DNA from: a virus | DNA length: 64,000 nt | Virus record (IMG/VR): IMGVR_UViG_3300021376_000039 | Span: 1 to 64,000 of that record | Strand: one strand, 5' to 3' | Shown: one piece after another, positions 1 to 64,000 of the stretch | How positions within the stretch are numbered: the first letter of the stretch is position 1 | Layout: each line of letters starts with the position of its first letter | Notes under the pieces: generated by a model | Told to the model about the DNA's origin: nothing | The model's input: only the letters and a program-made list of their open reading frames with translations | Database searches by the model: none | Made by a program: the position numbers and the translations under genes

Positions 1-4
1 TATG

Positions 5-79
5 TGGAACCCAACCGATTCGAACGGTTACCTTCGGTTCTTCAGACCGACGTGACACACCTGCTTACAACAGGGTTCC
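5..79 (-). tRNA. tRNA-Phe (GAA)
   Basis: Minus-strand cloverleaf. The acceptor GGAACCC pairs with GGGTTCC, the anticodon arm TCGGT/ACCGA closes loop CTGAAGA (anticodon GAA), and the T-arm AACCG-TTCGAAT-CGGTT is canonical. No CCA is encoded. The D-arm is irregular. It is the leftmost member of the tRNA array and follows the 80-571 gene directly. Confidence 0.9.
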
Positions 80-571
80 TTATTTAATTTCAAATGCTGC
101 TTTCATAGGACGTTTTGTTTTAATAGCATCTTCTGGGTTTCCAATAACAACACCATCTTTAATTGTAAACGCATGTCCTCTAACTAATACAAAGAAAGTT
201 CCTTTTGGGTTTTTCTTTACAAATGTACCGACAGTCATTTGTCTTTTAACTGTTTCACCTTTTACTTTCACATCATATGAAAGTGAATATGGACTACTAC
301 CTTTAGAACCAATAGGAATAATTTTTTTATTATTAACTTTGATTACACCTTCAGATAATTTACTCATCTTAGATGCCGTAAAGTAGGTTCCCTTTCTTGG
401 TTGTCTTTTAAACTCCTCGGCAACATACTTATGAGCATAATCATAAGACACATCAAACGCAGAAGCAAAAGCCCTAACAACACAATCATTTGTTTCTCTT
501 CTTGCGATTAAAGAATCACTATAACCTTTAATCGCACTTCCTGTAGATTCGTATGGTAATTGGTTTTTCAT
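80..571 (-). CDS. Papain-like cysteine peptidase-fold protein
   Basis: 163-residue protein. Near the N-terminus it has ETNDCVVRA, a Cys at the head of a helix; later it has RGHAFTIKDG and GNPED, giving the Cys...His...Asn order of papain-like phage proteins I recognise from T4-like phages (NDC...GH pattern). The substrate is unknown; a role in virion maturation or against host proteins is only inference. I start at 571 rather than the upstream ATG because a perfect host-type promoter (TTTG, 19 nt, TATCTTTG) ends 4 nt before this ATG, so the longer start would lie upstream of transcription. The mRNA should be leaderless. The gene sits inside the tRNA array, between tRNA-Phe and tRNA-Trp. Confidence 0.75.
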   Translation of the reverse strand: MKNQLPYESTGSAIKGYSDSLIARRETNDCVVRAFASAFDVSYDYAHKYVAEEFKRQPRKGTYFTASKMSKLSEGVIKVNNKKIIPIGSKGSSPYSLSYDVKVKGETVKRQMTVGTFVKKNPKGTFFVLVRGHAFTIKDGVVIGNPEDAIKTKRPMKAAFEIK

Positions 572-575
572 AATA

Positions 576-606
576 CAAAGATACAAAAAGTTTTTTAATT
601 GGCAAA
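576..606 (-). promoter_or_regulatory. Bacteroidetes-type promoter, leaderless
   Basis: On the minus strand TTTG, a 19-nt spacer, then TATCTTTG, matching the Bacteroidetes -33/-7 consensus (TTTG, TAnnTTTG). The -7 box ends 4 nt before the ATG at 571. Confidence 0.8.
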
Positions 607-618
607 ATTAAAAATTAG

Positions 619-690
619 CGCGTCCCCAAGAACTCGAATCCTGACCGATGGGTTTGGAATCCATCATGCTAACCATTACACCAGAGACGC
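619..690 (-). tRNA. tRNA-Trp (CCA)
   Basis: Acceptor GCGTCTC/GGGACGC with one G-T pair, anticodon arm ATGGA-TTCCAAA-CCCAT (anticodon CCA), T-loop ATTCGAG, discriminator G. No 3' CCA is encoded. Confidence 0.95.
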
Positions 691-728
691 AGTAGTGCCC
701 GACCTAGCTCGGAACCGACATCGGATTG

Positions 729-801
729 TACCCCCACAGAGATTCAAATTCCGATCTTTCCCTTAGAAGGGGAACGTCCTGTTCAGTTGGACGATGGGGG
801 C
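729..801 (-). tRNA. tRNA-Arg (TCT)
   Basis: Acceptor GCCCCCA/TGGGGGT, anticodon arm TTCCC-CTTCTAA-GGGAA (anticodon TCT, reads AGA), T-loop TTTGAAT, discriminator A. A second tRNA-Arg(TCT) lies at 2457-2533; AGA is the Arg codon expected to dominate in an AT-rich phage. Confidence 0.93.
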
Positions 802-806
802 AAATA

Positions 807-932
807 AAAGATGATGAATAACTTTATCAGGAATCCCGTCCTACGACTTCACACACCATTAGAGAGTTACTAAGTGTGTACCCTTGCGACACGTCTCTCC
901 ACGTCTGTCATTCTACGCTTTGTATCATCTTT
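807..932 (-). ncRNA. Structured RNA 1 inside the tRNA array
   Basis: A 126-nt segment between two tRNAs, closed by a perfect 9-bp helix (AAAGATGAT with ATCATCTTT). Inside are a hairpin with ACGT arms (875-896), a hairpin with 6-bp ACACAC/GTGTGT plus 4-bp TTAG/CTAA stems (about 851-877), and AGGA...TCCT. It has no T-loop or anticodon arm, so it is not a tRNA. T4 also encodes two small stable RNAs of unknown function (species C and D) in its tRNA region; homology is not claimed. The strand is inferred from the flanking tRNAs. Confidence 0.6.
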
Positions 933-934
933 TG

Positions 935-1007
935 TACCTTCGGCGAGATTCAAACTCACATCTTATTATCCGTAGTCATAGGTTCTATTCTGTTGAACTA
1001 TGAAGGT
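935..1007 (-). tRNA. tRNA-Arg (ACG), imperfect stems
   Basis: Acceptor ACCTTCA/CGAAGGT with a 7:66 A-C mismatch, T8-A9, D-stem GTTC/GAAC, anticodon arm TATGA-CTACGGA-TAATA with one G-A mismatch (anticodon ACG), T-arm GTGAG-TTTGAAT-CTCGC, discriminator A. The standard spacing supports a tRNA, but two stem mismatches leave functionality uncertain. Confidence 0.75.
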
Positions 1008-1009
1008 AT

Positions 1010-1105
1010 AAATAGTTCTAATCAACCACTCGCATCCCACCTCAGGGAATAAAGGGAATACAACCCCATACTTTGATCCTAAGCCTTGTCCGTTGTGAAC
1101 TATTT
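1010..1105 (-). ncRNA. Structured RNA 2 inside the tRNA array
   Basis: A 96-nt segment closed by a perfect 9-bp helix (AAATAGTTC with GAACTATTT), the same closing-stem design as the RNA at 807-932. Internal hairpins include TCCC-TGAGGT-GGGA and GGG-GTTGTATT-CCC. It has no T-loop and no anticodon arm. It fills the gap between tRNA-Arg(ACG) and tRNA-His almost exactly, so it is probably released by the same processing that frees the tRNAs. Confidence 0.55.
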
Positions 1106-1106
1106 G

Positions 1107-1180
1107 TGTGTATGATGGGGGTCGAACCCATGACCTCTTGAACCACAATCAAGCACTCTGCCAACTGAGCTACATACACC
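1107..1180 (-). tRNA. tRNA-His (GTG)
   Basis: Acceptor GTGTATG/CATACAC, with a G at position -1 as expected for tRNA-His, D-arm GCTC..., anticodon arm CTTGA-TTGTGGT-TCAAG (anticodon GTG), T-arm ATGGG-TTCGACC-CCCAT. The discriminator appears to be A rather than the usual bacterial C. Confidence 0.92.
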
Positions 1181-1187
1181 ATGTAAG

Positions 1188-1257
1188 TACCGATAAAGGG
1201 TATCGAACCCAATGACATCCAAGATATGAGCCCGGATCGGAAACCTTTCCTATCGGC
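1188..1257 (-). tRNA. tRNA with CAT anticodon, compressed D-arm
   Basis: Acceptor GCCGATA/TATCGGT, anticodon arm CCGGG-CTCATAT-CTTGG (anticodon CAT: Met, or Ile2 if lysidine-modified), T-loop TTCGATA. The D region has about 15 nt instead of 19 and can form only a tiny GGAA/TTCC hairpin, and the T-stem has only three good pairs. It could be degenerate or an unusual functional tRNA. Confidence 0.6.
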
Positions 1258-1262
1258 AGGTT

Positions 1263-1348
1263 GCGGAAAACATTGGAATCGAACCAAATACCCGAAGGTA
1301 CATCTCGCTTAGCAGGCGGACCCTATCGCCATCAAGGTTTATCTTCCG
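1263..1348 (-). tRNA. tRNA-Ser (GCT)
   Basis: Class II tRNA. Acceptor CGGAAGA/TTTTCCG, anticodon arm TCCGC-CTGCTAA-GCGAG (anticodon GCT, one mismatch), long variable arm GTACC-TTCG-GGTA, T-loop TTCGATT. Confidence 0.88.
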
Positions 1349-1351
1349 TAG

Positions 1352-1424
1352 TGTTCACGACGGGTTACGATCCCATTACCTCCGACGTATCAGATCGGCG
1401 CTCTACCAATTGAGCTACGTGAAC
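1352..1424 (-). tRNA. tRNA-Ile (GAT)
   Basis: Acceptor GTTCACG/CGTGAAC, D-arm GCTC...GAGC, anticodon arm CCGAT-CTGATAC-GTCGG (anticodon GAT), T-arm around ATCGTAA, discriminator A. Confidence 0.93.
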
Positions 1425-1439
1425 TTATATATTTTGTTG

Positions 1440-1520
1440 TGGAAGTGGTAGGAGTCGAACCTACACGCCTTTCGGACTTGATTTACAGTCAAGCGAGCCA
1501 ACCAAATGCTCAACACTTCC
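1440..1520 (-). tRNA. tRNA-Tyr (GTA)
   Basis: Class II tRNA. Acceptor GGAAGTG/CACTTCC, anticodon arm CTTGA-CTGTAAA-TCAAG (anticodon GTA), variable arm GTCCGAAAGGC, T-arm GTAGG-TTCGACT-CCTAC. A host-type promoter lies immediately upstream. Confidence 0.95.
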
Positions 1521-1529
1521 TTATTTCTA

Positions 1530-1558
1530 CAAAGATAATACTTTTTTTTAATTACCAA
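1530..1558 (-). promoter_or_regulatory. Host-type promoter inside the tRNA array
   Basis: TATCTTTG -7 box (1530-1537) with a TTG -33 element 18 nt upstream on the minus strand. It would start transcription just before tRNA-Tyr and so feed the distal half of the array. Confidence 0.6.
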
Positions 1559-1566
1559 AATTTTTG

Positions 1567-1641
1567 TGTCCCCGGTTGGATTCGAACCAACGGTCTTCCC
1601 GTTAAAAGCGGGAGGCTTGAACCAGACTCAGCTACGAGGAC
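1567..1641 (-). tRNA. tRNA-Lys (TTT)
   Basis: Acceptor GTCCTCG/CGGGGAC, anticodon arm TCCCG-CTTTTAA-CGGGA (anticodon TTT), T-arm GTTGG-TTCGAAT-CCAAC, discriminator A. Confidence 0.96.
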
Positions 1642-1702
1642 TTTTGTTTGTCATACTTGTCACTTTCCATAACACTTGTTTTTATTTGTTTATTTTATTT
1701 AG

Positions 1703-1775
1703 TCTAAGTGACAGGGATCGAACCTGCGGCCTGATGATCCCAAACCACCCGCTCTACCATCTGAGCTACACCTAG
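1703..1775 (-). tRNA. tRNA-Pro (TGG)
   Basis: Acceptor CTAGGTG/CACTTAG, D-arm GCTC...GAGC, anticodon arm GGTGG-TTTGGGA-TCATC (anticodon TGG, two G-T pairs), T-loop TTCGATC, discriminator A. Confidence 0.93.
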
Positions 1776-1786
1776 TTATTTTTCAG

Positions 1787-1870
1787 AGGAAGAGTGAGGT
1801 GTCGATCCCCATACCTTTCAGTACCTGCCGTTTTCAAGACGGAGTCACAAGCCGTTGTGATTACCCTTCC
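1787..1870 (-). tRNA. tRNA-Ser (TGA)
   Basis: Class II tRNA. Acceptor GGAAGGG/CTCTTCC, anticodon arm CCGT-CTTGAAA-ACGG (anticodon TGA), variable arm GTACTGAAAGGTAT. The T-loop is ATCGACA rather than TTCRANN. Confidence 0.85.
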
Positions 1871-1875
1871 ATTGT

Positions 1876-1944
1876 TGTTCCCCAGGGACTCGAACCCCAA
1901 TTCCACGGACCAAAACCGCGTGTCCTGCCATTAGACGAGGGAAC
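1876..1944 (-). tRNA. tRNA-Gln (TTG)
   Basis: Acceptor GTTCCCT/GGGGAAC, anticodon loop TTTTGGT (anticodon TTG) on stem CGCGG/CCGTG, T-arm GGGG-TTCGAGT-CCC, discriminator A. Confidence 0.92.
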
Positions 1945-1987
1945 ATTAATGAAGCCAATATGTCAAAGAACTTTTTCTTTTTGTTTG

Positions 1988-2060
1988 AGGTACCTATCAG
2001 GTTCGAACTGATGACTCTGGGTTACAAAGCCGGGATATTACCAAACTATACTAAGGAACC
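1988..2060 (-). tRNA. tRNA-Thr (TGT), mismatched stems
   Basis: Acceptor GGTTCCT/AGGTACC with a 4:69 T-T mismatch, anticodon loop TTTGTAA (anticodon TGT) on a stem with two mismatches (CCGGC/CCCAG), and a good T-arm ATCAG-TTCGAAC-CTGAT. It may be decaying or may need unusual base pairs. Confidence 0.7.
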
Positions 2061-2073
2061 AAATTTTTGGGTA

Positions 2074-2104
2074 TAAAAAAACCCGAACTTTTTTGGGTTC
2101 GGGT
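2074..2104 (-). terminator. Rho-independent terminator
   Basis: On the minus strand the 8-bp stem ACCCGAAC/GTTCGGGT is followed by a run of T. It ends the short transcription unit at 2140-2250 and separates it from the tRNA array. Confidence 0.85.
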
Positions 2105-2139
2105 CTTATATTCCTTTTTATGTTTTTTGTTAATCTTTA

Positions 2140-2250
2140 TCAACTCATAAATGAAAATGCCCTAATACCCGACTTAAGCGTACGATACACGTTAAACGAC
2201 CACTGAATGCTCGGGTTACAAATGTTCATATGTCTATTAGTTGTTTTCAT
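2140..2250 (-). CDS. Possible 36-residue protein in its own transcription unit
   Basis: ATG at 2250, TGA at 2140, giving MKTTNRHMNI... to ...RAFSFMS. No family is recognised. It is bracketed by a host-type promoter about 45 nt upstream (2297-2326) and a strong terminator 36 nt downstream, so a transcript of about 215 nt is expected. The same stretch can also form a hairpin (ACCCGA with TCGGGT at 2167-2216), so a small regulatory RNA is the alternative reading. Confidence 0.45.
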   Translation of the reverse strand: MKTTNRHMNICNPSIQWSFNVYRTLKSGIRAFSFMS

Positions 2251-2296
2251 CTTGGTTATAAATATATTAGTTTTCCTAAAAGTTTTAATTCCTGTA

Positions 2297-2326
2297 CAAA
2301 TTTAGGAATTTATTTTTAATTGACAA
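2297..2326 (-). promoter_or_regulatory. Host-type promoter
   Basis: TTG, 19-nt spacer, TAAATTTG on the minus strand. It overlaps the stop codon of the 47-residue gene at 2302-2445 and reads into the 2140-2250 unit. Confidence 0.65.
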
Positions 2327-2445
2327 GTGTTTTTGTCATTTATTTTTAAATATTCTTCTTGTTCTTCTTCTAATCTACGTAAAAATACGTAGTACTCTTC
2401 AGAGTTTAAAAACTCGTTGTGTATTAATTCAAATATTTCTTCCAT
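2302..2445 (-). CDS. Small acidic hypothetical protein (47 aa)
   Basis: ATG at 2445 to TAA at 2302. The sequence starts MEEIFELIHNEF and is strongly charged and helical (LRRLEEEQEEYLKI). No family is recognised. It lies between tRNA-Arg(TCT) at 2457-2533 and the promoter for the 2140-2250 unit. Codon use resembles neighbouring genes. Confidence 0.6.
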   Translation of the reverse strand: MEEIFELIHNEFLNSEEYYVFLRRLEEEQEEYLKINDKNTCQLKINS

Positions 2446-2456
2446 AATTTTTAATG

Positions 2457-2533
2457 TGGTGATCCCGAATGGATTCGAACCATTAACCTACTGCTTAGAA
2501 GGCAGTTGCTCTATCCAGCTGAGCTACGGGACC
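2457..2533 (-). tRNA. tRNA-Arg (TCT) with encoded CCA
   Basis: Acceptor GGTCCCG/CGGGATC, D-arm GCTC...GAGC, anticodon arm ACTGC-CTTCTAA-GGCAG (anticodon TCT), T-arm AATGG-TTCGAAT-CCATT, then ACCA. It is the only tRNA in the window with a genomically encoded CCA, which suggests an origin separate from the rest of the array. Confidence 0.95.
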
Positions 2534-2540
2534 ATATTGT

Positions 2541-2726
2541 TTATATTTTTTTTACTTCGTATAAATGTCCTGAATCAGAGTTTGTTTGAAAAATCTCTTT
2601 CATTTTTTCAGCCTCTTCTTCTGTGTCAAATTCCCATACTTCAGTGTCACTATTTAAAAGTATTACAGGTAATCTTTTTGCTGAAAGATTGTTTTGTGTC
2701 TTAACGTGTTTAATTATTACATACAT
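2541..2726 (-). CDS. Small conserved phage protein (61 aa)
   Basis: MYVIIKHV... with a central LPVILLNSDTEVWEF segment and a C-terminal SGHLYEVKKI. Small proteins of this pattern recur in T4-like phages; function unknown. The start is fixed by a host-type promoter whose -7 box (TATATTTG) ends 4 nt before the ATG, predicting a leaderless mRNA. The gene lies just upstream of tRNA-Arg(TCT). Confidence 0.7.
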   Translation of the reverse strand: MYVIIKHVKTQNNLSAKRLPVILLNSDTEVWEFDTEEEAEKMKEIFQTNSDSGHLYEVKKI

Positions 2727-2730
2727 ATGA

Positions 2731-2761
2731 CAAATATAATAAATAAAAATCCCCCAATCAA
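2731..2761 (-). promoter_or_regulatory. Host-type promoter, leaderless
   Basis: TTG, 20-nt spacer, TATATTTG, then 4 nt to the ATG at 2726 on the minus strand. Confidence 0.75.
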
Positions 2762-2797
2762 TAAAGAAAGGAGGATTAATTTTTTTTTTGATTTTTA

Positions 2798-3097
2798 TTA
2801 TCTACCTATGATTAAATCATCAAAGTTAATATCGTTACCTCCTTTAATCTTTCCCTCAAGTTCATCATACATGTAAGATTTAACTACAGCCGTTACTGAT
2901 TGCTCTGCTTGAGCGATTTTTGTTTCCATCCAATCTTCAAGTTCTTCACCATCCTCCATTAATTCCCACATCTTATAACAAAGTGTAGCCATGGTAAAAA
3001 GTTGCTGTTTTGCCATATATGAACCATCATGATCGTTTTCTTTAAGAATCTTAACCATTCGTTCTAATTGTTTTTCTGTAATTATAACTTTTTTCAT
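2798..3097 (-). CDS. Head-packaged protein candidate with MAKQQL domain (99 aa)
   Basis: Residues 1-20 (ITEKQLERM... ending ILKE) form a short amphipathic segment with an L-K-E site at 18-20, like T4 capsid-targeting leaders cut by the prohead protease after (I/L)xE. The rest (SYMAKQQLFTMATLCYKM..., then LEDWMETKIAQAEQSVTAV) is a small helical domain that I recognise as recurrent in marine T4-like phages, function unknown. It is the last of four adjacent genes with such leaders and overlaps the stop/start of the next gene by one base. Confidence 0.7.
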   Translation of the reverse strand: MKKVIITEKQLERMVKILKENDHDGSYMAKQQLFTMATLCYKMWELMEDGEELEDWMETKIAQAEQSVTAVVKSYMYDELEGKIKGGNDINFDDLIIGR

Positions 3098-3915
3098 TAG
3101 TAAGTAAATTTAGTACATCTTTTTGTTTTACATGCTTGTATAGCTTTAGAATTACAATATCTCATATCTTTATTAGGTCCTGGCATACAATCTAAGTAAT
3201 CAGGACATTCTATTATATATTCATAACCCTTTGTTGATTGTTTGTTTGTTCTAATATACCACGCACATCCCTCAACAAAACCGTCTTTTTCTAAATTTGA
3301 ATAGTCAGTTTCGTCCATATCACCTTTTTGTCCAAACCCAACACACTTATCGAATCCATTATAATCAGGAACGGGAATTAATATATGATCATGAACGCAT
3401 TTTTTTAATGTATCACAATCAATATCATCTATTATTTTTTTAGGATCATCATAATTAAAATCATTTTCTTGATTCTTATCATAATCATCGCATTGACATT
3501 GTGGTAAATCAATACAACCTTCTTCTTCTAAAGCCTTTATTGTATTGTAACCAACTTTACCATCAACGGTTAATCCATTATTTTTTTGGAATTCTTTAAC
3601 TGCATCTCTTGTATGTTCTCTAAATTTTCCGTCACAGTTATTTTTATTTTTTGCACAACCGGTGTTCATTGCTCCATTCTCATACTTCATATTATAACCA
3701 CATTTAGATAATGCGTGTTGTATTTCTTTAACAACATCTCCATTTGATCCATAAGCCGCCATTTTTCTTTTACAAATAATGTCACACAACTCATCACCTT
3801 CTTGTATTATACCAAATTCATAACTTTCATTAAGGTGTTGAGTTTTTGTTGCGTAGGTGTGCATACCTATGATACGTCTTCTTTCTTCTTCTGTTATTAA
3901 AAAACTCTTATTCAT
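3097..3915 (-). CDS. Peptidoglycan-binding-domain protein with targeting-like leader
   Basis: 272 residues. N-terminal leader FLITEEERRRIIGMH... with L-N-E at 28-30. Residues about 57-130 match a PG_binding_1 domain (VVKEIQHALSKCGY ... TRDAVKEFQKNNGLTVDGKVGYNT). The C-terminal half is Cys-rich (CDTLKKCVHDH, CKTKRCTKF), suggesting disulfides and an extracytoplasmic life. A protein that binds cell wall and is carried in the head would suit entry, but that is inference. No catalytic domain is visible. Confidence 0.7.
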   Translation of the reverse strand: MNKSFLITEEERRRIIGMHTYATKTQHLNESYEFGIIQEGDELCDIICKRKMAAYGSNGDVVKEIQHALSKCGYNMKYENGAMNTGCAKNKNNCDGKFREHTRDAVKEFQKNNGLTVDGKVGYNTIKALEEEGCIDLPQCQCDDYDKNQENDFNYDDPKKIIDDIDCDTLKKCVHDHILIPVPDYNGFDKCVGFGQKGDMDETDYSNLEKDGFVEGCAWYIRTNKQSTKGYEYIIECPDYLDCMPGPNKDMRYCNSKAIQACKTKRCTKFTY

Positions 3916-3916
3916 A

Positions 3917-4399
3917 TTATGCCGCTTTTACTGTTTCCAAGAAACCTTCATTTATTCCTTTCAATTGTGCAATTGCCTGAGAATATGCTTCCATACCTTT
4001 TTCTAAATTTTGTAATCTATTTTCTAAATCACCTCCACGTCTTGTTGTCCCTAGTTTTTCTACTCTTTTTTCAATTTTTTCTTTATTAGCTTCGTCAAAT
4101 AAAACGGCTAAATCGTTTTCCATTTCAGTTAATTCATTTTGCATTGTTGTCGCTCTACTTCTAACTCTAGCGTAAGCCGCCTCAAGATTTGCGTTTAATT
4201 GTGTTCCACCAGCAAATGTTGATCCAATGTTTTGTCCAAAAGTTTTAAATCTACTGAAAAAACCTGCAGTATTAGCCTTTAATCTATCCCACCATCCTTC
4301 ATTGATTAAATCAACTTTTTGTTTACTTTCTTGAATAAATCTTTTTTCTGCGATTCTATTCAATTCTTGCATTTGTCTAATTTTTGTGTAACTTTTCAT
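3917..4399 (-). CDS. Internal head protein candidate (160 aa)
   Basis: Basic, largely helical protein. The leader offers I-A-E at 16-18 and I-Q-E at 22-24 as (I/L)xE sites. It is followed by an amphipathic segment (NEGWWDRLKANTAGFFSRF) and a coiled-coil-like C-terminal half with many Glu, Lys and Leu. No family is recognised. Its place in the run of four leader-bearing genes at 2798-4791 supports a virion-interior role. One nucleotide separates it from the next gene. Confidence 0.6.
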   Translation of the reverse strand: MKSYTKIRQMQELNRIAEKRFIQESKQKVDLINEGWWDRLKANTAGFFSRFKTFGQNIGSTFAGGTQLNANLEAAYARVRSRATTMQNELTEMENDLAVLFDEANKEKIEKRVEKLGTTRRGGDLENRLQNLEKGMEAYSQAIAQLKGINEGFLETVKAA

Positions 4400-4422
4400 A
4401 TTTTATAGTTATTTATTTTTTA

Positions 4423-4791
4423 TTACCACGTTCTACATGCCCAATATCTTGGTTTCCATCTTGGTCCAGGATTATCGCAATTATGTCTTGCTCTAAATGA
4501 TTTTCTTCTTGCTGGATTATTTTTTTTGATTGTCATTCTTTTTCCTTTTGCTGACTTACCACCAAAACCAAAGTTTACTTTAACAACCTTACCTTTGTCG
4601 TTTTTAACATATACTTTAAACTTCTTTATGTCTCCTTGCATTATTTTACCAAGTTGGACTTTTCTACCCTGATACTCAGCCTCATTTAAAAAACTCACGT
4701 TCTCAACAGAACCATACATGTCTTCATAAATGATGTTAGATGTTTTAAGTTCTTCAGAAATAACCTTTCTTATGATTTCATTAATATTCAT
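4423..4791 (-). CDS. Basic protein with C-terminal RARHxC...YWxCRxW motif (122 aa)
   Basis: I start at 4791: a TATTTAT box lies 4 nt upstream and a terminator lies at 4812-4839, so the longer reading frame would run through the terminator. Leader MNINEIIRKVISE has I-S-E at 11-13. The C-terminus (KSFRARHNCDNPG..., YWACRTW) is Cys/Trp/Arg-rich and resembles a tail motif I have seen on phage proteins of unknown function. It may bind nucleic acid or zinc. Basic charge and leader fit an internal head protein. Confidence 0.65.
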   Translation of the reverse strand: MNINEIIRKVISEELKTSNIIYEDMYGSVENVSFLNEAEYQGRKVQLGKIMQGDIKKFKVYVKNDKGKVVKVNFGFGGKSAKGKRMTIKKNNPARRKSFRARHNCDNPGPRWKPRYWACRTW

Positions 4792-4811
4792 AATAATAAA
4801 TATCATATAAA

Positions 4812-4839
4812 TAAAAAAAGGTGAGATCTCTCTCACCTT
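4812..4839 (-). terminator. Rho-independent terminator
   Basis: Stem AAGGTGAGA/TCTCACCTT followed on the minus strand by a T-run. It ends the 4905-5171 transcript. The region 4840-4904 has only a small hairpin (CTTTGTT/AACAAAG). Confidence 0.85.
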
Positions 4840-4904
4840 ATTTTGGGTCGTCCACGGATTGTGAACCAACTGCCACCACTTTGTTTTAAAGATTAACAAA
4901 GAAA

Positions 4905-5171
4905 CTACCCCTCTAATTTAGATTTTGCAACCACCACATCTGCCATTGAAACTTCTTTAGCTAAACCAATAACCATACATTCTTTTAACATATTAGACGG
5001 TATATGGATTAAAAAATCTTTTCCGTTGAACGTCGATAGGTTTTCTCCCATTTCAATTGATACGTGTATCATCTTCAAAAATAATTTGAATTGTACCTCA
5101 TCCATGAAAGTTTCATTAAGTAATTCCCCATATTTAGGATGAACAATCGTTACGTGTTTTAGTGTCGCCAT
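4905..5171 (-). CDS. Hypothetical protein (88 aa)
   Basis: MATLKHVTIVHPKYGELLNE..., no recognised family, mixed alpha/beta, no signal or membrane segment. It has its own host-type promoter 14 nt upstream and its own terminator downstream, so it is expressed as a single gene with host-type (probably early) timing. Confidence 0.65.
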   Translation of the reverse strand: MATLKHVTIVHPKYGELLNETFMDEVQFKLFLKMIHVSIEMGENLSTFNGKDFLIHIPSNMLKECMVIGLAKEVSMADVVVAKSKLEG

Positions 5172-5185
5172 ATCTTTTATTTATA

Positions 5186-5217
5186 CAAATGTAATACTTT
5201 TTTTTTTAATTATCCAA
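5186..5217 (-). promoter_or_regulatory. Host-type promoter
   Basis: TTG, 21-nt spacer, TACATTTG on the minus strand; the -7 box lies 14 nt from the ATG at 5171. Confidence 0.7.
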
Positions 5218-5623
5218 TTTCTTTGTATTCAATTTTTGAAATTACTACATTCATTTCATGATTATCAATTCCAAAATATTTTAGTTCTTGTATTACAGTA
5301 CCTAAGATACCCTTTCTATAGTAATTATTGTATCTTCTTGCATATCTTTGACAATACCTATTACTTCCATACCACCCTTGTGATTTCATATCAACAATAA
5401 CATCAATTTCATAAACATACTGTTCTTTGTTGTCAGACCAAACGGTTCTTCTATGTTTATATTTTCTAATAGATTTAATATTAACAACAGCATTATTTAA
5501 ATCCATATCAAAATAATATCCATTATTTTGATAAAATTTGATTTGCATATTTTTAGTTAGTTTTTTAATAGACTTAATGTCTTTATCTAGAATTACTTTT
5601 CCTGTTTTGCTATCGTTTTTCAT
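5210..5623 (-). CDS. Hypothetical protein (137 aa)
   Basis: Start set at MKNDSKTGK (5623) because a perfect host promoter ends 4 nt upstream; the longer frame would begin inside the upstream terminator. The protein has a Tyr/Arg-rich centre (GSNRYCQRYARRYNNYYRKG) and no recognised family. Confidence 0.65.
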   Translation of the reverse strand: MKNDSKTGKVILDKDIKSIKKLTKNMQIKFYQNNGYYFDMDLNNAVVNIKSIRKYKHRRTVWSDNKEQYVYEIDVIVDMKSQGWYGSNRYCQRYARRYNNYYRKGILGTVIQELKYFGIDNHEMNVVISKIEYKEIG

Positions 5624-5627
5624 ATAA

Positions 5628-5659
5628 CAAAGATATATAAAAAAAATTAAAGCACAAAA
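5628..5659 (-). promoter_or_regulatory. Host-type promoter, leaderless, next to a terminator
   Basis: Perfect match: TTTG, 20-nt spacer, TATCTTTG, then 4 nt to the ATG at 5623. The -33 box touches the T-tract that ends the upstream giant RNA. Confidence 0.85.
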
Positions 5660-5692
5660 AAAATGGATACAAATTGTTCTTGCATCCATCAA
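5657..5692 (-). terminator. Terminator at the 3' end of the giant RNA
   Basis: On the minus strand the stem ATGGATGCAA with TTTGTATCCAT is followed by eight T. A T-run also lies on the other side, so it could act in both directions. Confidence 0.85.
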
Positions 5693-6672
5693 TTTTTTTT
5701 CTTATAAGATAAACCTAAAAAAGAACGCTGAGATTACACGTTTTATTGAGAACCTTTAGAGTCATTATTTATTCTACTCTTATCCACTTCTTTTTGAGAA
5801 GTATTTCTCAGTGACGATTATTTAGGTGAATCACTCCTTGAGGTTTGAATTACTCTCATCTTACTTGACTCTTTTCGAGGATGCCTCCCCAACTAATCCT
5901 TGCGGGACTAAAGGTTTTTCAGATAATTACACTCAGACTTGGGATCCTTGTGTGCAATGAACGGCTCATTACTATGTAGTCACCTTTCATTCAAACCTGA
6001 CGGACACTTTTCCTTTTTAGTTTTAAAATGTTACCTTTTTAACATAAAAGTTTTTGTGTCGTGGATTGTCGAAGTAGTGGTCCGCCAACCGAGCCAACCC
6101 ATCTTTTGAACGAGTCGATACTCAACTACTCCGTGAAATGTCCCCATTTCCATACTTCAAGATTACTTCAAAACAATTCCTTTGGTAAGGAATCATTAGG
6201 GTTAGTAACAGCACCACCTGTACACGAACATACCTTTCGGTTTTAAGTACCCTATCGTAATGGAACTCGCAATAATAAAATTGGATAATCTTATGTTTTG
6301 CAAAGTTTCCTACGGGTTATTTCTATTGGTGTTCCCACCTCAAACTGACAACCCACATTGCCAGTTCGTCGAACCACTTTCCCTACAGCGTTGCCCTCGG
6401 TACTAAAGGTTAAACGGTATCCCGCTTGTGTACTCGACCTCAGTCTCCTAAGGCGCAAATCAGTTACACTTCTGATTCACTTTATCCCACTTTCGTGGTT
6501 TATTTAACGACCATACACGGCCAACAACCTATTCAATTTCACACTTAAAGAAAGGGAGGTGTTAATTCGATTTTTTTAATTGTGTTAACCTTTCGGTTTA
6601 TTTCACTTTTCAAAGAACGTTTTCTTTCTGACTTGACAACGAGTATCTTTCATTACCTTTAGTTTCAAATCT
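5657..6672 (-). ncRNA. Giant structured RNA, GOLLD-like
   Basis: About 1 kb with no convincing gene on either strand, bounded on the minus strand by a host-type promoter (6677-6707) and a strong terminator (5657-5692). Base composition is more GC-balanced than the surrounding coding DNA. It contains hairpins with GAAA tetraloops (ACC-GAAA-GGT at 6588-6597 and about 6232-6241, CAC-GAAA-GTG at 6489-6499). Length, phage context and nearness to a tRNA array match the GOLLD class of ornate large RNAs (about 800 nt); ROOL (about 600 nt) is the alternative. Family assignment is inference; the transcription-unit boundaries are seen directly. Confidence 0.65.
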
Positions 6673-6676
6673 TTTA

Positions 6677-6707
6677 CAAAGTTAAGTCTTTTTTTTCAAT
6701 CAGACAA
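6677..6707 (-). promoter_or_regulatory. Promoter of the giant RNA
   Basis: TTG, 20-nt spacer, TAACTTTG on the minus strand, placing the RNA 5' end near 6670. No open reading frame starts in the right place, so it serves the non-coding RNA. Confidence 0.75.
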
Positions 6708-6726
6708 GTACTTTGTGAACTTTTTT

Positions 6727-6870
6727 TTAAACTTTTTCTACGTACACTTTTTTAGTCCCGTATTTAACAGCCATGATATGAGCAAACTCTAAATTTGGCG
6801 TAACCACTTCTTGTTGTTTGTCATTTACATAGACGTAAATCTCATTTTCTTTAATTGTTTCTTCTGACAT
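6727..6870 (-). CDS. Small hypothetical protein (47 aa)
   Basis: ATG at 6870 to TAA at 6727: MSEETIKENEIYVYVND... ending KKVYVEKV. Beta-rich and acidic, no family recognised. It lies immediately upstream of the giant RNA promoter on the same strand. The 170 bases to its right hold only an AT-rich spacer and a hairpin (GTATAT/ATATAC near 6983-7002). Confidence 0.55.
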   Translation of the reverse strand: MSEETIKENEIYVYVNDKQQEVVTPNLEFAHIMAVKYGTKKVYVEKV

Positions 6871-7039
6871 TTTAAAAAACTTTTTATTATTATTAATGAC
6901 TTTCGATAATCTTAATACTATTAATTTGTTTTGTCAAATGTTTAAAGAAAAAAAATGAATTTTTTACGGAAGTATATATAAATATACCGTTAATTACCAA
7001 AAATCACATTTTTTAATTTTTTTTTGAATATTTATCAAT

Positions 7040-7393
7040 ATGAAATTATTAATTAACGATAACCTATTTAAATGTAAAGTTTGTAATACCTCAGAATCAA
7101 TTATGAGGGGTATGATGAAAAGAAAATTTGATGGGTTCGATTGTATGGTTTTTTTAATGCCAGAAAAAAAAGAACAACAGTTTTGGATGTACGATTGTTT
7201 AATACCTTTAGATATTGTTATGGTTAATGATAATGTTATTGAAAGTATTAATTCTAATTGCCCACCATGTAAAGATTCGTCGTCTTGTGAATATTATAAT
7301 GGTTTTGGGAATGTTATTTTAGAATTTGAGGGTGATACTTGTAATAGTTTAGGTATTAAAGTCGGTGATTCAATAAAGTTGTCGATGTATTAA
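7040..7393 (+). CDS. DUF192 family protein
   Basis: 117 residues, one of the few plus-strand genes. MRGMMKRKFDGFDCMVFLMP followed by FWMYDCLIPLDIVMV and a C-terminal GDSIKL match DUF192, a small beta-barrel family of unknown role common in bacteria and found in phages. An ATATTTAT box lies 4 nt before the ATG. It converges on the DHH gene, overlapping its end by 4 bases. Confidence 0.85.
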   Translation: MKLLINDNLFKCKVCNTSESIMRGMMKRKFDGFDCMVFLMPEKKEQQFWMYDCLIPLDIVMVNDNVIESINSNCPPCKDSSSCEYYNGFGNVILEFEGDTCNSLGIKVGDSIKLSMY

Positions 7394-8889
7394 TTATTTC
7401 CAATTAAATCGTTTAATATATCAACAAACCTATCTTTCATTTCTTTAACCAAATCGGTGTATGTTCTTCCTGGTTTTTCATTTATAATTTTATCTATGTC
7501 AACCCCCTCTCTTTTAATTTGGTTTGTTGCCGTTGTAATTTGTTTTTCAGATAAACTTCTAAATCTTAATAATTTTTGTTTAATATCTATTACAAATTTA
7601 TTATTTCCATCATAATATGCTATTGGCAGTGTCTCTTTTGGTAAATCTTTTGTGTAAGGTCTTTCATATCCACTATATAAAAAGTTAATTCCTGAAATAT
7701 TTGTGATACATTTATGTCCTCCTGAATTTGCCTCTAAAAAGTCATAACCATTTATTGTTTGTTTTTCTGCATTGTATGACGGCATTTTTCCATATAATGC
7801 CATCATGTCTCTTGATGTGAATCCTACCGATTCAGGTGTTGCCTCTCTTTCTGCTATTTTTTTAATTATTTTAAAATTAAGTATTTGTTTTTCAAGTTCC
7901 GGTTTAAAATCCAATAATACTTGATCTTTAATTTCACCTAAATTTATTCCTTTTAACGCCCTTTCTTCTTTGAATGGGTTACAAGACGCCTGCACCATAC
8001 CAACTTGTCCTCCAAGTCCTGTTACTAAAAAGTCTGCTTCAGGATGAAGTTTAAATGGTACATACCTATCATAAGATCCTGCTTTCATACTACCAAGTCC
8101 AAATTGTGATATTACATTATCAGTTTTTTGTATTGCCCCCTCTTTTGTTCTATCTTCTAAAAACTTTTCTTGGTTTTTAGTCATTGTTTCAATATCTGGG
8201 TAATTATAATCTTTTGCTAATTTTTTAATGTTATTCAGTATACTTAATAATGATGGTTTTGAATCCATCACCAAAGTTTCCATAAATTTAGGTTTATTTT
8301 TATAAGCTAATAAAAGTTTATTAACAACTAAACCCATCAACATTTTATTTTTTTGTAGTGAACTATCTTTATCAAATTTATATAAAAAGTTCATTATCAT
8401 TTCAGGTGTTATTTTGTTTACTGCAAAGTTTGCCGAATCAACAGTAGATATTAACAATATATCATCTGACGAAAATATTTCTTTAGGAGAAATTACTTTT
8501 GATATTGTTTCGACGTTGGATCTTGCATGTCTAAAACTTGTTGCGGTATCATCCTCAACACCTGCTTGACTATCATGATGATCAGTGTGTATTACAAACA
8601 TTGGTTTGCCGTGTGCAAAATCTACCAATACCGGCATCACATCACCCTCACCTTCAGGTTTCTTAATTGCAAACTCTTTTGTTCCGTATTGTATTATTTC
8701 ACAATCAACAACTTTAATCCCGTTTTGTTCAAGATAGTGTTTCATTGCAATTGCAGTGGTTACACCATCTAAATCTTGGTGAAAGTATATTTTTGCCTTC
8801 TTATATCTTTTAGCTATCTGATTAATATCTCTAATCCCCGATTCTTTAATAAGTTGTTTTAATTGATTTTCAGTAATGATAATTTTCAT
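7390..8889 (-). CDS. DHH-family phosphoesterase with targeting-like leader
   Basis: 499 residues. Residues about 30-150 carry the DHH signature set: FHQDLDGVTTAIA (motif I), VDFAHG (motif II) and HTDHHD (motif III), then a later D in ISTVDSANF. These ligands normally bind Mn in RecJ, nanoRNase and cyclic-dinucleotide phosphodiesterases, so it should cleave phosphodiesters of nucleotides or nucleic acids; the substrate is not evident. Residues 1-16 (IITENQLKQLIKE) form a targeting-like leader with I-K-E at 14-16. A TATTTATA box lies 4 nt before the ATG. It may be delivered with the DNA. Confidence 0.8.
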   Translation of the reverse strand: MKIIITENQLKQLIKESGIRDINQIAKRYKKAKIYFHQDLDGVTTAIAMKHYLEQNGIKVVDCEIIQYGTKEFAIKKPEGEGDVMPVLVDFAHGKPMFVIHTDHHDSQAGVEDDTATSFRHARSNVETISKVISPKEIFSSDDILLISTVDSANFAVNKITPEMIMNFLYKFDKDSSLQKNKMLMGLVVNKLLLAYKNKPKFMETLVMDSKPSLLSILNNIKKLAKDYNYPDIETMTKNQEKFLEDRTKEGAIQKTDNVISQFGLGSMKAGSYDRYVPFKLHPEADFLVTGLGGQVGMVQASCNPFKEERALKGINLGEIKDQVLLDFKPELEKQILNFKIIKKIAEREATPESVGFTSRDMMALYGKMPSYNAEKQTINGYDFLEANSGGHKCITNISGINFLYSGYERPYTKDLPKETLPIAYYDGNNKFVIDIKQKLLRFRSLSEKQITTATNQIKREGVDIDKIINEKPGRTYTDLVKEMKDRFVDILNDLIGNN

Positions 8890-8893
8890 AATA

Positions 8894-8901
8894 TATAAAT
8901 A
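8894..8901 (-). promoter_or_regulatory. Candidate late promoter box TATTTATA
   Basis: TATTTATA on the minus strand, 4 nt before the DHH gene start at 8889. No TTTG -33 element at the normal distance. Confidence 0.5.
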
Positions 8902-8910
8902 TTTATAAAA

Positions 8911-8939
8911 ATAAAAAATCCAAGACTTAATCTTGGATT
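8911..8939 (-). terminator. Terminator overlapping the methyltransferase 3' end
   Basis: Stem AATCCAAGA/TCTTGGATT followed by T-run on the minus strand; the arm includes the last codons of the 8927-9778 gene. Confidence 0.8.
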
Positions 8940-9778
8940 TCTTCTGAAACTGTTTTTAAGTTTTTAAAATATTCAATTCTTGTATTTGCTACTTCAGTAT
9001 AATTTGGTGATAATTCGATACCTATCCATCTTCTACCTAAAATTTCAGCAGCAACTAAACTTGTTCCCGAACCAGCAAATGGATCTAAAACTACATCGTT
9101 TTTGTATGATAATATTTTAATCGCTTTGGTTGGGATGTCCATTGAGAACGTTGCCTTGGTGAGTGATTTAGTGTCTGCAAAGTAATTCCACTGACCAAAT
9201 ACAAGTTCCATAAACTCTTTCTTATCATTTTCATCATAAACCACTTTTTTCTTAATAGATCCATCTTCTTGTTGTATTTCTGTTGGTGTTCCTTTCCACT
9301 GTGGTTCTCCTTTTATTTTTTTGATGTGGTGTTTTTTATATGCCAAAATAACACATTCTTTTGGGTTATATATGTATGGACTTGAGGGTGACATCCAAGA
9401 ACCCCATGCGGTTGTCTTACTTCTATGTGGTGATTGTTCTTCTAAATCAACAATACCAAAAAAACCAAAACCAATTTCTTTCATTAGTTGATACATCTCA
9501 GAAACAAAGAATATTCTACCACCTTTTTTTTGTCTATTAATCTCGTAAGGTATGTTAAGAGCAATTCTTCCGTCATCCTTCAAAACTCTATAAGTCTCAC
9601 TCAACCATGATTTTGCAAACTCTACGTAGTCGTTGAACTCCATGTCATCCTCGTAAACATCATAATCCATCCCAACTCCATATGGTGGTGATGTAACAAC
9701 CAAGTCTACAGATCCTTCAGGTAAGGTTTTCATCACCTCAACACAATCACCATTTATAATCTTTCCTGTTTCTATCAT
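8927..9778 (-). CDS. DNA methyltransferase (N4-cytosine/N6-adenine type)
   Basis: 283 residues. Catalytic motif IV TSPPYGV at about 30-36 comes before SAM-binding motif I DPFAGSGTS near 230, the beta-class order. TSPPY is typical of N4-cytosine enzymes but some N6-adenine enzymes use it too. All core motifs look intact. There is no linked nuclease, so it is an orphan enzyme, probably protecting phage DNA from host restriction. It overlaps the upstream lipoprotein gene by 4 bases (ATGA), indicating one operon with 9775-11847. Confidence 0.9.
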   Translation of the reverse strand: MIETGKIINGDCVEVMKTLPEGSVDLVVTSPPYGVGMDYDVYEDDMEFNDYVEFAKSWLSETYRVLKDDGRIALNIPYEINRQKKGGRIFFVSEMYQLMKEIGFGFFGIVDLEEQSPHRSKTTAWGSWMSPSSPYIYNPKECVILAYKKHHIKKIKGEPQWKGTPTEIQQEDGSIKKKVVYDENDKKEFMELVFGQWNYFADTKSLTKATFSMDIPTKAIKILSYKNDVVLDPFAGSGTSLVAAEILGRRWIGIELSPNYTEVANTRIEYFKNLKTVSEEIQD

Positions 9779-10425
9779 TTTTCTAATTTAATTTTATTAT
9801 CTAATAAGTTTTGGTTTATCAATAACATATCGGGACTAACTTTTATCATAAGAGCCGTGTTACTTTTAGATCTTTTTGAGTGAAGGTTTTCGAAAGTATC
9901 AATTTTGGATGCAAATCTTGTTATTAAATTATAAGAACCTTCATTCATTTTTTCAATGTCAATTTTACTAAACTGATTAATATAATCTAAATAAAATACT
10001 GGACTTTTTCTAATTAATGTACTATTCTTAAAAGAAATCCAATCATAGTCATAATCATTATTATCATATTGAGTACTTATAGATTTTTTAAGGGCACTTT
10101 CTAAATACTCAACGTTTTTAAAGTCACACTGAAATTTAATTATGTAATTGTTATAATCTTCAGTAATAATAACATTAGTTATTCCCTCTTGTTCGGAAAG
10201 TGTTTTCTTAAAAAGAGATATTTTTTGTTTTATATCCGAAACCTTAGGTACTTTTTCACCATTTAAACTGTCTAAGGCTAATATTGACGATACTTTTGAT
10301 TTACTTGAGCTTAGATTTATTGTATATTTAAAAGTTCCTGATCCATCGGAATTTAATTTTAAATCTTCAATTATTTCAATACAAGATGTTAAAAAAAGTA
10401 TTAATAAAAAACAAATATGTTTCAT
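9775..10425 (-). CDS. Predicted lipoprotein (216 aa)
   Basis: N-terminus MKHICFLLILFLTSC is a short type II signal peptide with lipobox LTSC, so the mature protein should be lipid-anchored at Cys15 in the host envelope. The rest (LKLNSDGSGTFKYTINL...) is a soluble alpha/beta region without recognised family, resembling Bacteroidetes lipoproteins of unknown role. A phage envelope lipoprotein could act in superinfection exclusion or lysis; neither is shown. It overlaps genes on both sides by 4 bases. Confidence 0.7.
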   Translation of the reverse strand: MKHICFLLILFLTSCIEIIEDLKLNSDGSGTFKYTINLSSSKSKVSSILALDSLNGEKVPKVSDIKQKISLFKKTLSEQEGITNVIITEDYNNYIIKFQCDFKNVEYLESALKKSISTQYDNNDYDYDWISFKNSTLIRKSPVFYLDYINQFSKIDIEKMNEGSYNLITRFASKIDTFENLHSKRSKSNTALMIKVSPDMLLINQNLLDNKIKLEK

Positions 10426-10646
10426 TTTTTTTCAAGTGTATCTATATGGTGTTGTAAATACCATAATGCTTTCTTTAAATCCTCCAATTCTTTATCCTTA
10501 TTCTTTTTCCCTGCTCTTGAGATATACTTTACGGTATTCCCCAAACTGAATCCCAAGCCCCAAGCATCTATTACTTTAATGGCTTCATATGGGTTTGACT
10601 CACCTCCATAATGATTTGGGTGATTTACTTGTTCTTTATTTTGCAT
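10422..10646 (-). CDS. DUF3310 family protein
   Basis: 74 residues. VNHPNHYGG at the start, then VIDAWGLGFSLGNTVKYISRAGKK and LEDLKKALWYLQHHI, the full DUF3310 pattern found in many phages, often labelled as a nucleotide-kinase-like protein without proof. It overlaps both neighbours, so it is translationally coupled to glutamine synthetase upstream and the lipoprotein downstream. Confidence 0.9.
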   Translation of the reverse strand: MQNKEQVNHPNHYGGESNPYEAIKVIDAWGLGFSLGNTVKYISRAGKKNKDKELEDLKKALWYLQHHIDTLEKK

Positions 10647-11847
10647 TAATGTTAAATTTAATTTCTTCCACAGGTATATTACTTCCGTCCATTGTTTCAG
10701 AGTCCACTACGTATTCATCATCATTACGATAAACTTCTAATAACTCATCTCTTGTTATTGTTTTATACTTACCATTTAAATCTTCTGTATTAACAATTTT
10801 AGTCATCATTATTTTTGTTTCATAAATTTGTTTTGTAACATCAAGAGATTTAACTATCTCACCAATAATTTTATATGGATCCGCGTTTGAACCTGGTCGT
10901 CTGTCTTCAACATAACCTTTCCATTCTTTTGCAGTATCTTGTGGTACACGAATTGATGCTCCACGATCGGATACCCCCCAACTGAATTTATCTATTGATT
11001 GTGTTTCATATTCACCAGTAAGTCTTAAGTGGTTTTGTGAACCATACGCTTTGATATGTTGCTCATGTCTATATTCAAATGCGTTGAATAGTGCCATAAA
11101 ATATTCTTCATTTCCTTCATTTCTCATCAAGTTAGTTGAAAAGTTTGTATGAAGACCTGAACCGTTCCATTCACCATGTGATAATGGTTTTGGGTGTAAT
11201 TCTATGTGGTATCCGTATTTTTCTGAAATTTTATATAGAAAGTATCTCGTCATCCAAAGATCATCACCCCCTTTTTCTTTTCCTTGAGAAAATACTTGGT
11301 ATTCCCATTGTCCTAAAGCCACTTCGGCGTTTGTTCCTGTGATGTCGACCCCATAGTCTAAACACATATCTAAATGTTCCTCCACAAAATTTCTTCCCAC
11401 AACATTATGCCCAACACCACAATAATATTCACCCTGTCCTTTGAGAATATTTCTTTTATGACCTAAAATGTTTCCGTTAATTTCTTCACGAATAAAATAT
11501 TCTTGTTCAAACCCAAACCACAAGTCTTCATAACCTTCAGTAATTTGTGATCTTTTGTTTGATTCATGTGGTAACCCATCAGGGTTTAATACCTCACATA
11601 AAACATATACTGTGTTGTTCTCTAAAGGGAATTTTTTTGATGTGTAATATCTTACGGGGTTTAATAATCTATCTGAATTTCCGGTTTTGGCTTGAAGGGT
11701 TGACGAACCATCAAAGTTCCATACCGGGAAGTTTCCGTCTAAAAATGCGTTTTTAAATTTATCATATTCTACTATTTTAACTTTACTCCTAAGATTGGGT
11801 TCCGGTTTATACCCATCTAACCATACGTATTCTAATTTAATCTTCAT
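10636..11847 (-). CDS. Glutamine synthetase, type II
   Basis: 403 residues. Makes glutamine from glutamate, ammonia and ATP. N-terminal beta-grasp with VWNFDGSST (43-50); catalytic barrel with metal ligands in GFEQEY (112-117), GTNAEVALGQWEYQV (171-185), GSGLHTNFST (229-238), RLTGEYET (275-282), FSWGVSDRGASIRVP (288-302) and EDRRPGSNADPY (314-325). These are GSII signatures, the eukaryotic-like form also present in some Bacteroidetes. All catalytic residues look intact. About 50 residues extend past the usual C-terminus. Likely acquired from a host; expected to steer nitrogen metabolism during infection. Confidence 0.93.
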   Translation of the reverse strand: MKIKLEYVWLDGYKPEPNLRSKVKIVEYDKFKNAFLDGNFPVWNFDGSSTLQAKTGNSDRLLNPVRYYTSKKFPLENNTVYVLCEVLNPDGLPHESNKRSQITEGYEDLWFGFEQEYFIREEINGNILGHKRNILKGQGEYYCGVGHNVVGRNFVEEHLDMCLDYGVDITGTNAEVALGQWEYQVFSQGKEKGGDDLWMTRYFLYKISEKYGYHIELHPKPLSHGEWNGSGLHTNFSTNLMRNEGNEEYFMALFNAFEYRHEQHIKAYGSQNHLRLTGEYETQSIDKFSWGVSDRGASIRVPQDTAKEWKGYVEDRRPGSNADPYKIIGEIVKSLDVTKQIYETKIMMTKIVNTEDLNGKYKTITRDELLEVYRNDDEYVVDSETMDGSNIPVEEIKFNINAK

Positions 11848-12025
11848 TATTATTATTTATGTAGTTTATTATTTCTTCTTTTGATTTTCCTTGATTGAAT
11901 AATCTATAAACTTCTCTTGAGAATTCGTCGGTAGTAAATACCGCATCAACATCAAGATACTCCATTATCCTATCTAAATTTTGGATTATATGTTTTTTAC
12001 TTAGAAATCTCTTGTTAAAACCCAT
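11837..12025 (-). CDS. Small hypothetical protein (62 aa)
   Basis: MGFNKRFLSKKHIIQNLDRIMEYL..., helical, with a C-terminal SKEEIINYINNNNED. No family recognised. Its 3' end overlaps the glutamine synthetase start by 11 bases, so the two are probably translationally coupled. Confidence 0.6.
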   Translation of the reverse strand: MGFNKRFLSKKHIIQNLDRIMEYLDVDAVFTTDEFSREVYRLFNQGKSKEEIINYINNNNED

Positions 12026-12137
12026 TTTTTTGTTCTTTGATTTCTCTTATCATTTTTCTAATTTTTTTACCCAATTCCATGTCATTAGGGGTTTCTTTTA
12101 CTAATTGCTCTAAAAAATCTTGATTAATAGTCTCCAT
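12015..12137 (-). CDS. Small hypothetical protein (40 aa)
   Basis: ATG at 12137 to TAA at 12015: METINQDFLEQLVKETPNDM... ending REIKEQKNGF. Helical and charged. It overlaps the next gene by 11 bases, the same overlap that gene has with glutamine synthetase, forming a tightly coupled chain of three. Confidence 0.55.
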   Translation of the reverse strand: METINQDFLEQLVKETPNDMELGKKIRKMIREIKEQKNGF

Positions 12138-12163
12138 ACTTTTTTTATTTAAAAAATATTAAA

Positions 12164-12913
12164 TTATATCTTACTTGTCAAATTCTTATGTCTAATAATT
12201 TTTGACTGTATCATGTAACTCATTATTTTTCTCTTAGCAATGGGTAAAAGAGTCTCTTTTAATGGGTAATTATTACTATGATTAATTGTGAAAACTATTA
12301 ATTTGCTGTGAACATCTTCATCTTGTAAATTTTTAATTAATGGTTTTTTTACCTCCTTTAATTTTTCATCAAAATCTCCTTTTGAACATTCACATATTTT
12401 TTTTATTTGACATTTAGTTTCAAGTGACCCCTTTTTAATCGGCTTAATAATAAATTCATATAGTAAGGTTTTTTCTCCGTGTTCCAAAAAAAATAACCCT
12501 TGTTTAGGTTCTATATTTTTTGGGTTTTGTACAACGCTAACTGAAACAGTATCGTTTACAATGTCCCATATTGCTTTAGCATGATTAAAATAATCTTTTA
12601 GTCTATCTGTTGCGTATGTACAAATGTGGTATACTTCCAATATTTCTTCTTTAGTTAATAAAGGACAATCGACAGAAACTATATCTGAAATTAATATTTC
12701 ATCGTCAGGATCCTTTAATTGTTTATTTAAAATAAGATATTGTCCTTTTTCTATTAAAAGATTAATACTTGCAAGATGTAAAGATATTTCTTGAAACTGT
12801 GGATACAATTTCAAATTATTTAAATTTTTGTCTAATTTTTGTAGATAATCTAAAAGAACATATTGTTTATGTTCCAAATCAATGGGTTCTTGAAATAACC
12901 AGTCAGTTTTCAT
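12164..12913 (-). CDS. Conserved phage protein of unknown function (249 aa)
   Basis: Starts MKTDWLFQEPIDLEHKQYVL. This opening and the following DDEILISDIV segment recur in T4-like phages of marine bacteria, as far as I recognise, without known function. Soluble, mixed alpha/beta, with a CQIKKICEC cluster around residue 170 that could bind metal. No targeting leader or signal peptide. Confidence 0.6.
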   Translation of the reverse strand: MKTDWLFQEPIDLEHKQYVLLDYLQKLDKNLNNLKLYPQFQEISLHLASINLLIEKGQYLILNKQLKDPDDEILISDIVSVDCPLLTKEEILEVYHICTYATDRLKDYFNHAKAIWDIVNDTVSVSVVQNPKNIEPKQGLFFLEHGEKTLLYEFIIKPIKKGSLETKCQIKKICECSKGDFDEKLKEVKKPLIKNLQDEDVHSKLIVFTINHSNNYPLKETLLPIAKRKIMSYMIQSKIIRHKNLTSKI

Positions 12914-12965
12914 TAAATTCTTTTGATTAAAAAATAGTGAATTTTAAATAACTGTAAATGAATTA

Positions 12966-14174
12966 TTAATTATATCTCATAACGTGATACCAAGTATCGT
13001 TTACCTTATATTCGTTATCGGTTCCATCATAACCATTTAAAACATTACCATAACCGTCTGAATTTATTATATCCTCAATAACACCATCAATATCAACAAA
13101 TTCTAAAATATAGTCATGTGAAAACCCTCTATCTTTTAGGTAAGAAACAAAGTTATCGGCATATTCATTAACATAACCTTCAATTGCTTCTTCAATTGAT
13201 TCTTCGTTGTAATCACCCTCAGGATTTTCTCTTATTTCTTCTATAATATTTTCAATATTTGTTATTTCGTCTTCAATTTCTTCTGTTTGTTCTTCAGTTA
13301 AGTCTTCATTTTCTAACCTATTATTTAATCTACCGATTTTTTCTTCATATATTTCAACATATCTTTCTTGTTGTGCTGAAAGTTCTTTTTCCACACCATA
13401 ATCCTCTGGACTATCTCTAACTACATCTTCGTAATTGTTATATAAAAAATCCCTAACTTCGTCTTGATCTAAATTATTTTCCCAAACCCACTCTCTAAAT
13501 GACTCATATCCCGAATCATCTATTAAATTTTTTAAACTTTCAGCAGCTGCGTTATGAATCATATCATCTCTATAAACAACATATTCACTTTCAAATTGAT
13601 TTTTACCCAACCAAGTATATACACTAGCCTTTCCATAGTGTCTATAATTTTCTTTATATAAAAAATATTTATCCTCGAATCTTACAAATTCGTCGGTTTC
13701 ATCGTCTTCTAAATCAGTTGGAACCCCAATTTCAAGAAGATATTCATATATAGCGTCAGTTTCGTTAGACTCTTCATCATCTACATCCCACGCCCCTTCC
13801 TGTCTTAATTCGTTTTGGTGTTGTATTTTTTGTTGTAGTATCTTTTGTCTTTCAATCTGATACATTTTAGATCCATAATTTCTAAAATTTCCTCTTACTT
13901 TTGACTTATCAAAGTTACTGATATTTGATGATTCAATGTTTAAATCTCCCTGTATTAAATCAATACTGTCAATGTTACTTACCCAATCGGCCCTATATAA
14001 ATCTAAATTACCGACTATTCTAATATTTTTCCCTCTGTAGTCAGGTAAACGTTTTATTAACGACCCATCACCATTTACATATTTAAGTAAATCAATATAA
14101 TCCTCAGATGTGATATCCACCCATTCTTCGGATTGTTCTTTTAATATTTTCTTTATGATATTTTCTACAAACAT
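12966..14174 (-). CDS. Acidic head-packaged protein candidate (402 aa)
   Basis: Leader MFVENIIKKILKE with L-K-E at 11-13. Residues about 45-95 (IRIVGNLDLYRADWVSNIDSIDLIQGDLNIESS) look like a short right-handed beta-helix of pentapeptide or LRR style. The rest is strongly acidic with repeated Glu/Asp runs and a helical centre (ERYVEIYEEKIGRLNNRLENE), suggesting DNA mimicry or a scaffold-like role. Function unknown. A TATTTATA box lies 4 nt before the ATG. Confidence 0.65.
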   Translation of the reverse strand: MFVENIIKKILKEQSEEWVDITSEDYIDLLKYVNGDGSLIKRLPDYRGKNIRIVGNLDLYRADWVSNIDSIDLIQGDLNIESSNISNFDKSKVRGNFRNYGSKMYQIERQKILQQKIQHQNELRQEGAWDVDDEESNETDAIYEYLLEIGVPTDLEDDETDEFVRFEDKYFLYKENYRHYGKASVYTWLGKNQFESEYVVYRDDMIHNAAAESLKNLIDDSGYESFREWVWENNLDQDEVRDFLYNNYEDVVRDSPEDYGVEKELSAQQERYVEIYEEKIGRLNNRLENEDLTEEQTEEIEDEITNIENIIEEIRENPEGDYNEESIEEAIEGYVNEYADNFVSYLKDRGFSHDYILEFVDIDGVIEDIINSDGYGNVLNGYDGTDNEYKVNDTWYHVMRYN

Positions 14175-14178
14175 ATAA

Positions 14179-14186
14179 TATAAATA
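14179..14186 (-). promoter_or_regulatory. Candidate late promoter box TATTTATA
   Basis: TATTTATA on the minus strand, exactly 4 nt before the ATG at 14174; no -33 TTTG. Confidence 0.5.
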
Positions 14187-14261
14187 CTTTCTATTTACAA
14201 ATGATTATTTTATAATTATCAAATATTTATATAGAACATAAACCTATTAAAAATTTAAGCC

Positions 14262-14414
14262 ATGGGATGCGGATGTAAAAACAAAAACACAGCACAACAA
14301 CAACCAGCACAAAACGTTAATACTACTGTTGTAAACACACAACAACAGCAGAATAACGAGTCTGTTAAAAGTTCAATCCAAAAAATTGTAGAAAAATATT
14401 ACAATAAAAAATAA
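14262..14414 (+). CDS. Small Cys/Gln-rich protein (50 aa)
   Basis: ATG at 14262 to TAA at 14414. MGCGCKNKN start, Gln/Asn-rich middle (TAQQQPAQNV, NTQQQQNNES) and helical Lys-rich end (SSIQKIVEKYYNKK). Proteins starting MGCGC are familiar from phages of this kind, function unknown. Plus strand, together with the next gene. Confidence 0.65.
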   Translation: MGCGCKNKNTAQQQPAQNVNTTVVNTQQQQNNESVKSSIQKIVEKYYNKK

Positions 14415-14479
14415 CAACTGTTTAGTGTATAATTTTTTTTATTTAAGATTGTTTTAAAATAAACAAATAAATAAAAATT

Positions 14480-15367
14480 ATGAGTACAATAAATGTTTAC
14501 AATTTTTTAGATGGTACAAACCTATGTAATATTTTTGCAAATTTAATAGTATTGAAAATAAAAGAATCTTTTCCTGACGCAAAAACTGATATATCAGTAA
14601 TAAACGTCAGGAATTTTTTTGTTATTAAGGGTTATACAACATCTGAAACTATCATCAATGTTGCGGAGTTATTTCAAGACTTTTTAAATAATTACAACGA
14701 AGAATTATCCAAAAAAATTAGAGTTTTTGATATGATTGTTTACGGTAAAGAATTTGAATATTTACCATTAAACATTTCACACAAAGAAAACAAAAAAGAA
14801 TCTGAAAAAATATCTCAGATACAAAAATTAATAAATGATTACGCAAAAAATAAAATTTACTTTAATATTAAACTTGATGAGGTTTCAAAAATAATATTTT
14901 TTGATTGTTTAGATAATCAATATAGTGATGTTAAAAACATATTAGAAAAGGATTTCAAAGGGTATGAATTATTTAAACATGATTTTTCAAATGAAACTTA
15001 TTATTCAGAAAAAATTTACGGACAAACTATGCATAATGAAAAACCTTATTTATTATTACTAAAATTCATAACCGATCACCTATTCAAACTTGGTATAAGT
15101 AAATCAGTTGATGTTTCGATAACAAGTACTATCCGTACAAAAGATTTAACAAATGAAAATATTAATTTAGTTTTATCTAATGATAATCACATAGTTAAAA
15201 CTAAATGGTTAGAGTCCCTTATTATGGATGTGTTTCCTTTTCAGGTTGACTATCTTTCTGAAAAATTTTCGGACTGTGAGGACTTAACTAATTTAATTAT
15301 TGATTCTAACTTTGAATCTTATTCACTATCTGATTTATCTGTTAGACATGAAATGTTATTAATCTAA
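14480..15367 (+). CDS. Hypothetical protein (295 aa)
   Basis: MSTINVYNFLDGTNLCNIFANLIV..., no family recognised. Alternating beta strands and helices with no signal peptide or membrane segment. There is an internal likeness between two halves (each with a 'hydrophobic-FFVIKG / VSITSTIRTKD' beta hairpin), which I could not prove. Plus strand; converges on glutaredoxin with a 9-base overlap. Confidence 0.6.
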   Translation: MSTINVYNFLDGTNLCNIFANLIVLKIKESFPDAKTDISVINVRNFFVIKGYTTSETIINVAELFQDFLNNYNEELSKKIRVFDMIVYGKEFEYLPLNISHKENKKESEKISQIQKLINDYAKNKIYFNIKLDEVSKIIFFDCLDNQYSDVKNILEKDFKGYELFKHDFSNETYYSEKIYGQTMHNEKPYLLLLKFITDHLFKLGISKSVDVSITSTIRTKDLTNENINLVLSNDNHIVKTKWLESLIMDVFPFQVDYLSEKFSDCEDLTNLIIDSNFESYSLSDLSVRHEMLLI

Positions 15368-15646
15368 CATATAGTTTTTAACCATTTTAACGCCCTCGTG
15401 GATATCTTCATAATCTCTATCGGGGGCTAATAATTTTACATTAAATGGTTCATCGTTTTCATCTAAAGTAAGTAACATTAACGATGGTACATATTCATTA
15501 TTTGTAACTTTAACAAACTCATCATACTCTTCCTCAAATTCTTCAATATCCCTTTCAATAAATAAAATATTATTTTTTGTAAACTCTTCTTTTATTTGTG
15601 TACAAAATGGGCAACCTTTCATTGTATAAACTACTGTAACTTTCAT
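15359..15646 (-). CDS. Glutaredoxin
   Basis: 95 residues. VVYTMKGCPFCTQIK gives the CxxC redox site (Cys12, Cys15), followed by FIERDIEEF and a cis-Pro region NEYVPSLMLL. A thioredoxin-fold electron donor, in T4-like phages usually serving ribonucleotide reductase; no reductase gene is in this window. The C-terminal part is longer than the usual GG-D ending and lacks a clear glycine pair. Confidence 0.85.
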   Translation of the reverse strand: MKVTVVYTMKGCPFCTQIKEEFTKNNILFIERDIEEFEEEYDEFVKVTNNEYVPSLMLLTLDENDEPFNVKLLAPDRDYEDIHEGVKMVKNYMLD

Positions 15647-15648
15647 AA

Positions 15649-15987
15649 TTAATTAAATGTGTAATATTTTTTTAATCCGGTAATTAGAAGACTATATGTT
15701 TGATCTTCAACACCTTCGTTTAATATAAATATTTTATATACGTTTTCATCTTTATTTCTTAAATAGTAAATCATTAATTTACCGTATTCAATAACACCTT
15801 CAAGCTCAATAATTAAATCTAATAAGTTTATTTTATCAAACCATAATCTTTTATTTTTTTCAAATAAAGTTTTTAAACCTTCATATGTTATATTTCTAGT
15901 TCTTGTAATACTTGGATAATTACTATATTTTTTAATATATAAATCAATAACATTATCCGGTAATGTTTTTTCTCTAATATCGTCCAT
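15649..15987 (-). CDS. Hypothetical protein (112 aa)
   Basis: Start set at MDDIREKTLPDN (15987), one base after the stop of the PcfJ-like gene (TAA-A-ATG), rather than at an earlier ATG that would overlap it. Tyr-rich small soluble protein with no family recognised. Probably the second gene of an operon with the PcfJ-like protein. Confidence 0.6.
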   Translation of the reverse strand: MDDIREKTLPDNVIDLYIKKYSNYPSITRTRNITYEGLKTLFEKNKRLWFDKINLLDLIIELEGVIEYGKLMIYYLRNKDENVYKIFILNEGVEDQTYSLLITGLKKYYTFN

Positions 15988-15988
15988 T

Positions 15989-17668
15989 TTAAGGTAATTC
16001 ATCATAGAAATCATAACCAGCAATATGATCTAGTAAATAGTTATTACTGTTTTCATCTTCATTCTCCCAAATAGGTATTAATTGTTTTACTTTATCAAAA
16101 TCTTCAAATTTAGCAACTTTAGTTATAGATTTACCATTACGACAATGTTTAGTCATTATTGGTAATTTTATCATATCTTTACTATAGAGATAGTTAGCAA
16201 AATCACTCAACTCATTAACTGGTGTTGTCCATTCAGGTGTAAGACTTTTATTAAATCTACCTAATTTTTGAACTATTACTAATTGATTTCTTCTAAATTG
16301 AAACTCTATAGTTGCTCTTTCATGTCCATTTTTTTCACCTTTTCTTAAAGAAACAATAAAACAATGTGCTTTTTCACTATACGTTCTAACACAATTGCTT
16401 TGGTGGGATGATTCAAGTTCGTATTCACCTGTTTTTGTAAGTAATACAGGATAGTAAGTTTCCTCATTATAATTAATTGGTTTTTCAATTAGATAAGCAT
16501 CCTCACCATAGTATCTGTTAACATCACCAGTTTTATAGGATTGTAATAATGACGACCATTCACTATGTTCCGTAACGTATTCATCATACGTTTTTGCCTT
16601 TATTTTAACATGTTCTCCATATTTTTTTAATTGTTGTTTAAATGTTACATGATCACTTAAAGAATTTAAAACTTCTGAAGCATTTGTTGTGTTTATAATT
16701 TTTATAATATTTTGTTTTTCTAAGTTAGATAAATTATCATATTTGTTATGATAATCAAAATACCCATTAACATAGATTGATTGTTTTGAATTTGTTAATA
16801 ACGCGCTATCTTTTATCTTATTGAATAAATCAATACCAAAAATTCTGTATAACTTTAAAATTACGTCAATATCTATATTTTCATACATATTTAAAAGATT
16901 TCTAATTTTAGTTCCTTTTAAATCATGTTTTTTCATAAACCAAGTAACCAAATTATTGTCAATCTTTTGGATTTCTTTTTTTGGTGTATAGTAAGATACA
17001 AACTTTTCAAATGCATTAGGGTATTTAATTTCTGATATTTTTAGAATAACTTCATAATATTTTTTTCTTATATTATAATTTTCTGTTTTAACATCAATAT
17101 TTAACCTATCAATAATATTATTTAAAAAAATACTTAGACAATTAATTGTTCTTTTATTTTGTTCAGATTCGATAGTTTCATCAATAAAACTTATTTTTCT
17201 AACAACATCCATGTTATTAATATCTGTCTTATTAATTGACATTTTTGCCCCAATTGTTTTTTTTCTTTTGAGGTTAAGTGTTCCTGAATAAAATAATTTT
17301 CGTTTAAAATTAAAAGTAAGATAGTCGATAGTTCTTCTTACTTTAAAGTATTTTTTACCTTCTTCTCTTGATGAACTATATGTATAAAGTTTTAAAGCAA
17401 TTTTGTTTTCATTTTCTTCAATTACTAAGGTTTTCCTTATCATTCTTGGTGCTGCGAAGGGATTGCCGTAGTTTTTTAAAAAAGATTCTTCACCGGTTTC
17501 GGTGGTTTTATAATTAAAAATACCTTGTTTAGGCACAAACCTTAGTTTTGATAGATCTCCAAAAATATCAGATTCATCATCTTTTTTTGATATTTCGTTG
17601 AAGTTTTGATAAATAGATGTTTCGTACCTTTTGTATTCTTCCTTAAAAAGGACAGTCATATCTGACAT
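15989..17668 (-). CDS. PcfJ-like protein (559 aa)
   Basis: The C-terminal third has SNCVRTYSEKAHCFIVSLRKG (about 421-441), then ERATIEFQFRRNQLVIVQKLGRFN, which is the PcfJ-like domain pattern (Cys-Val-x-x-Tyr, hydrophobic-SLR, TIEF, Q-x-G-x-N). PcfJ-like proteins are found on conjugative plasmids and phages; biochemical role unknown. The N-terminal 380 residues are basic and helical without recognised domains. It sits next to an LRR protein whose RWCTSSP...PLYVVIP segment has a similar shape. Confidence 0.7.
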   Translation of the reverse strand: MSDMTVLFKEEYKRYETSIYQNFNEISKKDDESDIFGDLSKLRFVPKQGIFNYKTTETGEESFLKNYGNPFAAPRMIRKTLVIEENENKIALKLYTYSSSREEGKKYFKVRRTIDYLTFNFKRKLFYSGTLNLKRKKTIGAKMSINKTDINNMDVVRKISFIDETIESEQNKRTINCLSIFLNNIIDRLNIDVKTENYNIRKKYYEVILKISEIKYPNAFEKFVSYYTPKKEIQKIDNNLVTWFMKKHDLKGTKIRNLLNMYENIDIDVILKLYRIFGIDLFNKIKDSALLTNSKQSIYVNGYFDYHNKYDNLSNLEKQNIIKIINTTNASEVLNSLSDHVTFKQQLKKYGEHVKIKAKTYDEYVTEHSEWSSLLQSYKTGDVNRYYGEDAYLIEKPINYNEETYYPVLLTKTGEYELESSHQSNCVRTYSEKAHCFIVSLRKGEKNGHERATIEFQFRRNQLVIVQKLGRFNKSLTPEWTTPVNELSDFANYLYSKDMIKLPIMTKHCRNGKSITKVAKFEDFDKVKQLIPIWENEDENSNNYLLDHIAGYDFYDELP

Positions 17669-17689
17669 AAAATATTTTATTAAATGTTA

Positions 17690-17968
17690 CTAATTCAAAC
17701 AAATTAAACCCATGTGATGTTGCATATACGGTAAAACTTTTTCAACATTTTTTGTCTCGCCATTTAAATCTAAAATTAACTTAATTAATTGATTTCTTGT
17801 TGGTTCTAGCGGTTTTCCGTCTTCTTTGGAGTTTTCTTCCACGATACTTCTAACACCATTAAAAAACTTTTCAGAATCTATTTTACCAATTAATTGTTTT
17901 AACTGTTCAGGGTTCTTTTCGAAAAACCCTTTAAAATTGCTCATATATATATCCACATCAACACTCAT
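17690..17968 (-). CDS. Hypothetical protein (92 aa)
   Basis: MSVDVDIYMSNFKGFFEKNPEQLKQLIG..., helical, ends MQHHMGLICLN. No family recognised. A second in-frame Met at residue 9 could also be the start. It lies between the PcfJ-like and LRR genes, all on the minus strand. Confidence 0.55.
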   Translation of the reverse strand: MSVDVDIYMSNFKGFFEKNPEQLKQLIGKIDSEKFFNGVRSIVEENSKEDGKPLEPTRNQLIKLILDLNGETKNVEKVLPYMQHHMGLICLN

Positions 17969-18025
17969 ACTTAATATTTTTATTCTAACAAAAATAATAA
18001 TTATTTTTGATTAAAAAAAAGTTTT

Positions 18026-19393
18026 TTAAGCGAATAGATGGAAATTATCGTCAGTATCTATTCTTTGTTTTAATTCATCAGGAATGACATTACTTGAATT
18101 ACTATTCTTTAAGTTAATAACTGTCAATCTTGGTAAGTTTGCAATACAAGTAGGTAATTTTTTCAAATTAGGGTTGTCAGGTAAAGATAAGAATTGTAAT
18201 TTGTCTAAGTTACATATTGATTTTGGTATTTCTGAAACACACCCAACTAAGTGTAAAGCCGTTAAGTTTTTAAAGTTACCAATACTTTCAGGTATAGGTA
18301 AACTAAATGGTTCACCACCTTTTTTAGTGAATTCAAGTCTTTCGATGTTTTCAGGTAAGGTATCAAAAAATTCAGTGAAACCATAAAGTGCAATAAATTT
18401 AGATGCTGAATCTCCAGGATAATTAACTGAAACTTTTTTACCGTTATTTTGTGATAAACCTTTCATAAATTCAGGTTTGAAGTATTCTTTTAACCCCTGG
18501 TCTTGTTTACTTAAAAAGTCAACCAAATCAATTTGTCTATCTGCAGGATCCATGTATTGATTAGATGGGAAATGGAATTGGTATCTCAATGCTGGAAGCC
18601 CTGATTTTTCACCAATATCCATACTTCCTGTAAATTTAGTTGGTGAATTAGGAATAACAACATATAAAGGTCCATCTTTAATATATCTATCAAACCAATT
18701 AAGACCAGGTGATGATGTACACCATCTTGTTTCACCTTTTTGTGGTTCTAAATAATAACCACCATAGAAACATGCTGCGTCTTTACCTAACTGTCCTGTG
18801 TTTGAAATTTTAACAACAGTCCAATTACTAAATCTCTTAACTTCTTCTGATCCTGGATGTTCGTAAGTCGTTGATGCTTCTTTCTTTTCTTCTGCAGTTG
18901 CTTTAGTTTTTTCTAAACTGAAATCTTTTACTTGATCATAAAGTGTTTCAGGTGTTAGTTTATTAATATCTCTATATTCTTGTGGTAATCTGTTTTTGAA
19001 CCTTTCGAATTTCATTAAGTCACCTGTAACCTTATAAAGGTCTTCTAAAAATAATGCTTGATATTCTTTGATTGCCTGTTTAACTGCGGGGCTATTTGGG
19101 TTGGTAATACCACTCTCTAAATCAATTTTTGGTGTTGTGAAGTTTTTAAGTAACCATTGAGTATATTTCCCAATTTTTACTTTTTCCATATCTTCAGGTT
19201 TTGCGTTATTCGCTTCCATACCTTCAGGAACCCTTGATGTTGGATCCGCTGCGATTATTTCAAATAAAACATTAAATGGCATAATACCCTTTCTTGTTTC
19301 TTTATTTGGTTTAACATATTTGTCAAATAAAACTTGGAATCTTGAACTTTCTATGATTAAGTCTCTAAGAATACTCGTAAATCTAATAGCCAT
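18026..19393 (-). CDS. Leucine-rich-repeat protein with targeting-like leader (455 aa)
   Basis: Leader MAIRFTSILRDLIIE with I-I-E at 13-15. The middle (WTVVKISNTGQLGKDAACFYGG ... ETRWCTSSPGLNWFDRYI ... PLYVVIPNSP, about 190-245) is a compact Cys/Trp-rich domain seen in marine phage proteins. Residues about 365-445 hold four LRRs (LPIPESIGNFKNLTALHL, IPKSICNLDKLQFLSLPDN, LPTCIANLPRLTVINL). LRRs usually bind proteins, so a host-target binder carried in the head is possible. Both a host-type -7 box (TATATTTG, 19420-19427) and a TATTTATA box precede it, suggesting dual timing. Confidence 0.7.
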   Translation of the reverse strand: MAIRFTSILRDLIIESSRFQVLFDKYVKPNKETRKGIMPFNVLFEIIAADPTSRVPEGMEANNAKPEDMEKVKIGKYTQWLLKNFTTPKIDLESGITNPNSPAVKQAIKEYQALFLEDLYKVTGDLMKFERFKNRLPQEYRDINKLTPETLYDQVKDFSLEKTKATAEEKKEASTTYEHPGSEEVKRFSNWTVVKISNTGQLGKDAACFYGGYYLEPQKGETRWCTSSPGLNWFDRYIKDGPLYVVIPNSPTKFTGSMDIGEKSGLPALRYQFHFPSNQYMDPADRQIDLVDFLSKQDQGLKEYFKPEFMKGLSQNNGKKVSVNYPGDSASKFIALYGFTEFFDTLPENIERLEFTKKGGEPFSLPIPESIGNFKNLTALHLVGCVSEIPKSICNLDKLQFLSLPDNPNLKKLPTCIANLPRLTVINLKNSNSSNVIPDELKQRIDTDDNFHLFA

Positions 19394-19419
19394 AACTGTA
19401 TTTTAATATATAAATATCA

Positions 19420-19427
19420 CAAATATA
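19420..19427 (-). promoter_or_regulatory. Host-type -7 box TATATTTG
   Basis: Minus-strand TATATTTG 26 nt before the LRR gene start; no good -33 TTTG. TATTTATA lies just downstream of it. Confidence 0.4.
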
Positions 19428-19438
19428 AGAAAAAATAA

Positions 19439-20278
19439 TTAATAGTTCATTATAAGAATCTCTTCACCCATATTTTGTTTTGTTCCTTTTTTAGCCGCAG
19501 CAGCTTTAGCAAACTCTTTAGATTCCCATCTATATTTATCTTTAGGGAACCATTCGGATAATAACTGGAAATCATAATAAGATAGGCTAAATTTACTATG
19601 AACATTATGTAATGTCTTAGCCAATCTTTCATGATCGTCTCTATCAAAATCGTGGTTTGAATAATAATTTTCAGTTTTCCAATATGGGGGGTCTAAATAA
19701 ATATAGGTTGATGGTGAATCATGTTTTTTAATTACTTCGGCAAAATCCATGTTCTCAATATCCGTAATCTTTAAAAAGTGATCCACCCAATCAGGTTTAG
19801 ATAATTTATCTCTAAAAGTAAGATACTTTGATTTATATTTTCCTTTAAGATCAATAAAATTTGAGGTTTCAGGTTTTGATCCGCTGAATACTTGTGTTAA
19901 AATATAAACGTATTTGGCCGCTACTTCATAATCACCAGGTTCTATGCTGAAACCTTCATTAAAAACTTCAGCCTGAAACCTGATAAATTGTTCTTTATAA
20001 ATTTCAGGTGTAACATCTACTCCTTGTTTTTGACAATCGATTGAATTTATTGCACGTAATAATTCAGATGGATTTTGTACACACTTAAATAGATTATAGT
20101 TTAATGGATTAAAGTCATTGTATACGACTTTTTTTAGGTTAGGATATTCCTTTAAATCCATATTAAAAAAACACCAAAACATACCTCCAAATGTCTCCAA
20201 GTACGTTTCCATGTTTTTATCATAGAAAGGGGTTATCCACTTTCCAATTTTACTTTTACCTCCGATATAACTTAACAT
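19439..20278 (-). CDS. dam: Dam-like N6-adenine methyltransferase (D12 class)
   Basis: 279 residues from MLSYIGGKSKIGKWI. SAM-binding ETFGGMFWCFFN near 30-40 and catalytic DPPYWKT near 200 are in the alpha-class (Dam/D12) order. Methylates adenine N6; orphan, without a partner nuclease. The start is set at 20278 because a perfect host promoter (TTTG, 20 nt, TATATTTG) ends 4 nt upstream; the longer frame reads through it. Expect leaderless early expression, which suits protection of incoming DNA. Confidence 0.9.
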   Translation of the reverse strand: MLSYIGGKSKIGKWITPFYDKNMETYLETFGGMFWCFFNMDLKEYPNLKKVVYNDFNPLNYNLFKCVQNPSELLRAINSIDCQKQGVDVTPEIYKEQFIRFQAEVFNEGFSIEPGDYEVAAKYVYILTQVFSGSKPETSNFIDLKGKYKSKYLTFRDKLSKPDWVDHFLKITDIENMDFAEVIKKHDSPSTYIYLDPPYWKTENYYSNHDFDRDDHERLAKTLHNVHSKFSLSYYDFQLLSEWFPKDKYRWESKEFAKAAAAKKGTKQNMGEEILIMNY

Positions 20279-20282
20279 ATTA

Positions 20283-20314
20283 CAAATATAGTATTTTAAA
20301 TATTTATTTTCAAA
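20283..20314 (-). promoter_or_regulatory. Host-type promoter, leaderless
   Basis: Perfect TTTG, 20-nt spacer, TATATTTG on the minus strand; the -7 box ends 4 nt before the methyltransferase ATG at 20278. Confidence 0.85.
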
Positions 20315-20337
20315 CTGAACTTTATTAAAATATAAAC

Positions 20338-20496
20338 ATGGAACAGAAAAAAGCAACACAAGTTACAGGATGTAAACAATGTAAAAAAGGATTAAATTTA
20401 ACACAAAAATCATTAATCGCGTTATCTATTTATGTCTTTTTTGCAGCCATTTATGGTACTGTACAAATAGTAAAAGATTTATACAATTTCTTTTAA
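20338..20496 (+). CDS. Small membrane protein (52 aa)
   Basis: ATG at 20338 to TAA at 20496. MEQKKATQVTGCKQCKKG, with a CxxC pair, then one membrane span (SLIALSIYVFFAAIYGTVQIV). Plus strand, divergent from the methyltransferase, 3' end overlapping the DnaJ gene by 18 bases. Function unknown; a holin-like or exclusion role cannot be told from sequence. Confidence 0.55.
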   Translation: MEQKKATQVTGCKQCKKGLNLTQKSLIALSIYVFFAAIYGTVQIVKDLYNFF

Positions 20497-21471
20497 TAAA
20501 TCTTTTAAATTATTTTTTATGTCATCACTTATTTCATAATCATTAGTGATAGTTACTTTTACATAAAAATCACCACTACCTGTGGCATCTTTATATCCTT
20601 TTTTAACCAATCTTAGTGGTTTATCAGAATTTAAATTTTTAGGCATACTAATTACTAATTTACCGTCAGGGTGTGGTAGAGTGATTTGTTTTTCAGATAA
20701 AATTTCTAAAACATTTAATTTTAAAGTATAAACCAGATCCTTACCTACCTTATCAAAATTATCACTTCTATTCAACTCAACCTTTAATATAACATCACCT
20801 CGAATATTTGTCATTCTACCATAATCACCTTTTGTTGGTATTCTTAAAAAATCTCCGTTATCTACATTTTTCGGTATGGTGACAAGTAATGTCTCATTTT
20901 CTTTAACCATTCCGTGTCCGTTGCAAGTATTACATTTTTTAGTTATTACACTACCACTACCACCGCAACTATCACATGACATATTAAATATCTGTTGGAA
21001 CATTCCGGTTCCCATTCTTTTCATTACATAACCCTGTCCATTACATGTAACGCATACGGATCTTTCACCTCCATTACCTTTACAAGGATTACAAAGAACT
21101 AAGTAATCGTAACTTATATTTTTTTGTACTCCGAAATACGATTCAATAGGTGTTATTTCAAGATTTATTATTTTATCAGGTACTTTAGCTGTTTGTGTTC
21201 TACCACCATTCATCATTTGTTCAAACATAGAATGAACATCAAACCCTCTTCCCATACCACCCATAAATGGGTTATTTTTTCTATTATCGTAGTCAATTCT
21301 TTTATTCTCATCACCTAAAACATCATATGCTTCTGCAATATCTTTAAATTTTTCCTCTCCGTCAGGGTTTACATCCGGATGATATTGTTTACTTAATTTT
21401 CTATATGACTTTTTTATTTCATCTTGGGAAGCTTTCTCATCAACTTCAAGTATATCGTAATAATTTTTCAT
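20479..21471 (-). CDS. dnaJ: DnaJ (Hsp40) co-chaperone, type I
   Basis: 330 residues. J domain with the HPD motif (YHPDVNPDGEEKF), a short G/F linker (NPFMGGMGRGF), and four zinc-binding repeats: CNPCKGNG, CVTCNGQG, CDSCGGSG, CNTCNGHG, then the C-terminal substrate-binding barrels. A complete type I DnaJ, somewhat shorter than the usual 370-380. It should recruit host DnaK, for example for virion folding or replication complexes. Its ATG overlaps the ATG of the divergent 21470 gene (shared CATG). Confidence 0.93.
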   Translation of the reverse strand: MKNYYDILEVDEKASQDEIKKSYRKLSKQYHPDVNPDGEEKFKDIAEAYDVLGDENKRIDYDNRKNNPFMGGMGRGFDVHSMFEQMMNGGRTQTAKVPDKIINLEITPIESYFGVQKNISYDYLVLCNPCKGNGGERSVCVTCNGQGYVMKRMGTGMFQQIFNMSCDSCGGSGSVITKKCNTCNGHGMVKENETLLVTIPKNVDNGDFLRIPTKGDYGRMTNIRGDVILKVELNRSDNFDKVGKDLVYTLKLNVLEILSEKQITLPHPDGKLVISMPKNLNSDKPLRLVKKGYKDATGSGDFYVKVTITNDYEISDDIKNNLKDLLKEIV

Positions 21472-22114
21472 GAAACCAAATTACTTAATTGTTTTATTCA
21501 AAAATAAGAAAAAAAGAAAAATTATCAAACATTATGTAAATAAAAATACAGCTCTTGATAGGTTTAAAGAATTAGTTGAAAATAATGATGAAATATTATT
21601 TGAGAAACGGGTTGAAAATGCAACTCCGTGTGATTATGAAATTGCGGTACTAACAAATCAAACAAAGATTCAAAAAAGTTTATTTTTAACAGATGATTTA
21701 GGTAGAAATAATCCAGTAAATTTAGAAGATCCCGATTATGTTTTTTTAGAAATTAAAAAATATAAAATAGAAGAAACTATATTTGATTGGCAAAACCAAA
21801 AAAAAATAAAGTTTTCAGATATAATAAAAACATACTGTAACGATAAAAATTTAAAAAGTATCTTCACTCTGAATAATAAACTATGTATTCAAATAGATGA
21901 AGATGTTTCTATGTTCTCACTTAAAGATAAAGAAGAATCTGAGAGGTTGTTAGAAACAATGCAAGATTATTTTATTAATAATTCAAGATCAGACGCGTTT
22001 TTTGTTAAAGATGTTTCTAACGCACAAAGAAAGTGGTTATATGACATTATGGAAAATAAAGGTTTTAATAAAAAAAGGTTATACAGGTTAAAAACTACTT
22101 TTTCAAAAAGATAA
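21470..22114 (+). CDS. Hypothetical protein (214 aa)
   Basis: MKPNYLIVLFKNKKKRKIIKHYV... basic start, soluble alpha/beta, no family recognised. Divergent from dnaJ with overlapping start codons, and convergent with the 22095 gene (20-base overlap). One of only a handful of plus-strand genes. Confidence 0.65.
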   Translation: MKPNYLIVLFKNKKKRKIIKHYVNKNTALDRFKELVENNDEILFEKRVENATPCDYEIAVLTNQTKIQKSLFLTDDLGRNNPVNLEDPDYVFLEIKKYKIEETIFDWQNQKKIKFSDIIKTYCNDKNLKSIFTLNNKLCIQIDEDVSMFSLKDKEESERLLETMQDYFINNSRSDAFFVKDVSNAQRKWLYDIMENKGFNKKRLYRLKTTFSKR

Positions 22115-22316
22115 ATTCAACTTCTCCTATTGAAATTATTGCGGTTTCGTTTTTTATGTCTTTATTTAAATTTTTACTTATCTTAGTAAATTCATTTTCA
22201 TCTAAATCAATATTAATTGTAATTTTTTTAGAGTGCTTAAATACATCCTCAGATAATTCAACAATCTGAGCCATTTTTATTAATTTATCCCTAAAACTTT
22301 CTTCATTCTCTCCCAT
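22095..22316 (-). CDS. Hypothetical protein (73 aa)
   Basis: MGENEESFRDKLIKMAQIVELSEDV..., then a beta-rich half (KITINIDLDENEF, AIISIGEVEFIFLKK). No family recognised. Overlaps the neighbours on both sides, part of a chain of small minus-strand genes up to 23244. Confidence 0.6.
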   Translation of the reverse strand: MGENEESFRDKLIKMAQIVELSEDVFKHSKKITINIDLDENEFTKISKNLNKDIKNETAIISIGEVEFIFLKK

Positions 22317-22492
22317 AATGTGTATTTTTTTTCAACAAATATGGTATTTTTTATATTTTCAGGTTTTGTTTTTTTAATTTCTTCGCTAAACCTAACTTTT
22401 AAATCCTCGTTTTGTTTTTCGGTTATAATAACCTCTTCTTTAAGTTTATTCAGCTGGCTTTGTAACTCCGCTACCGACTTCTTTTTGCTCAT
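22280..22492 (-). CDS. Small coiled-coil protein (70 aa)
   Basis: Start set at MSKKKSVAELQSQ (22492) to limit overlap with the upstream gene. Heptad-like helix (LQSQLNKLKEEVIITEKQNEDLK) followed by a basic tail WERMKKVLGIN. Function unknown. Overlaps the next gene by 37 bases. Confidence 0.5.
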   Translation of the reverse strand: MSKKKSVAELQSQLNKLKEEVIITEKQNEDLKVRFSEEIKKTKPENIKNTIFVEKKYTLWERMKKVLGIN

Positions 22493-22874
22493 TTTCAATA
22501 AATTTATTAAGTTCTTCAATATCAAATTTTAAACCTTTAAGGTTTTCCAATTTTTCTTTTTCAAAAATATTTTTAAGTTCTTGTACTTTATTTTTAAACA
22601 GTCTTTCTTTTTCTTCTCTTTCTATGTTTGTCTTAATAATTGTATCAATTATTGTTTCTATTCTATCTATTAATTCTTTTTTATTTTCACAAACAATAGA
22701 ATATATTGGATTTCCTTCTTGTCCTTCACTTTCCAATACCTCTAATCCTTGTGGTACGTTTTTTAACATCAACCAAGTTGATGGGAAAGTCATATCAAAA
22801 CTAATATAATTTTTTAAAACCCTAACAGATTTTAAATATTTTGAGCACTTACTAATAAATTCGCTATAAACCAT
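22446..22874 (-). CDS. Hypothetical protein (142 aa)
   Basis: MVYSEFISKCSKYLKSVRVL..., first half alpha/beta with IYSIVCENKKELIDRI, second half a long charged helix probably coiled coil. No family recognised; no signal peptide. Confidence 0.6.
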   Translation of the reverse strand: MVYSEFISKCSKYLKSVRVLKNYISFDMTFPSTWLMLKNVPQGLEVLESEGQEGNPIYSIVCENKKELIDRIETIIDTIIKTNIEREEKERLFKNKVQELKNIFEKEKLENLKGLKFDIEELNKFIENEQKEVGSGVTKPAE

Positions 22875-22877
22875 TAT

Positions 22878-23066
22878 TTAATATATTAAGTATGTTATTA
22901 TATAAGAAACAAATAAACCATATGTTATTCTTTCCCATTTATTTATTTCAAAAGGTTTTGGTGGATCCGAAAAAATAGCTCTTATAAAATCAAAAACTAA
23001 TTTTAAAATAGCTACGATTGAAAATACGAATACGAACCCAAAAAAAGGTGCGAGATTATTAAGCAT
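22878..23066 (-). CDS. Small membrane protein (62 aa)
   Basis: Two predicted spans: LAPFFGFVFVFSIVAILKL near the start and TYGLFVSYIITYLIY at the end, with a charged loop SDPPKPFEINKWER between. Topology and size would suit a holin, but no lysis gene is directly adjacent. It overlaps the histone-like gene by 8 bases. Confidence 0.55.
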   Translation of the reverse strand: MLNNLAPFFGFVFVFSIVAILKLVFDFIRAIFSDPPKPFEINKWERITYGLFVSYIITYLIY

Positions 23067-23244
23067 TTTTTTCTTCTTTAGAATGATTTAAAATTTCTTT
23101 TCTTAAAACTTGCATAAGTTCTCTTAATTCTTGAGCCGATTTTCTTGCTCTAGTACCTGCAGATTTATTTCCCTTATCAAAAAATTTAGTTGTTTCTGCC
23201 GATAATTGTTCTACCAATGTTTTTATTTGTTCAAGTGTTTTCAT
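23059..23244 (-). CDS. Histone H1-like (Hc1-type) nucleoid protein
   Basis: 61 residues: MKTLEQIKTLVEQLSAETTK, FDKGNKSAGTRARKSAQEL, RELMQVLRKEIL. This matches the short histone H1-like proteins of Bacteroidetes, with the characteristic GNKxAGTRARK core that likely contacts DNA. A host-like DNA-binding protein, probably compacting phage or host DNA. Most likely acquired from a Bacteroidetes host, which strengthens the host assignment. Confidence 0.8.
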   Translation of the reverse strand: MKTLEQIKTLVEQLSAETTKFFDKGNKSAGTRARKSAQELRELMQVLRKEILNHSKEEKNA

Positions 23245-23313
23245 TTTTTAAAAAATTATTTTTTATTTTTTATAGTATAATAAAAATTATAACTCATTTG
23301 TAAATAACATATA

Positions 23314-23802
23314 CTAATTTTTAAGTGATCTTTCAAGTACTTTATATATGTCAGTAAAAATTTCAATATCTGATTTTGTTTTTTTATACTTATTATCGAA
23401 TATCTGTCTAAAAAAAGTATATATATTATCTTTAATTTTTAATTCATTTTGTGAATAAAAAACCTCAAAAAAGAAACCTTCAAAAAACTCTAAATCGGTT
23501 TCATTAAAAGTGAATTTTATATTTTCTTTTTTAAAATTATCTATGGTTTTATTCCAACACCACCTAAAGTGATTTAACTTTTGTTCATTTGTCATACCCA
23601 CTTTTGTTTCTTTATTATCTTCGGTATCATCACCTAAATAAGTTTCATTTAAAAGATTTAAAAAGGATAAACAAAAGTCTCTGAATAGTTCTGTAAGTTC
23701 CGGAGTAATATTATTTGCTAGATACCAAGCCGTGATATCATCTTGAGTCATTGGTTTGGCTAACCAATCAAAAAAACGACCCATGTTATTATCTGTATTC
23801 AT
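23314..23802 (-). CDS. Hypothetical protein (162 aa)
   Basis: Starts MNTDNNMGRFFDWLAKPMTQDDITAW; Met7 is an alternative start. Helical, Trp/Phe-rich (HFRWCWNKTIDNF, LEFFEGFFFEVFYSQ). No family recognised. Single gene with short AT-rich gaps on both sides. Confidence 0.6.
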   Translation of the reverse strand: MNTDNNMGRFFDWLAKPMTQDDITAWYLANNITPELTELFRDFCLSFLNLLNETYLGDDTEDNKETKVGMTNEQKLNHFRWCWNKTIDNFKKENIKFTFNETDLEFFEGFFFEVFYSQNELKIKDNIYTFFRQIFDNKYKKTKSDIEIFTDIYKVLERSLKN

Positions 23803-23845
23803 ATAACAAATAATAACATGGGTCTAATTAAAAATGAAGTTTAAT

Positions 23846-25135
23846 TTATTGTGTTTTTTTACCGTATGAAATTAAATCTTTCATTTTTTCAATGTCAGAA
23901 ATAACTTTTTGTTCTTCTTTTGATTCTAATTTCATCATTATTTTTGATGCTTTATCAGTTTCGGAACCACTTTTGTCTGATAAAACGGGTTGTGCAGATT
24001 TATTATAAGCCTTTCTTTTTATTTTAGCGAGTAAGTTATCTTTTCTTATTTTGTTTCTTCTTTGGTTTGTTGGTGTTTCTACCGCATTTGCCCACTCAGG
24101 GTTATTTCCTGTTCTTGATGAACCTACAGTTAAATCTTCCACCCATTTTTCGTCAGGATGGATTTCATCATAATCTAAATTTTCCAACCCTGCAGCCGTA
24201 AAATTGTCTATATACTCACCAACAGCATCTGAAGGTACATAAGCCATTTTAGACATCTTAGCTAATTCACCATTACCTTTAGGGAAATGTTTTGGGTTCA
24301 TCTCATAACCACCTTTAGAACCACCTTTGAGGTAATCTTTCATTTTCTTAACAACGCTGTCAATATAATCGTCATTTTCTTTTTTAGACTTATCTTGATT
24401 TGCCTTTGTTAATTTTATAGGGTTTACACTTTTTTTAGTTGTTTTCTTTTTCTTTTTTTCCTCCAAAACAATATTTTCAATAATATCAATAATCTCATTT
24501 TCTTTAAAAAGGTGTTTTTTACCATCAAGAACTAAACTATACATAGATTCATTTCTTAACATTTCGAAATCTTTTTTGTCGATTTTTCCATTTTTGTTTC
24601 TATCGATTATTTTTTGATTTCCATAAAGTTTTTCGTCAATTTCTTTTTCTTTACGTCTTCTTAACATTGCAAAATCTTCTTTGTCTAATCTACCATTTTT
24701 GTTCTTATCTAATTTGTGTTGTTTACCGTAAAGTTTTTCTTTTATTTCGTACTCATATTCGGTACATTCTTTTTCTTCCAAATCTTTTTTTCTTTTTACG
24801 TGTTTTCTAACATTTTCTGAATCATTATCATCATCGTCTTTATCGTCACCTCTTAATAATTTTTCAATATCTTCAACAGACATTGGGCTTTTGAATCTTT
24901 TTTTACCGAATCTTGGGTGTCCATCATCCATTCCTACTAGTTCTTGGATATCTCCTTCATACATTGATCCGCATTCCCTGCATTCATTTTCATACATATT
25001 TTTAGATCCACATTCTGAGCAAATTTGTTTTTTCATTTTAACGTCTTCAAAAATTTTATTTTTAATAATATTGATTCTATTACCAAATTCCTCTGAAATA
25101 ATTTTGTCAATAATATTATTTACCTCTCTATTCAT
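23846..25135 (-). CDS. Head-packaged candidate with zinc ribbon and EF-hand-like repeats (429 aa)
   Basis: Start set at MNREVNNIIDKIISE (25135), 4 nt after an ATATTTAT box. Leader with I-S-E at 13-15. A zinc ribbon follows (ICSECGSKNMYENECRECGS). Two tandem repeats, DKNKNGRLDKEDFAMLR and DRNKNGKIDKKDFEMLR, have the DxNxNGxxDxxDF calcium-loop pattern of EF-hands or dockerin. The C-terminal half is basic and disordered. Repeats and leader point to a multi-module internal virion protein; binding partners unknown. Confidence 0.65.
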   Translation of the reverse strand: MNREVNNIIDKIISEEFGNRINIIKNKIFEDVKMKKQICSECGSKNMYENECRECGSMYEGDIQELVGMDDGHPRFGKKRFKSPMSVEDIEKLLRGDDKDDDDNDSENVRKHVKRKKDLEEKECTEYEYEIKEKLYGKQHKLDKNKNGRLDKEDFAMLRRRKEKEIDEKLYGNQKIIDRNKNGKIDKKDFEMLRNESMYSLVLDGKKHLFKENEIIDIIENIVLEEKKKKKTTKKSVNPIKLTKANQDKSKKENDDYIDSVVKKMKDYLKGGSKGGYEMNPKHFPKGNGELAKMSKMAYVPSDAVGEYIDNFTAAGLENLDYDEIHPDEKWVEDLTVGSSRTGNNPEWANAVETPTNQRRNKIRKDNLLAKIKRKAYNKSAQPVLSDKSGSETDKASKIMMKLESKEEQKVISDIEKMKDLISYGKKTQ

Positions 25136-25155
25136 ATTAATAAATATCAACTACT

Positions 25156-25644
25156 TCATAAAGTACCATTTATTTTATTTAATATGATATTTTTTATTTC
25201 CTCCACAGTTAATCCAGTTTTTAATGATACATTATGAATCGCCTCATTTACTGATGATGACTTTTTTTTAACCTTTACGAGTTTGTCCTTACTATTGCCT
25301 TGACTACAATATGGGAATGTTTTACATTTTTTATTAATAGACACAAACCCACCTCCTTTAATTTGTGGTACTTTAAAAGACCTTCCCCTACCTATAGTGT
25401 TATTTCCTCTCATTTTAACATCTTCAAATCCAGGCGCATCATAAATACCTGCCGAAGATGATGAAGTAACTTCTTTAAACTCTCCCTCTTCTTTTGGTAA
25501 TTTTTTGTATTCCGATCTTGCGGTATCGTCATCAGCAAACAAACTTAATTTAGTGTTAAAACCTCCTGCAGAAACAGCACCTGTGCTTTCTTTATTCTCT
25601 ACTTTCTTTTTTAGAGCTTCAAGTATTAATTTATTAATATCCAT
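25156..25644 (-). CDS. Head-packaged protein candidate (162 aa)
   Basis: Leader MDINKLILEALKKK with I-L-E at 7-9. The centre has SSSSAGIYDAPGFED, a Ser/Gly turn motif I have seen behind such leaders in marine T4-like phages. CKTFPYCSQGN adds two Cys. The C-terminal helix ends NIILNKINGTL. Function unknown. Confidence 0.55.
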   Translation of the reverse strand: MDINKLILEALKKKVENKESTGAVSAGGFNTKLSLFADDDTARSEYKKLPKEEGEFKEVTSSSSAGIYDAPGFEDVKMRGNNTIGRGRSFKVPQIKGGGFVSINKKCKTFPYCSQGNSKDKLVKVKKKSSSVNEAIHNVSLKTGLTVEEIKNIILNKINGTL

Positions 25645-25892
25645 TATTTTTTATTTTTTAGAGTTGTTTGCCATTGATTCTTTTTAGACCACATTAAATA
25701 ATAAAACTCAGACATCATATGAACAATAATTTCATTTATATCGCCTCTTAAATTACCTTTACTCAACTCAGATTTTATCTTGTCAATGATATTATCTTCA
25801 AATTTTTTTAATGTAGATGCATTTAAAAAGTCTTTTATTTCTTTTTTAATAGTTAATTCAATTTCTTTTTTTTCTGCGTTAGTTAAAGCCAT
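25644..25892 (-). CDS. Hypothetical protein (82 aa)
   Basis: MALTNAEKKEIELTIKKEIKDFL..., helical and charged, with a C-terminal MMSEFYYLMWSKKNQW. Shares single-base stop/start overlaps with both neighbours (25644 and 25892), so it belongs to one operon with the spanin-like gene upstream. Confidence 0.6.
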   Translation of the reverse strand: MALTNAEKKEIELTIKKEIKDFLNASTLKKFEDNIIDKIKSELSKGNLRGDINEIIVHMMSEFYYLMWSKKNQWQTTLKNKK

Positions 25893-26302
25893 TATTTAAA
25901 TATTAAAACACCGGATAATATGGTTATAATGGAACCACCAACAATTTCAATTACTGTATTTTTAACTTTTAACTTTTTGATGTCTTTTCTTAAATCTTTA
26001 TTTTGATCATCAACAATTTTAAATTTTTCGTTTTCTTTTTCTATTTGTAATTTGTAATTAGTTTCTTTTTGTTCAAAAGTTGTGATTATAGAATCTTTTA
26101 AATCCACTTTTTTTCTTGTTTCAATTAATTCAATGTCTGTTAATTTAGAGACTTTTGTGATAGAATCCAATCTATTTAAATCTAATGCAATTTTTTTAGC
26201 TACAGTATATGGCATACATATTTCATTTGTATCTTTTACTGTTTTTTGTGAAAACGAAGTAAAAGAAATAAGTAATGCGATAATAAAAAATATTTTTTTC
26301 AT
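25892..26302 (-). CDS. Secreted coiled-coil protein, spanin-like (136 aa)
   Basis: Signal peptide MKKIFFIIALLISFTSFSQ, with the 'FSQ' cleavage context common in flavobacteria. A long coiled coil follows (LKDSIITTFEQKETNYKLQIEKENEKF...), then a C-terminal span (VIEIVGGSIITILSGVLIF). The layout fits a unimolecular or partner spanin bridging the membranes at lysis. It sits next to a second coiled-coil membrane protein and near the amidase-like gene. Confidence 0.55.
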   Translation of the reverse strand: MKKIFFIIALLISFTSFSQKTVKDTNEICMPYTVAKKIALDLNRLDSITKVSKLTDIELIETRKKVDLKDSIITTFEQKETNYKLQIEKENEKFKIVDDQNKDLRKDIKKLKVKNTVIEIVGGSIITILSGVLIFK

Positions 26303-26306
26303 TTTT

Positions 26307-26657
26307 TTAATAATTGTATCTTTTATGTAATAAACTATCTATTTGTGATTTTGTCATTTTATCAATTTCTTCACCTTTTTCTTTATAGTATTCTTTTATG
26401 GTAATTTTTTGATTCTTAACTTTAGCGATAGTAGAATCTATCTTATTCAATTCTATTTTATATGATTCTATTTGTGAATCTAATTTTTTTTGACTTTCGA
26501 CTAAAGTGCGTATCTCTTTGTTTAGTTCTTCCAATTTATATTTGTCTAATTCGGACATTTGTGGTTTTGGTGTTGCCAAATAAACCACTAAATATAAAAC
26601 AGCGATAAATAATATACCACCTAATACATATTTATAATACTTTTTTACTGTCTCCAT
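26307..26657 (-). CDS. Rz-like inner-membrane coiled-coil protein (116 aa)
   Basis: Start set at METVKKYYKYVLGG (26657), 2 bases after the upstream stop. N-terminal span (VLGGILFIAVLYLVVYLA), then a coiled coil (ELNKEIRTLVESQKKLDSQIESYK). This is the topology of an inner-membrane spanin (Rz-like). With the 25892 protein it may form the lysis bridge. No sequence signature proves it. Confidence 0.55.
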   Translation of the reverse strand: METVKKYYKYVLGGILFIAVLYLVVYLATPKPQMSELDKYKLEELNKEIRTLVESQKKLDSQIESYKIELNKIDSTIAKVKNQKITIKEYYKEKGEEIDKMTKSQIDSLLHKRYNY

Positions 26658-26658
26658 A

Positions 26659-27207
26659 TTATTGAGGTTTTTGTATTGTTTTCTTTCTAGTAGATATAAC
26701 TTTAGCCCATTTTGATTTAAACTTTTCATAAAATCCTGTTAATTTACCAATTAATTCAGTTAATTTTTCATCTAATTTAATCATATCTCCATTTATATAT
26801 ACACCATTGTTTTCTCCAATTGAAAAGAAGAACTCTAGATCAAAGTCAATCACTTTCCCGCTCCACTGAACTTCGTTTTGGTACATATTTAAAACCCCAA
26901 AATCCGATAAGTCAGAAACGTCCTCTACGAATTCATCCATAGTTTCTTGAAATGCGGTTTTTTCTTCTGTGGTTAGTTCTAAATCTCTTTTTTCTTTCCC
27001 GTGTAAAGATAAAAGTCCACCAGAAATCCTATATGTCTTACTCTTATCTCTTTTAACCTCATCAGTATTTACTTCAGATGACATTTCAGTTTCATCATCA
27101 TCTATTTTATTTTCAATACTTTTGGCTAGGTTAATAGCCTCAGGTTGCTCCATAAGCATTCTAGTTTTTTTAAGTAATGCCTTTATTTCATCATATTCAT
27201 TTATCAT
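26659..27207 (-). CDS. Conserved phage protein (182 aa)
   Basis: N-terminus MINEYDEIKALLKK... with L-M-E at 18-20 is a weaker match to the targeting leader. The main domain (YRISGGLLSLHGKEKRDL ... DFGVLNMYQNEVQWSGKVIDFDLEFFFSIGENNGVYI) is one I associate with T4-like phages of Bacteroidetes, probably structural, not assigned. Overlaps the next gene by 11 bases. Confidence 0.55.
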   Translation of the reverse strand: MINEYDEIKALLKKTRMLMEQPEAINLAKSIENKIDDDETEMSSEVNTDEVKRDKSKTYRISGGLLSLHGKEKRDLELTTEEKTAFQETMDEFVEDVSDLSDFGVLNMYQNEVQWSGKVIDFDLEFFFSIGENNGVYINGDMIKLDEKLTELIGKLTGFYEKFKSKWAKVISTRKKTIQKPQ

Positions 27208-27796
27208 TTTCTAATAGTTGTTTAAAATTTTTAAAATTAAAAGAAGGGTTAACGTCTTTATAATCAAAATTAAAATTACTTCTTGAAACTATACCTTTGA
27301 AGTATTCGACTCCATCAAATTTAACATTATGTCCTATACATTCTTTTGGTATTTTGAATTTTTCACAAAGTTCATTAACCAATTGCGTTAGACTTTCCAT
27401 TTGTTTTTTAGTATAAGTGTCCCAAAAAAAATAATCTCTCCATTTCCTCTCGTAAACTTCTTTTTTATAAATATCACCAATCCAATTAACGTACGTTTCA
27501 TCCAATGGATTTTTTTTTAACCATCCGTTATTTTCTATACTAATAATTATTGAATTTTTATCTATGTCGATATCTTTCATAAACTCAGAGTATTTTTCAG
27601 GACTCATTATCTCGTACCTGTCTCCATTTTTAGATATTACATAGTTTGGTAAGTAAGGATTTTTTTTATTATATCTGTACTTTAATGCGTTGATATAATT
27701 TTTATAATCTCTCCTGGTGTCTGCTAAAATAATTTGTTTTTTATTTTGGTTTACACCTTTTTCTTTAAAATCTGTTAATTCGTAAAGATTTCCCAT
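27197..27796 (-). CDS. Amidase-fold protein, zinc site not conserved (199 aa)
   Basis: Overall pattern of phage N-acetylmuramoyl-L-alanine amidases: YVISKNGDRYEI, SIIISIENNGWL, YTKKQMESLTQLVNELCEKF, ECIGHN and a C-terminal VSRSNFNFDYKDVNPSFNF. The usual first zinc His pair (HHT/HYVI type) is replaced by ADTRR and NYVI, and only GHN is left of the later ligands. It may be an inactive, cell-wall-binding relative or use a different metal set. It overlaps the membrane gene upstream by 32 bases. Confidence 0.65.
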   Translation of the reverse strand: MGNLYELTDFKEKGVNQNKKQIILADTRRDYKNYINALKYRYNKKNPYLPNYVISKNGDRYEIMSPEKYSEFMKDIDIDKNSIIISIENNGWLKKNPLDETYVNWIGDIYKKEVYERKWRDYFFWDTYTKKQMESLTQLVNELCEKFKIPKECIGHNVKFDGVEYFKGIVSRSNFNFDYKDVNPSFNFKNFKQLLENDK

Positions 27797-28973
27797 AACC
27801 GTCTCTATTAAGATATGATAATTTTTTAGGTTTAGATTCTTGTGTTTGGTTTTTCTCTACTACAAATTCTTCTATTTTTTCTTCTTCTTTATTTTCCTCT
27901 TTTTCTAATAATAAATTTTCTAATTTAAGTAATTCTTCTTCAGTTGGTTTTATTGGTGTTTCGTTTGTTATTTCTGATACTTTATAATTTTCATCTAAAA
28001 CTTTTTCTAAGTATTCTAATAACTCCTGTGTTGGGTTTAATTTGTCTGATTCATCTACGTCAACTTGTTCGGTACTTGTTCGGTGCTCAGTCGGTACTTG
28101 TTCGGTAACTTGAGGGGTAACTTGAGGGGTAACTACTGTGTATTCAGGTGTATTTACGGTGTAATCATCTTTTTTTCTTTTTCCTTTAAATGCCTGGTTT
28201 GTTGCAATAACTAAAGTAATTGCCAACGGATCGAATACGAAAATTAAAATCAATATAAATAAATTTGCAACTCTTTTAATATTCCATTCTAATAATTCAC
28301 TAACATATTTTAAAGCACCTAATTCACTTCCAGATATTTCCTCCGATTCCATATTCAAAATATCAACATCTAGTTTAGTTATACTATCATTCATATTATC
28401 TATTCTTTTTGCTATGGTATCTCGTCTTACTTGTGCTTGAGATAATTGAGTTTCAAATGACTTTCTATTGGCATTATTAGCCCTTGTGATTACTTGTCCT
28501 GTTTTATTATCTACAGATTGGGTGGTTGTGTTATTTGATAAACCATCTCTTAGTTTGGTTATATCTCCGTCTAATGTATTTTTTTCTTTAGTCAACTCGT
28601 CTTTGACTTCCTCAAATCTTTTCTTTTTTACTTCAATATTTTTGACTTGTTTTTCATTTATTTCAAGTTTTGCTATGTTGCCTTGAAATCCAGTACTCAA
28701 CAACCCGTATATTCCAAGTGAGGTAATCAGTGACAAAGTCACAAGTGCTATTGTTAAATATAACTTTAATACTCCGTAAGTTTCTTTCCATTTGTCATGT
28801 AAATATGTTGCAATAGCTATCTTAGAAATTTCAAGGAATGACCCCATTATTATAACCGGCAAAGCAACACCAACAAAGACTATCGATAAACCAACGACAC
28901 TATAATATGCTGCCGTGCCCGATAAACCTAAAGCACAAAACAATAAAAACCAGGGTAAAAATTTTTCTTTCAT
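27765..28973 (-). CDS. Polytopic membrane coiled-coil protein (402 aa)
   Basis: Three N-terminal spans (WFLLFCALGLSGTAAYYSVV, VFVGVALPVIIMGSFL, LYLTIALVTLSLITSLGIY), a coiled coil of about 130 residues, a fourth span near residue 245 (LFILILIFVFDPLAITLVI), then a disordered cytoplasmic tail with a VTPQVTPQVTEQV repeat and Glu-rich region. Similar proteins occur in other large phages, function unknown. Its start lies 38 nt after a terminator that follows a pseudoknotted RNA, so attenuation is possible. Confidence 0.65.
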   Translation of the reverse strand: MKEKFLPWFLLFCALGLSGTAAYYSVVGLSIVFVGVALPVIIMGSFLEISKIAIATYLHDKWKETYGVLKLYLTIALVTLSLITSLGIYGLLSTGFQGNIAKLEINEKQVKNIEVKKKRFEEVKDELTKEKNTLDGDITKLRDGLSNNTTTQSVDNKTGQVITRANNANRKSFETQLSQAQVRRDTIAKRIDNMNDSITKLDVDILNMESEEISGSELGALKYVSELLEWNIKRVANLFILILIFVFDPLAITLVIATNQAFKGKRKKDDYTVNTPEYTVVTPQVTPQVTEQVPTEHRTSTEQVDVDESDKLNPTQELLEYLEKVLDENYKVSEITNETPIKPTEEELLKLENLLLEKEENKEEEKIEEFVVEKNQTQESKPKKLSYLNRDGYGKSLRINRF

Positions 28974-29010
28974 AATATAATATTATAGTTAATAAATATT
29001 AAAGATAAAT

Positions 29011-29040
29011 AAAAAACCCTTCATTGGTACCAATGAAGGG
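29011..29040 (-). terminator. Terminator upstream of the membrane gene
   Basis: Perfect inverted repeat CCCTTCATTGG/CCAATGAAGGG followed by a T-run on the minus strand, between the structured RNA and the gene starting at 28973. Confidence 0.85.
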
Positions 29041-29142
29041 GGTAGTTTCATTTTACCATATAAATAAAATTGGGGAATTTCACCCTGGTGTCTTCAGGCA
29101 CCTTCCGCCGAGTTGTATGGGTAATCTCGGTTCAACCCATTT
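29041..29142 (-). ncRNA. Structured RNA with H-type pseudoknot
   Basis: On the minus strand, ATGGGT pairs with ACCCAT (29135-29140 with 29117-29122) and the enclosed CCGAG pairs with downstream CTCGG (29126-29130 with 29108-29112), a textbook H-type pseudoknot. Hairpins GGTG-CCTGAAGA-CACC and GGG-TGAAATT-CCC follow, then the 29011-29040 terminator. It could be a 3' UTR element of the 29144 gene, a released small RNA, or a riboswitch-like attenuator for the gene at 28973. Confidence 0.55.
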
Positions 29143-29143
29143 T

Positions 29144-29683
29144 TTAAATATAAATGATTTTTATTTCATTGATGAATTTTTGTTCTAACCTTATTCTATT
29201 AGACTTTTTTTCTTCGTTTTTAGTTTTTAAAAATTCTCCGTCGTCTGAAAACGCAGAAGTAATAATACTAAAAAAATTACCTTTTTTTTTAAATAGTACT
29301 TCCATAAAATTAAATTTTTTGTTATCCTCATTTTCTTTTCTTCTGTGGACAAAAATAATTTGATTATTTTGTGGATTTTCTTTTTCGTATGAATCATAAA
29401 TTTTTTCAACATTATTTGAAAATAATGTTCTTATCATAGTATCAGGAACTGCAAGTCTTGGTTCAATAGCAAATTTAGATTTTCTAGTGTCTAAAAATTC
29501 TTGGTATTTATCTACTATTTCATCATACGTATCACCTCCGAACCTTTCTTTTCTTTGGTGGTATGTTGATTTAAGCTGTATTAATTTATTATCTATAACT
29601 TTTGAAAATAGGGTGGTTCCGTCGGATTCTCTTCTTCCCGTTTCGTTAATGATTAAATTCTTCAACTGGTTTAATAACTTCAT
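29144..29683 (-). CDS. Head-packaged protein candidate (179 aa)
   Basis: Start set at MKLLNQLKNLIINE (29683), 4 nt after a TATTTATA box. Leader with I-N-E at 12-14. The body has a beta-rich end (IIFVHRRKENE ... FNFMEVLFKKKGNFFSIITSAFSDDG) that loosely recalls small phage-borne RNase-fold domains of the barnase/RelE kind; this is a weak likeness only. If so, an injected toxin-like nuclease is conceivable. Confidence 0.55.
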   Translation of the reverse strand: MKLLNQLKNLIINETGRRESDGTTLFSKVIDNKLIQLKSTYHQRKERFGGDTYDEIVDKYQEFLDTRKSKFAIEPRLAVPDTMIRTLFSNNVEKIYDSYEKENPQNNQIIFVHRRKENEDNKKFNFMEVLFKKKGNFFSIITSAFSDDGEFLKTKNEEKKSNRIRLEQKFINEIKIIYI

Positions 29684-29687
29684 ATCA

Positions 29688-29695
29688 TATAAATA
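29688..29695 (-). promoter_or_regulatory. Candidate late promoter box TATTTATA
   Basis: TATTTATA on the minus strand, exactly 4 nt before the ATG at 29683. Confidence 0.5.
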
Positions 29696-29696
29696 C

Positions 29697-29842
29697 AAAA
29701 AGGGTGAGAAAAACCCACCCTTTTAAATTTTTTCGGTACGATTCGAGGATTTTAAACCCGACACACTAACCGCGGCGTCTCGACGACTTACGACCCCAGG
29801 AGTAAGTTTCCCGACAAACGTTTAGTTAACTGTCAACGTTTG
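29697..29842 (-). ncRNA. Independent small RNA (about 145 nt) with own promoter and terminator
   Basis: A perfect host promoter (29848-29879) starts a transcript near 29842. The RNA opens with a 9-bp hairpin ACAAACGTT/AACGTTTGT, has a second hairpin ACTTAC/GTAAGT, and ends in a terminator (AAGGGTG/CACCCTT with T-run, 29697-29724). No open reading frame fits. It lies between the sigma factor gene and the 29683 gene. Target unknown. Confidence 0.65.
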
Positions 29843-29847
29843 TGATA

Positions 29848-29879
29848 CAAATATATGGTGATTTTTTGTATTATCCAAA
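29848..29879 (-). promoter_or_regulatory. Host-type promoter of the small RNA
   Basis: Perfect TTTG, 20-nt spacer, TATATTTG on the minus strand. Confidence 0.85.
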
Positions 29880-29886
29880 TTTTTTA

Positions 29887-30702
29887 TCATAAATATTCAA
29901 ATAAATCTGAACATTCGTTTCTTAGTTTGCGTAAAGCTTTTTCTTTAATTTGTCTTACACGCTCCTTTGTCAAACTAAAATCAGAACCAATATCCTCAAG
30001 AGTTCTTGGTGTCCCTGAAATACCGTAGTAATCCTCAACAATAAGTCTCTCTCTTTCATCCAAGATTGACATGATATTCATCATTTTTTCTTTTAAAGCG
30101 TCTTTAGTGGAAAAAACTTCATCAGGTGAATCAACATTGTCATTTTTAATAACATCAATAAGGGTATCACCATCTTCATTAATATGCATATCTAAATCTA
30201 TGATTTTAGGTAATGTTGCAAATTTATCAGACAACTCTTTATTAGTCTTTTCATTTTCCTTTTTTTCTTTGTACATATCTTGTACAACATTTACGGGGAG
30301 TCTAATTGTTCTTGAATTTTCATTAAGAGACTGTAGAATAGATTGTTTAATCCACCAAACAGCATAAGATATAAATCTATTGTTTTTAGTCCAATCAAAG
30401 TTTTTAATGGCTTTCATTAACCCAAAGTTACCTTCAGCAATTAAATCTGCCAAATCTATTCCTTGATTTTGATATTGTTTTGCGACTGTTATAACAAATC
30501 TTAAATTACCTTCAAGTAATTCTTTATAGATATGTTCTCTTTCTTTTTCGCTACAATCGTTAGATGTAATGCGTTGTGATAAAGTTTTCTCTCTCTCGGG
30601 AGTCATAACTTTATATTTTCTAATTTCTTTTAAATAGATTTGAATCTCATCTTGATTGAGTGGGTTTGACGACTTAATGTCCTCCATCTTTTCTCTTTCC
30701 AT
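29887..30702 (-). CDS. Sigma-70 family RNA polymerase sigma factor
   Basis: 271 residues. Region 1.2/2.1 start (NPLNQDEIQIYLKEIRKY), core-binding LLEGNLRFVITVAKQYQ, DLIAEGNFGLMKAI, -10 recognition FISYAVWWIKQSILQSL, region 3 (RTIRLPVNV), region 4 helix-turn-helix RTLEDIGSDFSLTKERVRQIKEKALRKL. It is close to a full RpoD-like factor lacking region 1.1. It should redirect host RNA polymerase; the TATTTATA boxes are a candidate target. T4 uses the divergent gp55 for the same job. Confidence 0.93.
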   Translation of the reverse strand: MEREKMEDIKSSNPLNQDEIQIYLKEIRKYKVMTPEREKTLSQRITSNDCSEKEREHIYKELLEGNLRFVITVAKQYQNQGIDLADLIAEGNFGLMKAIKNFDWTKNNRFISYAVWWIKQSILQSLNENSRTIRLPVNVVQDMYKEKKENEKTNKELSDKFATLPKIIDLDMHINEDGDTLIDVIKNDNVDSPDEVFSTKDALKEKMMNIMSILDERERLIVEDYYGISGTPRTLEDIGSDFSLTKERVRQIKEKALRKLRNECSDLFEYL

Positions 30703-31312
30703 AATTGTCTAAAATCTCTTTTTCTTGCTCTGTTAATGAATTTATTCCTTTCTCTGATATTTTGTCTAATATTTCATCTACCGTTGGTATCTCTTCCGGT
30801 TCTTTTTTCATAACCATCTGATTGAAGTCCGCAGGTAAAAGAAACTCAAACGTAAAATTTTTTAATTCTTCTCTTCTTTCTTTTAATTTTAATTCTACAT
30901 TAATTTCTCCTGTTTTACTTTGTTCTTTTTTTATTTCTCCGTCTATATTTAAAAAATCTTTCTTAAGTTTTCTAGGCATCTTTATGTCAATATTTTTTGT
31001 TGCCTCCATTAAAAAATACTGTTCAGTTATTTCAGACATTGTCATGTCAATGTATTCCTTTAAGTCTGAGAATAATTCTTTACTTCTAAAATGAAATACA
31101 ACCCCATACTCACCATGTGTGAATTTTAAAAAGGGGGAACTAACGATTGTTAAAAGTTGTGAGGACAAATTTGTTGCCAAATTTTCTTGTTCATCAAAAT
31201 CACCAAATATAAATAACATATAAGAGGGATCTTTTTTTGGTTGTTTTTTACGCATCAATTTGTTTTTAATATATAATACAAAGTTATAAATTTTTTCACT
31301 AACACCAAACAT
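30674..31312 (-). CDS. Hypothetical protein (212 aa)
   Basis: N-terminal basic segment, then a soluble domain (PSYMLFIFGDFDEQENLATNL ... THGEYGVVFHFRSKELF) and a C-terminal helix pair PTVDEILDKISEKGINSLTEQEKEIL, a short motif common at protein C-termini in Bacteroidetes. No function recognised. A looser TATTTATT box precedes it. It overlaps the sigma gene by 29 bases, so the two are co-transcribed. Confidence 0.6.
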   Translation of the reverse strand: MFGVSEKIYNFVLYIKNKLMRKKQPKKDPSYMLFIFGDFDEQENLATNLSSQLLTIVSSPFLKFTHGEYGVVFHFRSKELFSDLKEYIDMTMSEITEQYFLMEATKNIDIKMPRKLKKDFLNIDGEIKKEQSKTGEINVELKLKERREELKNFTFEFLLPADFNQMVMKKEPEEIPTVDEILDKISEKGINSLTEQEKEILDNYGKRKDGGH

Positions 31313-31330
31313 AATTCATTAATAAATATT

Positions 31331-32230
31331 TTATTTAAGTGTTTTATTGTTTTTTCTTTTTAGTAAAGCGTCTTCTTTAGATAGAATAAACTTAACTTTT
31401 GGGTTTGGTTCTTCTTCTGTATATGGTAATAAATTATCTACTCTTTTTTTAGATAAATCAACATACTCTTCATTTAAATCTATACCAATATAATTTCTAT
31501 TATTAAGTTTAGCCATCTTTAAAGTAGTACCACTACCACACATTGGATCTAAAACTAAATCTCCTTCATTACTCCAAGATAGGATATGATCCTCAGCTAA
31601 AGATTCAGGAAATATTGCCGGATGTTGGAAAGCTAAATCGTCTTTACTTGAAAACCCTTTTCCGTTGTTTATATACCAAACATTATATCTTGTCCCAAAC
31701 TCGGACACAACAAACTTATCCACCTTTTTAAGATTTCCATCTTTTTCTCTTTTTGACGGATCCCCAAAGTTACTATGTCCTGCCCATCTGTTAGGTTTGT
31801 CTTTAAGTAGATTAACAGTTTTAGGTTTACCTTTTGATAGGATGAACATGTATTCAAATACTTGAGAATACCTACCTGTTTCAGGAAAGGGGGCACCATT
31901 CTTATGGTAAATCATAGTATCGTATAAGGTAAAACCAATATCCATAAATTTAAGTGCTTGTCTGAATGAACTTCCCGTTTCACCACCATTTTTCACCTGA
32001 TCATTAACAACCCAAACAACTACACCGCCTTTTTTAGTGACTCGATATAATTCTTTAGCCATCTCAACAAATGGGAATGAAAAACCATCCTCATATGTTA
32101 CCTCATCTTTTATTTTACCATTGTAAGTTCTTAAATTATCATATGGTGGGGATGTTACAGTTAAATCAAATGTATTTTCTTCGTAAGTTTTTAATACTTC
32201 AACAGCGTTGCCCAATATTACTTCATTCAT
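31331..32230 (-). CDS. DNA methyltransferase of a restriction-modification pair
   Basis: 299 residues. Motif IV TSPPYDNLRTY near residue 27 and motif I DPMCGSGTT near 230, the beta-class order (N4-cytosine or N6-adenine). All motifs intact. Its start overlaps the end of a PD-(D/E)xK endonuclease gene by 4 bases (ATGA), the tight coupling typical of type II systems. It would protect phage DNA from the linked nuclease. Confidence 0.9.
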   Translation of the reverse strand: MNEVILGNAVEVLKTYEENTFDLTVTSPPYDNLRTYNGKIKDEVTYEDGFSFPFVEMAKELYRVTKKGGVVVWVVNDQVKNGGETGSSFRQALKFMDIGFTLYDTMIYHKNGAPFPETGRYSQVFEYMFILSKGKPKTVNLLKDKPNRWAGHSNFGDPSKREKDGNLKKVDKFVVSEFGTRYNVWYINNGKGFSSKDDLAFQHPAIFPESLAEDHILSWSNEGDLVLDPMCGSGTTLKMAKLNNRNYIGIDLNEEYVDLSKKRVDNLLPYTEEEPNPKVKFILSKEDALLKRKNNKTLK

Positions 32231-32916
32231 ATTTTTTCAAAAATTATCTTTTTATTAACTTTATTTTTTTTGAGTTTACCACAAATAATATTCTCATCAT
32301 GATTATCTTTTGATGATAACTTCAATGAAGTGAAGCTACTTGATTTTTTTGGTTCTCCTTTCCATTCTGTTTTTTCTAAATTAATCATCATAGCGAACAA
32401 ACCATCAATATATTTTTCATTTACTATTACTTTTTTATTTCTGTTAACTTTTAAGGAAATTAAAAGATAAGTATTAGCCTTTGATGTTGTATGTGTAGCA
32501 CCAGTAAACCCTGTATCACTTTGTGTTACTTTTATTTCTATGATTACAATATTACCATTAAACTCAAATATAGCATCGAAAGATTTACCTTCTACTTCAT
32601 CATTATTTGTTACTTCAGTAATTTTAAGTACTTTAATATTTGCATCTTTATATAAAGATAAAATTTTATTAAACCTATAAACTAAAAATGATTTAACACC
32701 ATCATAAGACAACCTAGTGGTTGTTAATACTGTGTGTTGTTTTGTATCATCTTCAACGTCTTTAACCCATTCATTTATTGTTAAACCTTCTCTATTTGCA
32801 ATAGGGAATATGGTTAAAGGAATTTCGTTATTGATATAATCAACAAGGTGTTTAGCAAACCCAAGTTTTTTTAAATGAATAACTAAATCCCTAACCAAAA
32901 TTTTCTTATTTGTCAT
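32227..32916 (-). CDS. Putative type II restriction endonuclease (PD-(D/E)xK)
   Basis: 229 residues. SFDAIFEFNGNIVIIEIKVTQ gives Asp114, Glu127 and Lys129, a D-x12-E-x-K nuclease core with a following Gln. The N-terminal part is helical (LVRDLVIHLKKLGFAKHL). Overlap with a methyltransferase gene makes restriction endonuclease the best reading; recognition sequence unknown. A TATATTTG box lies 16 nt before the ATG. It could cut host or competitor DNA lacking the phage modification. A host-like conserved hypothetical nuclease is the alternative. Confidence 0.7.
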   Translation of the reverse strand: MTNKKILVRDLVIHLKKLGFAKHLVDYINNEIPLTIFPIANREGLTINEWVKDVEDDTKQHTVLTTTRLSYDGVKSFLVYRFNKILSLYKDANIKVLKITEVTNNDEVEGKSFDAIFEFNGNIVIIEIKVTQSDTGFTGATHTTSKANTYLLISLKVNRNKKVIVNEKYIDGLFAMMINLEKTEWKGEPKKSSSFTSLKLSSKDNHDENIICGKLKKNKVNKKIIFEKI

Positions 32917-32932
32917 TTTACACTTATTTATA

Positions 32933-32940
32933 CAAATATA
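32933..32940 (-). promoter_or_regulatory. Host-type -7 box before the R-M pair
   Basis: TATATTTG on the minus strand, 16 nt before the endonuclease ATG. A clear -33 TTTG is not seen. Confidence 0.5.
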
Positions 32941-32967
32941 AGAATAAAATTCTAATTGGTCACTAGT

Positions 32968-35301
32968 TTATTGAAAAACTTTTGATATATTATCTTCTTT
33001 CACTATTTTGATAGTGTTATCCCCCCAAGTATTAACAATTGTAGAGTGACTTATAATTAATATTGTCGGGAAAAAGTCTTTAATTGCCGTAAAGAAATTG
33101 TGTACCATATCTAAATTTTCATTTGATATTTTTCCAAACACCTCATCAAAAACAATAATGTTGGGACGAGGAAGGCTACATATCTTACTCAATACTGATC
33201 TTAAAGCGAGTGATGCGATTGTTCTTTCATATCCACTTCCTGATGACATTAATTTTTCAATTCCTGTACCGTTATCTATCATAGTAAATTCAACTTCATT
33301 TTTATCGTTAATTTGAATTTGTAGTTTGAAATAAGCACTTTCTTCCATTAATCTTTGAAGTTCAGAATTAATAAGTGGTATCATGGTTTTCATTATTATT
33401 TTAGAAATACCGTTTTTACCATAAGCCTCCAAATATATTTTATATATTTTTTCTTTTTCTTGTTCTTCAGAAATTTTAATAATGTTATTTAGGTTTGTTT
33501 TAATTTTTTCTTCTAAAGTTTTGATAGAATACTCGTCACTATTAATCTGATTTTGTTTTTGTGTTTTTTGTCTATCAAGTTCTTCAAGTCTCAAATTAGC
33601 CTTTATTAACATAGAATCAATATGTTCATTTGCTTTAATCTTATCAAGCATCTTATCATATTCGGTTAACTTAGTTTGAAGTCCTCCTATTTTTAACTGG
33701 TAATTTTCAATAGTTGCTTCGTGTTTTTCCTTGATAAGTTTGTTTTTTTCATACTCATCGAACTGTCTTTTAATCTCAACGAATCCCTTATCTTTGCCTG
33801 TTAAAACAGTCATTAATCCTTCTTTTTCCTCTTTTTGCCTAATATAACCATCAAGTTCTGATATTTTTAATTGTGTTATACTAGCATTCATCAAGTCAAT
33901 TCCACAATGTTCGCATTTGATGCCACCTTTAACTTCAGATTTCAATTTTTCAATCTCAGATATTTTAGTATCCAATTGAACCTTCTCTTTAAATACGTTG
34001 TTATATTCTTCTTTTACTTTATCGTGTTCATCTTCTTTGTAGAATTCTTTTGGTTCAACGACATTGAGCTCGTTAAGTTTCAATCTTGTTTGTTCGATTT
34101 GAAACTCATGTCCTTCAATCTCTTGTTTCACTTGACTTGGGTTCATTCTACTTAACTCAACATCAATATCGGTATGTTTTTTTCTTAACATATCATCACG
34201 ATAATCCCTACCCTTTGTTAGATTTGTATCGATATTTATCAATTCAAGTCTATACGTTTCAATGTTAGATTTTAGTTCAGTTATTTTTGTTTCACTGTTT
34301 TCGTTATCTGTTTTTAATTGTTCAGTGTTATAGATGTTTGATAACATTGATTTTGAAAAGTCAGAATATATTGATTTTGCGACTTCTTCTTTTCTTCTTA
34401 AAAAATCAAGACCCATAAATCTTGAAAGTACCTGACCTCTCGCAGTTGGTTTTGAATCGATTAACTCTTCAAGGTTTGTTGCGGTAGTTAATATAGTCAT
34501 CAAGAAATCCTCTTTTGTTCCGATAGATTCTTTAATGAACTTTTCAGTTTCTCTTCTTTGTTCTCCTGTGAAGTTTTGAAGTGTTCCGTCTGATAGTTTT
34601 TTAAAGAAGTCTAGCTCTGTTTTAACATTCCACTCGCCTTTTTTAGATAACTTTCTTTCGATATTTCTAATAATAATATATTCTTCACCATCGATAACAA
34701 TTTCACCCTTAACAGTTACTTTATCTTTATCAGTAAATCTGTTAAAGATTTCTTCAGCCTTTGTTGTTTTTGTTGTTTCATTGAAGAATAAAAACAAAAG
34801 TAAATCCACCGATAAAACAGTTTTACCCCCAAAGTTAGGTGGGTTTGATTCGATAACTGTCAGTCCATTTGTTTTTTCAAAATCAACTTTTTGGTTTTCA
34901 CCATAAGAAAGAAAATTTGAGAACTCGATATTTTTTATAAACCACTTCTTAAAAACTGCGTTCTCCGTTTCGGTTTCTTGCATTTTGTTTTCAACCATTT
35001 TATTATGGTTTAAAATTGCATCCAAATGTTTGTCATAGTTTTTACCAGTAATAAACTGTTTGAGTAGCTCAATTTGGTAATTTGTGTCCATTATATTCAC
35101 AGAGACATCAACTGTTTGTTCACCCTCTTCTTTTTCGATTTTAACCTTTGTTATTACATTGACATTTGTTGTGTTATACTTTTTTTGAAAGTAATGTTTA
35201 ACACTCTTAATCTTATCTTGGGTAAAATTTTCATTATTGTCTTCCCAAACAACTTGGATTGTTGGGTTATCAAACTTTGAAAAATCTAAATCTTTTGTCA
35301 T
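32968..35301 (-). CDS. SbcC/gp46-like recombination ATPase
   Basis: 777 residues from MTKDLDFSKF (35301), chosen to avoid overlap with the upstream gene. An extra 118 residues precede the ABC domain (FIKNIEFSNFLSYG). The P-loop SNPPNFGGKT lacks the usual first Gly. A long coiled coil carries a zinc hook (KCEHCG), followed by the signature SSGSGYERTIASLALR and Walker B IIVFDEVFGK. With the gp47-like nuclease at 36607 it should form an Mre11-Rad50-type end-resection complex for recombination-dependent replication. Confidence 0.9.
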   Translation of the reverse strand: MTKDLDFSKFDNPTIQVVWEDNNENFTQDKIKSVKHYFQKKYNTTNVNVITKVKIEKEEGEQTVDVSVNIMDTNYQIELLKQFITGKNYDKHLDAILNHNKMVENKMQETETENAVFKKWFIKNIEFSNFLSYGENQKVDFEKTNGLTVIESNPPNFGGKTVLSVDLLLFLFFNETTKTTKAEEIFNRFTDKDKVTVKGEIVIDGEEYIIIRNIERKLSKKGEWNVKTELDFFKKLSDGTLQNFTGEQRRETEKFIKESIGTKEDFLMTILTTATNLEELIDSKPTARGQVLSRFMGLDFLRRKEEVAKSIYSDFSKSMLSNIYNTEQLKTDNENSETKITELKSNIETYRLELINIDTNLTKGRDYRDDMLRKKHTDIDVELSRMNPSQVKQEIEGHEFQIEQTRLKLNELNVVEPKEFYKEDEHDKVKEEYNNVFKEKVQLDTKISEIEKLKSEVKGGIKCEHCGIDLMNASITQLKISELDGYIRQKEEKEGLMTVLTGKDKGFVEIKRQFDEYEKNKLIKEKHEATIENYQLKIGGLQTKLTEYDKMLDKIKANEHIDSMLIKANLRLEELDRQKTQKQNQINSDEYSIKTLEEKIKTNLNNIIKISEEQEKEKIYKIYLEAYGKNGISKIIMKTMIPLINSELQRLMEESAYFKLQIQINDKNEVEFTMIDNGTGIEKLMSSGSGYERTIASLALRSVLSKICSLPRPNIIVFDEVFGKISNENLDMVHNFFTAIKDFFPTILIISHSTIVNTWGDNTIKIVKEDNISKVFQ

Positions 35302-35320
35302 TATACTATAATTAAACGGT

Positions 35321-35575
35321 TTACTCTCCTTGAATAGGTTCAGTTGATTCGAATCCTTCTTGTGTTGTTTCTCCTTGTATGTTTTCCTCATCTTGTAATA
35401 ATCCTGTTAATCCTGACATTGTGTCTCCTGACATCGACGCAAATTGTTCTTTCATTTTTTCCATTTGTTCTTCAAATGCCGCCTGCCAAAGTTTTTGCAT
35501 TCTTTTTTCTTGTACTTTCAGATTGGCGTTTCTTTTCGCCACTTTTGCTCTATGAGCCTTTGCTGCTTTTCCCAT
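35321..35575 (-). CDS. Small conserved phage protein (84 aa)
   Basis: MGKAAKAHRAKVAKRNANLKVQEKRM: a strongly basic helical start followed by an acidic, Gln/Glu-rich tail. Small proteins starting MGKAAKAHR are common in T4-like phages of marine hosts; function unknown. Sits between the two halves of the SbcCD-like pair. Confidence 0.65.
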   Translation of the reverse strand: MGKAAKAHRAKVAKRNANLKVQEKRMQKLWQAAFEEQMEKMKEQFASMSGDTMSGLTGLLQDEENIQGETTQEGFESTEPIQGE

Positions 35576-35587
35576 TATTAGTTATTA

Positions 35588-35938
35588 TTACTTGTTATTA
35601 CTTGGTCGATTTTCTTCAAACCATTCTATTATTGCATTTATTGCCCATACAAAACCGGCAGATAACATACCATCAAAGAATACGGATAAAATTTTATTAA
35701 GTCCAATAATATCTGAGTTTGGTGAGAAGTATGCTAAAGATAAAAAGAATCCAACCCAAGTTGATGTGCATAGTACGCAAGATATAAGATCTGATAAAAA
35801 CTTCCCAAAAAAGTTAAATGGTGCGTATTCATTATTACCCCAATTATGGATTTTTTGCCTTAATCCGTTAAATATTGATCCGTAAACCAAAATGTTTGTC
35901 ATTCCATAGGCAACTATTGCCCAAATTAATAAATTCAT
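35588..35938 (-). CDS. DUF1360-like membrane protein (116 aa)
   Basis: Two or three spans (LLIWAIVAYGMTNILVYGSIF, CVLCTSTWVGFFLSLAYF, GMLSAGFVWAINAIIEW) with the CxxCTSTWVGF pattern of DUF1360 membrane proteins. Role unknown. Spaced one base from the next gene, so part of the same operon. Confidence 0.65.
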   Translation of the reverse strand: MNLLIWAIVAYGMTNILVYGSIFNGLRQKIHNWGNNEYAPFNFFGKFLSDLISCVLCTSTWVGFFLSLAYFSPNSDIIGLNKILSVFFDGMLSAGFVWAINAIIEWFEENRPSNNK

Positions 35939-35939
35939 A

Positions 35940-36614
35940 TTATTTGTATAAATCTTCGTTTAGGTTAGAACTTCCATGAAATCTTGCTCTTGTAAAATCA
36001 CTTTCTTTTGGTTGTTCTAACAGTTTATTTTCTAAATCCTTGTTTTTTATTTTTAATTCTCTAATCTCAACATTCAAATTTGTTATTGTTTTTTGTAACA
36101 TTTGAAGTTTGCTATTGTCCGTATTTTGGAAATTATTTTCCATTTCTTCTATTTTAGTGGAAAAAATTTTCCTTTCTGACTCTATTTGTTCATTTAAGTA
36201 GAAAATATTTTGATCCAACTGTTCGATTTTTCCTAATAGTTCAGTTTCACTACTGTTGTCATAAATTGTCACAATTTTTTCCACAGGTACTTCTTTTATG
36301 ACTTCCTTTTCAACTATTATCTCTTTTATTACCTCAACAGGTACCTCAACTATTTTTTCTACTTCTTTTATCACTTCAACAGGTATTTCTACCCGTTTTT
36401 CAACAATAACTTCTTTTATTACATGTTTTTCTTCTTTTCCGTCCGTTTTTAAGTCTTTTTCACCTTCATTAAGTGGTTTTCCTAATAATCCGTATTTTTC
36501 TAAATCAAATCCTCTTTTGAAACATTTTGTTACAAATGATTTTACATCTTTTATATCATTAACTTCACAATATAAAAGTATGTCAGAATTATATTTTTTA
36601 TCAATGTTAAACAT
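35940..36614 (-). CDS. Coiled-coil protein with VEVIKEV repeats (224 aa)
   Basis: N-terminal domain of about 45 residues (SDILLYCEVNDIKDVKSFVTKCFKRGFDLEKYGLLG) is one I associate with T4-like phages. A low-complexity stretch of alternating Val/Glu/Lys/Pro repeats (EVEKIVEVPVEVIKEI and similar, about 65-115) follows, then a coiled coil. Function unknown; it may tether or scaffold. It overlaps the gp47-like gene by 8 bases. Confidence 0.65.
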   Translation of the reverse strand: MFNIDKKYNSDILLYCEVNDIKDVKSFVTKCFKRGFDLEKYGLLGKPLNEGEKDLKTDGKEEKHVIKEVIVEKRVEIPVEVIKEVEKIVEVPVEVIKEIIVEKEVIKEVPVEKIVTIYDNSSETELLGKIEQLDQNIFYLNEQIESERKIFSTKIEEMENNFQNTDNSKLQMLQKTITNLNVEIRELKIKNKDLENKLLEQPKESDFTRARFHGSSNLNEDLYK

Positions 36615-37386
36615 TTTTTAAAACTTCAGTTCCATTTTCAATGTCTTCAAAAGATTTTATTGAAAACTTTAAAAAAGGTTTCGGGTTTTCAAGATCGGTA
36701 TAAGTGTATTCCTTATTTTCGAAATCATAGGTTCCGAAACCGTGATTTCTGATACTCTCACCAATGTTTTGTTGTATTGGTGATCCAATCATATAACCTT
36801 TACCTGTTTTAAAACTAAACTCTTGTCTTTTATGGATATCTCCACATAAAACGATTTCTAAACCATCAAACTTTTCTGTGTCGTATGCATGATCACCAAA
36901 GTCATAACCCAAGTCTGTAGTCATACCTTGTATTGGTCCATGGAATAAACCTACTTTTATACCTTTTGCTTCACTAATTTCAGGTGGAATGTTACCTTGA
37001 TACTGTGAATAGACGCACCAACTAACATTTTCATCTTCATAGACACCTCTATCTTTATAATAAACAATATTTTTGTTATTTAATGAATCTATGATTGGTG
37101 ATAAGGCATCTAATCTTTCAATATTATTTACCAAGAAGTCATGGTTACCAGGTATGATAATTGTTTTTGCAACATATGAACATTCTTTTAACAACCAACT
37201 AACCATTTCAATAAGTTCAGGTGTCATTTGATTTTTTGAATGAACTAAATCTCCCGTGAATACAATTCTATCAGGATTAATTTCTCTCCACTGATTGATT
37301 GCATCTTCAAGTATTAACCTATAAAGGTTATGGTCTTTGAACAATCGAATATGTAAATCCGAAAAATGTATGATTTTTTTAATCAT
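36607..37386 (-). CDS. SbcD/gp47-like recombination nuclease
   Basis: 259 residues, calcineurin-like phosphoesterase. Metal motifs: IIHFSDLHIRL (I), FTGDLVHSK (II), IIPGNHDFLV (III), and VLCGDIHKRQ (V). This is the Mre11/SbcD/gp47 family and is the nuclease partner of the 32968 ATPase. It lacks the C-terminal capping domain of bacterial SbcD, as in T4-like phages. Confidence 0.9.
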   Translation of the reverse strand: MIKKIIHFSDLHIRLFKDHNLYRLILEDAINQWREINPDRIVFTGDLVHSKNQMTPELIEMVSWLLKECSYVAKTIIIPGNHDFLVNNIERLDALSPIIDSLNNKNIVYYKDRGVYEDENVSWCVYSQYQGNIPPEISEAKGIKVGLFHGPIQGMTTDLGYDFGDHAYDTEKFDGLEIVLCGDIHKRQEFSFKTGKGYMIGSPIQQNIGESIRNHGFGTYDFENKEYTYTDLENPKPFLKFSIKSFEDIENGTEVLKNV

Positions 37387-37618
37387 TTAATTGTGTTTTA
37401 TCTCCGCAATATACTTCGTATGGCGGTTTATAAGGATCGTCTTTAATTGGGAATGGGTTTACTGGTATAGGTACTCTATAAGGTTCAGCGATTCCAAACT
37501 TTGGTTCATCTTTTACTTCACCCATCTTCTCAACTATTGGTGTTATATCAATATGCTTATTTTCAAGTTTACCATAAAGATATCCTTCTAACCAAATATA
37601 AAATTCTTTGTGTGTCAT
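37379..37618 (-). CDS. Small conserved phage protein (79 aa)
   Basis: MTHKEFYIWLEGYLYGKLENKHID... with a Pro-rich C-terminus (YRVPIPVNPFPIKDDPYKPP). The opening motif is one I recognise from T4-like phages, function unknown. It overlaps the neighbours at both ends (8 and 4 bases). Confidence 0.6.
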   Translation of the reverse strand: MTHKEFYIWLEGYLYGKLENKHIDITPIVEKMGEVKDEPKFGIAEPYRVPIPVNPFPIKDDPYKPPYEVYCGDKTQLND

Positions 37619-37761
37619 ACCAATTCTCTACTATAAAGGTTTGCTAATACAATTCTTGCGAACTTAAACTCTTTAGCCCTGTTTAATCTTAATCCATAAG
37701 CAAGTGCCACAGTTTTGAGGTGGGGATACACTTGACTAATTGTCATTTTACCTATTTCCAT
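37615..37761 (-). CDS. Small hypothetical protein (48 aa)
   Basis: ATG at 37761 to TGA at 37615: MEIGKMTISQVYPHLKTVAL... with a helical basic end (GLRLNRAKEFKFARIVLANLYS). Starts in a TGATG overlap with the upstream gene and ends in an ATGA overlap with the next, so it fills a gap in a continuous coupled operon. Helical, possibly DNA-binding. Confidence 0.6.
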   Translation of the reverse strand: MEIGKMTISQVYPHLKTVALAYGLRLNRAKEFKFARIVLANLYSRELV

Positions 37762-37976
37762 CACTTATCAAATAATTTAAAATCTTCATTAACATTCCCA
37801 CACTCATTACACATATATGTTGGGAATGGTACAATAGTGTCTTCAGGACTACCTGTCAATATCTTTGATACTTTTTTTAAAATAGTCACTTCTTTAAAAT
37901 AAATTGATTCACACTTCTCACAATCAACTGTTGGTTGTTCTCTTAGATTTATTTTTGGTTTGATGATTTCTTCCAT
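37761..37976 (-). CDS. Zinc-ribbon-like protein (71 aa)
   Basis: Two CxxC pairs: VDCEKCES and YMCNECGNV, separated by about 35 residues with FKEVTILKKVSKILTGSPEDTIVPFPT. This layout suggests a zinc-ribbon, possibly contacting DNA, RNA polymerase or the replication machinery. It lies in the replication gene block. Confidence 0.65.
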   Translation of the reverse strand: MEEIIKPKINLREQPTVDCEKCESIYFKEVTILKKVSKILTGSPEDTIVPFPTYMCNECGNVNEDFKLFDK

Positions 37977-38062
37977 TTTGTTTTATATTTTATTTTTATT
38001 TTTTCTCCTTCTTTGTCCCAAGTAGTATTATACCACCATGCGATTGTTATTTCTGGTTTCAT
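37949..38062 (-). CDS. Possible 37-residue protein
   Basis: ATG at 38062 to TAA at 37949: MKPEITIAWWYNTTWDKEGEK... ending KWKKSSNQK. The WWYNTTW core and charge pattern look protein-like, and it fills the gap between the zinc-ribbon and RecB-like genes, with a 28-base overlap. Short length leaves doubt. Confidence 0.4.
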   Translation of the reverse strand: MKPEITIAWWYNTTWDKEGEKIKIKYKTKWKKSSNQK

Positions 38063-38084
38063 ATTAAATTATAAATTATTTTAT

Positions 38085-38948
38085 TTATTTTGTCAACAAA
38101 CGTTCTTTGATGTCCATATTTAATATAGTATCAATAACTTTTCTTTCTACTCGATATTCTGTAAAATCTTGTTCATCTGTTAAGTGAATAATTATACAAC
38201 CCAATAACGGAATGTTTTCATATTTAGTCCCTTTTAACATCTTTAACAATAACTTACCATAGAGAGGTAATTGTGTGTTATAGTGACCAAGAGCATTATT
38301 AGGTAAATGTTTAAAAGGTTCTCTCATAGGTTTTGTATAATCATTGGTTTCCATGTTTTTCTTTTTGTTTGTTTTATAATCGGTTATTATAAATCCAAAA
38401 CCAGTTTTTTCTTTATTTAAAATCAACCAGCAAGTATCTCCTTGTCCTACGTATCCAAGTTCGGGATCACCTAAAACAATTTCTGTGTCAATTAATACCG
38501 CACCTCTTTCTTCCATTAATTTTAAAAATCTATAACCAGCTTTAATCATACGATCACCTTTCATAATCATATTCATATCGCACTCATAAAGTGGTTGTCT
38601 AACCACCTTATTTAACTTGTGTCTTTTAATTGTTTCTATCTCCAATTCGTAGTGAACTCTACTTCCCATGTTTGTAGATATTTTACCTTCTTCAGCCCAT
38701 TCTGCAAGTAATGTTTGCATAACATATGAGTCCCCCTTTGCTTTATTATAAGCAGCCTGTTCTGTCGGAAACTCATCGTAAAATAGTTTCATTACTTTTG
38801 ATACGGATGGAAAATCTTTTCTTATTTTTCCATCAATATCAGACATGGTATATTCGTGACCATCTTCCTTAAAAGTTAAATTTAACTCATTTCGTCTTAT
38901 TGATAAGACATTTCTTATGTCTTCTGCAACTTCTTTTATGTCTTTCAT
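38085..38948 (-). CDS. RecB/Cas4-like PD-(D/E)xK nuclease
   Basis: 287 residues. GSRVHYELE (motif with catalytic His/Glu), LGYVGQGDTCWLI, then FIITDYKTNKK (D-x-K), and the QLPLYGKLL helix (QxxxY) typical of the RecB/Cas4/AddB exonuclease family. No iron-sulfur Cys cluster is visible. Placed beside primase and SbcCD-like genes, it is probably a replication or recombination nuclease. Overlaps the primase gene by 4 bases. Confidence 0.8.
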   Translation of the reverse strand: MKDIKEVAEDIRNVLSIRRNELNLTFKEDGHEYTMSDIDGKIRKDFPSVSKVMKLFYDEFPTEQAAYNKAKGDSYVMQTLLAEWAEEGKISTNMGSRVHYELEIETIKRHKLNKVVRQPLYECDMNMIMKGDRMIKAGYRFLKLMEERGAVLIDTEIVLGDPELGYVGQGDTCWLILNKEKTGFGFIITDYKTNKKKNMETNDYTKPMREPFKHLPNNALGHYNTQLPLYGKLLLKMLKGTKYENIPLLGCIIIHLTDEQDFTEYRVERKVIDTILNMDIKERLLTK

Positions 38949-39865
38949 TCTTTTTCTTCTACAATGTATTCGTTTATTTGACCTCTAAGATCACAAACGT
39001 CTTTATCTTTTGGTAGTTTCATTAGTTTAACTCTACCATAAAGTTTTCCTCCGTTTAATTTGTCATATATGTTTTTAGCATCTGTAAAAGCATCACCATC
39101 AAGACAAACTATAATATCTTTTTTTGCCTTCTCGTATAATTTTTCCCATAAATTGTCATTAACATACTTTCCAAGAAGTGCTATTGAATTGTCTAAGAAA
39201 AATGAGTCAAACACTCCTTCAACAAGGTATATGTCCTTTTTCCAATCAATTAAACTTTCGTTAAAAATAAGAAAGTCTTTTGCTGCTTCAGGGTTTTTGT
39301 ATTTTAATTTTGCTCTTGGGTTCCATGACCTTGATACAAAAAAGTTTAATTCACCTTTTTTATTAAATGATGGAACAATAATACGACCCGCATATTCTCC
39401 TTCAATACAAAGTCCAATTTTATATTTATCTATTGTTTCTTGAGTAATTCCTCTTTTTTTAAGGTAGTTCCAAGCTTCTTTTCTTGGTAAATGGATTGGG
39501 TGTATTTCCTCAAACCTTTTATACTCTTTTGGTAGTTCTAAGTCTTTATAAACTTTTTGTTTTTTTTCTACCTTGTCAGGACGTATAAGTTTGTATGTTT
39601 TTTTGTCTTTTTTTGAACCAAATTGTTCTATTAGTTTTCCTAAATGTCCGTGTGTGTCATGTGTCTCTGCACATGCCCAACATTTATAAACGTGATTAAT
39701 ATAATTTATTTCTAAATTTCCCTTACCATCTGTTTTTGATAAACCTTTTATTTCATAGGAACAAACAGGGCAATCAACAGATATCTGCCCACTGTATTCA
39801 TTTAAATTTTTAGGTTCACCAAAAATATTCTCTATAAGATCGACTAATAGTGACTCTTCTTTCAT
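38945..39865 (-). CDS. DNA primase (DnaG-type, TOPRIM)
   Basis: 306 residues. Zinc-binding N-terminus (VDCPVCSYE ... YKCWACAETH), then a TOPRIM domain with YLVEGVFDSFFL (Glu motif), IALLGKYVN, and IIVCLDGDAFTDA (DxD motif). It makes RNA primers for lagging-strand synthesis, the role of gp61 in T4. About half the length of bacterial DnaG; the helicase-binding C-terminal domain is absent. Confidence 0.9.
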   Translation of the reverse strand: MKEESLLVDLIENIFGEPKNLNEYSGQISVDCPVCSYEIKGLSKTDGKGNLEINYINHVYKCWACAETHDTHGHLGKLIEQFGSKKDKKTYKLIRPDKVEKKQKVYKDLELPKEYKRFEEIHPIHLPRKEAWNYLKKRGITQETIDKYKIGLCIEGEYAGRIIVPSFNKKGELNFFVSRSWNPRAKLKYKNPEAAKDFLIFNESLIDWKKDIYLVEGVFDSFFLDNSIALLGKYVNDNLWEKLYEKAKKDIIVCLDGDAFTDAKNIYDKLNGGKLYGRVKLMKLPKDKDVCDLRGQINEYIVEEKE

Positions 39866-39904
39866 ACATAAAAGATAAGAAATAAGGGGGAATAGTCAAA
39901 CAAC

Positions 39905-39931
39905 AAAAAACCCACCTTTTGGGTGGGTTCA
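39905..39931 (-). terminator. Terminator between two units
   Basis: Stem ACCCACC/GGTGGGT with AAAA loop, followed by a T-run on the minus strand. It ends the 39951-40442 transcript upstream of the primase operon. Confidence 0.85.
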
Positions 39932-39950
39932 TATTATATATATTATTTTT

Positions 39951-40442
39951 TTATTCATCAGACGCATCACAATAATCATAACAAATACCTTCTAATTCTG
40001 AACATTCAATCTCAAATTGTTGTCTACCTCCAAAGAATTTTTTCTTACCTCTTAAATATAATTGATTTTCTTCACAATCATAAAATAACTCTAATTTATG
40101 ATCACCTATCCCATCATAGTCTTCACCTCTATCCATTAAAAATCTGTGTAATTTTCTATTACAACCTTCTTGGGGTTCATTATCAAAATACCTAGCACTA
40201 TTTGAAATATCTTCAACATGTAAAATGCTGTTACATCCTAACATATCATCAGTAGGTGTTTCACAAGAAGCTCCACCCAAGTTTACTTCCATTATTTCTA
40301 AACCACATGTTGGATCGACTAAGGTAAAATATTTTCCTCTAACTTTCATATCTAATTTAGATATTCCTGATTCAGATTCTTTTATTACTCTTCTAACAAG
40401 TCTTGCAAGATCCGATTCTGTTAATTTTATAATTCTTTTCAT
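39951..40442 (-). CDS. Head-packaged protein candidate, Cys-rich (163 aa)
   Basis: The clearest leader of the set: IIKLTESDLARLVRRVIKE, with I-K-E at 20-22. The mature part has nine Cys (DPTCGLEIM, GGASCETP, LGCNSIL, EGCNRKL, FYDCEENQ, IECSELEGICYDYC), suggesting disulfides formed in the virion or periplasm. Acidic, function unknown. Transcribed as a single gene ended by its own terminator; a looser TATTTATA box lies upstream. Confidence 0.65.
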   Translation of the reverse strand: MKRIIKLTESDLARLVRRVIKESESGISKLDMKVRGKYFTLVDPTCGLEIMEVNLGGASCETPTDDMLGCNSILHVEDISNSARYFDNEPQEGCNRKLHRFLMDRGEDYDGIGDHKLELFYDCEENQLYLRGKKKFFGGRQQFEIECSELEGICYDYCDASDE

Positions 40443-40489
40443 ATTTTATTTTAATTATAAATATATACTAAACAAAAAAAAAACGGTGA

Positions 40490-41095
40490 TTACCAAATAT
40501 TTTCTTGGTTCATATAACCTAAAACACAAGTATAAGAATCTGCCATATCATAACATTCTTTTTTAAGAGTATTATTTTTAGTATATAACCATTGTATTTG
40601 TGGTTCTTTGTCTGAGACTTTTTTCCAAATAAGTTCTTTCTTATCAATATCTTTTGGTAATCCCCCAAATAAAACATGTTTACCTTTATCGTTTTGTTGA
40701 ACAAACTCAGGCCAAGCATATTTTCTTGAATTATATGTTGATATAAAGTTAGGTGCGATTCCTAAAATATCATATATAGATTTAGTAATCATTGAATTGT
40801 ACCTTAATAGTGTCCCTACTGTCCAAATATTATTTGAATTGAGTAGTGGTTCTTCTATAACAACTTTAGTGATTCCTAAATTTCTATAACCTTCTAATTT
40901 TTCTTCAAAAGCTTTTACTTTTAAAATTAATTCTAAAATTTTATCGTCCACTTTTGGTTTTATTACAGGTGAGAAATGTGTTAATTCTAAAAGTTCTTTT
41001 GTTTGTATATCAAACAAGCTCCAACCGATTGTTTTGGTAGAGATATCTAACCCAAGTACTTTGGGTGTATTTTTAAAATCTAAATTTTCGGACAT
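40490..41095 (-). CDS. RuvC-like Holliday junction resolvase
   Basis: 201 residues, RNase H-like fold. Acidic residues in GLDISTKTIGW (first strand), VVIEEPL, and ECYDMADSY match the RuvC catalytic set. Resolves branched recombination intermediates before packaging, the role of endonuclease VII in T4, here by an unrelated enzyme. Spaced 5 bases from the tail structural gene upstream. Confidence 0.85.
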   Translation of the reverse strand: MSENLDFKNTPKVLGLDISTKTIGWSLFDIQTKELLELTHFSPVIKPKVDDKILELILKVKAFEEKLEGYRNLGITKVVIEEPLLNSNNIWTVGTLLRYNSMITKSIYDILGIAPNFISTYNSRKYAWPEFVQQNDKGKHVLFGGLPKDIDKKELIWKKVSDKEPQIQWLYTKNNTLKKECYDMADSYTCVLGYMNQENIW

Positions 41096-41100
41096 ATTAC

Positions 41101-43314
41101 TTAAAAGTCTAACTTAATCGGATACTGCTGTATTCCCTGTCTTTTTTCGGGTGATTGTATCTTCGATATAACCATAAGTTCTTTATTAGCATTGTAAAGA
41201 GCAACTTCAGTGATGTATGGTGGTGTCGATCCGTCCCAAGTAGGATTAGATGAATCAAAGAATTGTGTTTGTCCTAAATTACAAAGAAAATTCATTACAT
41301 AAATTGTTGCTTGAATGTCTGTTTCAATATTACCAAAAAAGTAATACTCACCTCCAAAATTCAAAGTTAAACCTGTTTGACCTACTTGTGGTAGTTGTAT
41401 GTAATTATTTAAATCATATGTAGGTGCCGTATCATACATATTTTTAGTAATCTGTATTGTGGTACCTGTCATACCTGTTTGTGTTAAATAATTATTTACC
41501 GTTGTTGCTGATATTTGATTGTATACATCAATTTCTCTCCACAAAGTTGCCGAAGGTCTGGTTGTTCCACTTGGTACTTTTTGTGCTAATATTTTAATGT
41601 TATTTGCAGTAAAACCTGAAGGTATCGTTGTTAAGTTTTCTTGTAAAAATGGGAACTCGTTTCCAAATCTTACTAATATATCTGATGCTCCCGGTAGTAA
41701 ACTTTGATCATTACCTGTAATCGTTGAGTAGTAGTTACAATGTAATGAATTAGTAAATCCTGTATTTTCAAATAAATAAGTTAAAAACAATGTTTCAGTA
41801 TCTCCTGTTAATAATCCTGCGGTTCCACCTAAAACACCACTAAAAGTATTTGGGGTTACTAACCCAAGTTTAGGTGCCGGTAACGTCCAACTTCTATTTG
41901 ATTTATAATTTAATGCCGCAATTATTTCATCATCATCAAAAACAATCATTTTTAAATCAGGAAAAACTTTACCAACCCTATTTGGTACACCGTTAGTATT
42001 TGCGTGTGCATCCCATAAGTGGTAATATCTTAATCCAGGTGCATTAAAATTTAAATCTTTTTTAGATTTCATATAGTGTACTTGGAATAAGTTTTGAGTT
42101 GTGAACCCTGACGGATCAGTATAAAAAACTTCACCTATAGTTGCATTTGGATTTTTGTGCCACATTAACCAAGGAATAGAAAGTTTGAAATTTCTAGCTT
42201 GTCCTGTGTTTCCTGGATTTGTTGAATCATAATCCTCCATTGCAAATTTTTCACCATAAAAATTATCAATAGATTGGTTTGTATAATGGACTATAGCAAT
42301 TGCCTTTTGTTCTTCGGGAGTAACCGTAATTTTTTCTAAAAAAGAATTGTAATAATAAACTGAATCAGTATCCAATTGTCCCTCTTGGCTATTATACCCT
42401 AAGTATTCTTTTGTGTTTGTATATCCTGTAGATTTAAATTGGTTGTAATCTTGGTAGGTATTACTGAACAATCCTGCAGGTGATTCAGTCCAAGGAATAT
42501 TCATATTCCATATGTAAACATTTCTTTGCGAAACGTCACAATTTGTCTCAAAATTAATCACGTCGTTAGCCCAAAATGGTTCTGGTGTAAATGTATCATA
42601 CATCACTGTCATTCCACTAGGATAAAACATAGTACTTGATAATCCAGTAATTCCTAAAGAACCGAAATTAGGTAATGTCCTATCAACTTGAATATCTATT
42701 GTTGTTGCTGTTGAGCTGTCTCCTGTTACAGAAACGACTAAATAAGTAAACATAGGTGTTGATGCCGATAATGGTTGTAAAGTGTCGGTATTAAATAAAG
42801 TTAAAAACATTCCAGGGGTTACAGTACCCGAAGCCGATGGGTCTATAGTTGTTGCTGACAGTGTAATTACTGTACCCGAATGTAAAGTACTATTATCAAC
42901 AATAAAATTAGGATTTATAGTATATGCCGAAGATGTAAATGCACTAAAACTAATAGAAGATCCTGTTGAACCGGTAAAAAATCCTCTTGGTGCCGCACTA
43001 TTATAGACACTATCAATATATGAATTATCAAAAGGAACACCGAATGTGCATCCTGATGTTGAGTCGATAAATAATGGATACTTTACATGCATTCTGTTTT
43101 TTTGTGGTACTGGTGATAAATTTTGAGCGTTGTATTGTGGCATTAAAACATTATAATCAACCATGTCCATGTTTGATATACAATCATAACAAACTTCACT
43201 ATCCCCAACTTGAAAATATGCGATGTCGAATTTACCTTGTGATATTTTTCTTCTCGCAGCATCAGTAATTAATGTGTTAATTAATGCTGCGGTATTTTTA
43301 ATGATGTATGACAT
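41101..43314 (-). CDS. Virion structural protein, baseplate or tail (737 aa)
   Basis: Begins MSYIIKNTAALINTLITDAARRK and continues as a beta-rich, Ser/Thr/Gly-rich protein with aromatic repeats, typical of tail or baseplate structural proteins. The middle has helical SFLEKITVTPEEQKAIAIVHYTNQ. No specific T4 counterpart recognised. A TATTTATA box lies exactly 4 nt before the ATG. It is the last gene of the tail module in transcription order. Confidence 0.75.
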   Translation of the reverse strand: MSYIIKNTAALINTLITDAARRKISQGKFDIAYFQVGDSEVCYDCISNMDMVDYNVLMPQYNAQNLSPVPQKNRMHVKYPLFIDSTSGCTFGVPFDNSYIDSVYNSAAPRGFFTGSTGSSISFSAFTSSAYTINPNFIVDNSTLHSGTVITLSATTIDPSASGTVTPGMFLTLFNTDTLQPLSASTPMFTYLVVSVTGDSSTATTIDIQVDRTLPNFGSLGITGLSSTMFYPSGMTVMYDTFTPEPFWANDVINFETNCDVSQRNVYIWNMNIPWTESPAGLFSNTYQDYNQFKSTGYTNTKEYLGYNSQEGQLDTDSVYYYNSFLEKITVTPEEQKAIAIVHYTNQSIDNFYGEKFAMEDYDSTNPGNTGQARNFKLSIPWLMWHKNPNATIGEVFYTDPSGFTTQNLFQVHYMKSKKDLNFNAPGLRYYHLWDAHANTNGVPNRVGKVFPDLKMIVFDDDEIIAALNYKSNRSWTLPAPKLGLVTPNTFSGVLGGTAGLLTGDTETLFLTYLFENTGFTNSLHCNYYSTITGNDQSLLPGASDILVRFGNEFPFLQENLTTIPSGFTANNIKILAQKVPSGTTRPSATLWREIDVYNQISATTVNNYLTQTGMTGTTIQITKNMYDTAPTYDLNNYIQLPQVGQTGLTLNFGGEYYFFGNIETDIQATIYVMNFLCNLGQTQFFDSSNPTWDGSTPPYITEVALYNANKELMVISKIQSPEKRQGIQQYPIKLDF

Positions 43315-43318
43315 ATTA

Positions 43319-43326
43319 TATAAATA
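43319..43326 (-). promoter_or_regulatory. Candidate late promoter box TATTTATA
   Basis: TATTTATA on the minus strand, exactly 4 nt before the ATG at 43314 of a structural gene. Confidence 0.55.
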
Positions 43327-43345
43327 CTAATTTTTTATTTTTTAT

Positions 43346-44947
43346 TTAAAACCTCTTTGGTGGTCTTGGGCAAATTAAACCTGTTTTTGTAAGGATTACT
43401 TGTTGCGGTGCCGTTGAGGAGTTAACTGACTTACATAATATAGGACTTATTGTTATATTTTGTATGTTTACACTATCTTTTATATTAGCAAATAAGTTAC
43501 AATGATCTCTTTCAACACAAGGTGTGTTTATGTATTGTACTATAGTACCCGTTATGGTACCACTACCTGATAATTGCACATTATAGGATGTTGTGTAAGA
43601 ACTTAAATTTATATCCCCACCTTCACATACAGGATTAAAAGACGTTGATCCTACTGTCGGTCCTGTTGTTGGTGATGATATGGTAAACGTTCCTGTTTGG
43701 TTTGTTGTAATATTGTTACTATACGTGATTGATGGTGAAGTGATTGTATATGCGGTTGTATTGATGTTAAATAATAAATCCATATTGATTACTGTGCCTA
43801 CAGGTAATGGGTATGGACTAACATTTATAGACCAATTGGATGTTTTTGTTGTTGCATTGCCTACGGTTACATTTGAACCGGGTGTTAATGTTAAATTTAC
43901 GTTATAATTTTGAAATAACTGCTGTGGGGTTAAGGTAACCGTCTGACTTGTTATTGTATTTACACTATCCTTAACATATACCGTATAAGTACCGGTAACT
44001 AAACCTACAAAACTATTTGATGCTTGATAATTAACTGAGTCTATAGAATATGTATATGGACTTAAACCACCGTTTGGTGTTATTGTTATACTACCATTAC
44101 TTGTTGTTGAACATGTTGGGTTTGTTTTGTTAACCAACATTGTTAATGGAGGTGTTTGACATAAACCTGAACTAACATATACAGTTGAATTATATGATAA
44201 CGGACCTGTTAATGTCCAATATCCTGTTGGTGGTATTGTTGGTGACTGTAAATATAATCCTCCAGCATATGTCCATCCACTAACATTCCATTGTGTTGTT
44301 CCTGTATTATAATAAATTGTTTGTGTACTGCTAGTCCAAGATGGATACCCATTTATTGTTCCTCCTGAAGTAAAATTAAATTGTAATAAATTATTAGGTC
44401 TACTAAATTCCAAACATAAGTTATAAGGATAGACAGGTGTCGGTGTTGGTGGTGGTAAACAATCTGTACAACCCGTAAAAGGACCAGCAGAATATATTGG
44501 GAAATTTCCAATATATGTTTGTCCTGTATATGTGGTAGTACCATTACTTATCCAACATCCTATTTGTGTTGTTAATTGATATATTGAGCCATTATTAAGT
44601 GGGTTAGTTAAATCTGCTAAATAATATATATTATTATTTGGTGTTTCACAATTTTCTAATACTTCAAGATAGAAAGTGTCGTAGCCTACAGTACATGTTG
44701 TTGTTGCGGTAAAATCTCCATAGTAATCGACTACAGTTGCAGTATAATTACCGGGACTTAAATTTGTTAATAATGTGCCTTGTGAACCATTGTCCCAAGT
44801 AACATTATATGGTGATGTACCACCCGTCACATATAAAGCAATTAACCCGTTAGTTGATTCAGGTGTTGATGCGTTAATGCTATCACATTCTAAACCTAAA
44901 GGTAAGATTGTTATTATATTACAACTATTTCCACTTAATAATCCCAT
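43346..44947 (-). CDS. Tail fibre protein with SprB-type repeats (533 aa)
   Basis: Contains repeats with the SprB pattern (GGTSPYNVTWDNGSQGTLLTNLSPGNYTATVVDYYG, split here: TGGTSPYNVTWDNGSQ then LSPGNYTATVVD; and NGGLSPYTYSIDS then VTGTYTVYVKDS). SprB repeats build the gliding-motility adhesin of flavobacteria. A fibre of such Ig-like units could bind host surface glycans. The N-terminal end carries the repeats and the rest is beta-rich with Thr/Ser linkers. The gene overlaps nothing and shares the fibre cluster. Confidence 0.7.
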   Translation of the reverse strand: MGLLSGNSCNIITILPLGLECDSINASTPESTNGLIALYVTGGTSPYNVTWDNGSQGTLLTNLSPGNYTATVVDYYGDFTATTTCTVGYDTFYLEVLENCETPNNNIYYLADLTNPLNNGSIYQLTTQIGCWISNGTTTYTGQTYIGNFPIYSAGPFTGCTDCLPPPTPTPVYPYNLCLEFSRPNNLLQFNFTSGGTINGYPSWTSSTQTIYYNTGTTQWNVSGWTYAGGLYLQSPTIPPTGYWTLTGPLSYNSTVYVSSGLCQTPPLTMLVNKTNPTCSTTSNGSITITPNGGLSPYTYSIDSVNYQASNSFVGLVTGTYTVYVKDSVNTITSQTVTLTPQQLFQNYNVNLTLTPGSNVTVGNATTKTSNWSINVSPYPLPVGTVINMDLLFNINTTAYTITSPSITYSNNITTNQTGTFTISSPTTGPTVGSTSFNPVCEGGDINLSSYTTSYNVQLSGSGTITGTIVQYINTPCVERDHCNLFANIKDSVNIQNITISPILCKSVNSSTAPQQVILTKTGLICPRPPKRF

Positions 44948-44948
44948 A

Positions 44949-46505
44949 TTAGAATGTTGATCCGTTTAATCTTCTCCAACCTGTATTTGTTTTATAATAA
45001 AGATAGGTATTATCCCATGTTATTGATCCAGGTTCACCTGCGGTGTCTGCACTACTTGTTGGTGTGTATGACTCTGTAATTACAAAATTAGGTACATACG
45101 TTGTGTCACTATTAATTGCACTTATTGAGTTCCCTCCTAATATAACACTTCCAGGTGCACTAACATTATTATTTATACCTCCAATTATTGCAGAATTAAA
45201 TGATGTGATTGTATGTCCTGAACCAACAAAAACCCCCGAATGGTAAACATCATCACTAACAGATACACCTGAAATTGAGCTATAATCACTACCAATGATT
45301 GTCGATCCAGAAGTTACTCCTGACTGAACAGTATTCATTCTACCACCTATCACAACACTCCAATTACCATGAGCGTAGTTTAACTCCCCATGTGAAAACG
45401 CCAACTCTCCCGATACTGATCCGACTCCACCTGCGTGTGAACTACCTCCGTAAGCAATGGTTCCTTTGTTTTGTGCGTGAGCATATTGTCCTAAAGCTAT
45501 AGACGAATCTCCTTGCGCGTGTGAGAATATTCCAATTGATGTTGATGATCCTTCAGCGTGTGAGTAGTCACCTTTAGCTTTAGAGTAAGTTCCTTCAGCG
45601 TGTGATGAGCTTCCTATAGATTCGGTAAATGAACCTTCAGCATGTGATGCGTTACCAATTGCTAAAGTGCTATTACCTTCGGAGTGTGCGCCAACACCGT
45701 ACGAAAACGTGCTATTACCTTCAGATGAACTATATGGTCCGTAGGCGGCTGAAATATTACGAGAAGAAGATGCGTTACCAATACTGTAACTCCCCTCACC
45801 TTCAGAACTTGATGATTGCCCGATAGCAATACAACCACTACCATTTGCGTTAGCAAATTTGCCTCCAAATACTTGATCACCATTCCATACGTTTGGTGGA
45901 TATGTATTTGATATTACCCCTGGTTGTCCAAAAGTATTAACACTTATGTCATTTAAATAAACAATAGTATTTGTCCCATTGAATGTTACAGCACTTACAG
46001 ATGCAACATATGTTGAGTAGTTAGCCGAATATGACATATCATCAAATACAATAAAAGATGTTGTCCCTGTAGTATAATCAACTGTTGTGTCACCATATGA
46101 CGAATCTAATGTACAAACACCCGCAGTACACCCTGTTACCAAATAACCATTATCCGAACCTGTCCTTGTTCTTTGTCCATTAGCGTATGAAAAATCACCC
46201 CATGTCTCTGTAATATTACCCAACGCAAAAGATAATTCACCATAAGCGTTTGATGCTCTTGTTTGTGTTTCATCCCATATAGATATTGGGGAACATCCGT
46301 GAATGTTTGTAACATAAAAGTCAGTAATACAGTTACCTGATCCACCTGAAAATGTGGTACCAGTAAAAAGTGGTGATAATTGACTTAATGTTGCTTTATA
46401 TGAAGAACCATCAGGATCTTGTGATGTATCACCTGTTATTACAATGTGTATTAAATCATCTAAAGTAGCTCCACTTGCCAATGATCTCGTTGTTAATTTT
46501 GCCAT
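44949..46505 (-). CDS. Tail fibre protein with SHAEG repeats (518 aa)
   Basis: N-terminal attachment region (LIHIVITGDTSQDPDGSSYKA, then CITDFYVTNIHGCSPISIWDE) is shared with the fibre at 49926. The middle has many 14-residue units such as SHAEGNSTLAIGNA, SHAEGSFTESIGSS and SHAEGTYSKAKGDY, the left-handed beta-roll pattern of trimeric adhesin (YadA-like) heads. It ends in a short C-terminal knob (TSSADTAGEPGSITWDNTYLYYK). Likely a trimeric host-contacting fibre. Confidence 0.8.
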   Translation of the reverse strand: MAKLTTRSLASGATLDDLIHIVITGDTSQDPDGSSYKATLSQLSPLFTGTTFSGGSGNCITDFYVTNIHGCSPISIWDETQTRASNAYGELSFALGNITETWGDFSYANGQRTRTGSDNGYLVTGCTAGVCTLDSSYGDTTVDYTTGTTSFIVFDDMSYSANYSTYVASVSAVTFNGTNTIVYLNDISVNTFGQPGVISNTYPPNVWNGDQVFGGKFANANGSGCIAIGQSSSSEGEGSYSIGNASSSRNISAAYGPYSSSEGNSTFSYGVGAHSEGNSTLAIGNASHAEGSFTESIGSSSHAEGTYSKAKGDYSHAEGSSTSIGIFSHAQGDSSIALGQYAHAQNKGTIAYGGSSHAGGVGSVSGELAFSHGELNYAHGNWSVVIGGRMNTVQSGVTSGSTIIGSDYSSISGVSVSDDVYHSGVFVGSGHTITSFNSAIIGGINNNVSAPGSVILGGNSISAINSDTTYVPNFVITESYTPTSSADTAGEPGSITWDNTYLYYKTNTGWRRLNGSTF

Positions 46506-46531
46506 TTGTTTTTTATAATATATATATAAGT

Positions 46532-46822
46532 TTATTGAAATTGATATGGTGTTCCATCCATAAATTCAAATAAATCTGAATCTTGGAACTGTTTATAATT
46601 TAATTCGTTATCGCAATATACACATCCATTATCATCTATTATTTTTATAACATATGTTAAGTATGTTTCAAATACTGATGGTAATGTGAATGAATATGGT
46701 ATTGTTGAAGTAGTGTCTATATATTGACATGTCCCATAACAATCATCACATACCCATATATCGTATGGTGATGTTCCTGATGTTACTGAATTTATTGTTA
46801 CTATTGTTACTATTGTTGCCAT
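46532..46822 (-). CDS. Single Ig-like domain protein, fibre-associated (96 aa)
   Basis: SVTSGTSPYDIWVCDDCYGTC ... VIKIIDDNGCVYCD ... FEFMDGTPYQFQ. One SprB-like Ig unit with Cys pairs. Paralogous to the two proteins at 51202 and 51487. Probably a fibre tip or decoration subunit. Confidence 0.6.
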   Translation of the reverse strand: MATIVTIVTINSVTSGTSPYDIWVCDDCYGTCQYIDTTSTIPYSFTLPSVFETYLTYVIKIIDDNGCVYCDNELNYKQFQDSDLFEFMDGTPYQFQ

Positions 46823-46826
46823 AATT

Positions 46827-48623
46827 TTAACAGTTTCCGTTTGGTGTACACTTAAATGTTAATTTACCATTACCATTAACCTCAAATATTTGAGATGTTG
46901 CATTACCACTTTGGTTTATAGGTACTTTTATGTATGTAACACTTAAAGGTGTACTTAATGAACTATCTTCATATACATAAACCCCTGTTTGTATTGTATT
47001 AACATTAAATGCCGTAAAGAAATTTGCAGGTACCCCAAAGTTTGTAAGCTCACAAACTGGACAAGAAAGTGAAAATTCTCCTGATGCTATCCACTCTTTG
47101 TATTTTGGTGTTGGTGTTGGTTCCGGTACTAAACATTCTAAACATGTTGTATATGTTGTTGCAGTTGTTGCAGTAAAGGTATCTTGCGTTACAGATATAA
47201 ATCCAGCAGGTGGTGTATATCCAACATAATTACCAATATAATTATAACAATCCCCTGTTGTTTTTAAGATATCCCCAATAACCACATTAATTGGTGGATA
47301 TGCGTTTTGTATTATCATTGTATTATTAGTACATGATGTAAATATAAATTGTGTTCCCATAGGATATGACGGTGGCGTTGGTAATACACATTCAGTGTCC
47401 CCTGTACAAGTACCCCCTGAAACTATATTAGTTGTTCCTGTCACACAACTAAACGAAACTGAATTTTCTTGTGCACAAATACCAAAAGAAGTGTCACCTG
47501 TTAATATTAATGATTCTGAATTACCTGAACATCCTAACCAAGTAATAGTACAACCGCTATTTCCTGAAATTGTGTAACAATAACATAATGGAGTTGGGGT
47601 TGGTGTTGGAGTTGGTGTAGGTGTAACACAAACAGAACATCCACTATATACATCTAACACTTGTATTAAGTTTCTATTGCTTGATGCTGTTGTCGTACCT
47701 AAATAAGTAACACATTGTATTTGATTAGAAGAACTTCCATATAAAAGTGCTAAGAACGTAGTTCCTGTACTAATTGCCGATCCTGAATATGTTATTTGTT
47801 CTGTTATATAATAATGTTCTCCCGTATCACAGTCCAATAAATCTTTAACTGATGAACAAACAAAACTTCCATTATCAACAACAAATGTTACGGTATCTGC
47901 TGATGGTGTTACGGGACAAGGGGTTGGTGTAGGTGTTGGTGTTGGTGTTGGAGTTGGTGTGCTACCAGTGGTGGTTGTAGAAATATTCGCGGTAAAACCA
48001 CTACATAAATCGGCTGTCGGTGTTGGAGTTGGAGTCGGTGTTGGAGTCGGTGTTGGAGTCGGTGTTGGAGTTGGTGTAGGTATATCACATTCAAGTAATA
48101 CGTCAAAATCTAAATCAGAGCACGGATCTGTTGGTGTTGGTGGTGGTGTACACGAACCATTATAAAAAACGGTACTATCTAAATCAGGACATCCGTTAGA
48201 TGTTGGGTTTTGTCCAAAAAAATCGCAACTTCCACCTAAACTATTACTTAAACACCAATTAGTTCCATTAAAGAATAAATATCCAGGACTAGTTCCACCT
48301 GTCCAATAATAGTAACCATCATAATCACCATACATTGTGTAAGTACCATTATACCCACTATAAGAATCAATACTTATATCTACACAATAATTATTTTCAC
48401 AATATCCTGTACATAAATAATCATTACAATCAGTGACTAAAGTAGCAACACCATCAATGGTTACTGTAGCACTAGCTAATGAACCGATAGTGTAACAACC
48501 ATCAGGGATTACGGTATCACCGGTAATGTTAAATACAAGTCCAAGTGTTGTCGAATAACTCCAACCTAAAACCCTAAAATTAACGCTGCTATTTATACAG
48601 TTTTGAATGTTTACTAAAGCCAT
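46827..48623 (-). CDS. Tail fibre protein with Pro-Thr repeat linkers (598 aa)
   Basis: Cys-rich beta domains are separated by long alternating Pro-Thr linkers: a run of about 24 residues near 170-200, further runs near 220-235 and 335-350, and shorter ones elsewhere. Such linkers are stiff and mucin-like. The domains carry paired Cys (DCNDYLCTGYCENNYCVD). The gene lies directly downstream of a GT60-type glycosyltransferase gene, and Thr in the linkers is a plausible O-glycosylation substrate. Confidence 0.75.
   Translation of the reverse strand: MALVNIQNCINSSVNFRVLGWSYSTTLGLVFNITGDTVIPDGCYTIGSLASATVTIDGVATLVTDCNDYLCTGYCENNYCVDISIDSYSGYNGTYTMYGDYDGYYYWTGGTSPGYLFFNGTNWCLSNSLGGSCDFFGQNPTSNGCPDLDSTVFYNGSCTPPPTPTDPCSDLDFDVLLECDIPTPTPTPTPTPTPTPTPTPTPTADLCSGFTANISTTTTGSTPTPTPTPTPTPTPCPVTPSADTVTFVVDNGSFVCSSVKDLLDCDTGEHYYITEQITYSGSAISTGTTFLALLYGSSSNQIQCVTYLGTTTASSNRNLIQVLDVYSGCSVCVTPTPTPTPTPTPLCYCYTISGNSGCTITWLGCSGNSESLILTGDTSFGICAQENSVSFSCVTGTTNIVSGGTCTGDTECVLPTPPSYPMGTQFIFTSCTNNTMIIQNAYPPINVVIGDILKTTGDCYNYIGNYVGYTPPAGFISVTQDTFTATTATTYTTCLECLVPEPTPTPKYKEWIASGEFSLSCPVCELTNFGVPANFFTAFNVNTIQTGVYVYEDSSLSTPLSVTYIKVPINQSGNATSQIFEVNGNGKLTFKCTPNGNC
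47587..47628 (-). repeat. Tandem repeat encoding a Pro-Thr linker
   Basis: Plus-strand units of about 6 bp (ggtgtt/ggagtt) with synonymous variation, encoding alternating Thr-Pro on the minus strand. Part of the fibre gene at 46827-48623. Confidence 0.8.
47920..47961 (-). repeat. Tandem repeat encoding a Pro-Thr linker
   Basis: Second 6-bp repeat tract (ggtgtt, ggagtt) in the same fibre gene. Confidence 0.8.
48019..48080 (-). repeat. Longest Pro-Thr tandem repeat, 12-bp period
   Basis: Units of ggtgttggagtc repeat about five times, a 12-bp period within the 6-bp Pro-Thr codon pair. Such tracts can change copy number and so alter fibre linker length. Confidence 0.85.
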
Positions 48624-48685
48624 CGATTTTTAACTTTATTATATAAATAATCTAAAGTTTATTTTATTTAAAATGATTTATAAAA

Positions 48686-49888
48686 TTATAGTGTTAAAGA
48701 GAAATCTATCCTATTAATCCATTCACCATTTTTATTATTAACCCAATATATCCACTTATGTGGTTTTTCAAATGTTTTTAAGTCAATTTTTAAGTATTCT
48801 TGGTATTGAAATAAGTCATGTCTATGGATAACATTACCCATTTCATCTTCAATTCCAATATAAATAAAATTAAAATTATCTGTAAATGGTATATAAAGAT
48901 TTAAATTATATGTTTTTTCCAATTTTTTATACCAATCAGTTTTGTCATTTATTGGTGGGTTTGTACCTTTCATTGTTTCAGGATGTAGTATTCTGTTTTT
49001 AAAGTTAATCCCCGCATAATCCTCATAATCTTTATGTGTTCTAACATCACCTAAACCATATATCGTTAAATCAATATTATTATCTTCTTCTTGTAGCATA
49101 TGTCTTAGTCTACGTTTAGACTCATTATCCATTTCCCACCATTGTTTTTCAACAACCCCATTATTTTTATTTTCTTGGTTGAAGTCTGTCCAATGTTTTG
49201 TTCTTCCTTCTCTTGTGTATTCGTGCCAAACAACAGTTTTATGTGGATGGAATAAGTCATAACCTAACGTGTATGAACGAATTGATAAACTAATCTCATC
49301 TCCAGCAAAATATATATTCGGATCATACTTATATTCCTCACAATGTTTTCCAATAGTAAAAAAGAAATGCCCACTAACAAATCTTGCAGGTATTGGTTTT
49401 TCTAGAGTTTGCCAATTTGGAATTGCGTGTGGTCTAAAAAGTATTGTACCTCCAGGTGTGAAATTAGATGCTAACATCATATATGGTTCGACATTTAATA
49501 ATTGGTTATCAGACGGTCGGTACATACCCGCATAAGACGTAATAATTGGTTTTTCTGAACCTGTCATTTTCATCATTTCAATTAATTCTTCATCCCAATT
49601 TTTTAAAAATCTATGATGTGAATCCAACTGCATAGTGTATTCTTCACCATTCCATAATTTTTGAATTTCTGAACGAGCCCAACAAAGTCCTTTACTTTGT
49701 GTCCAATGATAATCTAATATTTTAAATCTATCATCATTTGTAAATTCTTCCATTGATTCGGTTTCGTCTCTTTGCCAACAAATACCGAATGTTAAATTTT
49801 CAGGATATTTTGCTTTGTTAATACAATCTCTAACTGTTGGTAATAATTCGGGGTCCCTATATGACGCTATTTGTACGAATATTTTCAT
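48686..49888 (-). CDS. GT60-type glycosyltransferase (GlcNAc transferase-like)
   Basis: 400 residues. IFVQIASYRDPELLPTVRDCI, FGICWQRDE, GLCWARSEIQKLWNGEEY and LDSHHRF (the metal-binding D-x-H) match the polypeptide GlcNAc-transferase family GT60, known from eukaryotic Skp1 and from trypanosome mucin glycosylation. It sits inside the fibre cluster, just upstream of the Pro-Thr fibre gene on the same strand. Likely modifies phage fibre proteins or, less likely, host surface sugars. Confidence 0.8.
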   Translation of the reverse strand: MKIFVQIASYRDPELLPTVRDCINKAKYPENLTFGICWQRDETESMEEFTNDDRFKILDYHWTQSKGLCWARSEIQKLWNGEEYTMQLDSHHRFLKNWDEELIEMMKMTGSEKPIITSYAGMYRPSDNQLLNVEPYMMLASNFTPGGTILFRPHAIPNWQTLEKPIPARFVSGHFFFTIGKHCEEYKYDPNIYFAGDEISLSIRSYTLGYDLFHPHKTVVWHEYTREGRTKHWTDFNQENKNNGVVEKQWWEMDNESKRRLRHMLQEEDNNIDLTIYGLGDVRTHKDYEDYAGINFKNRILHPETMKGTNPPINDKTDWYKKLEKTYNLNLYIPFTDNFNFIYIGIEDEMGNVIHRHDLFQYQEYLKIDLKTFEKPHKWIYWVNNKNGEWINRIDFSLTL

Positions 49889-49925
49889 AAAATAATATTA
49901 TAAAAATATATTCTTAAATAAAGTA

Positions 49926-51170
49926 TTAACTTGATTGGGATATTGTTAATATGACTGATGGGATTGCCGGACCGTAAGTTGGTGCCGCTTCGTATTGTAA
50001 AAACGTATTATTTTGACTTGCCGTCCACCTAATTTCAAAATACTCACCAGCGTTAAAACTTTCTAAAAAATTCCAAGACGCAACAGATCTATCTCCGTTA
50101 GCACCGTCTAAAGTTACTTCTGTATTTGAATTTGGTAAATTTGATCCATTTTTAAATAACCATATAAAAACTCTAGATTTGGTTCCTGAATTTTTTTCTA
50201 ATTGAGCGGAAAATTGAATATTATATATTCCTCCATATGTAAAAGTATATCTACCACCATTAGAAATTGTAATACCTGACGCAAATGATTGCGTTTCTGC
50301 GCTCATAGTATATATTGTACCAGCAATAGATATTGGTTGATTAATTAATGAATAATAAGAAGCGGATGTGTTTGTTTTTGGTTGCCATGCGGCATTTCCG
50401 TCATTATCTGAAGTTAAAACATAACCATTTGATTGATTTCCGTCAATATATTTAAATGTACCTGTAGTTCCCGTTCCACCAACTTGCAGTGTTGCTGTCG
50501 GATCTTCCGTTCCATCTGGATTTAAACCTAAACCTAATAATCCTGTGGTGTTTGGGTTACCATCACCTTTTAATTTTGTTGTGGCAGCACCATTTAATTC
50601 AAACCATAACGTTGCTTGTGTGTTACCACCTGCAGGATTTATTATCATGCCGTCAACATAATCATTACCTCTTATTTGTATTTTATTTCTCCAAAAATTA
50701 ACACCAGTCGGTGATACGTTTGTTCTTGTATATCCTGTACCCACATACCCCATCAATCCACCACCAGCATTACCACTAAAACTAAAACCATTAAACGCTT
50801 TATTACCATCACTAAAATTATTTGTTGAGTGTAGTATTGCGGTATTTGCACTAAAAAAAGTAAAAATTCCTCCTAAATTTGTAGTATTACCACTGTATAT
50901 TGCAGGTGAATTAGTTTGTAAAATTTGATTAGATAAAAAGTGTGTGTCGTCCCAAACAGTTATTGGGGAACAACCGTGAACATTTTTTACGTATAAATCA
51001 TTTATACAATATCCGGATATTGAATCAAATAGTTGATTTATTGACGCTTTATATGATGATCCATCAGGGTCTTGTGAAGTATCTCCCGTTATAACAATAT
51101 GTATTAAATCATTAGTTGTTACTCCTGTAGATAGTGTTCTATCTGTTAGTCTTTGATAAATTACCGGCAT
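49926..51170 (-). CDS. Tail fibre protein with C1q/TNF-like tip (414 aa)
   Basis: N-terminal attachment region nearly identical in pattern to the SHAEG fibre (NDLIHIVITGDTSQDPDGSSYKA, then CINDLYVKNVHGCSPITVWDD). The C-terminal 130 residues (GGRYTFTYGGIYNIQFSAQLEKN ... RVFIWLFKNGS ... AGEYFEIRWTASQ) form a C1q/TNF-like jelly roll, common at trimeric receptor-binding tips. A TATTTATA box lies upstream. Confidence 0.8.
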   Translation of the reverse strand: MPVIYQRLTDRTLSTGVTTNDLIHIVITGDTSQDPDGSSYKASINQLFDSISGYCINDLYVKNVHGCSPITVWDDTHFLSNQILQTNSPAIYSGNTTNLGGIFTFFSANTAILHSTNNFSDGNKAFNGFSFSGNAGGGLMGYVGTGYTRTNVSPTGVNFWRNKIQIRGNDYVDGMIINPAGGNTQATLWFELNGAATTKLKGDGNPNTTGLLGLGLNPDGTEDPTATLQVGGTGTTGTFKYIDGNQSNGYVLTSDNDGNAAWQPKTNTSASYYSLINQPISIAGTIYTMSAETQSFASGITISNGGRYTFTYGGIYNIQFSAQLEKNSGTKSRVFIWLFKNGSNLPNSNTEVTLDGANGDRSVASWNFLESFNAGEYFEIRWTASQNNTFLQYEAAPTYGPAIPSVILTISQSS

Positions 51171-51201
51171 GTTTTTATTTTATAAATACTTTGTTTTAAT
51201 T

Positions 51202-51486
51202 TTATTCGAACATATAGTTGTTGCCGTCCATAAAAATAAATAAATTACCATCTTGAAATATTTTTTGTCCACAGATTAGGGATTGGTAATGAATGCACCC
51301 ATTTGTATCTATTATTTTTACGTTTAAATTATTTTCGTAAGGAAAATAATATTCAGTATTAAAACTTACGGTAGGTGGTATAAATGTTGTTCCCGATACA
51401 TAAAAACAAGAGGTGTTTGTTACATCACATATGAATACGTCATATGGTGCCTGCCCGCTAGTTACTCCTGTTACTTCTATTAACAT
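51202..51486 (-). CDS. Single Ig-like domain protein, fibre-associated (94 aa)
   Basis: VTSGQAPYDVFICDVTNTSCF ... VKIIDTNGCIHYQ ... LFIFMDGNNYMFE. Closely related to the 46532 protein (same APYD/SPYD-CD start and FMDG end). Abuts the 51487 paralogue with no gap. Confidence 0.6.
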   Translation of the reverse strand: MLIEVTGVTSGQAPYDVFICDVTNTSCFYVSGTTFIPPTVSFNTEYYFPYENNLNVKIIDTNGCIHYQSLICGQKIFQDGNLFIFMDGNNYMFE

Positions 51487-51774
51487 CTATATCCAAACTA
51501 ATCTATCCCCACTTTCTGTGGTTATTATGAGTGCCGTCTCAGTTAATATAAAAAATGTGTCGGCAGGACAATAAACATACTTGAATATCAAACATCCCGT
51601 ACTATCAACTAACTTGATTAGTAAAACTTGAGCTGATGAAAAAAAAGAGTTAAGTGTATATGTTGTTCCTGTTGACCCCAACAAAAAACAGTTATTCATG
51701 TATTGGTCACATACATAAAACTGATATGGAGGTGTCCCTCCTGTCTCTCCTGATATAATTAATTGTGATGGCAT
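51487..51774 (-). CDS. Single Ig-like domain protein, fibre-associated (95 aa)
   Basis: GETGGTPPYQFYVCDQYMNNCF ... LIKLVDSTGCLIF. Third member of the family; its C-terminus differs (TTESGDRLVWI). Shares one base with the large SprB-repeat fibre gene upstream, so it may be a detached domain of it. Confidence 0.6.
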   Translation of the reverse strand: MPSQLIISGETGGTPPYQFYVCDQYMNNCFLLGSTGTTYTLNSFFSSAQVLLIKLVDSTGCLIFKYVYCPADTFFILTETALIITTESGDRLVWI

Positions 51775-54700
51775 TATGGACAGGTTTGAACATTTGTTAT
51801 TACACCTGAAGCATCAACTTGAATTACATATTTAGTATCATATATGAACCCTGAATAGTATCCAAGACCTATTGGTACCGGTGCATTATAAACTGAAATC
51901 CAATTATTATTTCCATTTACTATATTAGCTCCCGTTGTTCCTGAGTAAACCGTAGAACCCACATTAGGTGTTAGACCAATATTACCTATTCTGTATGATG
52001 TATTATAAGTAATATTGTTGCAAGCATCGCCACTTGTTGTTGCAGAAATTGCGTTAACCCCAATCATATTTTTATTACCACTAATTGGGCTAGTGTATCT
52101 CCATCTTAACCATGAAGAACCGGTTCCCGGCGGTCCAATAGTGGAACCTGAACTTGAATTTAATATTTCTAAATAATGTATTTTTTGTCCGTAAACATTG
52201 GTGTGTGTTGTGGCACTAGATATTAATGTTAAAGTACCAATCCCTGAACTATTTGTTGATGCGGTAAATGTATTGGCACTATATTCATCGTAATTAATGC
52301 CGTTTATTGATGTTCCTCCTGAAAAATTAATCAAATTTGGTAACGTCAATCTCATTGTAAGAATTTCATTAGGTGCTCCTGAATATGATATAGTTCCAGA
52401 TTCAACACCAGATAAAGGCCAAATACTACTACCAACATTAGCAAATGATGTTGATGTGTATAATGCTTCATATGTTACTGGTGGTGCTGGGCATAATGTC
52501 CCCGTGCAGGTTACATCATAAACCACAGTTAAACTTAAACTAAAATCAGCATCAGATAATGGGTCTTCATCACCATCACAATTAGAATATATTGTAAGTG
52601 TATTATTTAATAAATTTATCTCATAACTTTGGATTTGTGGTATACCTGATAGTATGTCCTCTATGGTTGTTTGCCAAACCGTATCTTGTGGAACATCATT
52701 TAAAGTTGTTGCAGTGTAGAATGTTTGTGTATAAGCGCTCCCATTAATATCAACTTGACAAATAAGTTCTGCAGAATTTAAAGAACAACCCGTATAACCT
52801 GAAGTTATATCTAAATAACCTTCATTTAACATTTCAGAAAGTCCTCTTTTTGTCCCAACCGTCGTTGTAAAAGTACTATTACAAACATTAAACAATTGAT
52901 ATGATGTAGGTGTGATTCCGTTACAATCAATTGAGAAGTACTGAATATCGTAACATCCGTTACTATCGGTTATCTCTACGTAATAGTTACCCGCCGAAAG
53001 TCCTGATATTGTAGAACCCGTTTGTCCATTACTCCAATTATATGTAAATGTTGGTTCTCCTTGATATATAACAACGCTGGCGGATCCGTCATTTCCATTT
53101 ACACAATTATTCTTTTGTACTGACGTAACGAGTTGTCCCGCAGTTGTAATAGTAAACCCTGTTGATACTGCACATCCATCGATATCAGTTACTGTTATGG
53201 TATAGTTTCCAGGAAATAAGTTGTTATACGTTACTGCAGTGCTTGATGTATCAATTAATGTGTCCCCATTACTTAATACATAATCTAAAACACCATTATA
53301 ACCACTATATACTTCAACATATGCAATTCCATTAGCAATACCACATGTTGATCCTGTTGTTGTTGCACTTATATTAAATTTCTGTTCAGATGTTACATTT
53401 AATGTCGTTGTATAAATACAATCAGTTCCTGAACCGGAAATAGTTAATAAGTAAGTATCGTTTTGTAAATTTGTAAAATTGTTAGTTTGATTTAAACTTG
53501 TATTTTGAATAACTTGATTAGTGTTTTGTCCTGATAAAATATAAGTATAGTATCCCCCTAATCCCGCAATTTGTACATTAATTTCTCCGTTATTTTGATT
53601 ACAATTAGAATTATTAACCATTATATCAACAACGTTAAATCCACCAACAGGACTTAAAAAACCACTTAATGTTGTTTCACAAAAATTAGCATCTCTTACA
53701 ACTACTTGGTATGTTCCTGCAGCTAAATTAGTTAATGTGAATGTGTTTGACAAAGTATAACCAACCTGAGCAGTAGATGCTGAATAGTAAAATGGTGCAG
53801 TACCACCTGTAAGTATATACGTTAAACTTCCGTCAGACGCAAAACAACTCGGTGTTGATGCGCTTAATAATCCAATTCCTAATGGACTTGCAGCCCCAAT
53901 ATATTCACTTTTTGTTAATTCACATCCACTACTATCAGTCACAGTACAAGTATAAACTCCTTGTGTTAGTCCTGTTATTAATTGTGTTGTTTCACCATTA
54001 CTCCATAAATAAGTGTAAGGTCCCGTACCTGTTAAACCTGTTACCGCTAACTTACCTTGATTAATAACACAATTTGAGGTGTTAACAACCCAAAACCCGT
54101 AATCTAAAGAAGTACTTGCCGATATTATTGCGTTTTCTGTATTTGCAGTTGTAAATCCATAATCAAAAACTGTTGCATAATATATTCCGCTTGGTAACCC
54201 ATTAAAATCATAAGGTAATGTTCCTGTCGTTTGGACATCATATAACACACTATCTTTATATAACATTATGGTATATGGTGAACCTGAAGATGTAGCACTA
54301 ATAGATAAATAACCTGTATCCGTACCACATGTTGTTCCGCTAGCAGTCACAATGTTAGCTTCAAAACAATCTGTAACTAAAACATTAATATATAATTCAT
54401 TGTTTTGTAAACCTATAGAATCATTTAATCTGAATACATAAGTACCACCCGTTAATCCGGTAAAAGTTATAGGTCCACTACTTGTTTGAGCAGTTAAAGT
54501 TCCCGGTATAATATTATCAATAGTGTATGGTGGAATTCCACCATAAGAATTAAATACAACAGTTCCTGTTGTTGAGTCACATAATCCTGTAAGTTGGAAC
54601 CCATAACTTAAAGGTCCTTGATCACAGCTTTGGGTACATGTTATACCTGTCGCAATGTAAACACCTCTTGCACTACCTGAGTAAGCCTCATCAATACAGA

Positions 54701-54791
54701 TACTCTCACCTAAAGAAACTCCTGTTTGATATTGTCCACAACAATCAAAGTATTCGTATACACCACCCGTTAAACCTGATACACAAGCCAT
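51774..54791 (-). CDS. Large tail fibre with many SprB-type repeats (1005 aa)
   Basis: At least six Ig-like repeats of the SprB kind, for example LTGTGPYTYLWSNGETTQ, LTQGVYTCTVTDSSGCE, GEPTFTYNWSNGQTGSTI, LSAGNYYVEITDSNGC. N-terminus Cys-rich (GGVYEYFDCCGQYQTG, CTQSCDQG). C-terminal 250 residues are a different beta domain. SprB is the mobile adhesin that flavobacteria use for gliding, so the phage fibre resembles a host surface protein. Confidence 0.8.
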   Translation of the reverse strand: MACVSGLTGGVYEYFDCCGQYQTGVSLGESICIDEAYSGSARGVYIATGITCTQSCDQGPLSYGFQLTGLCDSTTGTVVFNSYGGIPPYTIDNIIPGTLTAQTSSGPITFTGLTGGTYVFRLNDSIGLQNNELYINVLVTDCFEANIVTASGTTCGTDTGYLSISATSSGSPYTIMLYKDSVLYDVQTTGTLPYDFNGLPSGIYYATVFDYGFTTANTENAIISASTSLDYGFWVVNTSNCVINQGKLAVTGLTGTGPYTYLWSNGETTQLITGLTQGVYTCTVTDSSGCELTKSEYIGAASPLGIGLLSASTPSCFASDGSLTYILTGGTAPFYYSASTAQVGYTLSNTFTLTNLAAGTYQVVVRDANFCETTLSGFLSPVGGFNVVDIMVNNSNCNQNNGEINVQIAGLGGYYTYILSGQNTNQVIQNTSLNQTNNFTNLQNDTYLLTISGSGTDCIYTTTLNVTSEQKFNISATTTGSTCGIANGIAYVEVYSGYNGVLDYVLSNGDTLIDTSSTAVTYNNLFPGNYTITVTDIDGCAVSTGFTITTAGQLVTSVQKNNCVNGNDGSASVVIYQGEPTFTYNWSNGQTGSTISGLSAGNYYVEITDSNGCYDIQYFSIDCNGITPTSYQLFNVCNSTFTTTVGTKRGLSEMLNEGYLDITSGYTGCSLNSAELICQVDINGSAYTQTFYTATTLNDVPQDTVWQTTIEDILSGIPQIQSYEINLLNNTLTIYSNCDGDEDPLSDADFSLSLTVVYDVTCTGTLCPAPPVTYEALYTSTSFANVGSSIWPLSGVESGTISYSGAPNEILTMRLTLPNLINFSGGTSINGINYDEYSANTFTASTNSSGIGTLTLISSATTHTNVYGQKIHYLEILNSSSGSTIGPPGTGSSWLRWRYTSPISGNKNMIGVNAISATTSGDACNNITYNTSYRIGNIGLTPNVGSTVYSGTTGANIVNGNNNWISVYNAPVPIGLGYYSGFIYDTKYVIQVDASGVITNVQTCP

Positions 54792-54819
54792 ATTTTTTTT
54801 TAATTTATATTTTTATTTA

Positions 54820-57771
54820 TCATGGTGTAACCGATTGGGTACAATTTATTTGTAAATCAACACCAATATTTAAATACAGAGTTTTATTTGTAAAATTATC
54901 GTAACAAGTTGAGTTACTAACAATTAAAGTATTACCAGCAAAATAATAATTAAGTCCATAATTATATAACCCCTCCAAGTATGTGTTTGCGGCATTTGAT
55001 AAGTCAGTAAGCGTGGGGTATCCGTAGATTCCGTAACCTGTGTAAAATTGTTGTTGAATAAGGACCTGTGAATCTAATCGACAATCAATATACCAATTAG
55101 TTACAATACTATTCAAATCACAGTCACTTTGAGTAAACCCACTATTACTCAAAACATTGTTTAAAGCATAACTAAGGATTAAGGACGGGTCAGTAACGGT
55201 GTTACACTTTAATGTTTGATCAATACAATCATAACTAAAAGGTTCCCCATTGTAAGTACAAGGTACACAAGCAACAGGAATAAATGAACATCCTCTTTGT
55301 CTTCTCCAAACAAACTTTTGTCTATGAAAAATAGAGTTTTCCATTTTTTGTCCTGTTAACCAAAGAGTAGTGGCAGGAACTACTTGTTCTAAAAGTCTTT
55401 GCCAATGATCTCCTAAACCTAAAGTATAATCGATCATTTTTTGGTAAGTAAATTTATTAGATGGTATTCCTACAGTTTGTTCAGATTCTAAGTATCTCCA
55501 AAATACTGATTGTAAGGTTGGATACCCTCCGGTTTTTCCATCAAATATTGTTTGTCTATTTCTTACATTAATAAAATTATTATAGAAGGTTTGTGCAAAT
55601 TCAAAAAAAGTTTTTTCTTTTGGTTTAGGATTTATAAAAGTCCAATCAATATTTCCAGGGTATGGATATGGTGTAGTTAAACCTGAATTTGGTATTGGGT
55701 AATTATATTTAACAGACATGTCCCATATATCATATGTTATACCTTGCCCCATATTAGTATAAAGTTCAATGTTTTTAGAATTTATCACTAATCTATCGTC
55801 ACTAACATTATAATCAACACCGTTAAAGTTAGAACCATCTTTTCTATTACCCGTATCATTAACCGCCCATGACTTTTGGTTATCACTTACTTTTGTTAGA
55901 GTATATCCTTCAGCAATATCAGGAAAGTCTCTAAATCTATCCATATATTCCTGTCCATAACTAAATGGTTTTAATGAAGAAATTAGATATGGATTTGTTG
56001 GGTTAAATGAAGAATTTACTGAATCTGCAACTTCAGGGGATCTATGTTGAGGACTTTTTTCAAACCATCCGGCACCTTTTTGAAAAAAGTTATCGTCTGT
56101 TGTTGCAGGACTTTTCGGATATCCGTCACTATCTATACCGTAATCATTAAGAGTGGTTGAGATGAGGTTGATAACTCCACTACAGGTATAACCTGTATAT
56201 ATATTACCCATAATACTGAAAGTATTTGCCGGATTCAATACCGGTGTTTCTACATATGAAGTTCCTCCTGATATCTTACAATACTTTTCATAAAATTCAT
56301 CATAGTTAATTTTTGTGTCCGCCAAATAAATAACTTCATTGAATTCTATTAATGCTTCAGGTGCACCAATAAATCTCATCACATATTCTAAAGACTGTCT
56401 AGTACCTTTTTTCCTAAACATATATGCTGAATTTAATATTAAATTTCTATAATATTCGTAATTTAATTCTGTCGGTGTCGATGATACCGCTTGTCCCGGA
56501 AATATTTGTTTTGCATTAGGATCAAAAACAGAATTAACAAATCCTTCATTTGTTATTGGTGATATATCTGAATTTATACCTAATGTTTTTGCTAAATTAG
56601 TTAATAACTGTGATGGTATATCATTACCAACTTGGTAGTTGACTGAATTCATATTTGCTAAAGCGTCTATGAATTTTTTTACTTCATCGAAACTTCTACC
56701 ATATATTTGTAAAACTTTTTCTATTTTTTGATCTTGGGTGTCAAATTCTTTAAATGAACCTGTAATTAAAAATCTACTTATTAAATTTGTTTTATACTCA
56801 TCTAATTTTTCCGCAAGAAACTGAACATCGTTTATATACTTTTCAAATTTAGAACCGTTAATATCTAAATTCCAATACTTATCTAAAGGCCAAGTAACTT
56901 GTTTACTATATAGAGTATATTTACCTGCCGCGTCATAATCAGGATACGTGAATGTTGCAGTGTATTTAGGGTATGATGATCTATTTAATAAAAAATCTTC
57001 AATTTCATCAAAATTATTTAAAAATTCTTTTTCGGTTACCTCATTATTTGGTTTAATTACTAAATTAAAAGTTGATGCGGTAGTATCGGGAAACATTTCA
57101 CCCTTAACTGTTATGGTCAAAGTACCACCTGTCATATTTTCAACAGGTACCATATCAGTTATTTTATATTCATCTTTAACATCCCTAAAATACGCAGCAT
57201 ACCCTTCAAAATTATTAGTCATATCTCGATATGGACTAACAGGTATTGGTCTTGTTGAAATATTTCTTGCGGCATTTTCTGAATAATCGATACCGAAAGG
57301 ATTGTAAATTAAACCTGTATCAATATCAAATGTTGTTTCATCGTTTTTTCTATCGTAAGTAATATTAAATGCAGTGTTTCCTGTGTAAAGTCCTGTAATT
57401 TGTCTTGGATATACTTCTAAAGCTGCTGGAAAATAATTTATTACCTTTATAATAGACGCTGATAATCTTTTTTGTAACGAACCATAAAGAGAAAAACTTG
57501 TAATTTCTGAAATATCAAAATTAGGATAAACTTTAAATGTTTTTTCAATGATTTTTTTTATTTCTTGTATGTTATCTATTTTAAGATTCTCTAACGTATA
57601 TGGGTTAGAGAATATTCCCGTATCAAACTTTCTATTTGTTTTTTCGTATATAGCACTAGTAAACTCAAAATTACCTTGCGTTAGTCCTCCTCCGTCAACG
57701 ATTTGGAAACCAACTAAATTGTCAGAAAAGGTTTTTACACCTCCAGGTGGGAAAAATATTTTATTTGCCAT
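54820..57771 (-). CDS. Baseplate or tail structural protein (983 aa)
   Basis: MANKIFFPPGGVKTFSDNLVGFQI..., large mixed alpha/beta protein. The central helical part (EKVLQIYGRSFDEVKKFIDALANMNSV, then LLTNLAKTLGI) recalls tail-protein-I-like baseplate proteins. The C-terminus is Cys-rich (CSFIPVACVPCTYNGEPFSYDC). Exact T4 equivalent not assigned. It overlaps the next gene by one base and belongs to the baseplate operon. Confidence 0.7.
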   Translation of the reverse strand: MANKIFFPPGGVKTFSDNLVGFQIVDGGGLTQGNFEFTSAIYEKTNRKFDTGIFSNPYTLENLKIDNIQEIKKIIEKTFKVYPNFDISEITSFSLYGSLQKRLSASIIKVINYFPAALEVYPRQITGLYTGNTAFNITYDRKNDETTFDIDTGLIYNPFGIDYSENAARNISTRPIPVSPYRDMTNNFEGYAAYFRDVKDEYKITDMVPVENMTGGTLTITVKGEMFPDTTASTFNLVIKPNNEVTEKEFLNNFDEIEDFLLNRSSYPKYTATFTYPDYDAAGKYTLYSKQVTWPLDKYWNLDINGSKFEKYINDVQFLAEKLDEYKTNLISRFLITGSFKEFDTQDQKIEKVLQIYGRSFDEVKKFIDALANMNSVNYQVGNDIPSQLLTNLAKTLGINSDISPITNEGFVNSVFDPNAKQIFPGQAVSSTPTELNYEYYRNLILNSAYMFRKKGTRQSLEYVMRFIGAPEALIEFNEVIYLADTKINYDEFYEKYCKISGGTSYVETPVLNPANTFSIMGNIYTGYTCSGVINLISTTLNDYGIDSDGYPKSPATTDDNFFQKGAGWFEKSPQHRSPEVADSVNSSFNPTNPYLISSLKPFSYGQEYMDRFRDFPDIAEGYTLTKVSDNQKSWAVNDTGNRKDGSNFNGVDYNVSDDRLVINSKNIELYTNMGQGITYDIWDMSVKYNYPIPNSGLTTPYPYPGNIDWTFINPKPKEKTFFEFAQTFYNNFINVRNRQTIFDGKTGGYPTLQSVFWRYLESEQTVGIPSNKFTYQKMIDYTLGLGDHWQRLLEQVVPATTLWLTGQKMENSIFHRQKFVWRRQRGCSFIPVACVPCTYNGEPFSYDCIDQTLKCNTVTDPSLILSYALNNVLSNSGFTQSDCDLNSIVTNWYIDCRLDSQVLIQQQFYTGYGIYGYPTLTDLSNAANTYLEGLYNYGLNYYFAGNTLIVSNSTCYDNFTNKTLYLNIGVDLQINCTQSVTP

Positions 57772-58679
57772 TAACTAATAATATTTGTAAAGTTTTTACT
57801 AAAGTCTATATTATTACCTCTATCTTGTCTAACCTCATACAATAATTCATTGAAGTTATCTCTAACTTCAAATAGGTTATATTGCTTGTAGATGTTCCCT
57901 CCACTATCGTAAAGAGTATAAATTCCGTCCTCAATACTTTTAGTTTGATTACCGTAAAGGGCAATTGCAATTGTATCTAAATCGTAATCAGCCATTTGTA
58001 TATCAATAGTGATTGGATTAAAAAAAGTATTGGTGACAATAATATTTTGATTAGGTTGTCCAATAAAAGGAGTTGCATTTGGTTTATTTGTTGGCGACGA
58101 CGACGGTGACAGTGTACAAAATACTAAGTCACTACCTCCATCAACATATCTATATCTTATACTTTTTTGTGATGAGTTTACTTGTTCTGTTACAACAGGT
58201 TCACAAAAAAACGATGATGTTACAATTCTATAAAAATTAGGTATTTTTGTACCATCTTGATTTAAATATTCTACTCTATAACCAACCAATCCTTGATTTG
58301 TAAATTTGTTTCTAAACTGTGAAGGAACTTGATTTATATCTATAACAATACCTTTTACGTTTGGTAATGCAGATAAAATTCCACAATCACTGATTGTTGT
58401 TCTTATTTCTGCTGGTCGTAAATAAACCGTATATATTCCTTTTTTATTAAATTCAGATGCCGGTAGTTTTAAACTATATAAACCACCTAATATTTCAACG
58501 TTAGCGTTTCCACCTGTATTTGAATTATGAAAATACGGTGTTAAAATACTTCTTGAGTTTAATTTTTTTAATAGAAAATTATCTGTAACGTCTCTTGATA
58601 CAGTATAATGTAATATTATATCAACATCGTCAGGTGATACATCAGCCGGTCTAACAATTCCATACGTTCCTAATGCCAT
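57771..58679 (-). CDS. Baseplate or tail structural protein (302 aa)
   Basis: MALGTYGIVRPADVSPDDVDIILHY... an opening I associate with T4-like phage structural proteins. Beta-rich, no enzymatic motif. A looser TATTTATA box lies upstream. Probably interacts with the large 54820 protein. Confidence 0.65.
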   Translation of the reverse strand: MALGTYGIVRPADVSPDDVDIILHYTVSRDVTDNFLLKKLNSRSILTPYFHNSNTGGNANVEILGGLYSLKLPASEFNKKGIYTVYLRPAEIRTTISDCGILSALPNVKGIVIDINQVPSQFRNKFTNQGLVGYRVEYLNQDGTKIPNFYRIVTSSFFCEPVVTEQVNSSQKSIRYRYVDGGSDLVFCTLSPSSSPTNKPNATPFIGQPNQNIIVTNTFFNPITIDIQMADYDLDTIAIALYGNQTKSIEDGIYTLYDSGGNIYKQYNLFEVRDNFNELLYEVRQDRGNNIDFSKNFTNIIS

Positions 58680-58713
58680 TTTTTTATTTTATAAATAGTT
58701 TATATTGTTTTTT

Positions 58714-59859
58714 TTATGTCGTCTTTATACGATAATATCCATAACCGTATCTTACCAAGTCACCAATGTTATCGACTTCACCCAACCTTTGTAATGGTTC
58801 AAAAGCAGAATATTTACCTCTTTCTATATAAACATCTGTTTGTATTTCAGGTGACATAACAAAATCTAATAGGTATTCATTTTTAGTCATGGCCGAAGCT
58901 ACTATATCGTTAGATGTTATACCACTACTATTAACAATATAGAATGTTTTACCATTAACTAAATCATAATAATTAACATTATTAATTGTATATGCGGTAT
59001 AATCAGGGGTTATAGAGTCGACTTGTCCAAATACCTGATTGTTTTTATTAAACACATAACCTACAGTATATGGGGTTGATCCCCATCTTTTTAAATCTTG
59101 TAATCTTGAACTAGTAAACCCTGAAATAGTAAAAGGTACTGACGTAAAATTACTTGACACCTGATATGGTATGTTATTTTGTGCGTCTCCATCAAAAATA
59201 TAATTGTACGACACAGGTATATTTGCCCAATTACCTTGTTGTGGTATAAATGTTATTGTTCCTTGTTGATTAGTAACAGCTGCAGGAACTAAAGGTATTG
59301 TTATTGGTTTTTGTATAACTGTCACCCCCCAAGGATTACTGCCTGATAATGAAATTGTATAATTACCAGGTCCGGCATAGATATGGTTTAATGATGTTGT
59401 TGTTAATGTTTGTGAAAAACTGTCTCCCCAATCAACACTATATGTCGTAAAATCTAAATAACTAACAGTAAAATCACCAGATGTGTTATATAATGTTACT
59501 TCATACGTATTTAAAACGTTTGTTCCTGAAAATAAAAAATTAGTCACAATATCTTTTTGTAGTAATAACCCATCAAATTCAGAATAGAAACCAATATCAT
59601 TATAAGTCTGTGTAAATACTACAGGAATTGTTAATCCCGTTAATAAAGAATCACCATTTGTTCCCCCACTTAATATGTATGACATACCTGAGTAAACATA
59701 TATCGAATCCGTTCTAAATGGTTGATTGGGTACTGTGATGTTTAAACACGGTTGTTTTTCTTCATAATTATATCCGGTGTCTGCGGTATACACAAATCCG
59801 TATAAATCTAATGATAGATTTTCAGGTGAAATTAAAACGCTATATTTTTCAGATTCCAT
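58714..59859 (-). CDS. Tail structural protein with PKD domain (381 aa)
   Basis: A PKD-type Ig domain is visible around residues 140-190 (YSVDWGDSFSQTL ... LNHIYAGPGNYTISLSGSNPWG). Flanking beta-rich domains. PKD domains decorate virion surfaces and bind sugars or proteins. Shares its first base region with the end of the 59859 gene (one-base overlap). Confidence 0.7.
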   Translation of the reverse strand: MESEKYSVLISPENLSLDLYGFVYTADTGYNYEEKQPCLNITVPNQPFRTDSIYVYSGMSYILSGGTNGDSLLTGLTIPVVFTQTYNDIGFYSEFDGLLLQKDIVTNFLFSGTNVLNTYEVTLYNTSGDFTVSYLDFTTYSVDWGDSFSQTLTTTSLNHIYAGPGNYTISLSGSNPWGVTVIQKPITIPLVPAAVTNQQGTITFIPQQGNWANIPVSYNYIFDGDAQNNIPYQVSSNFTSVPFTISGFTSSRLQDLKRWGSTPYTVGYVFNKNNQVFGQVDSITPDYTAYTINNVNYYDLVNGKTFYIVNSSGITSNDIVASAMTKNEYLLDFVMSPEIQTDVYIERGKYSAFEPLQRLGEVDNIGDLVRYGYGYYRIKTT

Positions 59860-60704
59860 TATGGGTTAACATATTCATACCACATTATAGCTTCAGAGGC
59901 TAAAGGACCGACACCAACTCTTGTAAGTGCAGGGTATTCTTTATATATTTTATATTCATAAGTAGAATAATTAAAATCAACTTTATAATAGAAAAAATCA
60001 GACTTATCAAAATTATAAACACTCAAACCAACTAATGAAGATTGTGGCGTATTCATCATCCTAATAAATTGTCCTTTTTTTGCGTTAAAGAATTTTGCAC
60101 TCATATAAAAAGTTGTATTTGTCAAATACGATGGGTTCTTTAACCAATAAAAAAAGAAACCTTCTTTATCTGCACCTACATAATCAAGTAAATATTTTGG
60201 TTTTTTTACATCAACTTGTGTTGGGTTTAATAATGATCCGATAAATCCTGGTTCTTTTAAACCTTGCTGTGTTGGTAAGACAACTGAAAATAATATTTTT
60301 TGATTTTCGGAATTTTTAGTATCGTAAAAATCTAATTTAAAAAAACTACCTTTAAACGAATTTGCAAAATAATATATTTCACTGTCAGTAAATGTCGCAT
60401 ACTGATAGTCGTCCAACCAATTTGTTATTGTTGGTGGTGTAGTTATTAAATCTGTAGGTGCTGATGGATCAAAAAAATTAAACTGATAATATATCTCGGT
60501 TTTGTCTTGGTTTAAATCCCATGGCGCGTGTGCAAATTTTGTTGTTTCAAAATCATCAATACCATTAATTGCTTTTTTTACTACATCGGCTTCATATTCC
60601 TCAACACCCATATCCCTACCTTCATTATCAAATGAAAGCTCAACAGGTATAATAATATCCCTATCATTAACGTTAAGATTAAACCTATAATAATTATTAT
60701 TCAC
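59859..60704 (-). CDS. Tail structural protein (281 aa)
   Basis: MNNNYYRFNLNVNDRDIIIPVELSF..., beta-rich with many aromatics (FDPSAPTDLITTPPTI, FFFYWLKNPSYLTNTTFYM). No family recognised. Overlaps both neighbours, so part of the coupled structural operon. Confidence 0.65.
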   Translation of the reverse strand: MNNNYYRFNLNVNDRDIIIPVELSFDNEGRDMGVEEYEADVVKKAINGIDDFETTKFAHAPWDLNQDKTEIYYQFNFFDPSAPTDLITTPPTITNWLDDYQYATFTDSEIYYFANSFKGSFFKLDFYDTKNSENQKILFSVVLPTQQGLKEPGFIGSLLNPTQVDVKKPKYLLDYVGADKEGFFFYWLKNPSYLTNTTFYMSAKFFNAKKGQFIRMMNTPQSSLVGLSVYNFDKSDFFYYKVDFNYSTYEYKIYKEYPALTRVGVGPLASEAIMWYEYVNP

Positions 60705-62448
60705 AATCGTCGTTAGTTGGTTCGTTTATTAATGTTGTTGTAACAATATTAGTTCGTTTTATTGGTTTTTGTAAAAATAAAATGTTTTTAAACGGGTAGT
60801 GTGAACCGTTAATAAACGGATAGTCAACACCTAATCCATCAGCATCTAAATAACCATATGTATAAATGTCTCTCCATATAAATGTTTCATTATACTGTGA
60901 GTACCAAGCATAGTTTGGTATATTATCGACGGCACCTTTATTTCCATATTCTAAATAATCACTAAAAACCCGAATAGGGACTCTATAATGTGGTTCATAA
61001 GCATAACCACTAGGTAATGTTAATGGTGAATTATCTAAAAAATAAATAGGGTTAAATGAGTATTTGTGATATAAAGGAGATATAACATATTCTTTTTGTT
61101 CCATAAAATTATACTCACAAAAATCTCCTTTTATTATATCATCAACATTTAAAAATGAGTTATAATAAAAAAATTGTCCACTACCCGCAGGGTATTCGTA
61201 TGATAATACAGGAATATTATCTTTATTTAATATGGATGTATGATCCCACCAGTTATCTACGTTATTTTTTTGAAAATTAAATTCCCAACCCACGTCTAAA
61301 CCAACTATATTACCATTTTGATTAATTGCCGGCGGATTAAACCAACCCATATAACCTCTTTCAATTATTGTTACAAATAAATCGGTAATAGGTTTACCAT
61401 TGTTATCAACTAATGGTTTTATGTTAATGTCTTTATCAAAAGTATAACTAAAACTTTTAGAACCATCCTTTACAGAAACTCTCTGTACTTGGTTAGGTGT
61501 TAATGCTGAATATTCTAATTTAGATTTAACAGGAAATGGATTTGTTTCGAACCCTCCTTGCGTAATATTAACGTCTTCAATGTTTGTTAAAATTTTATGT
61601 AATCTAATATAGTATTTTGATTTTGTTTCTCCACTATTCTGTAAATTAGCAATTCTTTTAAAATTACCATAAGTACCTGTAGTTACTTGTGTTGTTGGAA
61701 ATTTTAAATCATAAATACTAAATACGTTTTCTTCTGAACCATATGTTCCATCTCCCAAACCATAGACTTCAAAAACATTCTTACCCCCTAAACCTGAAGG
61801 GTTTGTTGGTATAGAAAGTTCTACGTTTTCACCTACTTTTATATTGTGTTTGGTTCCGCAATAAAAATAAACTAAAGACTTACCATTAAAAGATGCAGTA
61901 TCAATAACAAAAGGAATACCATCTGAAACAATAAAATTATTAGTCACATTGTAAACTTCACTTGTGTATGCCATACTTTGTTGTGTATCACTACTAAAAG
62001 CATATGACAAATAAACCGCCCAATTATATGTTGATGAACTTTTGGTAACAAATGGTATATGTCCTGAAATACCTTTATTTCTAATAAAAGTAAATTCCTC
62101 AAATTGTGGATACCCTTCCCAAGCAACTGAAGGGGTTGGTGGGGTATTTGCGGTCGCGTTTGCAATTGCATTTGTGTAATAAAGATTATCTCTATAAGGT
62201 GTATATGTTGTTTTACCACTGACAGTATTATTAAAAATATTTACAATCTTACCTGAAACTCTTAATTCGCCACTTTCTTGTCTTTCTTTATTAAATAATT
62301 CTTCTTGGTTAATGGTTACAGATCTATCTCCTTCAACCATAGTTCTCCTATCACCAATTAATGGTGGTTGAATCCACACATCTTTATCTGTGTTAGATGC
62401 GTATCTTTTTGAACCTAAAACTATTAATATTTCGTTTTCATTAGACAT
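60697..62448 (-). CDS. Baseplate or tail structural protein (583 aa)
   Basis: MSNENEILIVLGSKRYASNTDKDVW..., large beta-rich protein with Tyr/Asn/Gly-rich loops; an early acidic segment (DRSVTINQEELFNKERQESGEL). No enzymatic motif. Overlaps both neighbours by 8 bases. Confidence 0.65.
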   Translation of the reverse strand: MSNENEILIVLGSKRYASNTDKDVWIQPPLIGDRRTMVEGDRSVTINQEELFNKERQESGELRVSGKIVNIFNNTVSGKTTYTPYRDNLYYTNAIANATANTPPTPSVAWEGYPQFEEFTFIRNKGISGHIPFVTKSSSTYNWAVYLSYAFSSDTQQSMAYTSEVYNVTNNFIVSDGIPFVIDTASFNGKSLVYFYCGTKHNIKVGENVELSIPTNPSGLGGKNVFEVYGLGDGTYGSEENVFSIYDLKFPTTQVTTGTYGNFKRIANLQNSGETKSKYYIRLHKILTNIEDVNITQGGFETNPFPVKSKLEYSALTPNQVQRVSVKDGSKSFSYTFDKDINIKPLVDNNGKPITDLFVTIIERGYMGWFNPPAINQNGNIVGLDVGWEFNFQKNNVDNWWDHTSILNKDNIPVLSYEYPAGSGQFFYYNSFLNVDDIIKGDFCEYNFMEQKEYVISPLYHKYSFNPIYFLDNSPLTLPSGYAYEPHYRVPIRVFSDYLEYGNKGAVDNIPNYAWYSQYNETFIWRDIYTYGYLDADGLGVDYPFINGSHYPFKNILFLQKPIKRTNIVTTTLINEPTNDDCE

Positions 62449-64000
62449 CTTGATTCAATATGTATTTAGTAATATATCTGTTTATTGCACTTTTACCCTT
62501 ACCTAATCCAAAATAAAAGTGGTAAGGAGCGCCAACCAAGAATGGGTTTTGTTGTCCAGGAGGCATAGTCTCATCAGTTGCACCTGCAGGTGTTGAATTG
62601 TAAATATATCCTCTTCTACCTGTGTTTAAATTATTAAAGTATTGTGAAAAAGGTGACTGATAAAAACTTAAATCCTGATATTTTTGTGAATAAAACCCGC
62701 CACCTAAAGTATTTGTCTCCCAATCATTTAAATCACTACCAAAAATAGTATTAACTGAACCTTGATTTAATTTCCATTGATAAAATGGTACTTCTTGAGT
62801 TTTAGGGTAACCAAAATAATTAGTAAGTGTTGGTGTAAATGTCGTTATTCCAGGTGATACAACAATTCTATTTTCAGTATTTGATGTAAAAAATACTCCA
62901 AATGTTGCATCACCCGCAGTTGCAATATAAATGTCTCCAACACCATCATAACTATCCTCATCGAATCCTTCCACACCATATTCTGAATTAATACTAAATA
63001 GTTGTACAACATCACCATCCATTCTGTCCTCACTTCTTGAGAACATTCTATTAATAGATGCATCTCCAAAGTTAAATATTTGTTGTAAAAAGTTAGTATT
63101 TATCAATCTTGACACGATAAATAACTGAAGTAGATCTGAAGTATCATTATATGATGTTGATTTTAAAGTGTCAATAATATAACCTTCAAAATCAGGACTA
63201 GTACATATTTCTTTTGTAAATTCATCTCTTGGACCCATATCCATAATAGTGGTAGGGAAAAATAAATTTCTCGCATTTGTTCCACCAAAATTAACAGGTT
63301 GTAATGTTGGGTTTGAATAAGTTCCTTGTTTTGGTATTTGTCCTACAAAATTATTAGAATCATAGGGTGTACATCTATAGAATAATGAGTTTGTTGTATT
63401 TTCAGTATAAAAAATTGGACCTTGTCCCGGTCTTAATGTACTATCATATGAACCACAAAACTTATATTTTTTAGGTTGTCCAATTATATTAAAAATTGTT
63501 TGTTTTTTAAATGAGAACATATATAATGTACCATTAACCCAATTGTTTTGGAATACGTGAGCAAATATCCCTCTACATGCACCAAACATCATTCTAAAAC
63601 GTAGCTTCCATTCTGTAAAGTTTTCAAAGTCTTTTTTAATATTTACAACATATGGTTTTTGAATGAACTGATAACAACCTGATTTAATTCTAATAGGATT
63701 TTCATTATCATCACACGGTGTTTCAACACCGAAAGTATTATTTGCAGGATCTACTGTATAACATTTCAATGGTACCATTCCCGCACAATCAAACGTTGAA
63801 AGTACACTACTAGCAGCATTTGGTGCGTCAGGTCCGAAGTCTTGTGCATTATTAGATGAATCTGTTTGTGATACACCAACAACAATAGGGTTTGCGGATT
63901 CATTAACAATATACGCAGCAAAATTATCGTTTTGGTGTAAAGCAAATGAATTCGCGTTTACACCAGTACCACCACCACTTTGTGTTACATCAGATGTTGG
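62441..64000 (-). CDS. Tail structural protein, partial (start beyond window)
   Basis: The frame is open from 63778 (a possible internal Met) straight on to the window edge at 64000, adding 74 residues (PTSDVTQSGGGTGVN... ending SSVLSTFDCAG) before MVPLKCYTVD. The real start lies outside, so the protein exceeds 519 residues. Beta-rich with repeated aromatic loops. Likely a baseplate or tail component. Confidence 0.7.
   Translation of the reverse strand, partial: PTSDVTQSGGGTGVNANSFALHQNDNFAAYIVNESANPIVVGVSQTDSSNNAQDFGPDAPNAASSVLSTFDCAGMVPLKCYTVDPANNTFGVETPCDDNENPIRIKSGCYQFIQKPYVVNIKKDFENFTEWKLRFRMMFGACRGIFAHVFQNNWVNGTLYMFSFKKQTIFNIIGQPKKYKFCGSYDSTLRPGQGPIFYTENTTNSLFYRCTPYDSNNFVGQIPKQGTYSNPTLQPVNFGGTNARNLFFPTTIMDMGPRDEFTKEICTSPDFEGYIIDTLKSTSYNDTSDLLQLFIVSRLINTNFLQQIFNFGDASINRMFSRSEDRMDGDVVQLFSINSEYGVEGFDEDSYDGVGDIYIATAGDATFGVFFTSNTENRIVVSPGITTFTPTLTNYFGYPKTQEVPFYQWKLNQGSVNTIFGSDLNDWETNTLGGGFYSQKYQDLSFYQSPFSQYFNNLNTGRRGYIYNSTPAGATDETMPPGQQNPFLVGAPYHFYFGLGKGKSAINRYITKYILNQDV

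Follow-up and report, generated by a model that had tools for sequence, protein, structure and literature searches.

The gene pair and its surroundings

The window analysed here is a 64-kb stretch of a 71.6-kb virus record, the source of which is termed a freshwater giant phage. As seen in Table 1, it encodes a GT60-type glycosyltransferase and, next to it, a multi-domain protein with proline- and threonine-rich (P/T) linkers, referred to below as the fibre. The GT60 gene lies 5' of the fibre gene in the direction of transcription, with a gap of 62 bp. Both open reading frames (ORFs) are exactly where an earlier note on this DNA had placed them, and the alternating Pro-Thr linkers that it had described in the fibre were found as three tracts of 22, 14, and 12 residues.

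Table 1. Features of the GT60-fibre region, in window coordinates
Feature	Position	Strand	Basis
GT60-type glycosyltransferase (PF11397), 400 aa	48686..49888	-	Pfam, PHROG, AF2 model, Foldseek
DSH codons 89-91 (DxH metal/nucleotide motif)	49616..49624	-	Alignment A4, invariant in 19 relatives
Glu198 in FAGDEISLSIR	49295..49297	-	Invariant in alignment
His222 in WHEYTR, candidate metal ligand	49223..49225	-	Invariant; role by analogy with GT27
Multi-domain P/T-linker protein ('fibre'), 598 aa, 35 Cys; candidate acceptor	46827..48623	-	ORF, sequence
Pro-Thr tract 1, residues 182-203, 22 aa, 11 Thr	48015..48080	-	Sequence
Pro-Thr tract 2, residues 222-235, 14 aa, 7 Thr	47919..47960	-	Sequence
Pro-Thr tract 3, residues 334-345, 12 aa, 6 Thr	47589..47624	-	Sequence
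Small 96-aa protein, kept downstream of fibre in relatives	46532..46822	-	ORF, relatives
518-aa fibre-like protein with YadA-head-like repeats, next downstream	44949..46505	-	PF05658 E 0.0017 (weak), phrog_25468 3e-13

Spaced through the tail cluster are three small proteins, each about 95 aa long and similar to one another in sequence (51202-51486, 51487-51774, and 46532-46822). They are kept in relatives, some of which have longer versions with P/T runs. At the start of the window, 11 tRNA genes stand in tandem on the minus strand (4-2533).

The 400-aa protein as a GT60 enzyme

The 400-aa protein was matched by PF11397 ('GlcNAc', CAZy GT60) with E=7.3e-68 and a score of 230 bits (cut-off 21), which bears out the GT60 assignment made earlier from the sequence, and by phrog_24687 ('glycosyltransferase') at 4.5e-101. 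Four residues were invariant in an alignment of 19 diverse homologues down to 39% identity, among them the proteins of XacN1 and RAS14, two phages in culture. Two of these, D89 and H91, belong to the DSH motif at residues 89-91, where the DxH site anticipated in the earlier note is found. The other two are E198 and H222. Glu198 was set by eye opposite what we take to be the GGxxxE motif of GT27 enzymes, and the analogy suggests that E198 and H222 are further acidic and histidine residues of a retaining GT-A site. Decay of the gene was ruled out, since it is intact in relatives and has a dN/dS of about 0.06 relative to the nearest of them (0.048/0.768), a ratio that indicates strong purifying selection.

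The AF2 model of the enzyme, built with 18 relatives, was of middling quality (mean pLDDT 72, pTM 0.63), and residues 184-209 and 244-282 were poorly predicted. When the PDB was searched with this model using Foldseek, ranks 1-44 were all polypeptide GalNAc-transferases (GT27), with a best E of 2.5e-10. With the moderate confidence of the model, the predicted fold is GT-A and its nearest relatives are polypeptide HexNAc-transferases. The C-terminal 75 or so residues were modeled as a separate, well-ordered beta domain of six strands that occupies the site of the ricin domain in GT27 enzymes. The phage protein resembles the GT27 enzymes, which initiate animal mucin-type chains, in its modeled fold, its DxH motif, and the P/T-rich type of acceptor. 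Unlike them, it has no ricin lectin domain by Pfam, and sequence and even profile searches of the PDB gave no match and found no GT60 structure. We class the 400-aa enzyme as a GT60 member with a predicted polypeptide-type transferase activity. In two other records (L043 and L044, about 10001-10471), the GT60 match was down to 157 residues, which could reflect either decay of the gene or a break in the assembly.

The P/T-linker protein

In a scan of the window for P/T content, the fibre scored 25/30 and was the sole protein above 14/30. It consists of folded regions joined by dense Pro-Thr linkers, which is the layout of a mucin-type O-glycoprotein. The tracts use mixed codons (CCA, CCG, or CCT with ACA, ACT, or ACC) and are therefore not a simple DNA microsatellite, an origin that was ruled out on this ground. 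A portion of tract 1 is a repeated 12-mer at the DNA level.

Neither Pfam nor PHROGs gave a naming family match for the fibre and most of its cluster. A PHROGs search of the tail-cluster proteins returned no names, and a PDB profile search with two neighbouring tail-cluster proteins gave no useful match. Neighbours of the fibre carry YadA-head repeats, by the weak match in Table 1, and SprB repeats, and one of them matches a 'virion structural protein' PHROG (1.2e-10). This gene context suggests virion or adhesion proteins, and it is from context that the label 'tail fibre' is taken.

Conservation of the pair and an exchangeable slot upstream of the fibre

Close GT60s were detected by protein search in 45 viral loci. 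Nearly all of those in the lineage of the window encode a protein of 530-700 aa with PT runs 0-1 genes downstream of GT60. In about half of this lineage, a further gene of 265 codons stands between GT60 and the fibre and usually overlaps the GT60 stop; the window itself does not have it in this slot. The product of the 265-aa gene had no Pfam or NCBIfam match. It was modeled as a GT-A enzyme (pLDDT 70.5), and the top Foldseek match was GT6 with a TM of about 0.5, the GT6 matches being blood-group and alpha-1,3-galactosyl transferases. This resemblance to GT6 makes it likely that sugars are added in two steps in those relatives, with the 265-aa enzyme acting second. The possibility that this gene encodes a prolyl hydroxylase was rejected, given the GT-A/GT6-like model and the absence of PF13640 genes from 13 GT60 phage records.

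To avoid recruitment by GT60 or the fibre, relatives were also collected with another anchor, the gene for a 737-aa protein (41101-43314; alignment A1), and surveyed with local profiles. Clustering at 90% gave 43 fibre clusters with at least two upstream genes each. The counts come from this anchor because a second survey (A2) mostly ended before the fibre, owing to contig ends and flank length. Glycosyltransferase-type genes were among the three upstream genes in 39 of the 43 clusters. The slot upstream of the fibre held GT60, GT60 with a second enzyme, or replacements, which by Pfam were GT29 (L054), GT34 (L073), HtrL_YibB with UDP-galactopyranose mutase/GLF (L083), GT10 (L109, L115), GT25 (L100, L125), GT-D (L123), and methyltransferases. 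All 131 glycosyltransferase-type genes lay at -1 to -5 from the fibre and none was among the 698 genes at +1 to +11, a comparison in which downstream enzymes of other families could be missed, as the probe set was partly defined from slot genes. The slot is clearly a cassette-exchange site.

A PF11397 gene was present in 11 of the 26 records that had no GT60 near the fibre, a cut-off fibre region, or no detected fibre. The fibres of three records (L119, L120, and L122) have short PT runs, with no glycosyltransferase in the slot and no GT60 in the records. GT29 (sialyltransferase-like) genes adjoin P/T-rich proteins in phages and a Prosthecobacter genome (L281, L054, L055, L058, and L072).

Co-occurrence of GT60 and P/T-rich proteins

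With a diverse alignment as the query, at least 588 viral and at least 170 bacterial stretches were found to encode GT60 relatives. A P/T-rich ORF adjoined GT60 in 23 of 62 viral clusters, whereas 2000 permutations done within each locus, which controls for genome make-up, averaged 9.4 and never exceeded 20. In the bacterial loci (63 clusters), all 18 P/T-rich ORFs were within three genes of GT60 and none was farther away (Fisher p 1.7e-6). GT60 was present in 12 of 50 virus records picked for (PT)6 and in none of 50 picked for (PK)5 (p 2e-4); the other 38 (PT)6 records were without GT60. On the GT60 tree, 15 changes of the bacterial label are required for 17 rows, no fewer than 12 of them forced. 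This scatter of the bacterial cases suggests that the pairing was gained or retained on many occasions.

The earlier note had proposed a survey of whether GT60 genes and Pro-Thr fibres co-occur in related phages, and the viral adjacency and the closeness of the bacterial P/T-rich ORFs give it a clearly positive outcome. The note had also held that GT60 genes regularly present without such fibres nearby would refute the module. This is partly the case, since 21 of 62 viral clusters, about one-third, and 46 of 63 bacterial clusters had no P/T-rich ORF in the examined flank. Many IMG/VR records are fragments. On the other side, among GT60 records with no close P/T gene, or with one several genes off, 8 of 24 had (PT)4 in the genome, compared to 0 of 41 control records (p 1.5e-4).

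GT60 beside bacterial contractile machines and other surface proteins

A gene for VgrG, the spike of the type VI secretion system (T6SS), is found about 5 kb away from GT60 in Paraburkholderia, Trinickia, and Cupriavidus (Burkholderiaceae loci L311-L315, L317, L318, L324, L326, L332, and L356). Two of these VgrGs were confirmed by Pfam (PF05954, PF22178, and PF04717), and PAAR and TssA are near one of them. At the C terminus, most of the 11 VgrG homologues near GT60 have long repeats in which Pro is combined with Thr or Ser; these include (PT)20, PPSEE, PPETEE, PEPST, PEPSDE, and PDET. In two Sphingomonas genomes (L289 and L299), GT60 adjoins a P/T-repeat protein of about 1200 aa. Pfam names only a glycoside-hydrolase-like domain in this cluster, which we read as a putative baseplate of an extracellular injection machine.

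Taken with the phage loci, these cases raise a wider reading: that GT60s carry out a widespread prokaryotic mucin-type O-glycosylation dedicated to Pro-Thr/Ser linkers in machines of the contractile-tail type and in further surface proteins (fibres of phages, VgrG spikes of T6SSs, and extracellular injection systems), with glycan diversity driven by the cassette slot beside the acceptor gene. We give this reading an even chance.

Two further kinds of neighbour were seen. The P/T-rich proteins beside GT60 in Bacteroidota (L298:8504-9649 and L304:8941-9729) have RR-containing, twin-arginine-like N-termini, which would be compatible with glycosylation ahead of folded-protein export. A carbamoyltransferase gene adjoins GT60 in XacN1 (L603, ORF333-334) and in Jiulongibacter (L304:11235-12806), which suggests carbamoylated sugars; carbamoyltransferases are known in DNA or small-molecule modification.

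Proposed mechanism and alternative explanations

GT60 stands beside a P/T-linker protein in the window, and related pairings occur in hundreds of phage and bacterial relatives. Because of this, it is probable that phages glycosylate their own fibres by mucin-type chemistry. The same proposal in the earlier note is supported by the adjacency of GT60 to P/T-rich genes and by the glycosyltransferase-filled slot. We favour, with good though not full confidence, the prediction that the module serves mucin-type O-glycosylation as a unit encoded by the phage, in which GT60 acts on the Pro-Thr linkers.

The observations are the homology and intact motifs of the enzyme, the selection on its gene, its predicted fold, and the adjacency of the pair, which is conserved; from here we infer the donor sugar, the Thr acceptor, the timing, and the benefit. 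The two genes stand head-to-tail and would probably form one transcription unit. In the host cytosol, before virion assembly, GT60 would transfer an alpha-linked HexNAc to threonines of the linkers, and the donor would most likely be GlcNAc from the host UDP-GlcNAc pool. The 24 Thr in the three tracts are candidate sites. The Skp1-type pathway, in which GlcNAc is placed on hydroxyproline, has a companion prolyl 4-hydroxylase. The corresponding family, PF13640, was absent from the 13 GT60 phage records searched, several of them fragments, which makes a hydroxyproline acceptor less likely and favours Thr; a host enzyme could be the source of such an activity. The sugar would be extended in many relatives by a further enzyme, such as a GT6-like, HtrL/YibB, or GT2-like one. 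Exchange of the upstream enzyme slot as a cassette would make the chemistry differ from lineage to lineage. As likely benefits, the sugars would stiffen the linkers and shield them from proteases, so that they keep receptor-binding domains apart, and would give the virion a variable coat that diversifies its surface.

Another possible explanation is that GT60 modifies a surface glycan or glycoprotein of the host, as in receptor masking, superinfection exclusion, or serotype change, and that its adjacency to the fibre stems from co-evolution of receptor binding and receptor change. Some temperate-phage glycosyltransferases do alter host serotype (reviewed in PMC12619734), and slot enzymes of many kinds are what tinkering with surface glycans predicts. 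However, the nearest fold is that of a polypeptide transferase, and the pairing is also found in bacteria beside T6SS VgrGs and putative injection baseplates, where no phage receptor is involved. We consider this explanation unlikely.

It could also be that the neighbourhood has no function. P/T linkers and sugar genes are common in large aquatic phages and might simply share a recombination hotspot at the fibre, with the enzyme inert on it. The many PT-linker proteins in records without GT60 and the exchange of cassettes in the slot fit this explanation, but shuffling within each locus still leaves an excess of adjacency, the pairing recurs in unrelated bacterial machines, and controls not chosen for PT had neither (PT)4 (0/41) nor GT60 (0/50). 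This makes a chance neighbourhood very improbable. Least probable of all is that GT60 glycosylates modified bases of phage DNA: phage glycosyltransferases that act on DNA are known (PMC5852040, PMC12619734) and the carbamoyltransferase beside GT60 in XacN1 and one bacterium would agree with it, but in the lineage of the window GT60 lies beside fibre genes and not replication genes, it pairs with P/T-rich proteins in phages and bacteria alike, and the fold and known substrates of the family point to polypeptides.

Relation to known glycosylation systems

Mucin-type O-glycosylation is generally seen as a feature of eukaryotes. If the proposed action of phage and bacterial GT60s on Pro-Thr linkers is true, mucin-type chemistry would have a place in prokaryotes, and exchangeable sugar coats would join the means by which phages vary their fibres. 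Literature searches on phage GT60s and on the glycosylation of tail fibres gave no match, with sparse coverage of subscription papers. The module is reminiscent of flagellin glycosylation islands, in which variable glycosylation genes lie beside the flagellin gene. Both have exchangeable sugar genes next to one surface fibre gene, but the module is in phages and its usual first enzyme is a polypeptide-type GT60. The proposal would also give a role to the many unassigned glycosyltransferases of large aquatic phages; in 'moraphages', four glycosyltransferases are core genes and their role was left open (PMC12619734).

The GT60s of protists are polypeptide alpha-GlcNAc-transferases that start mucin-type chains with alpha-GlcNAc on mucin domains (PMC8724618). 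Those of Dictyostelium (the mucin and Skp1 enzymes) and Trypanosoma cruzi (the mucin GlcNAc-transferase) share with the phage enzyme the PF11397 domain, the lack of a ricin domain, and the Thr/Pro-rich type of acceptor. In contrast to them, the phage gene stands in a row with a gene for a virion-type protein, its product has a C-terminal domain of beta strands, and the candidate acceptor is a regular (PT)n linker.

Virion glycosylation has been described for the mycobacteriophages Che8, Corndog, and Myrna (Freeman et al. 2023, as cited in PMC11256854 and PMC12363180), where phage-encoded transferases likewise decorate the phage's own virion. As those citing papers present the work, the targets are the capsid and tail tube, and neither GT60 nor a P/T-linker acceptor is described. 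The module would be phage virion glycosylation in a new form.

At least two virion glycoproteins were found by proteomic analysis in the Xanthomonas phage XacN1, whose authors suggested that phage glycosyltransferases are responsible and named ORF328 and ORF334; the main text gives neither the sugar-bearing proteins nor the acting enzyme (PMC5852040). We found ORF334 to be a GT60, 37% identical to that of the window. A whole-genome pattern search of XacN1 found at least seven P/T-rich proteins, including ORF325 next to baseplate-wedge genes, so that a reading of this phage as one with GT60 but without P/T proteins was rejected. XacN1 therefore resembles the window in having both GT60 and P/T-rich proteins, and differs from it in that a GT9-family enzyme is also present.
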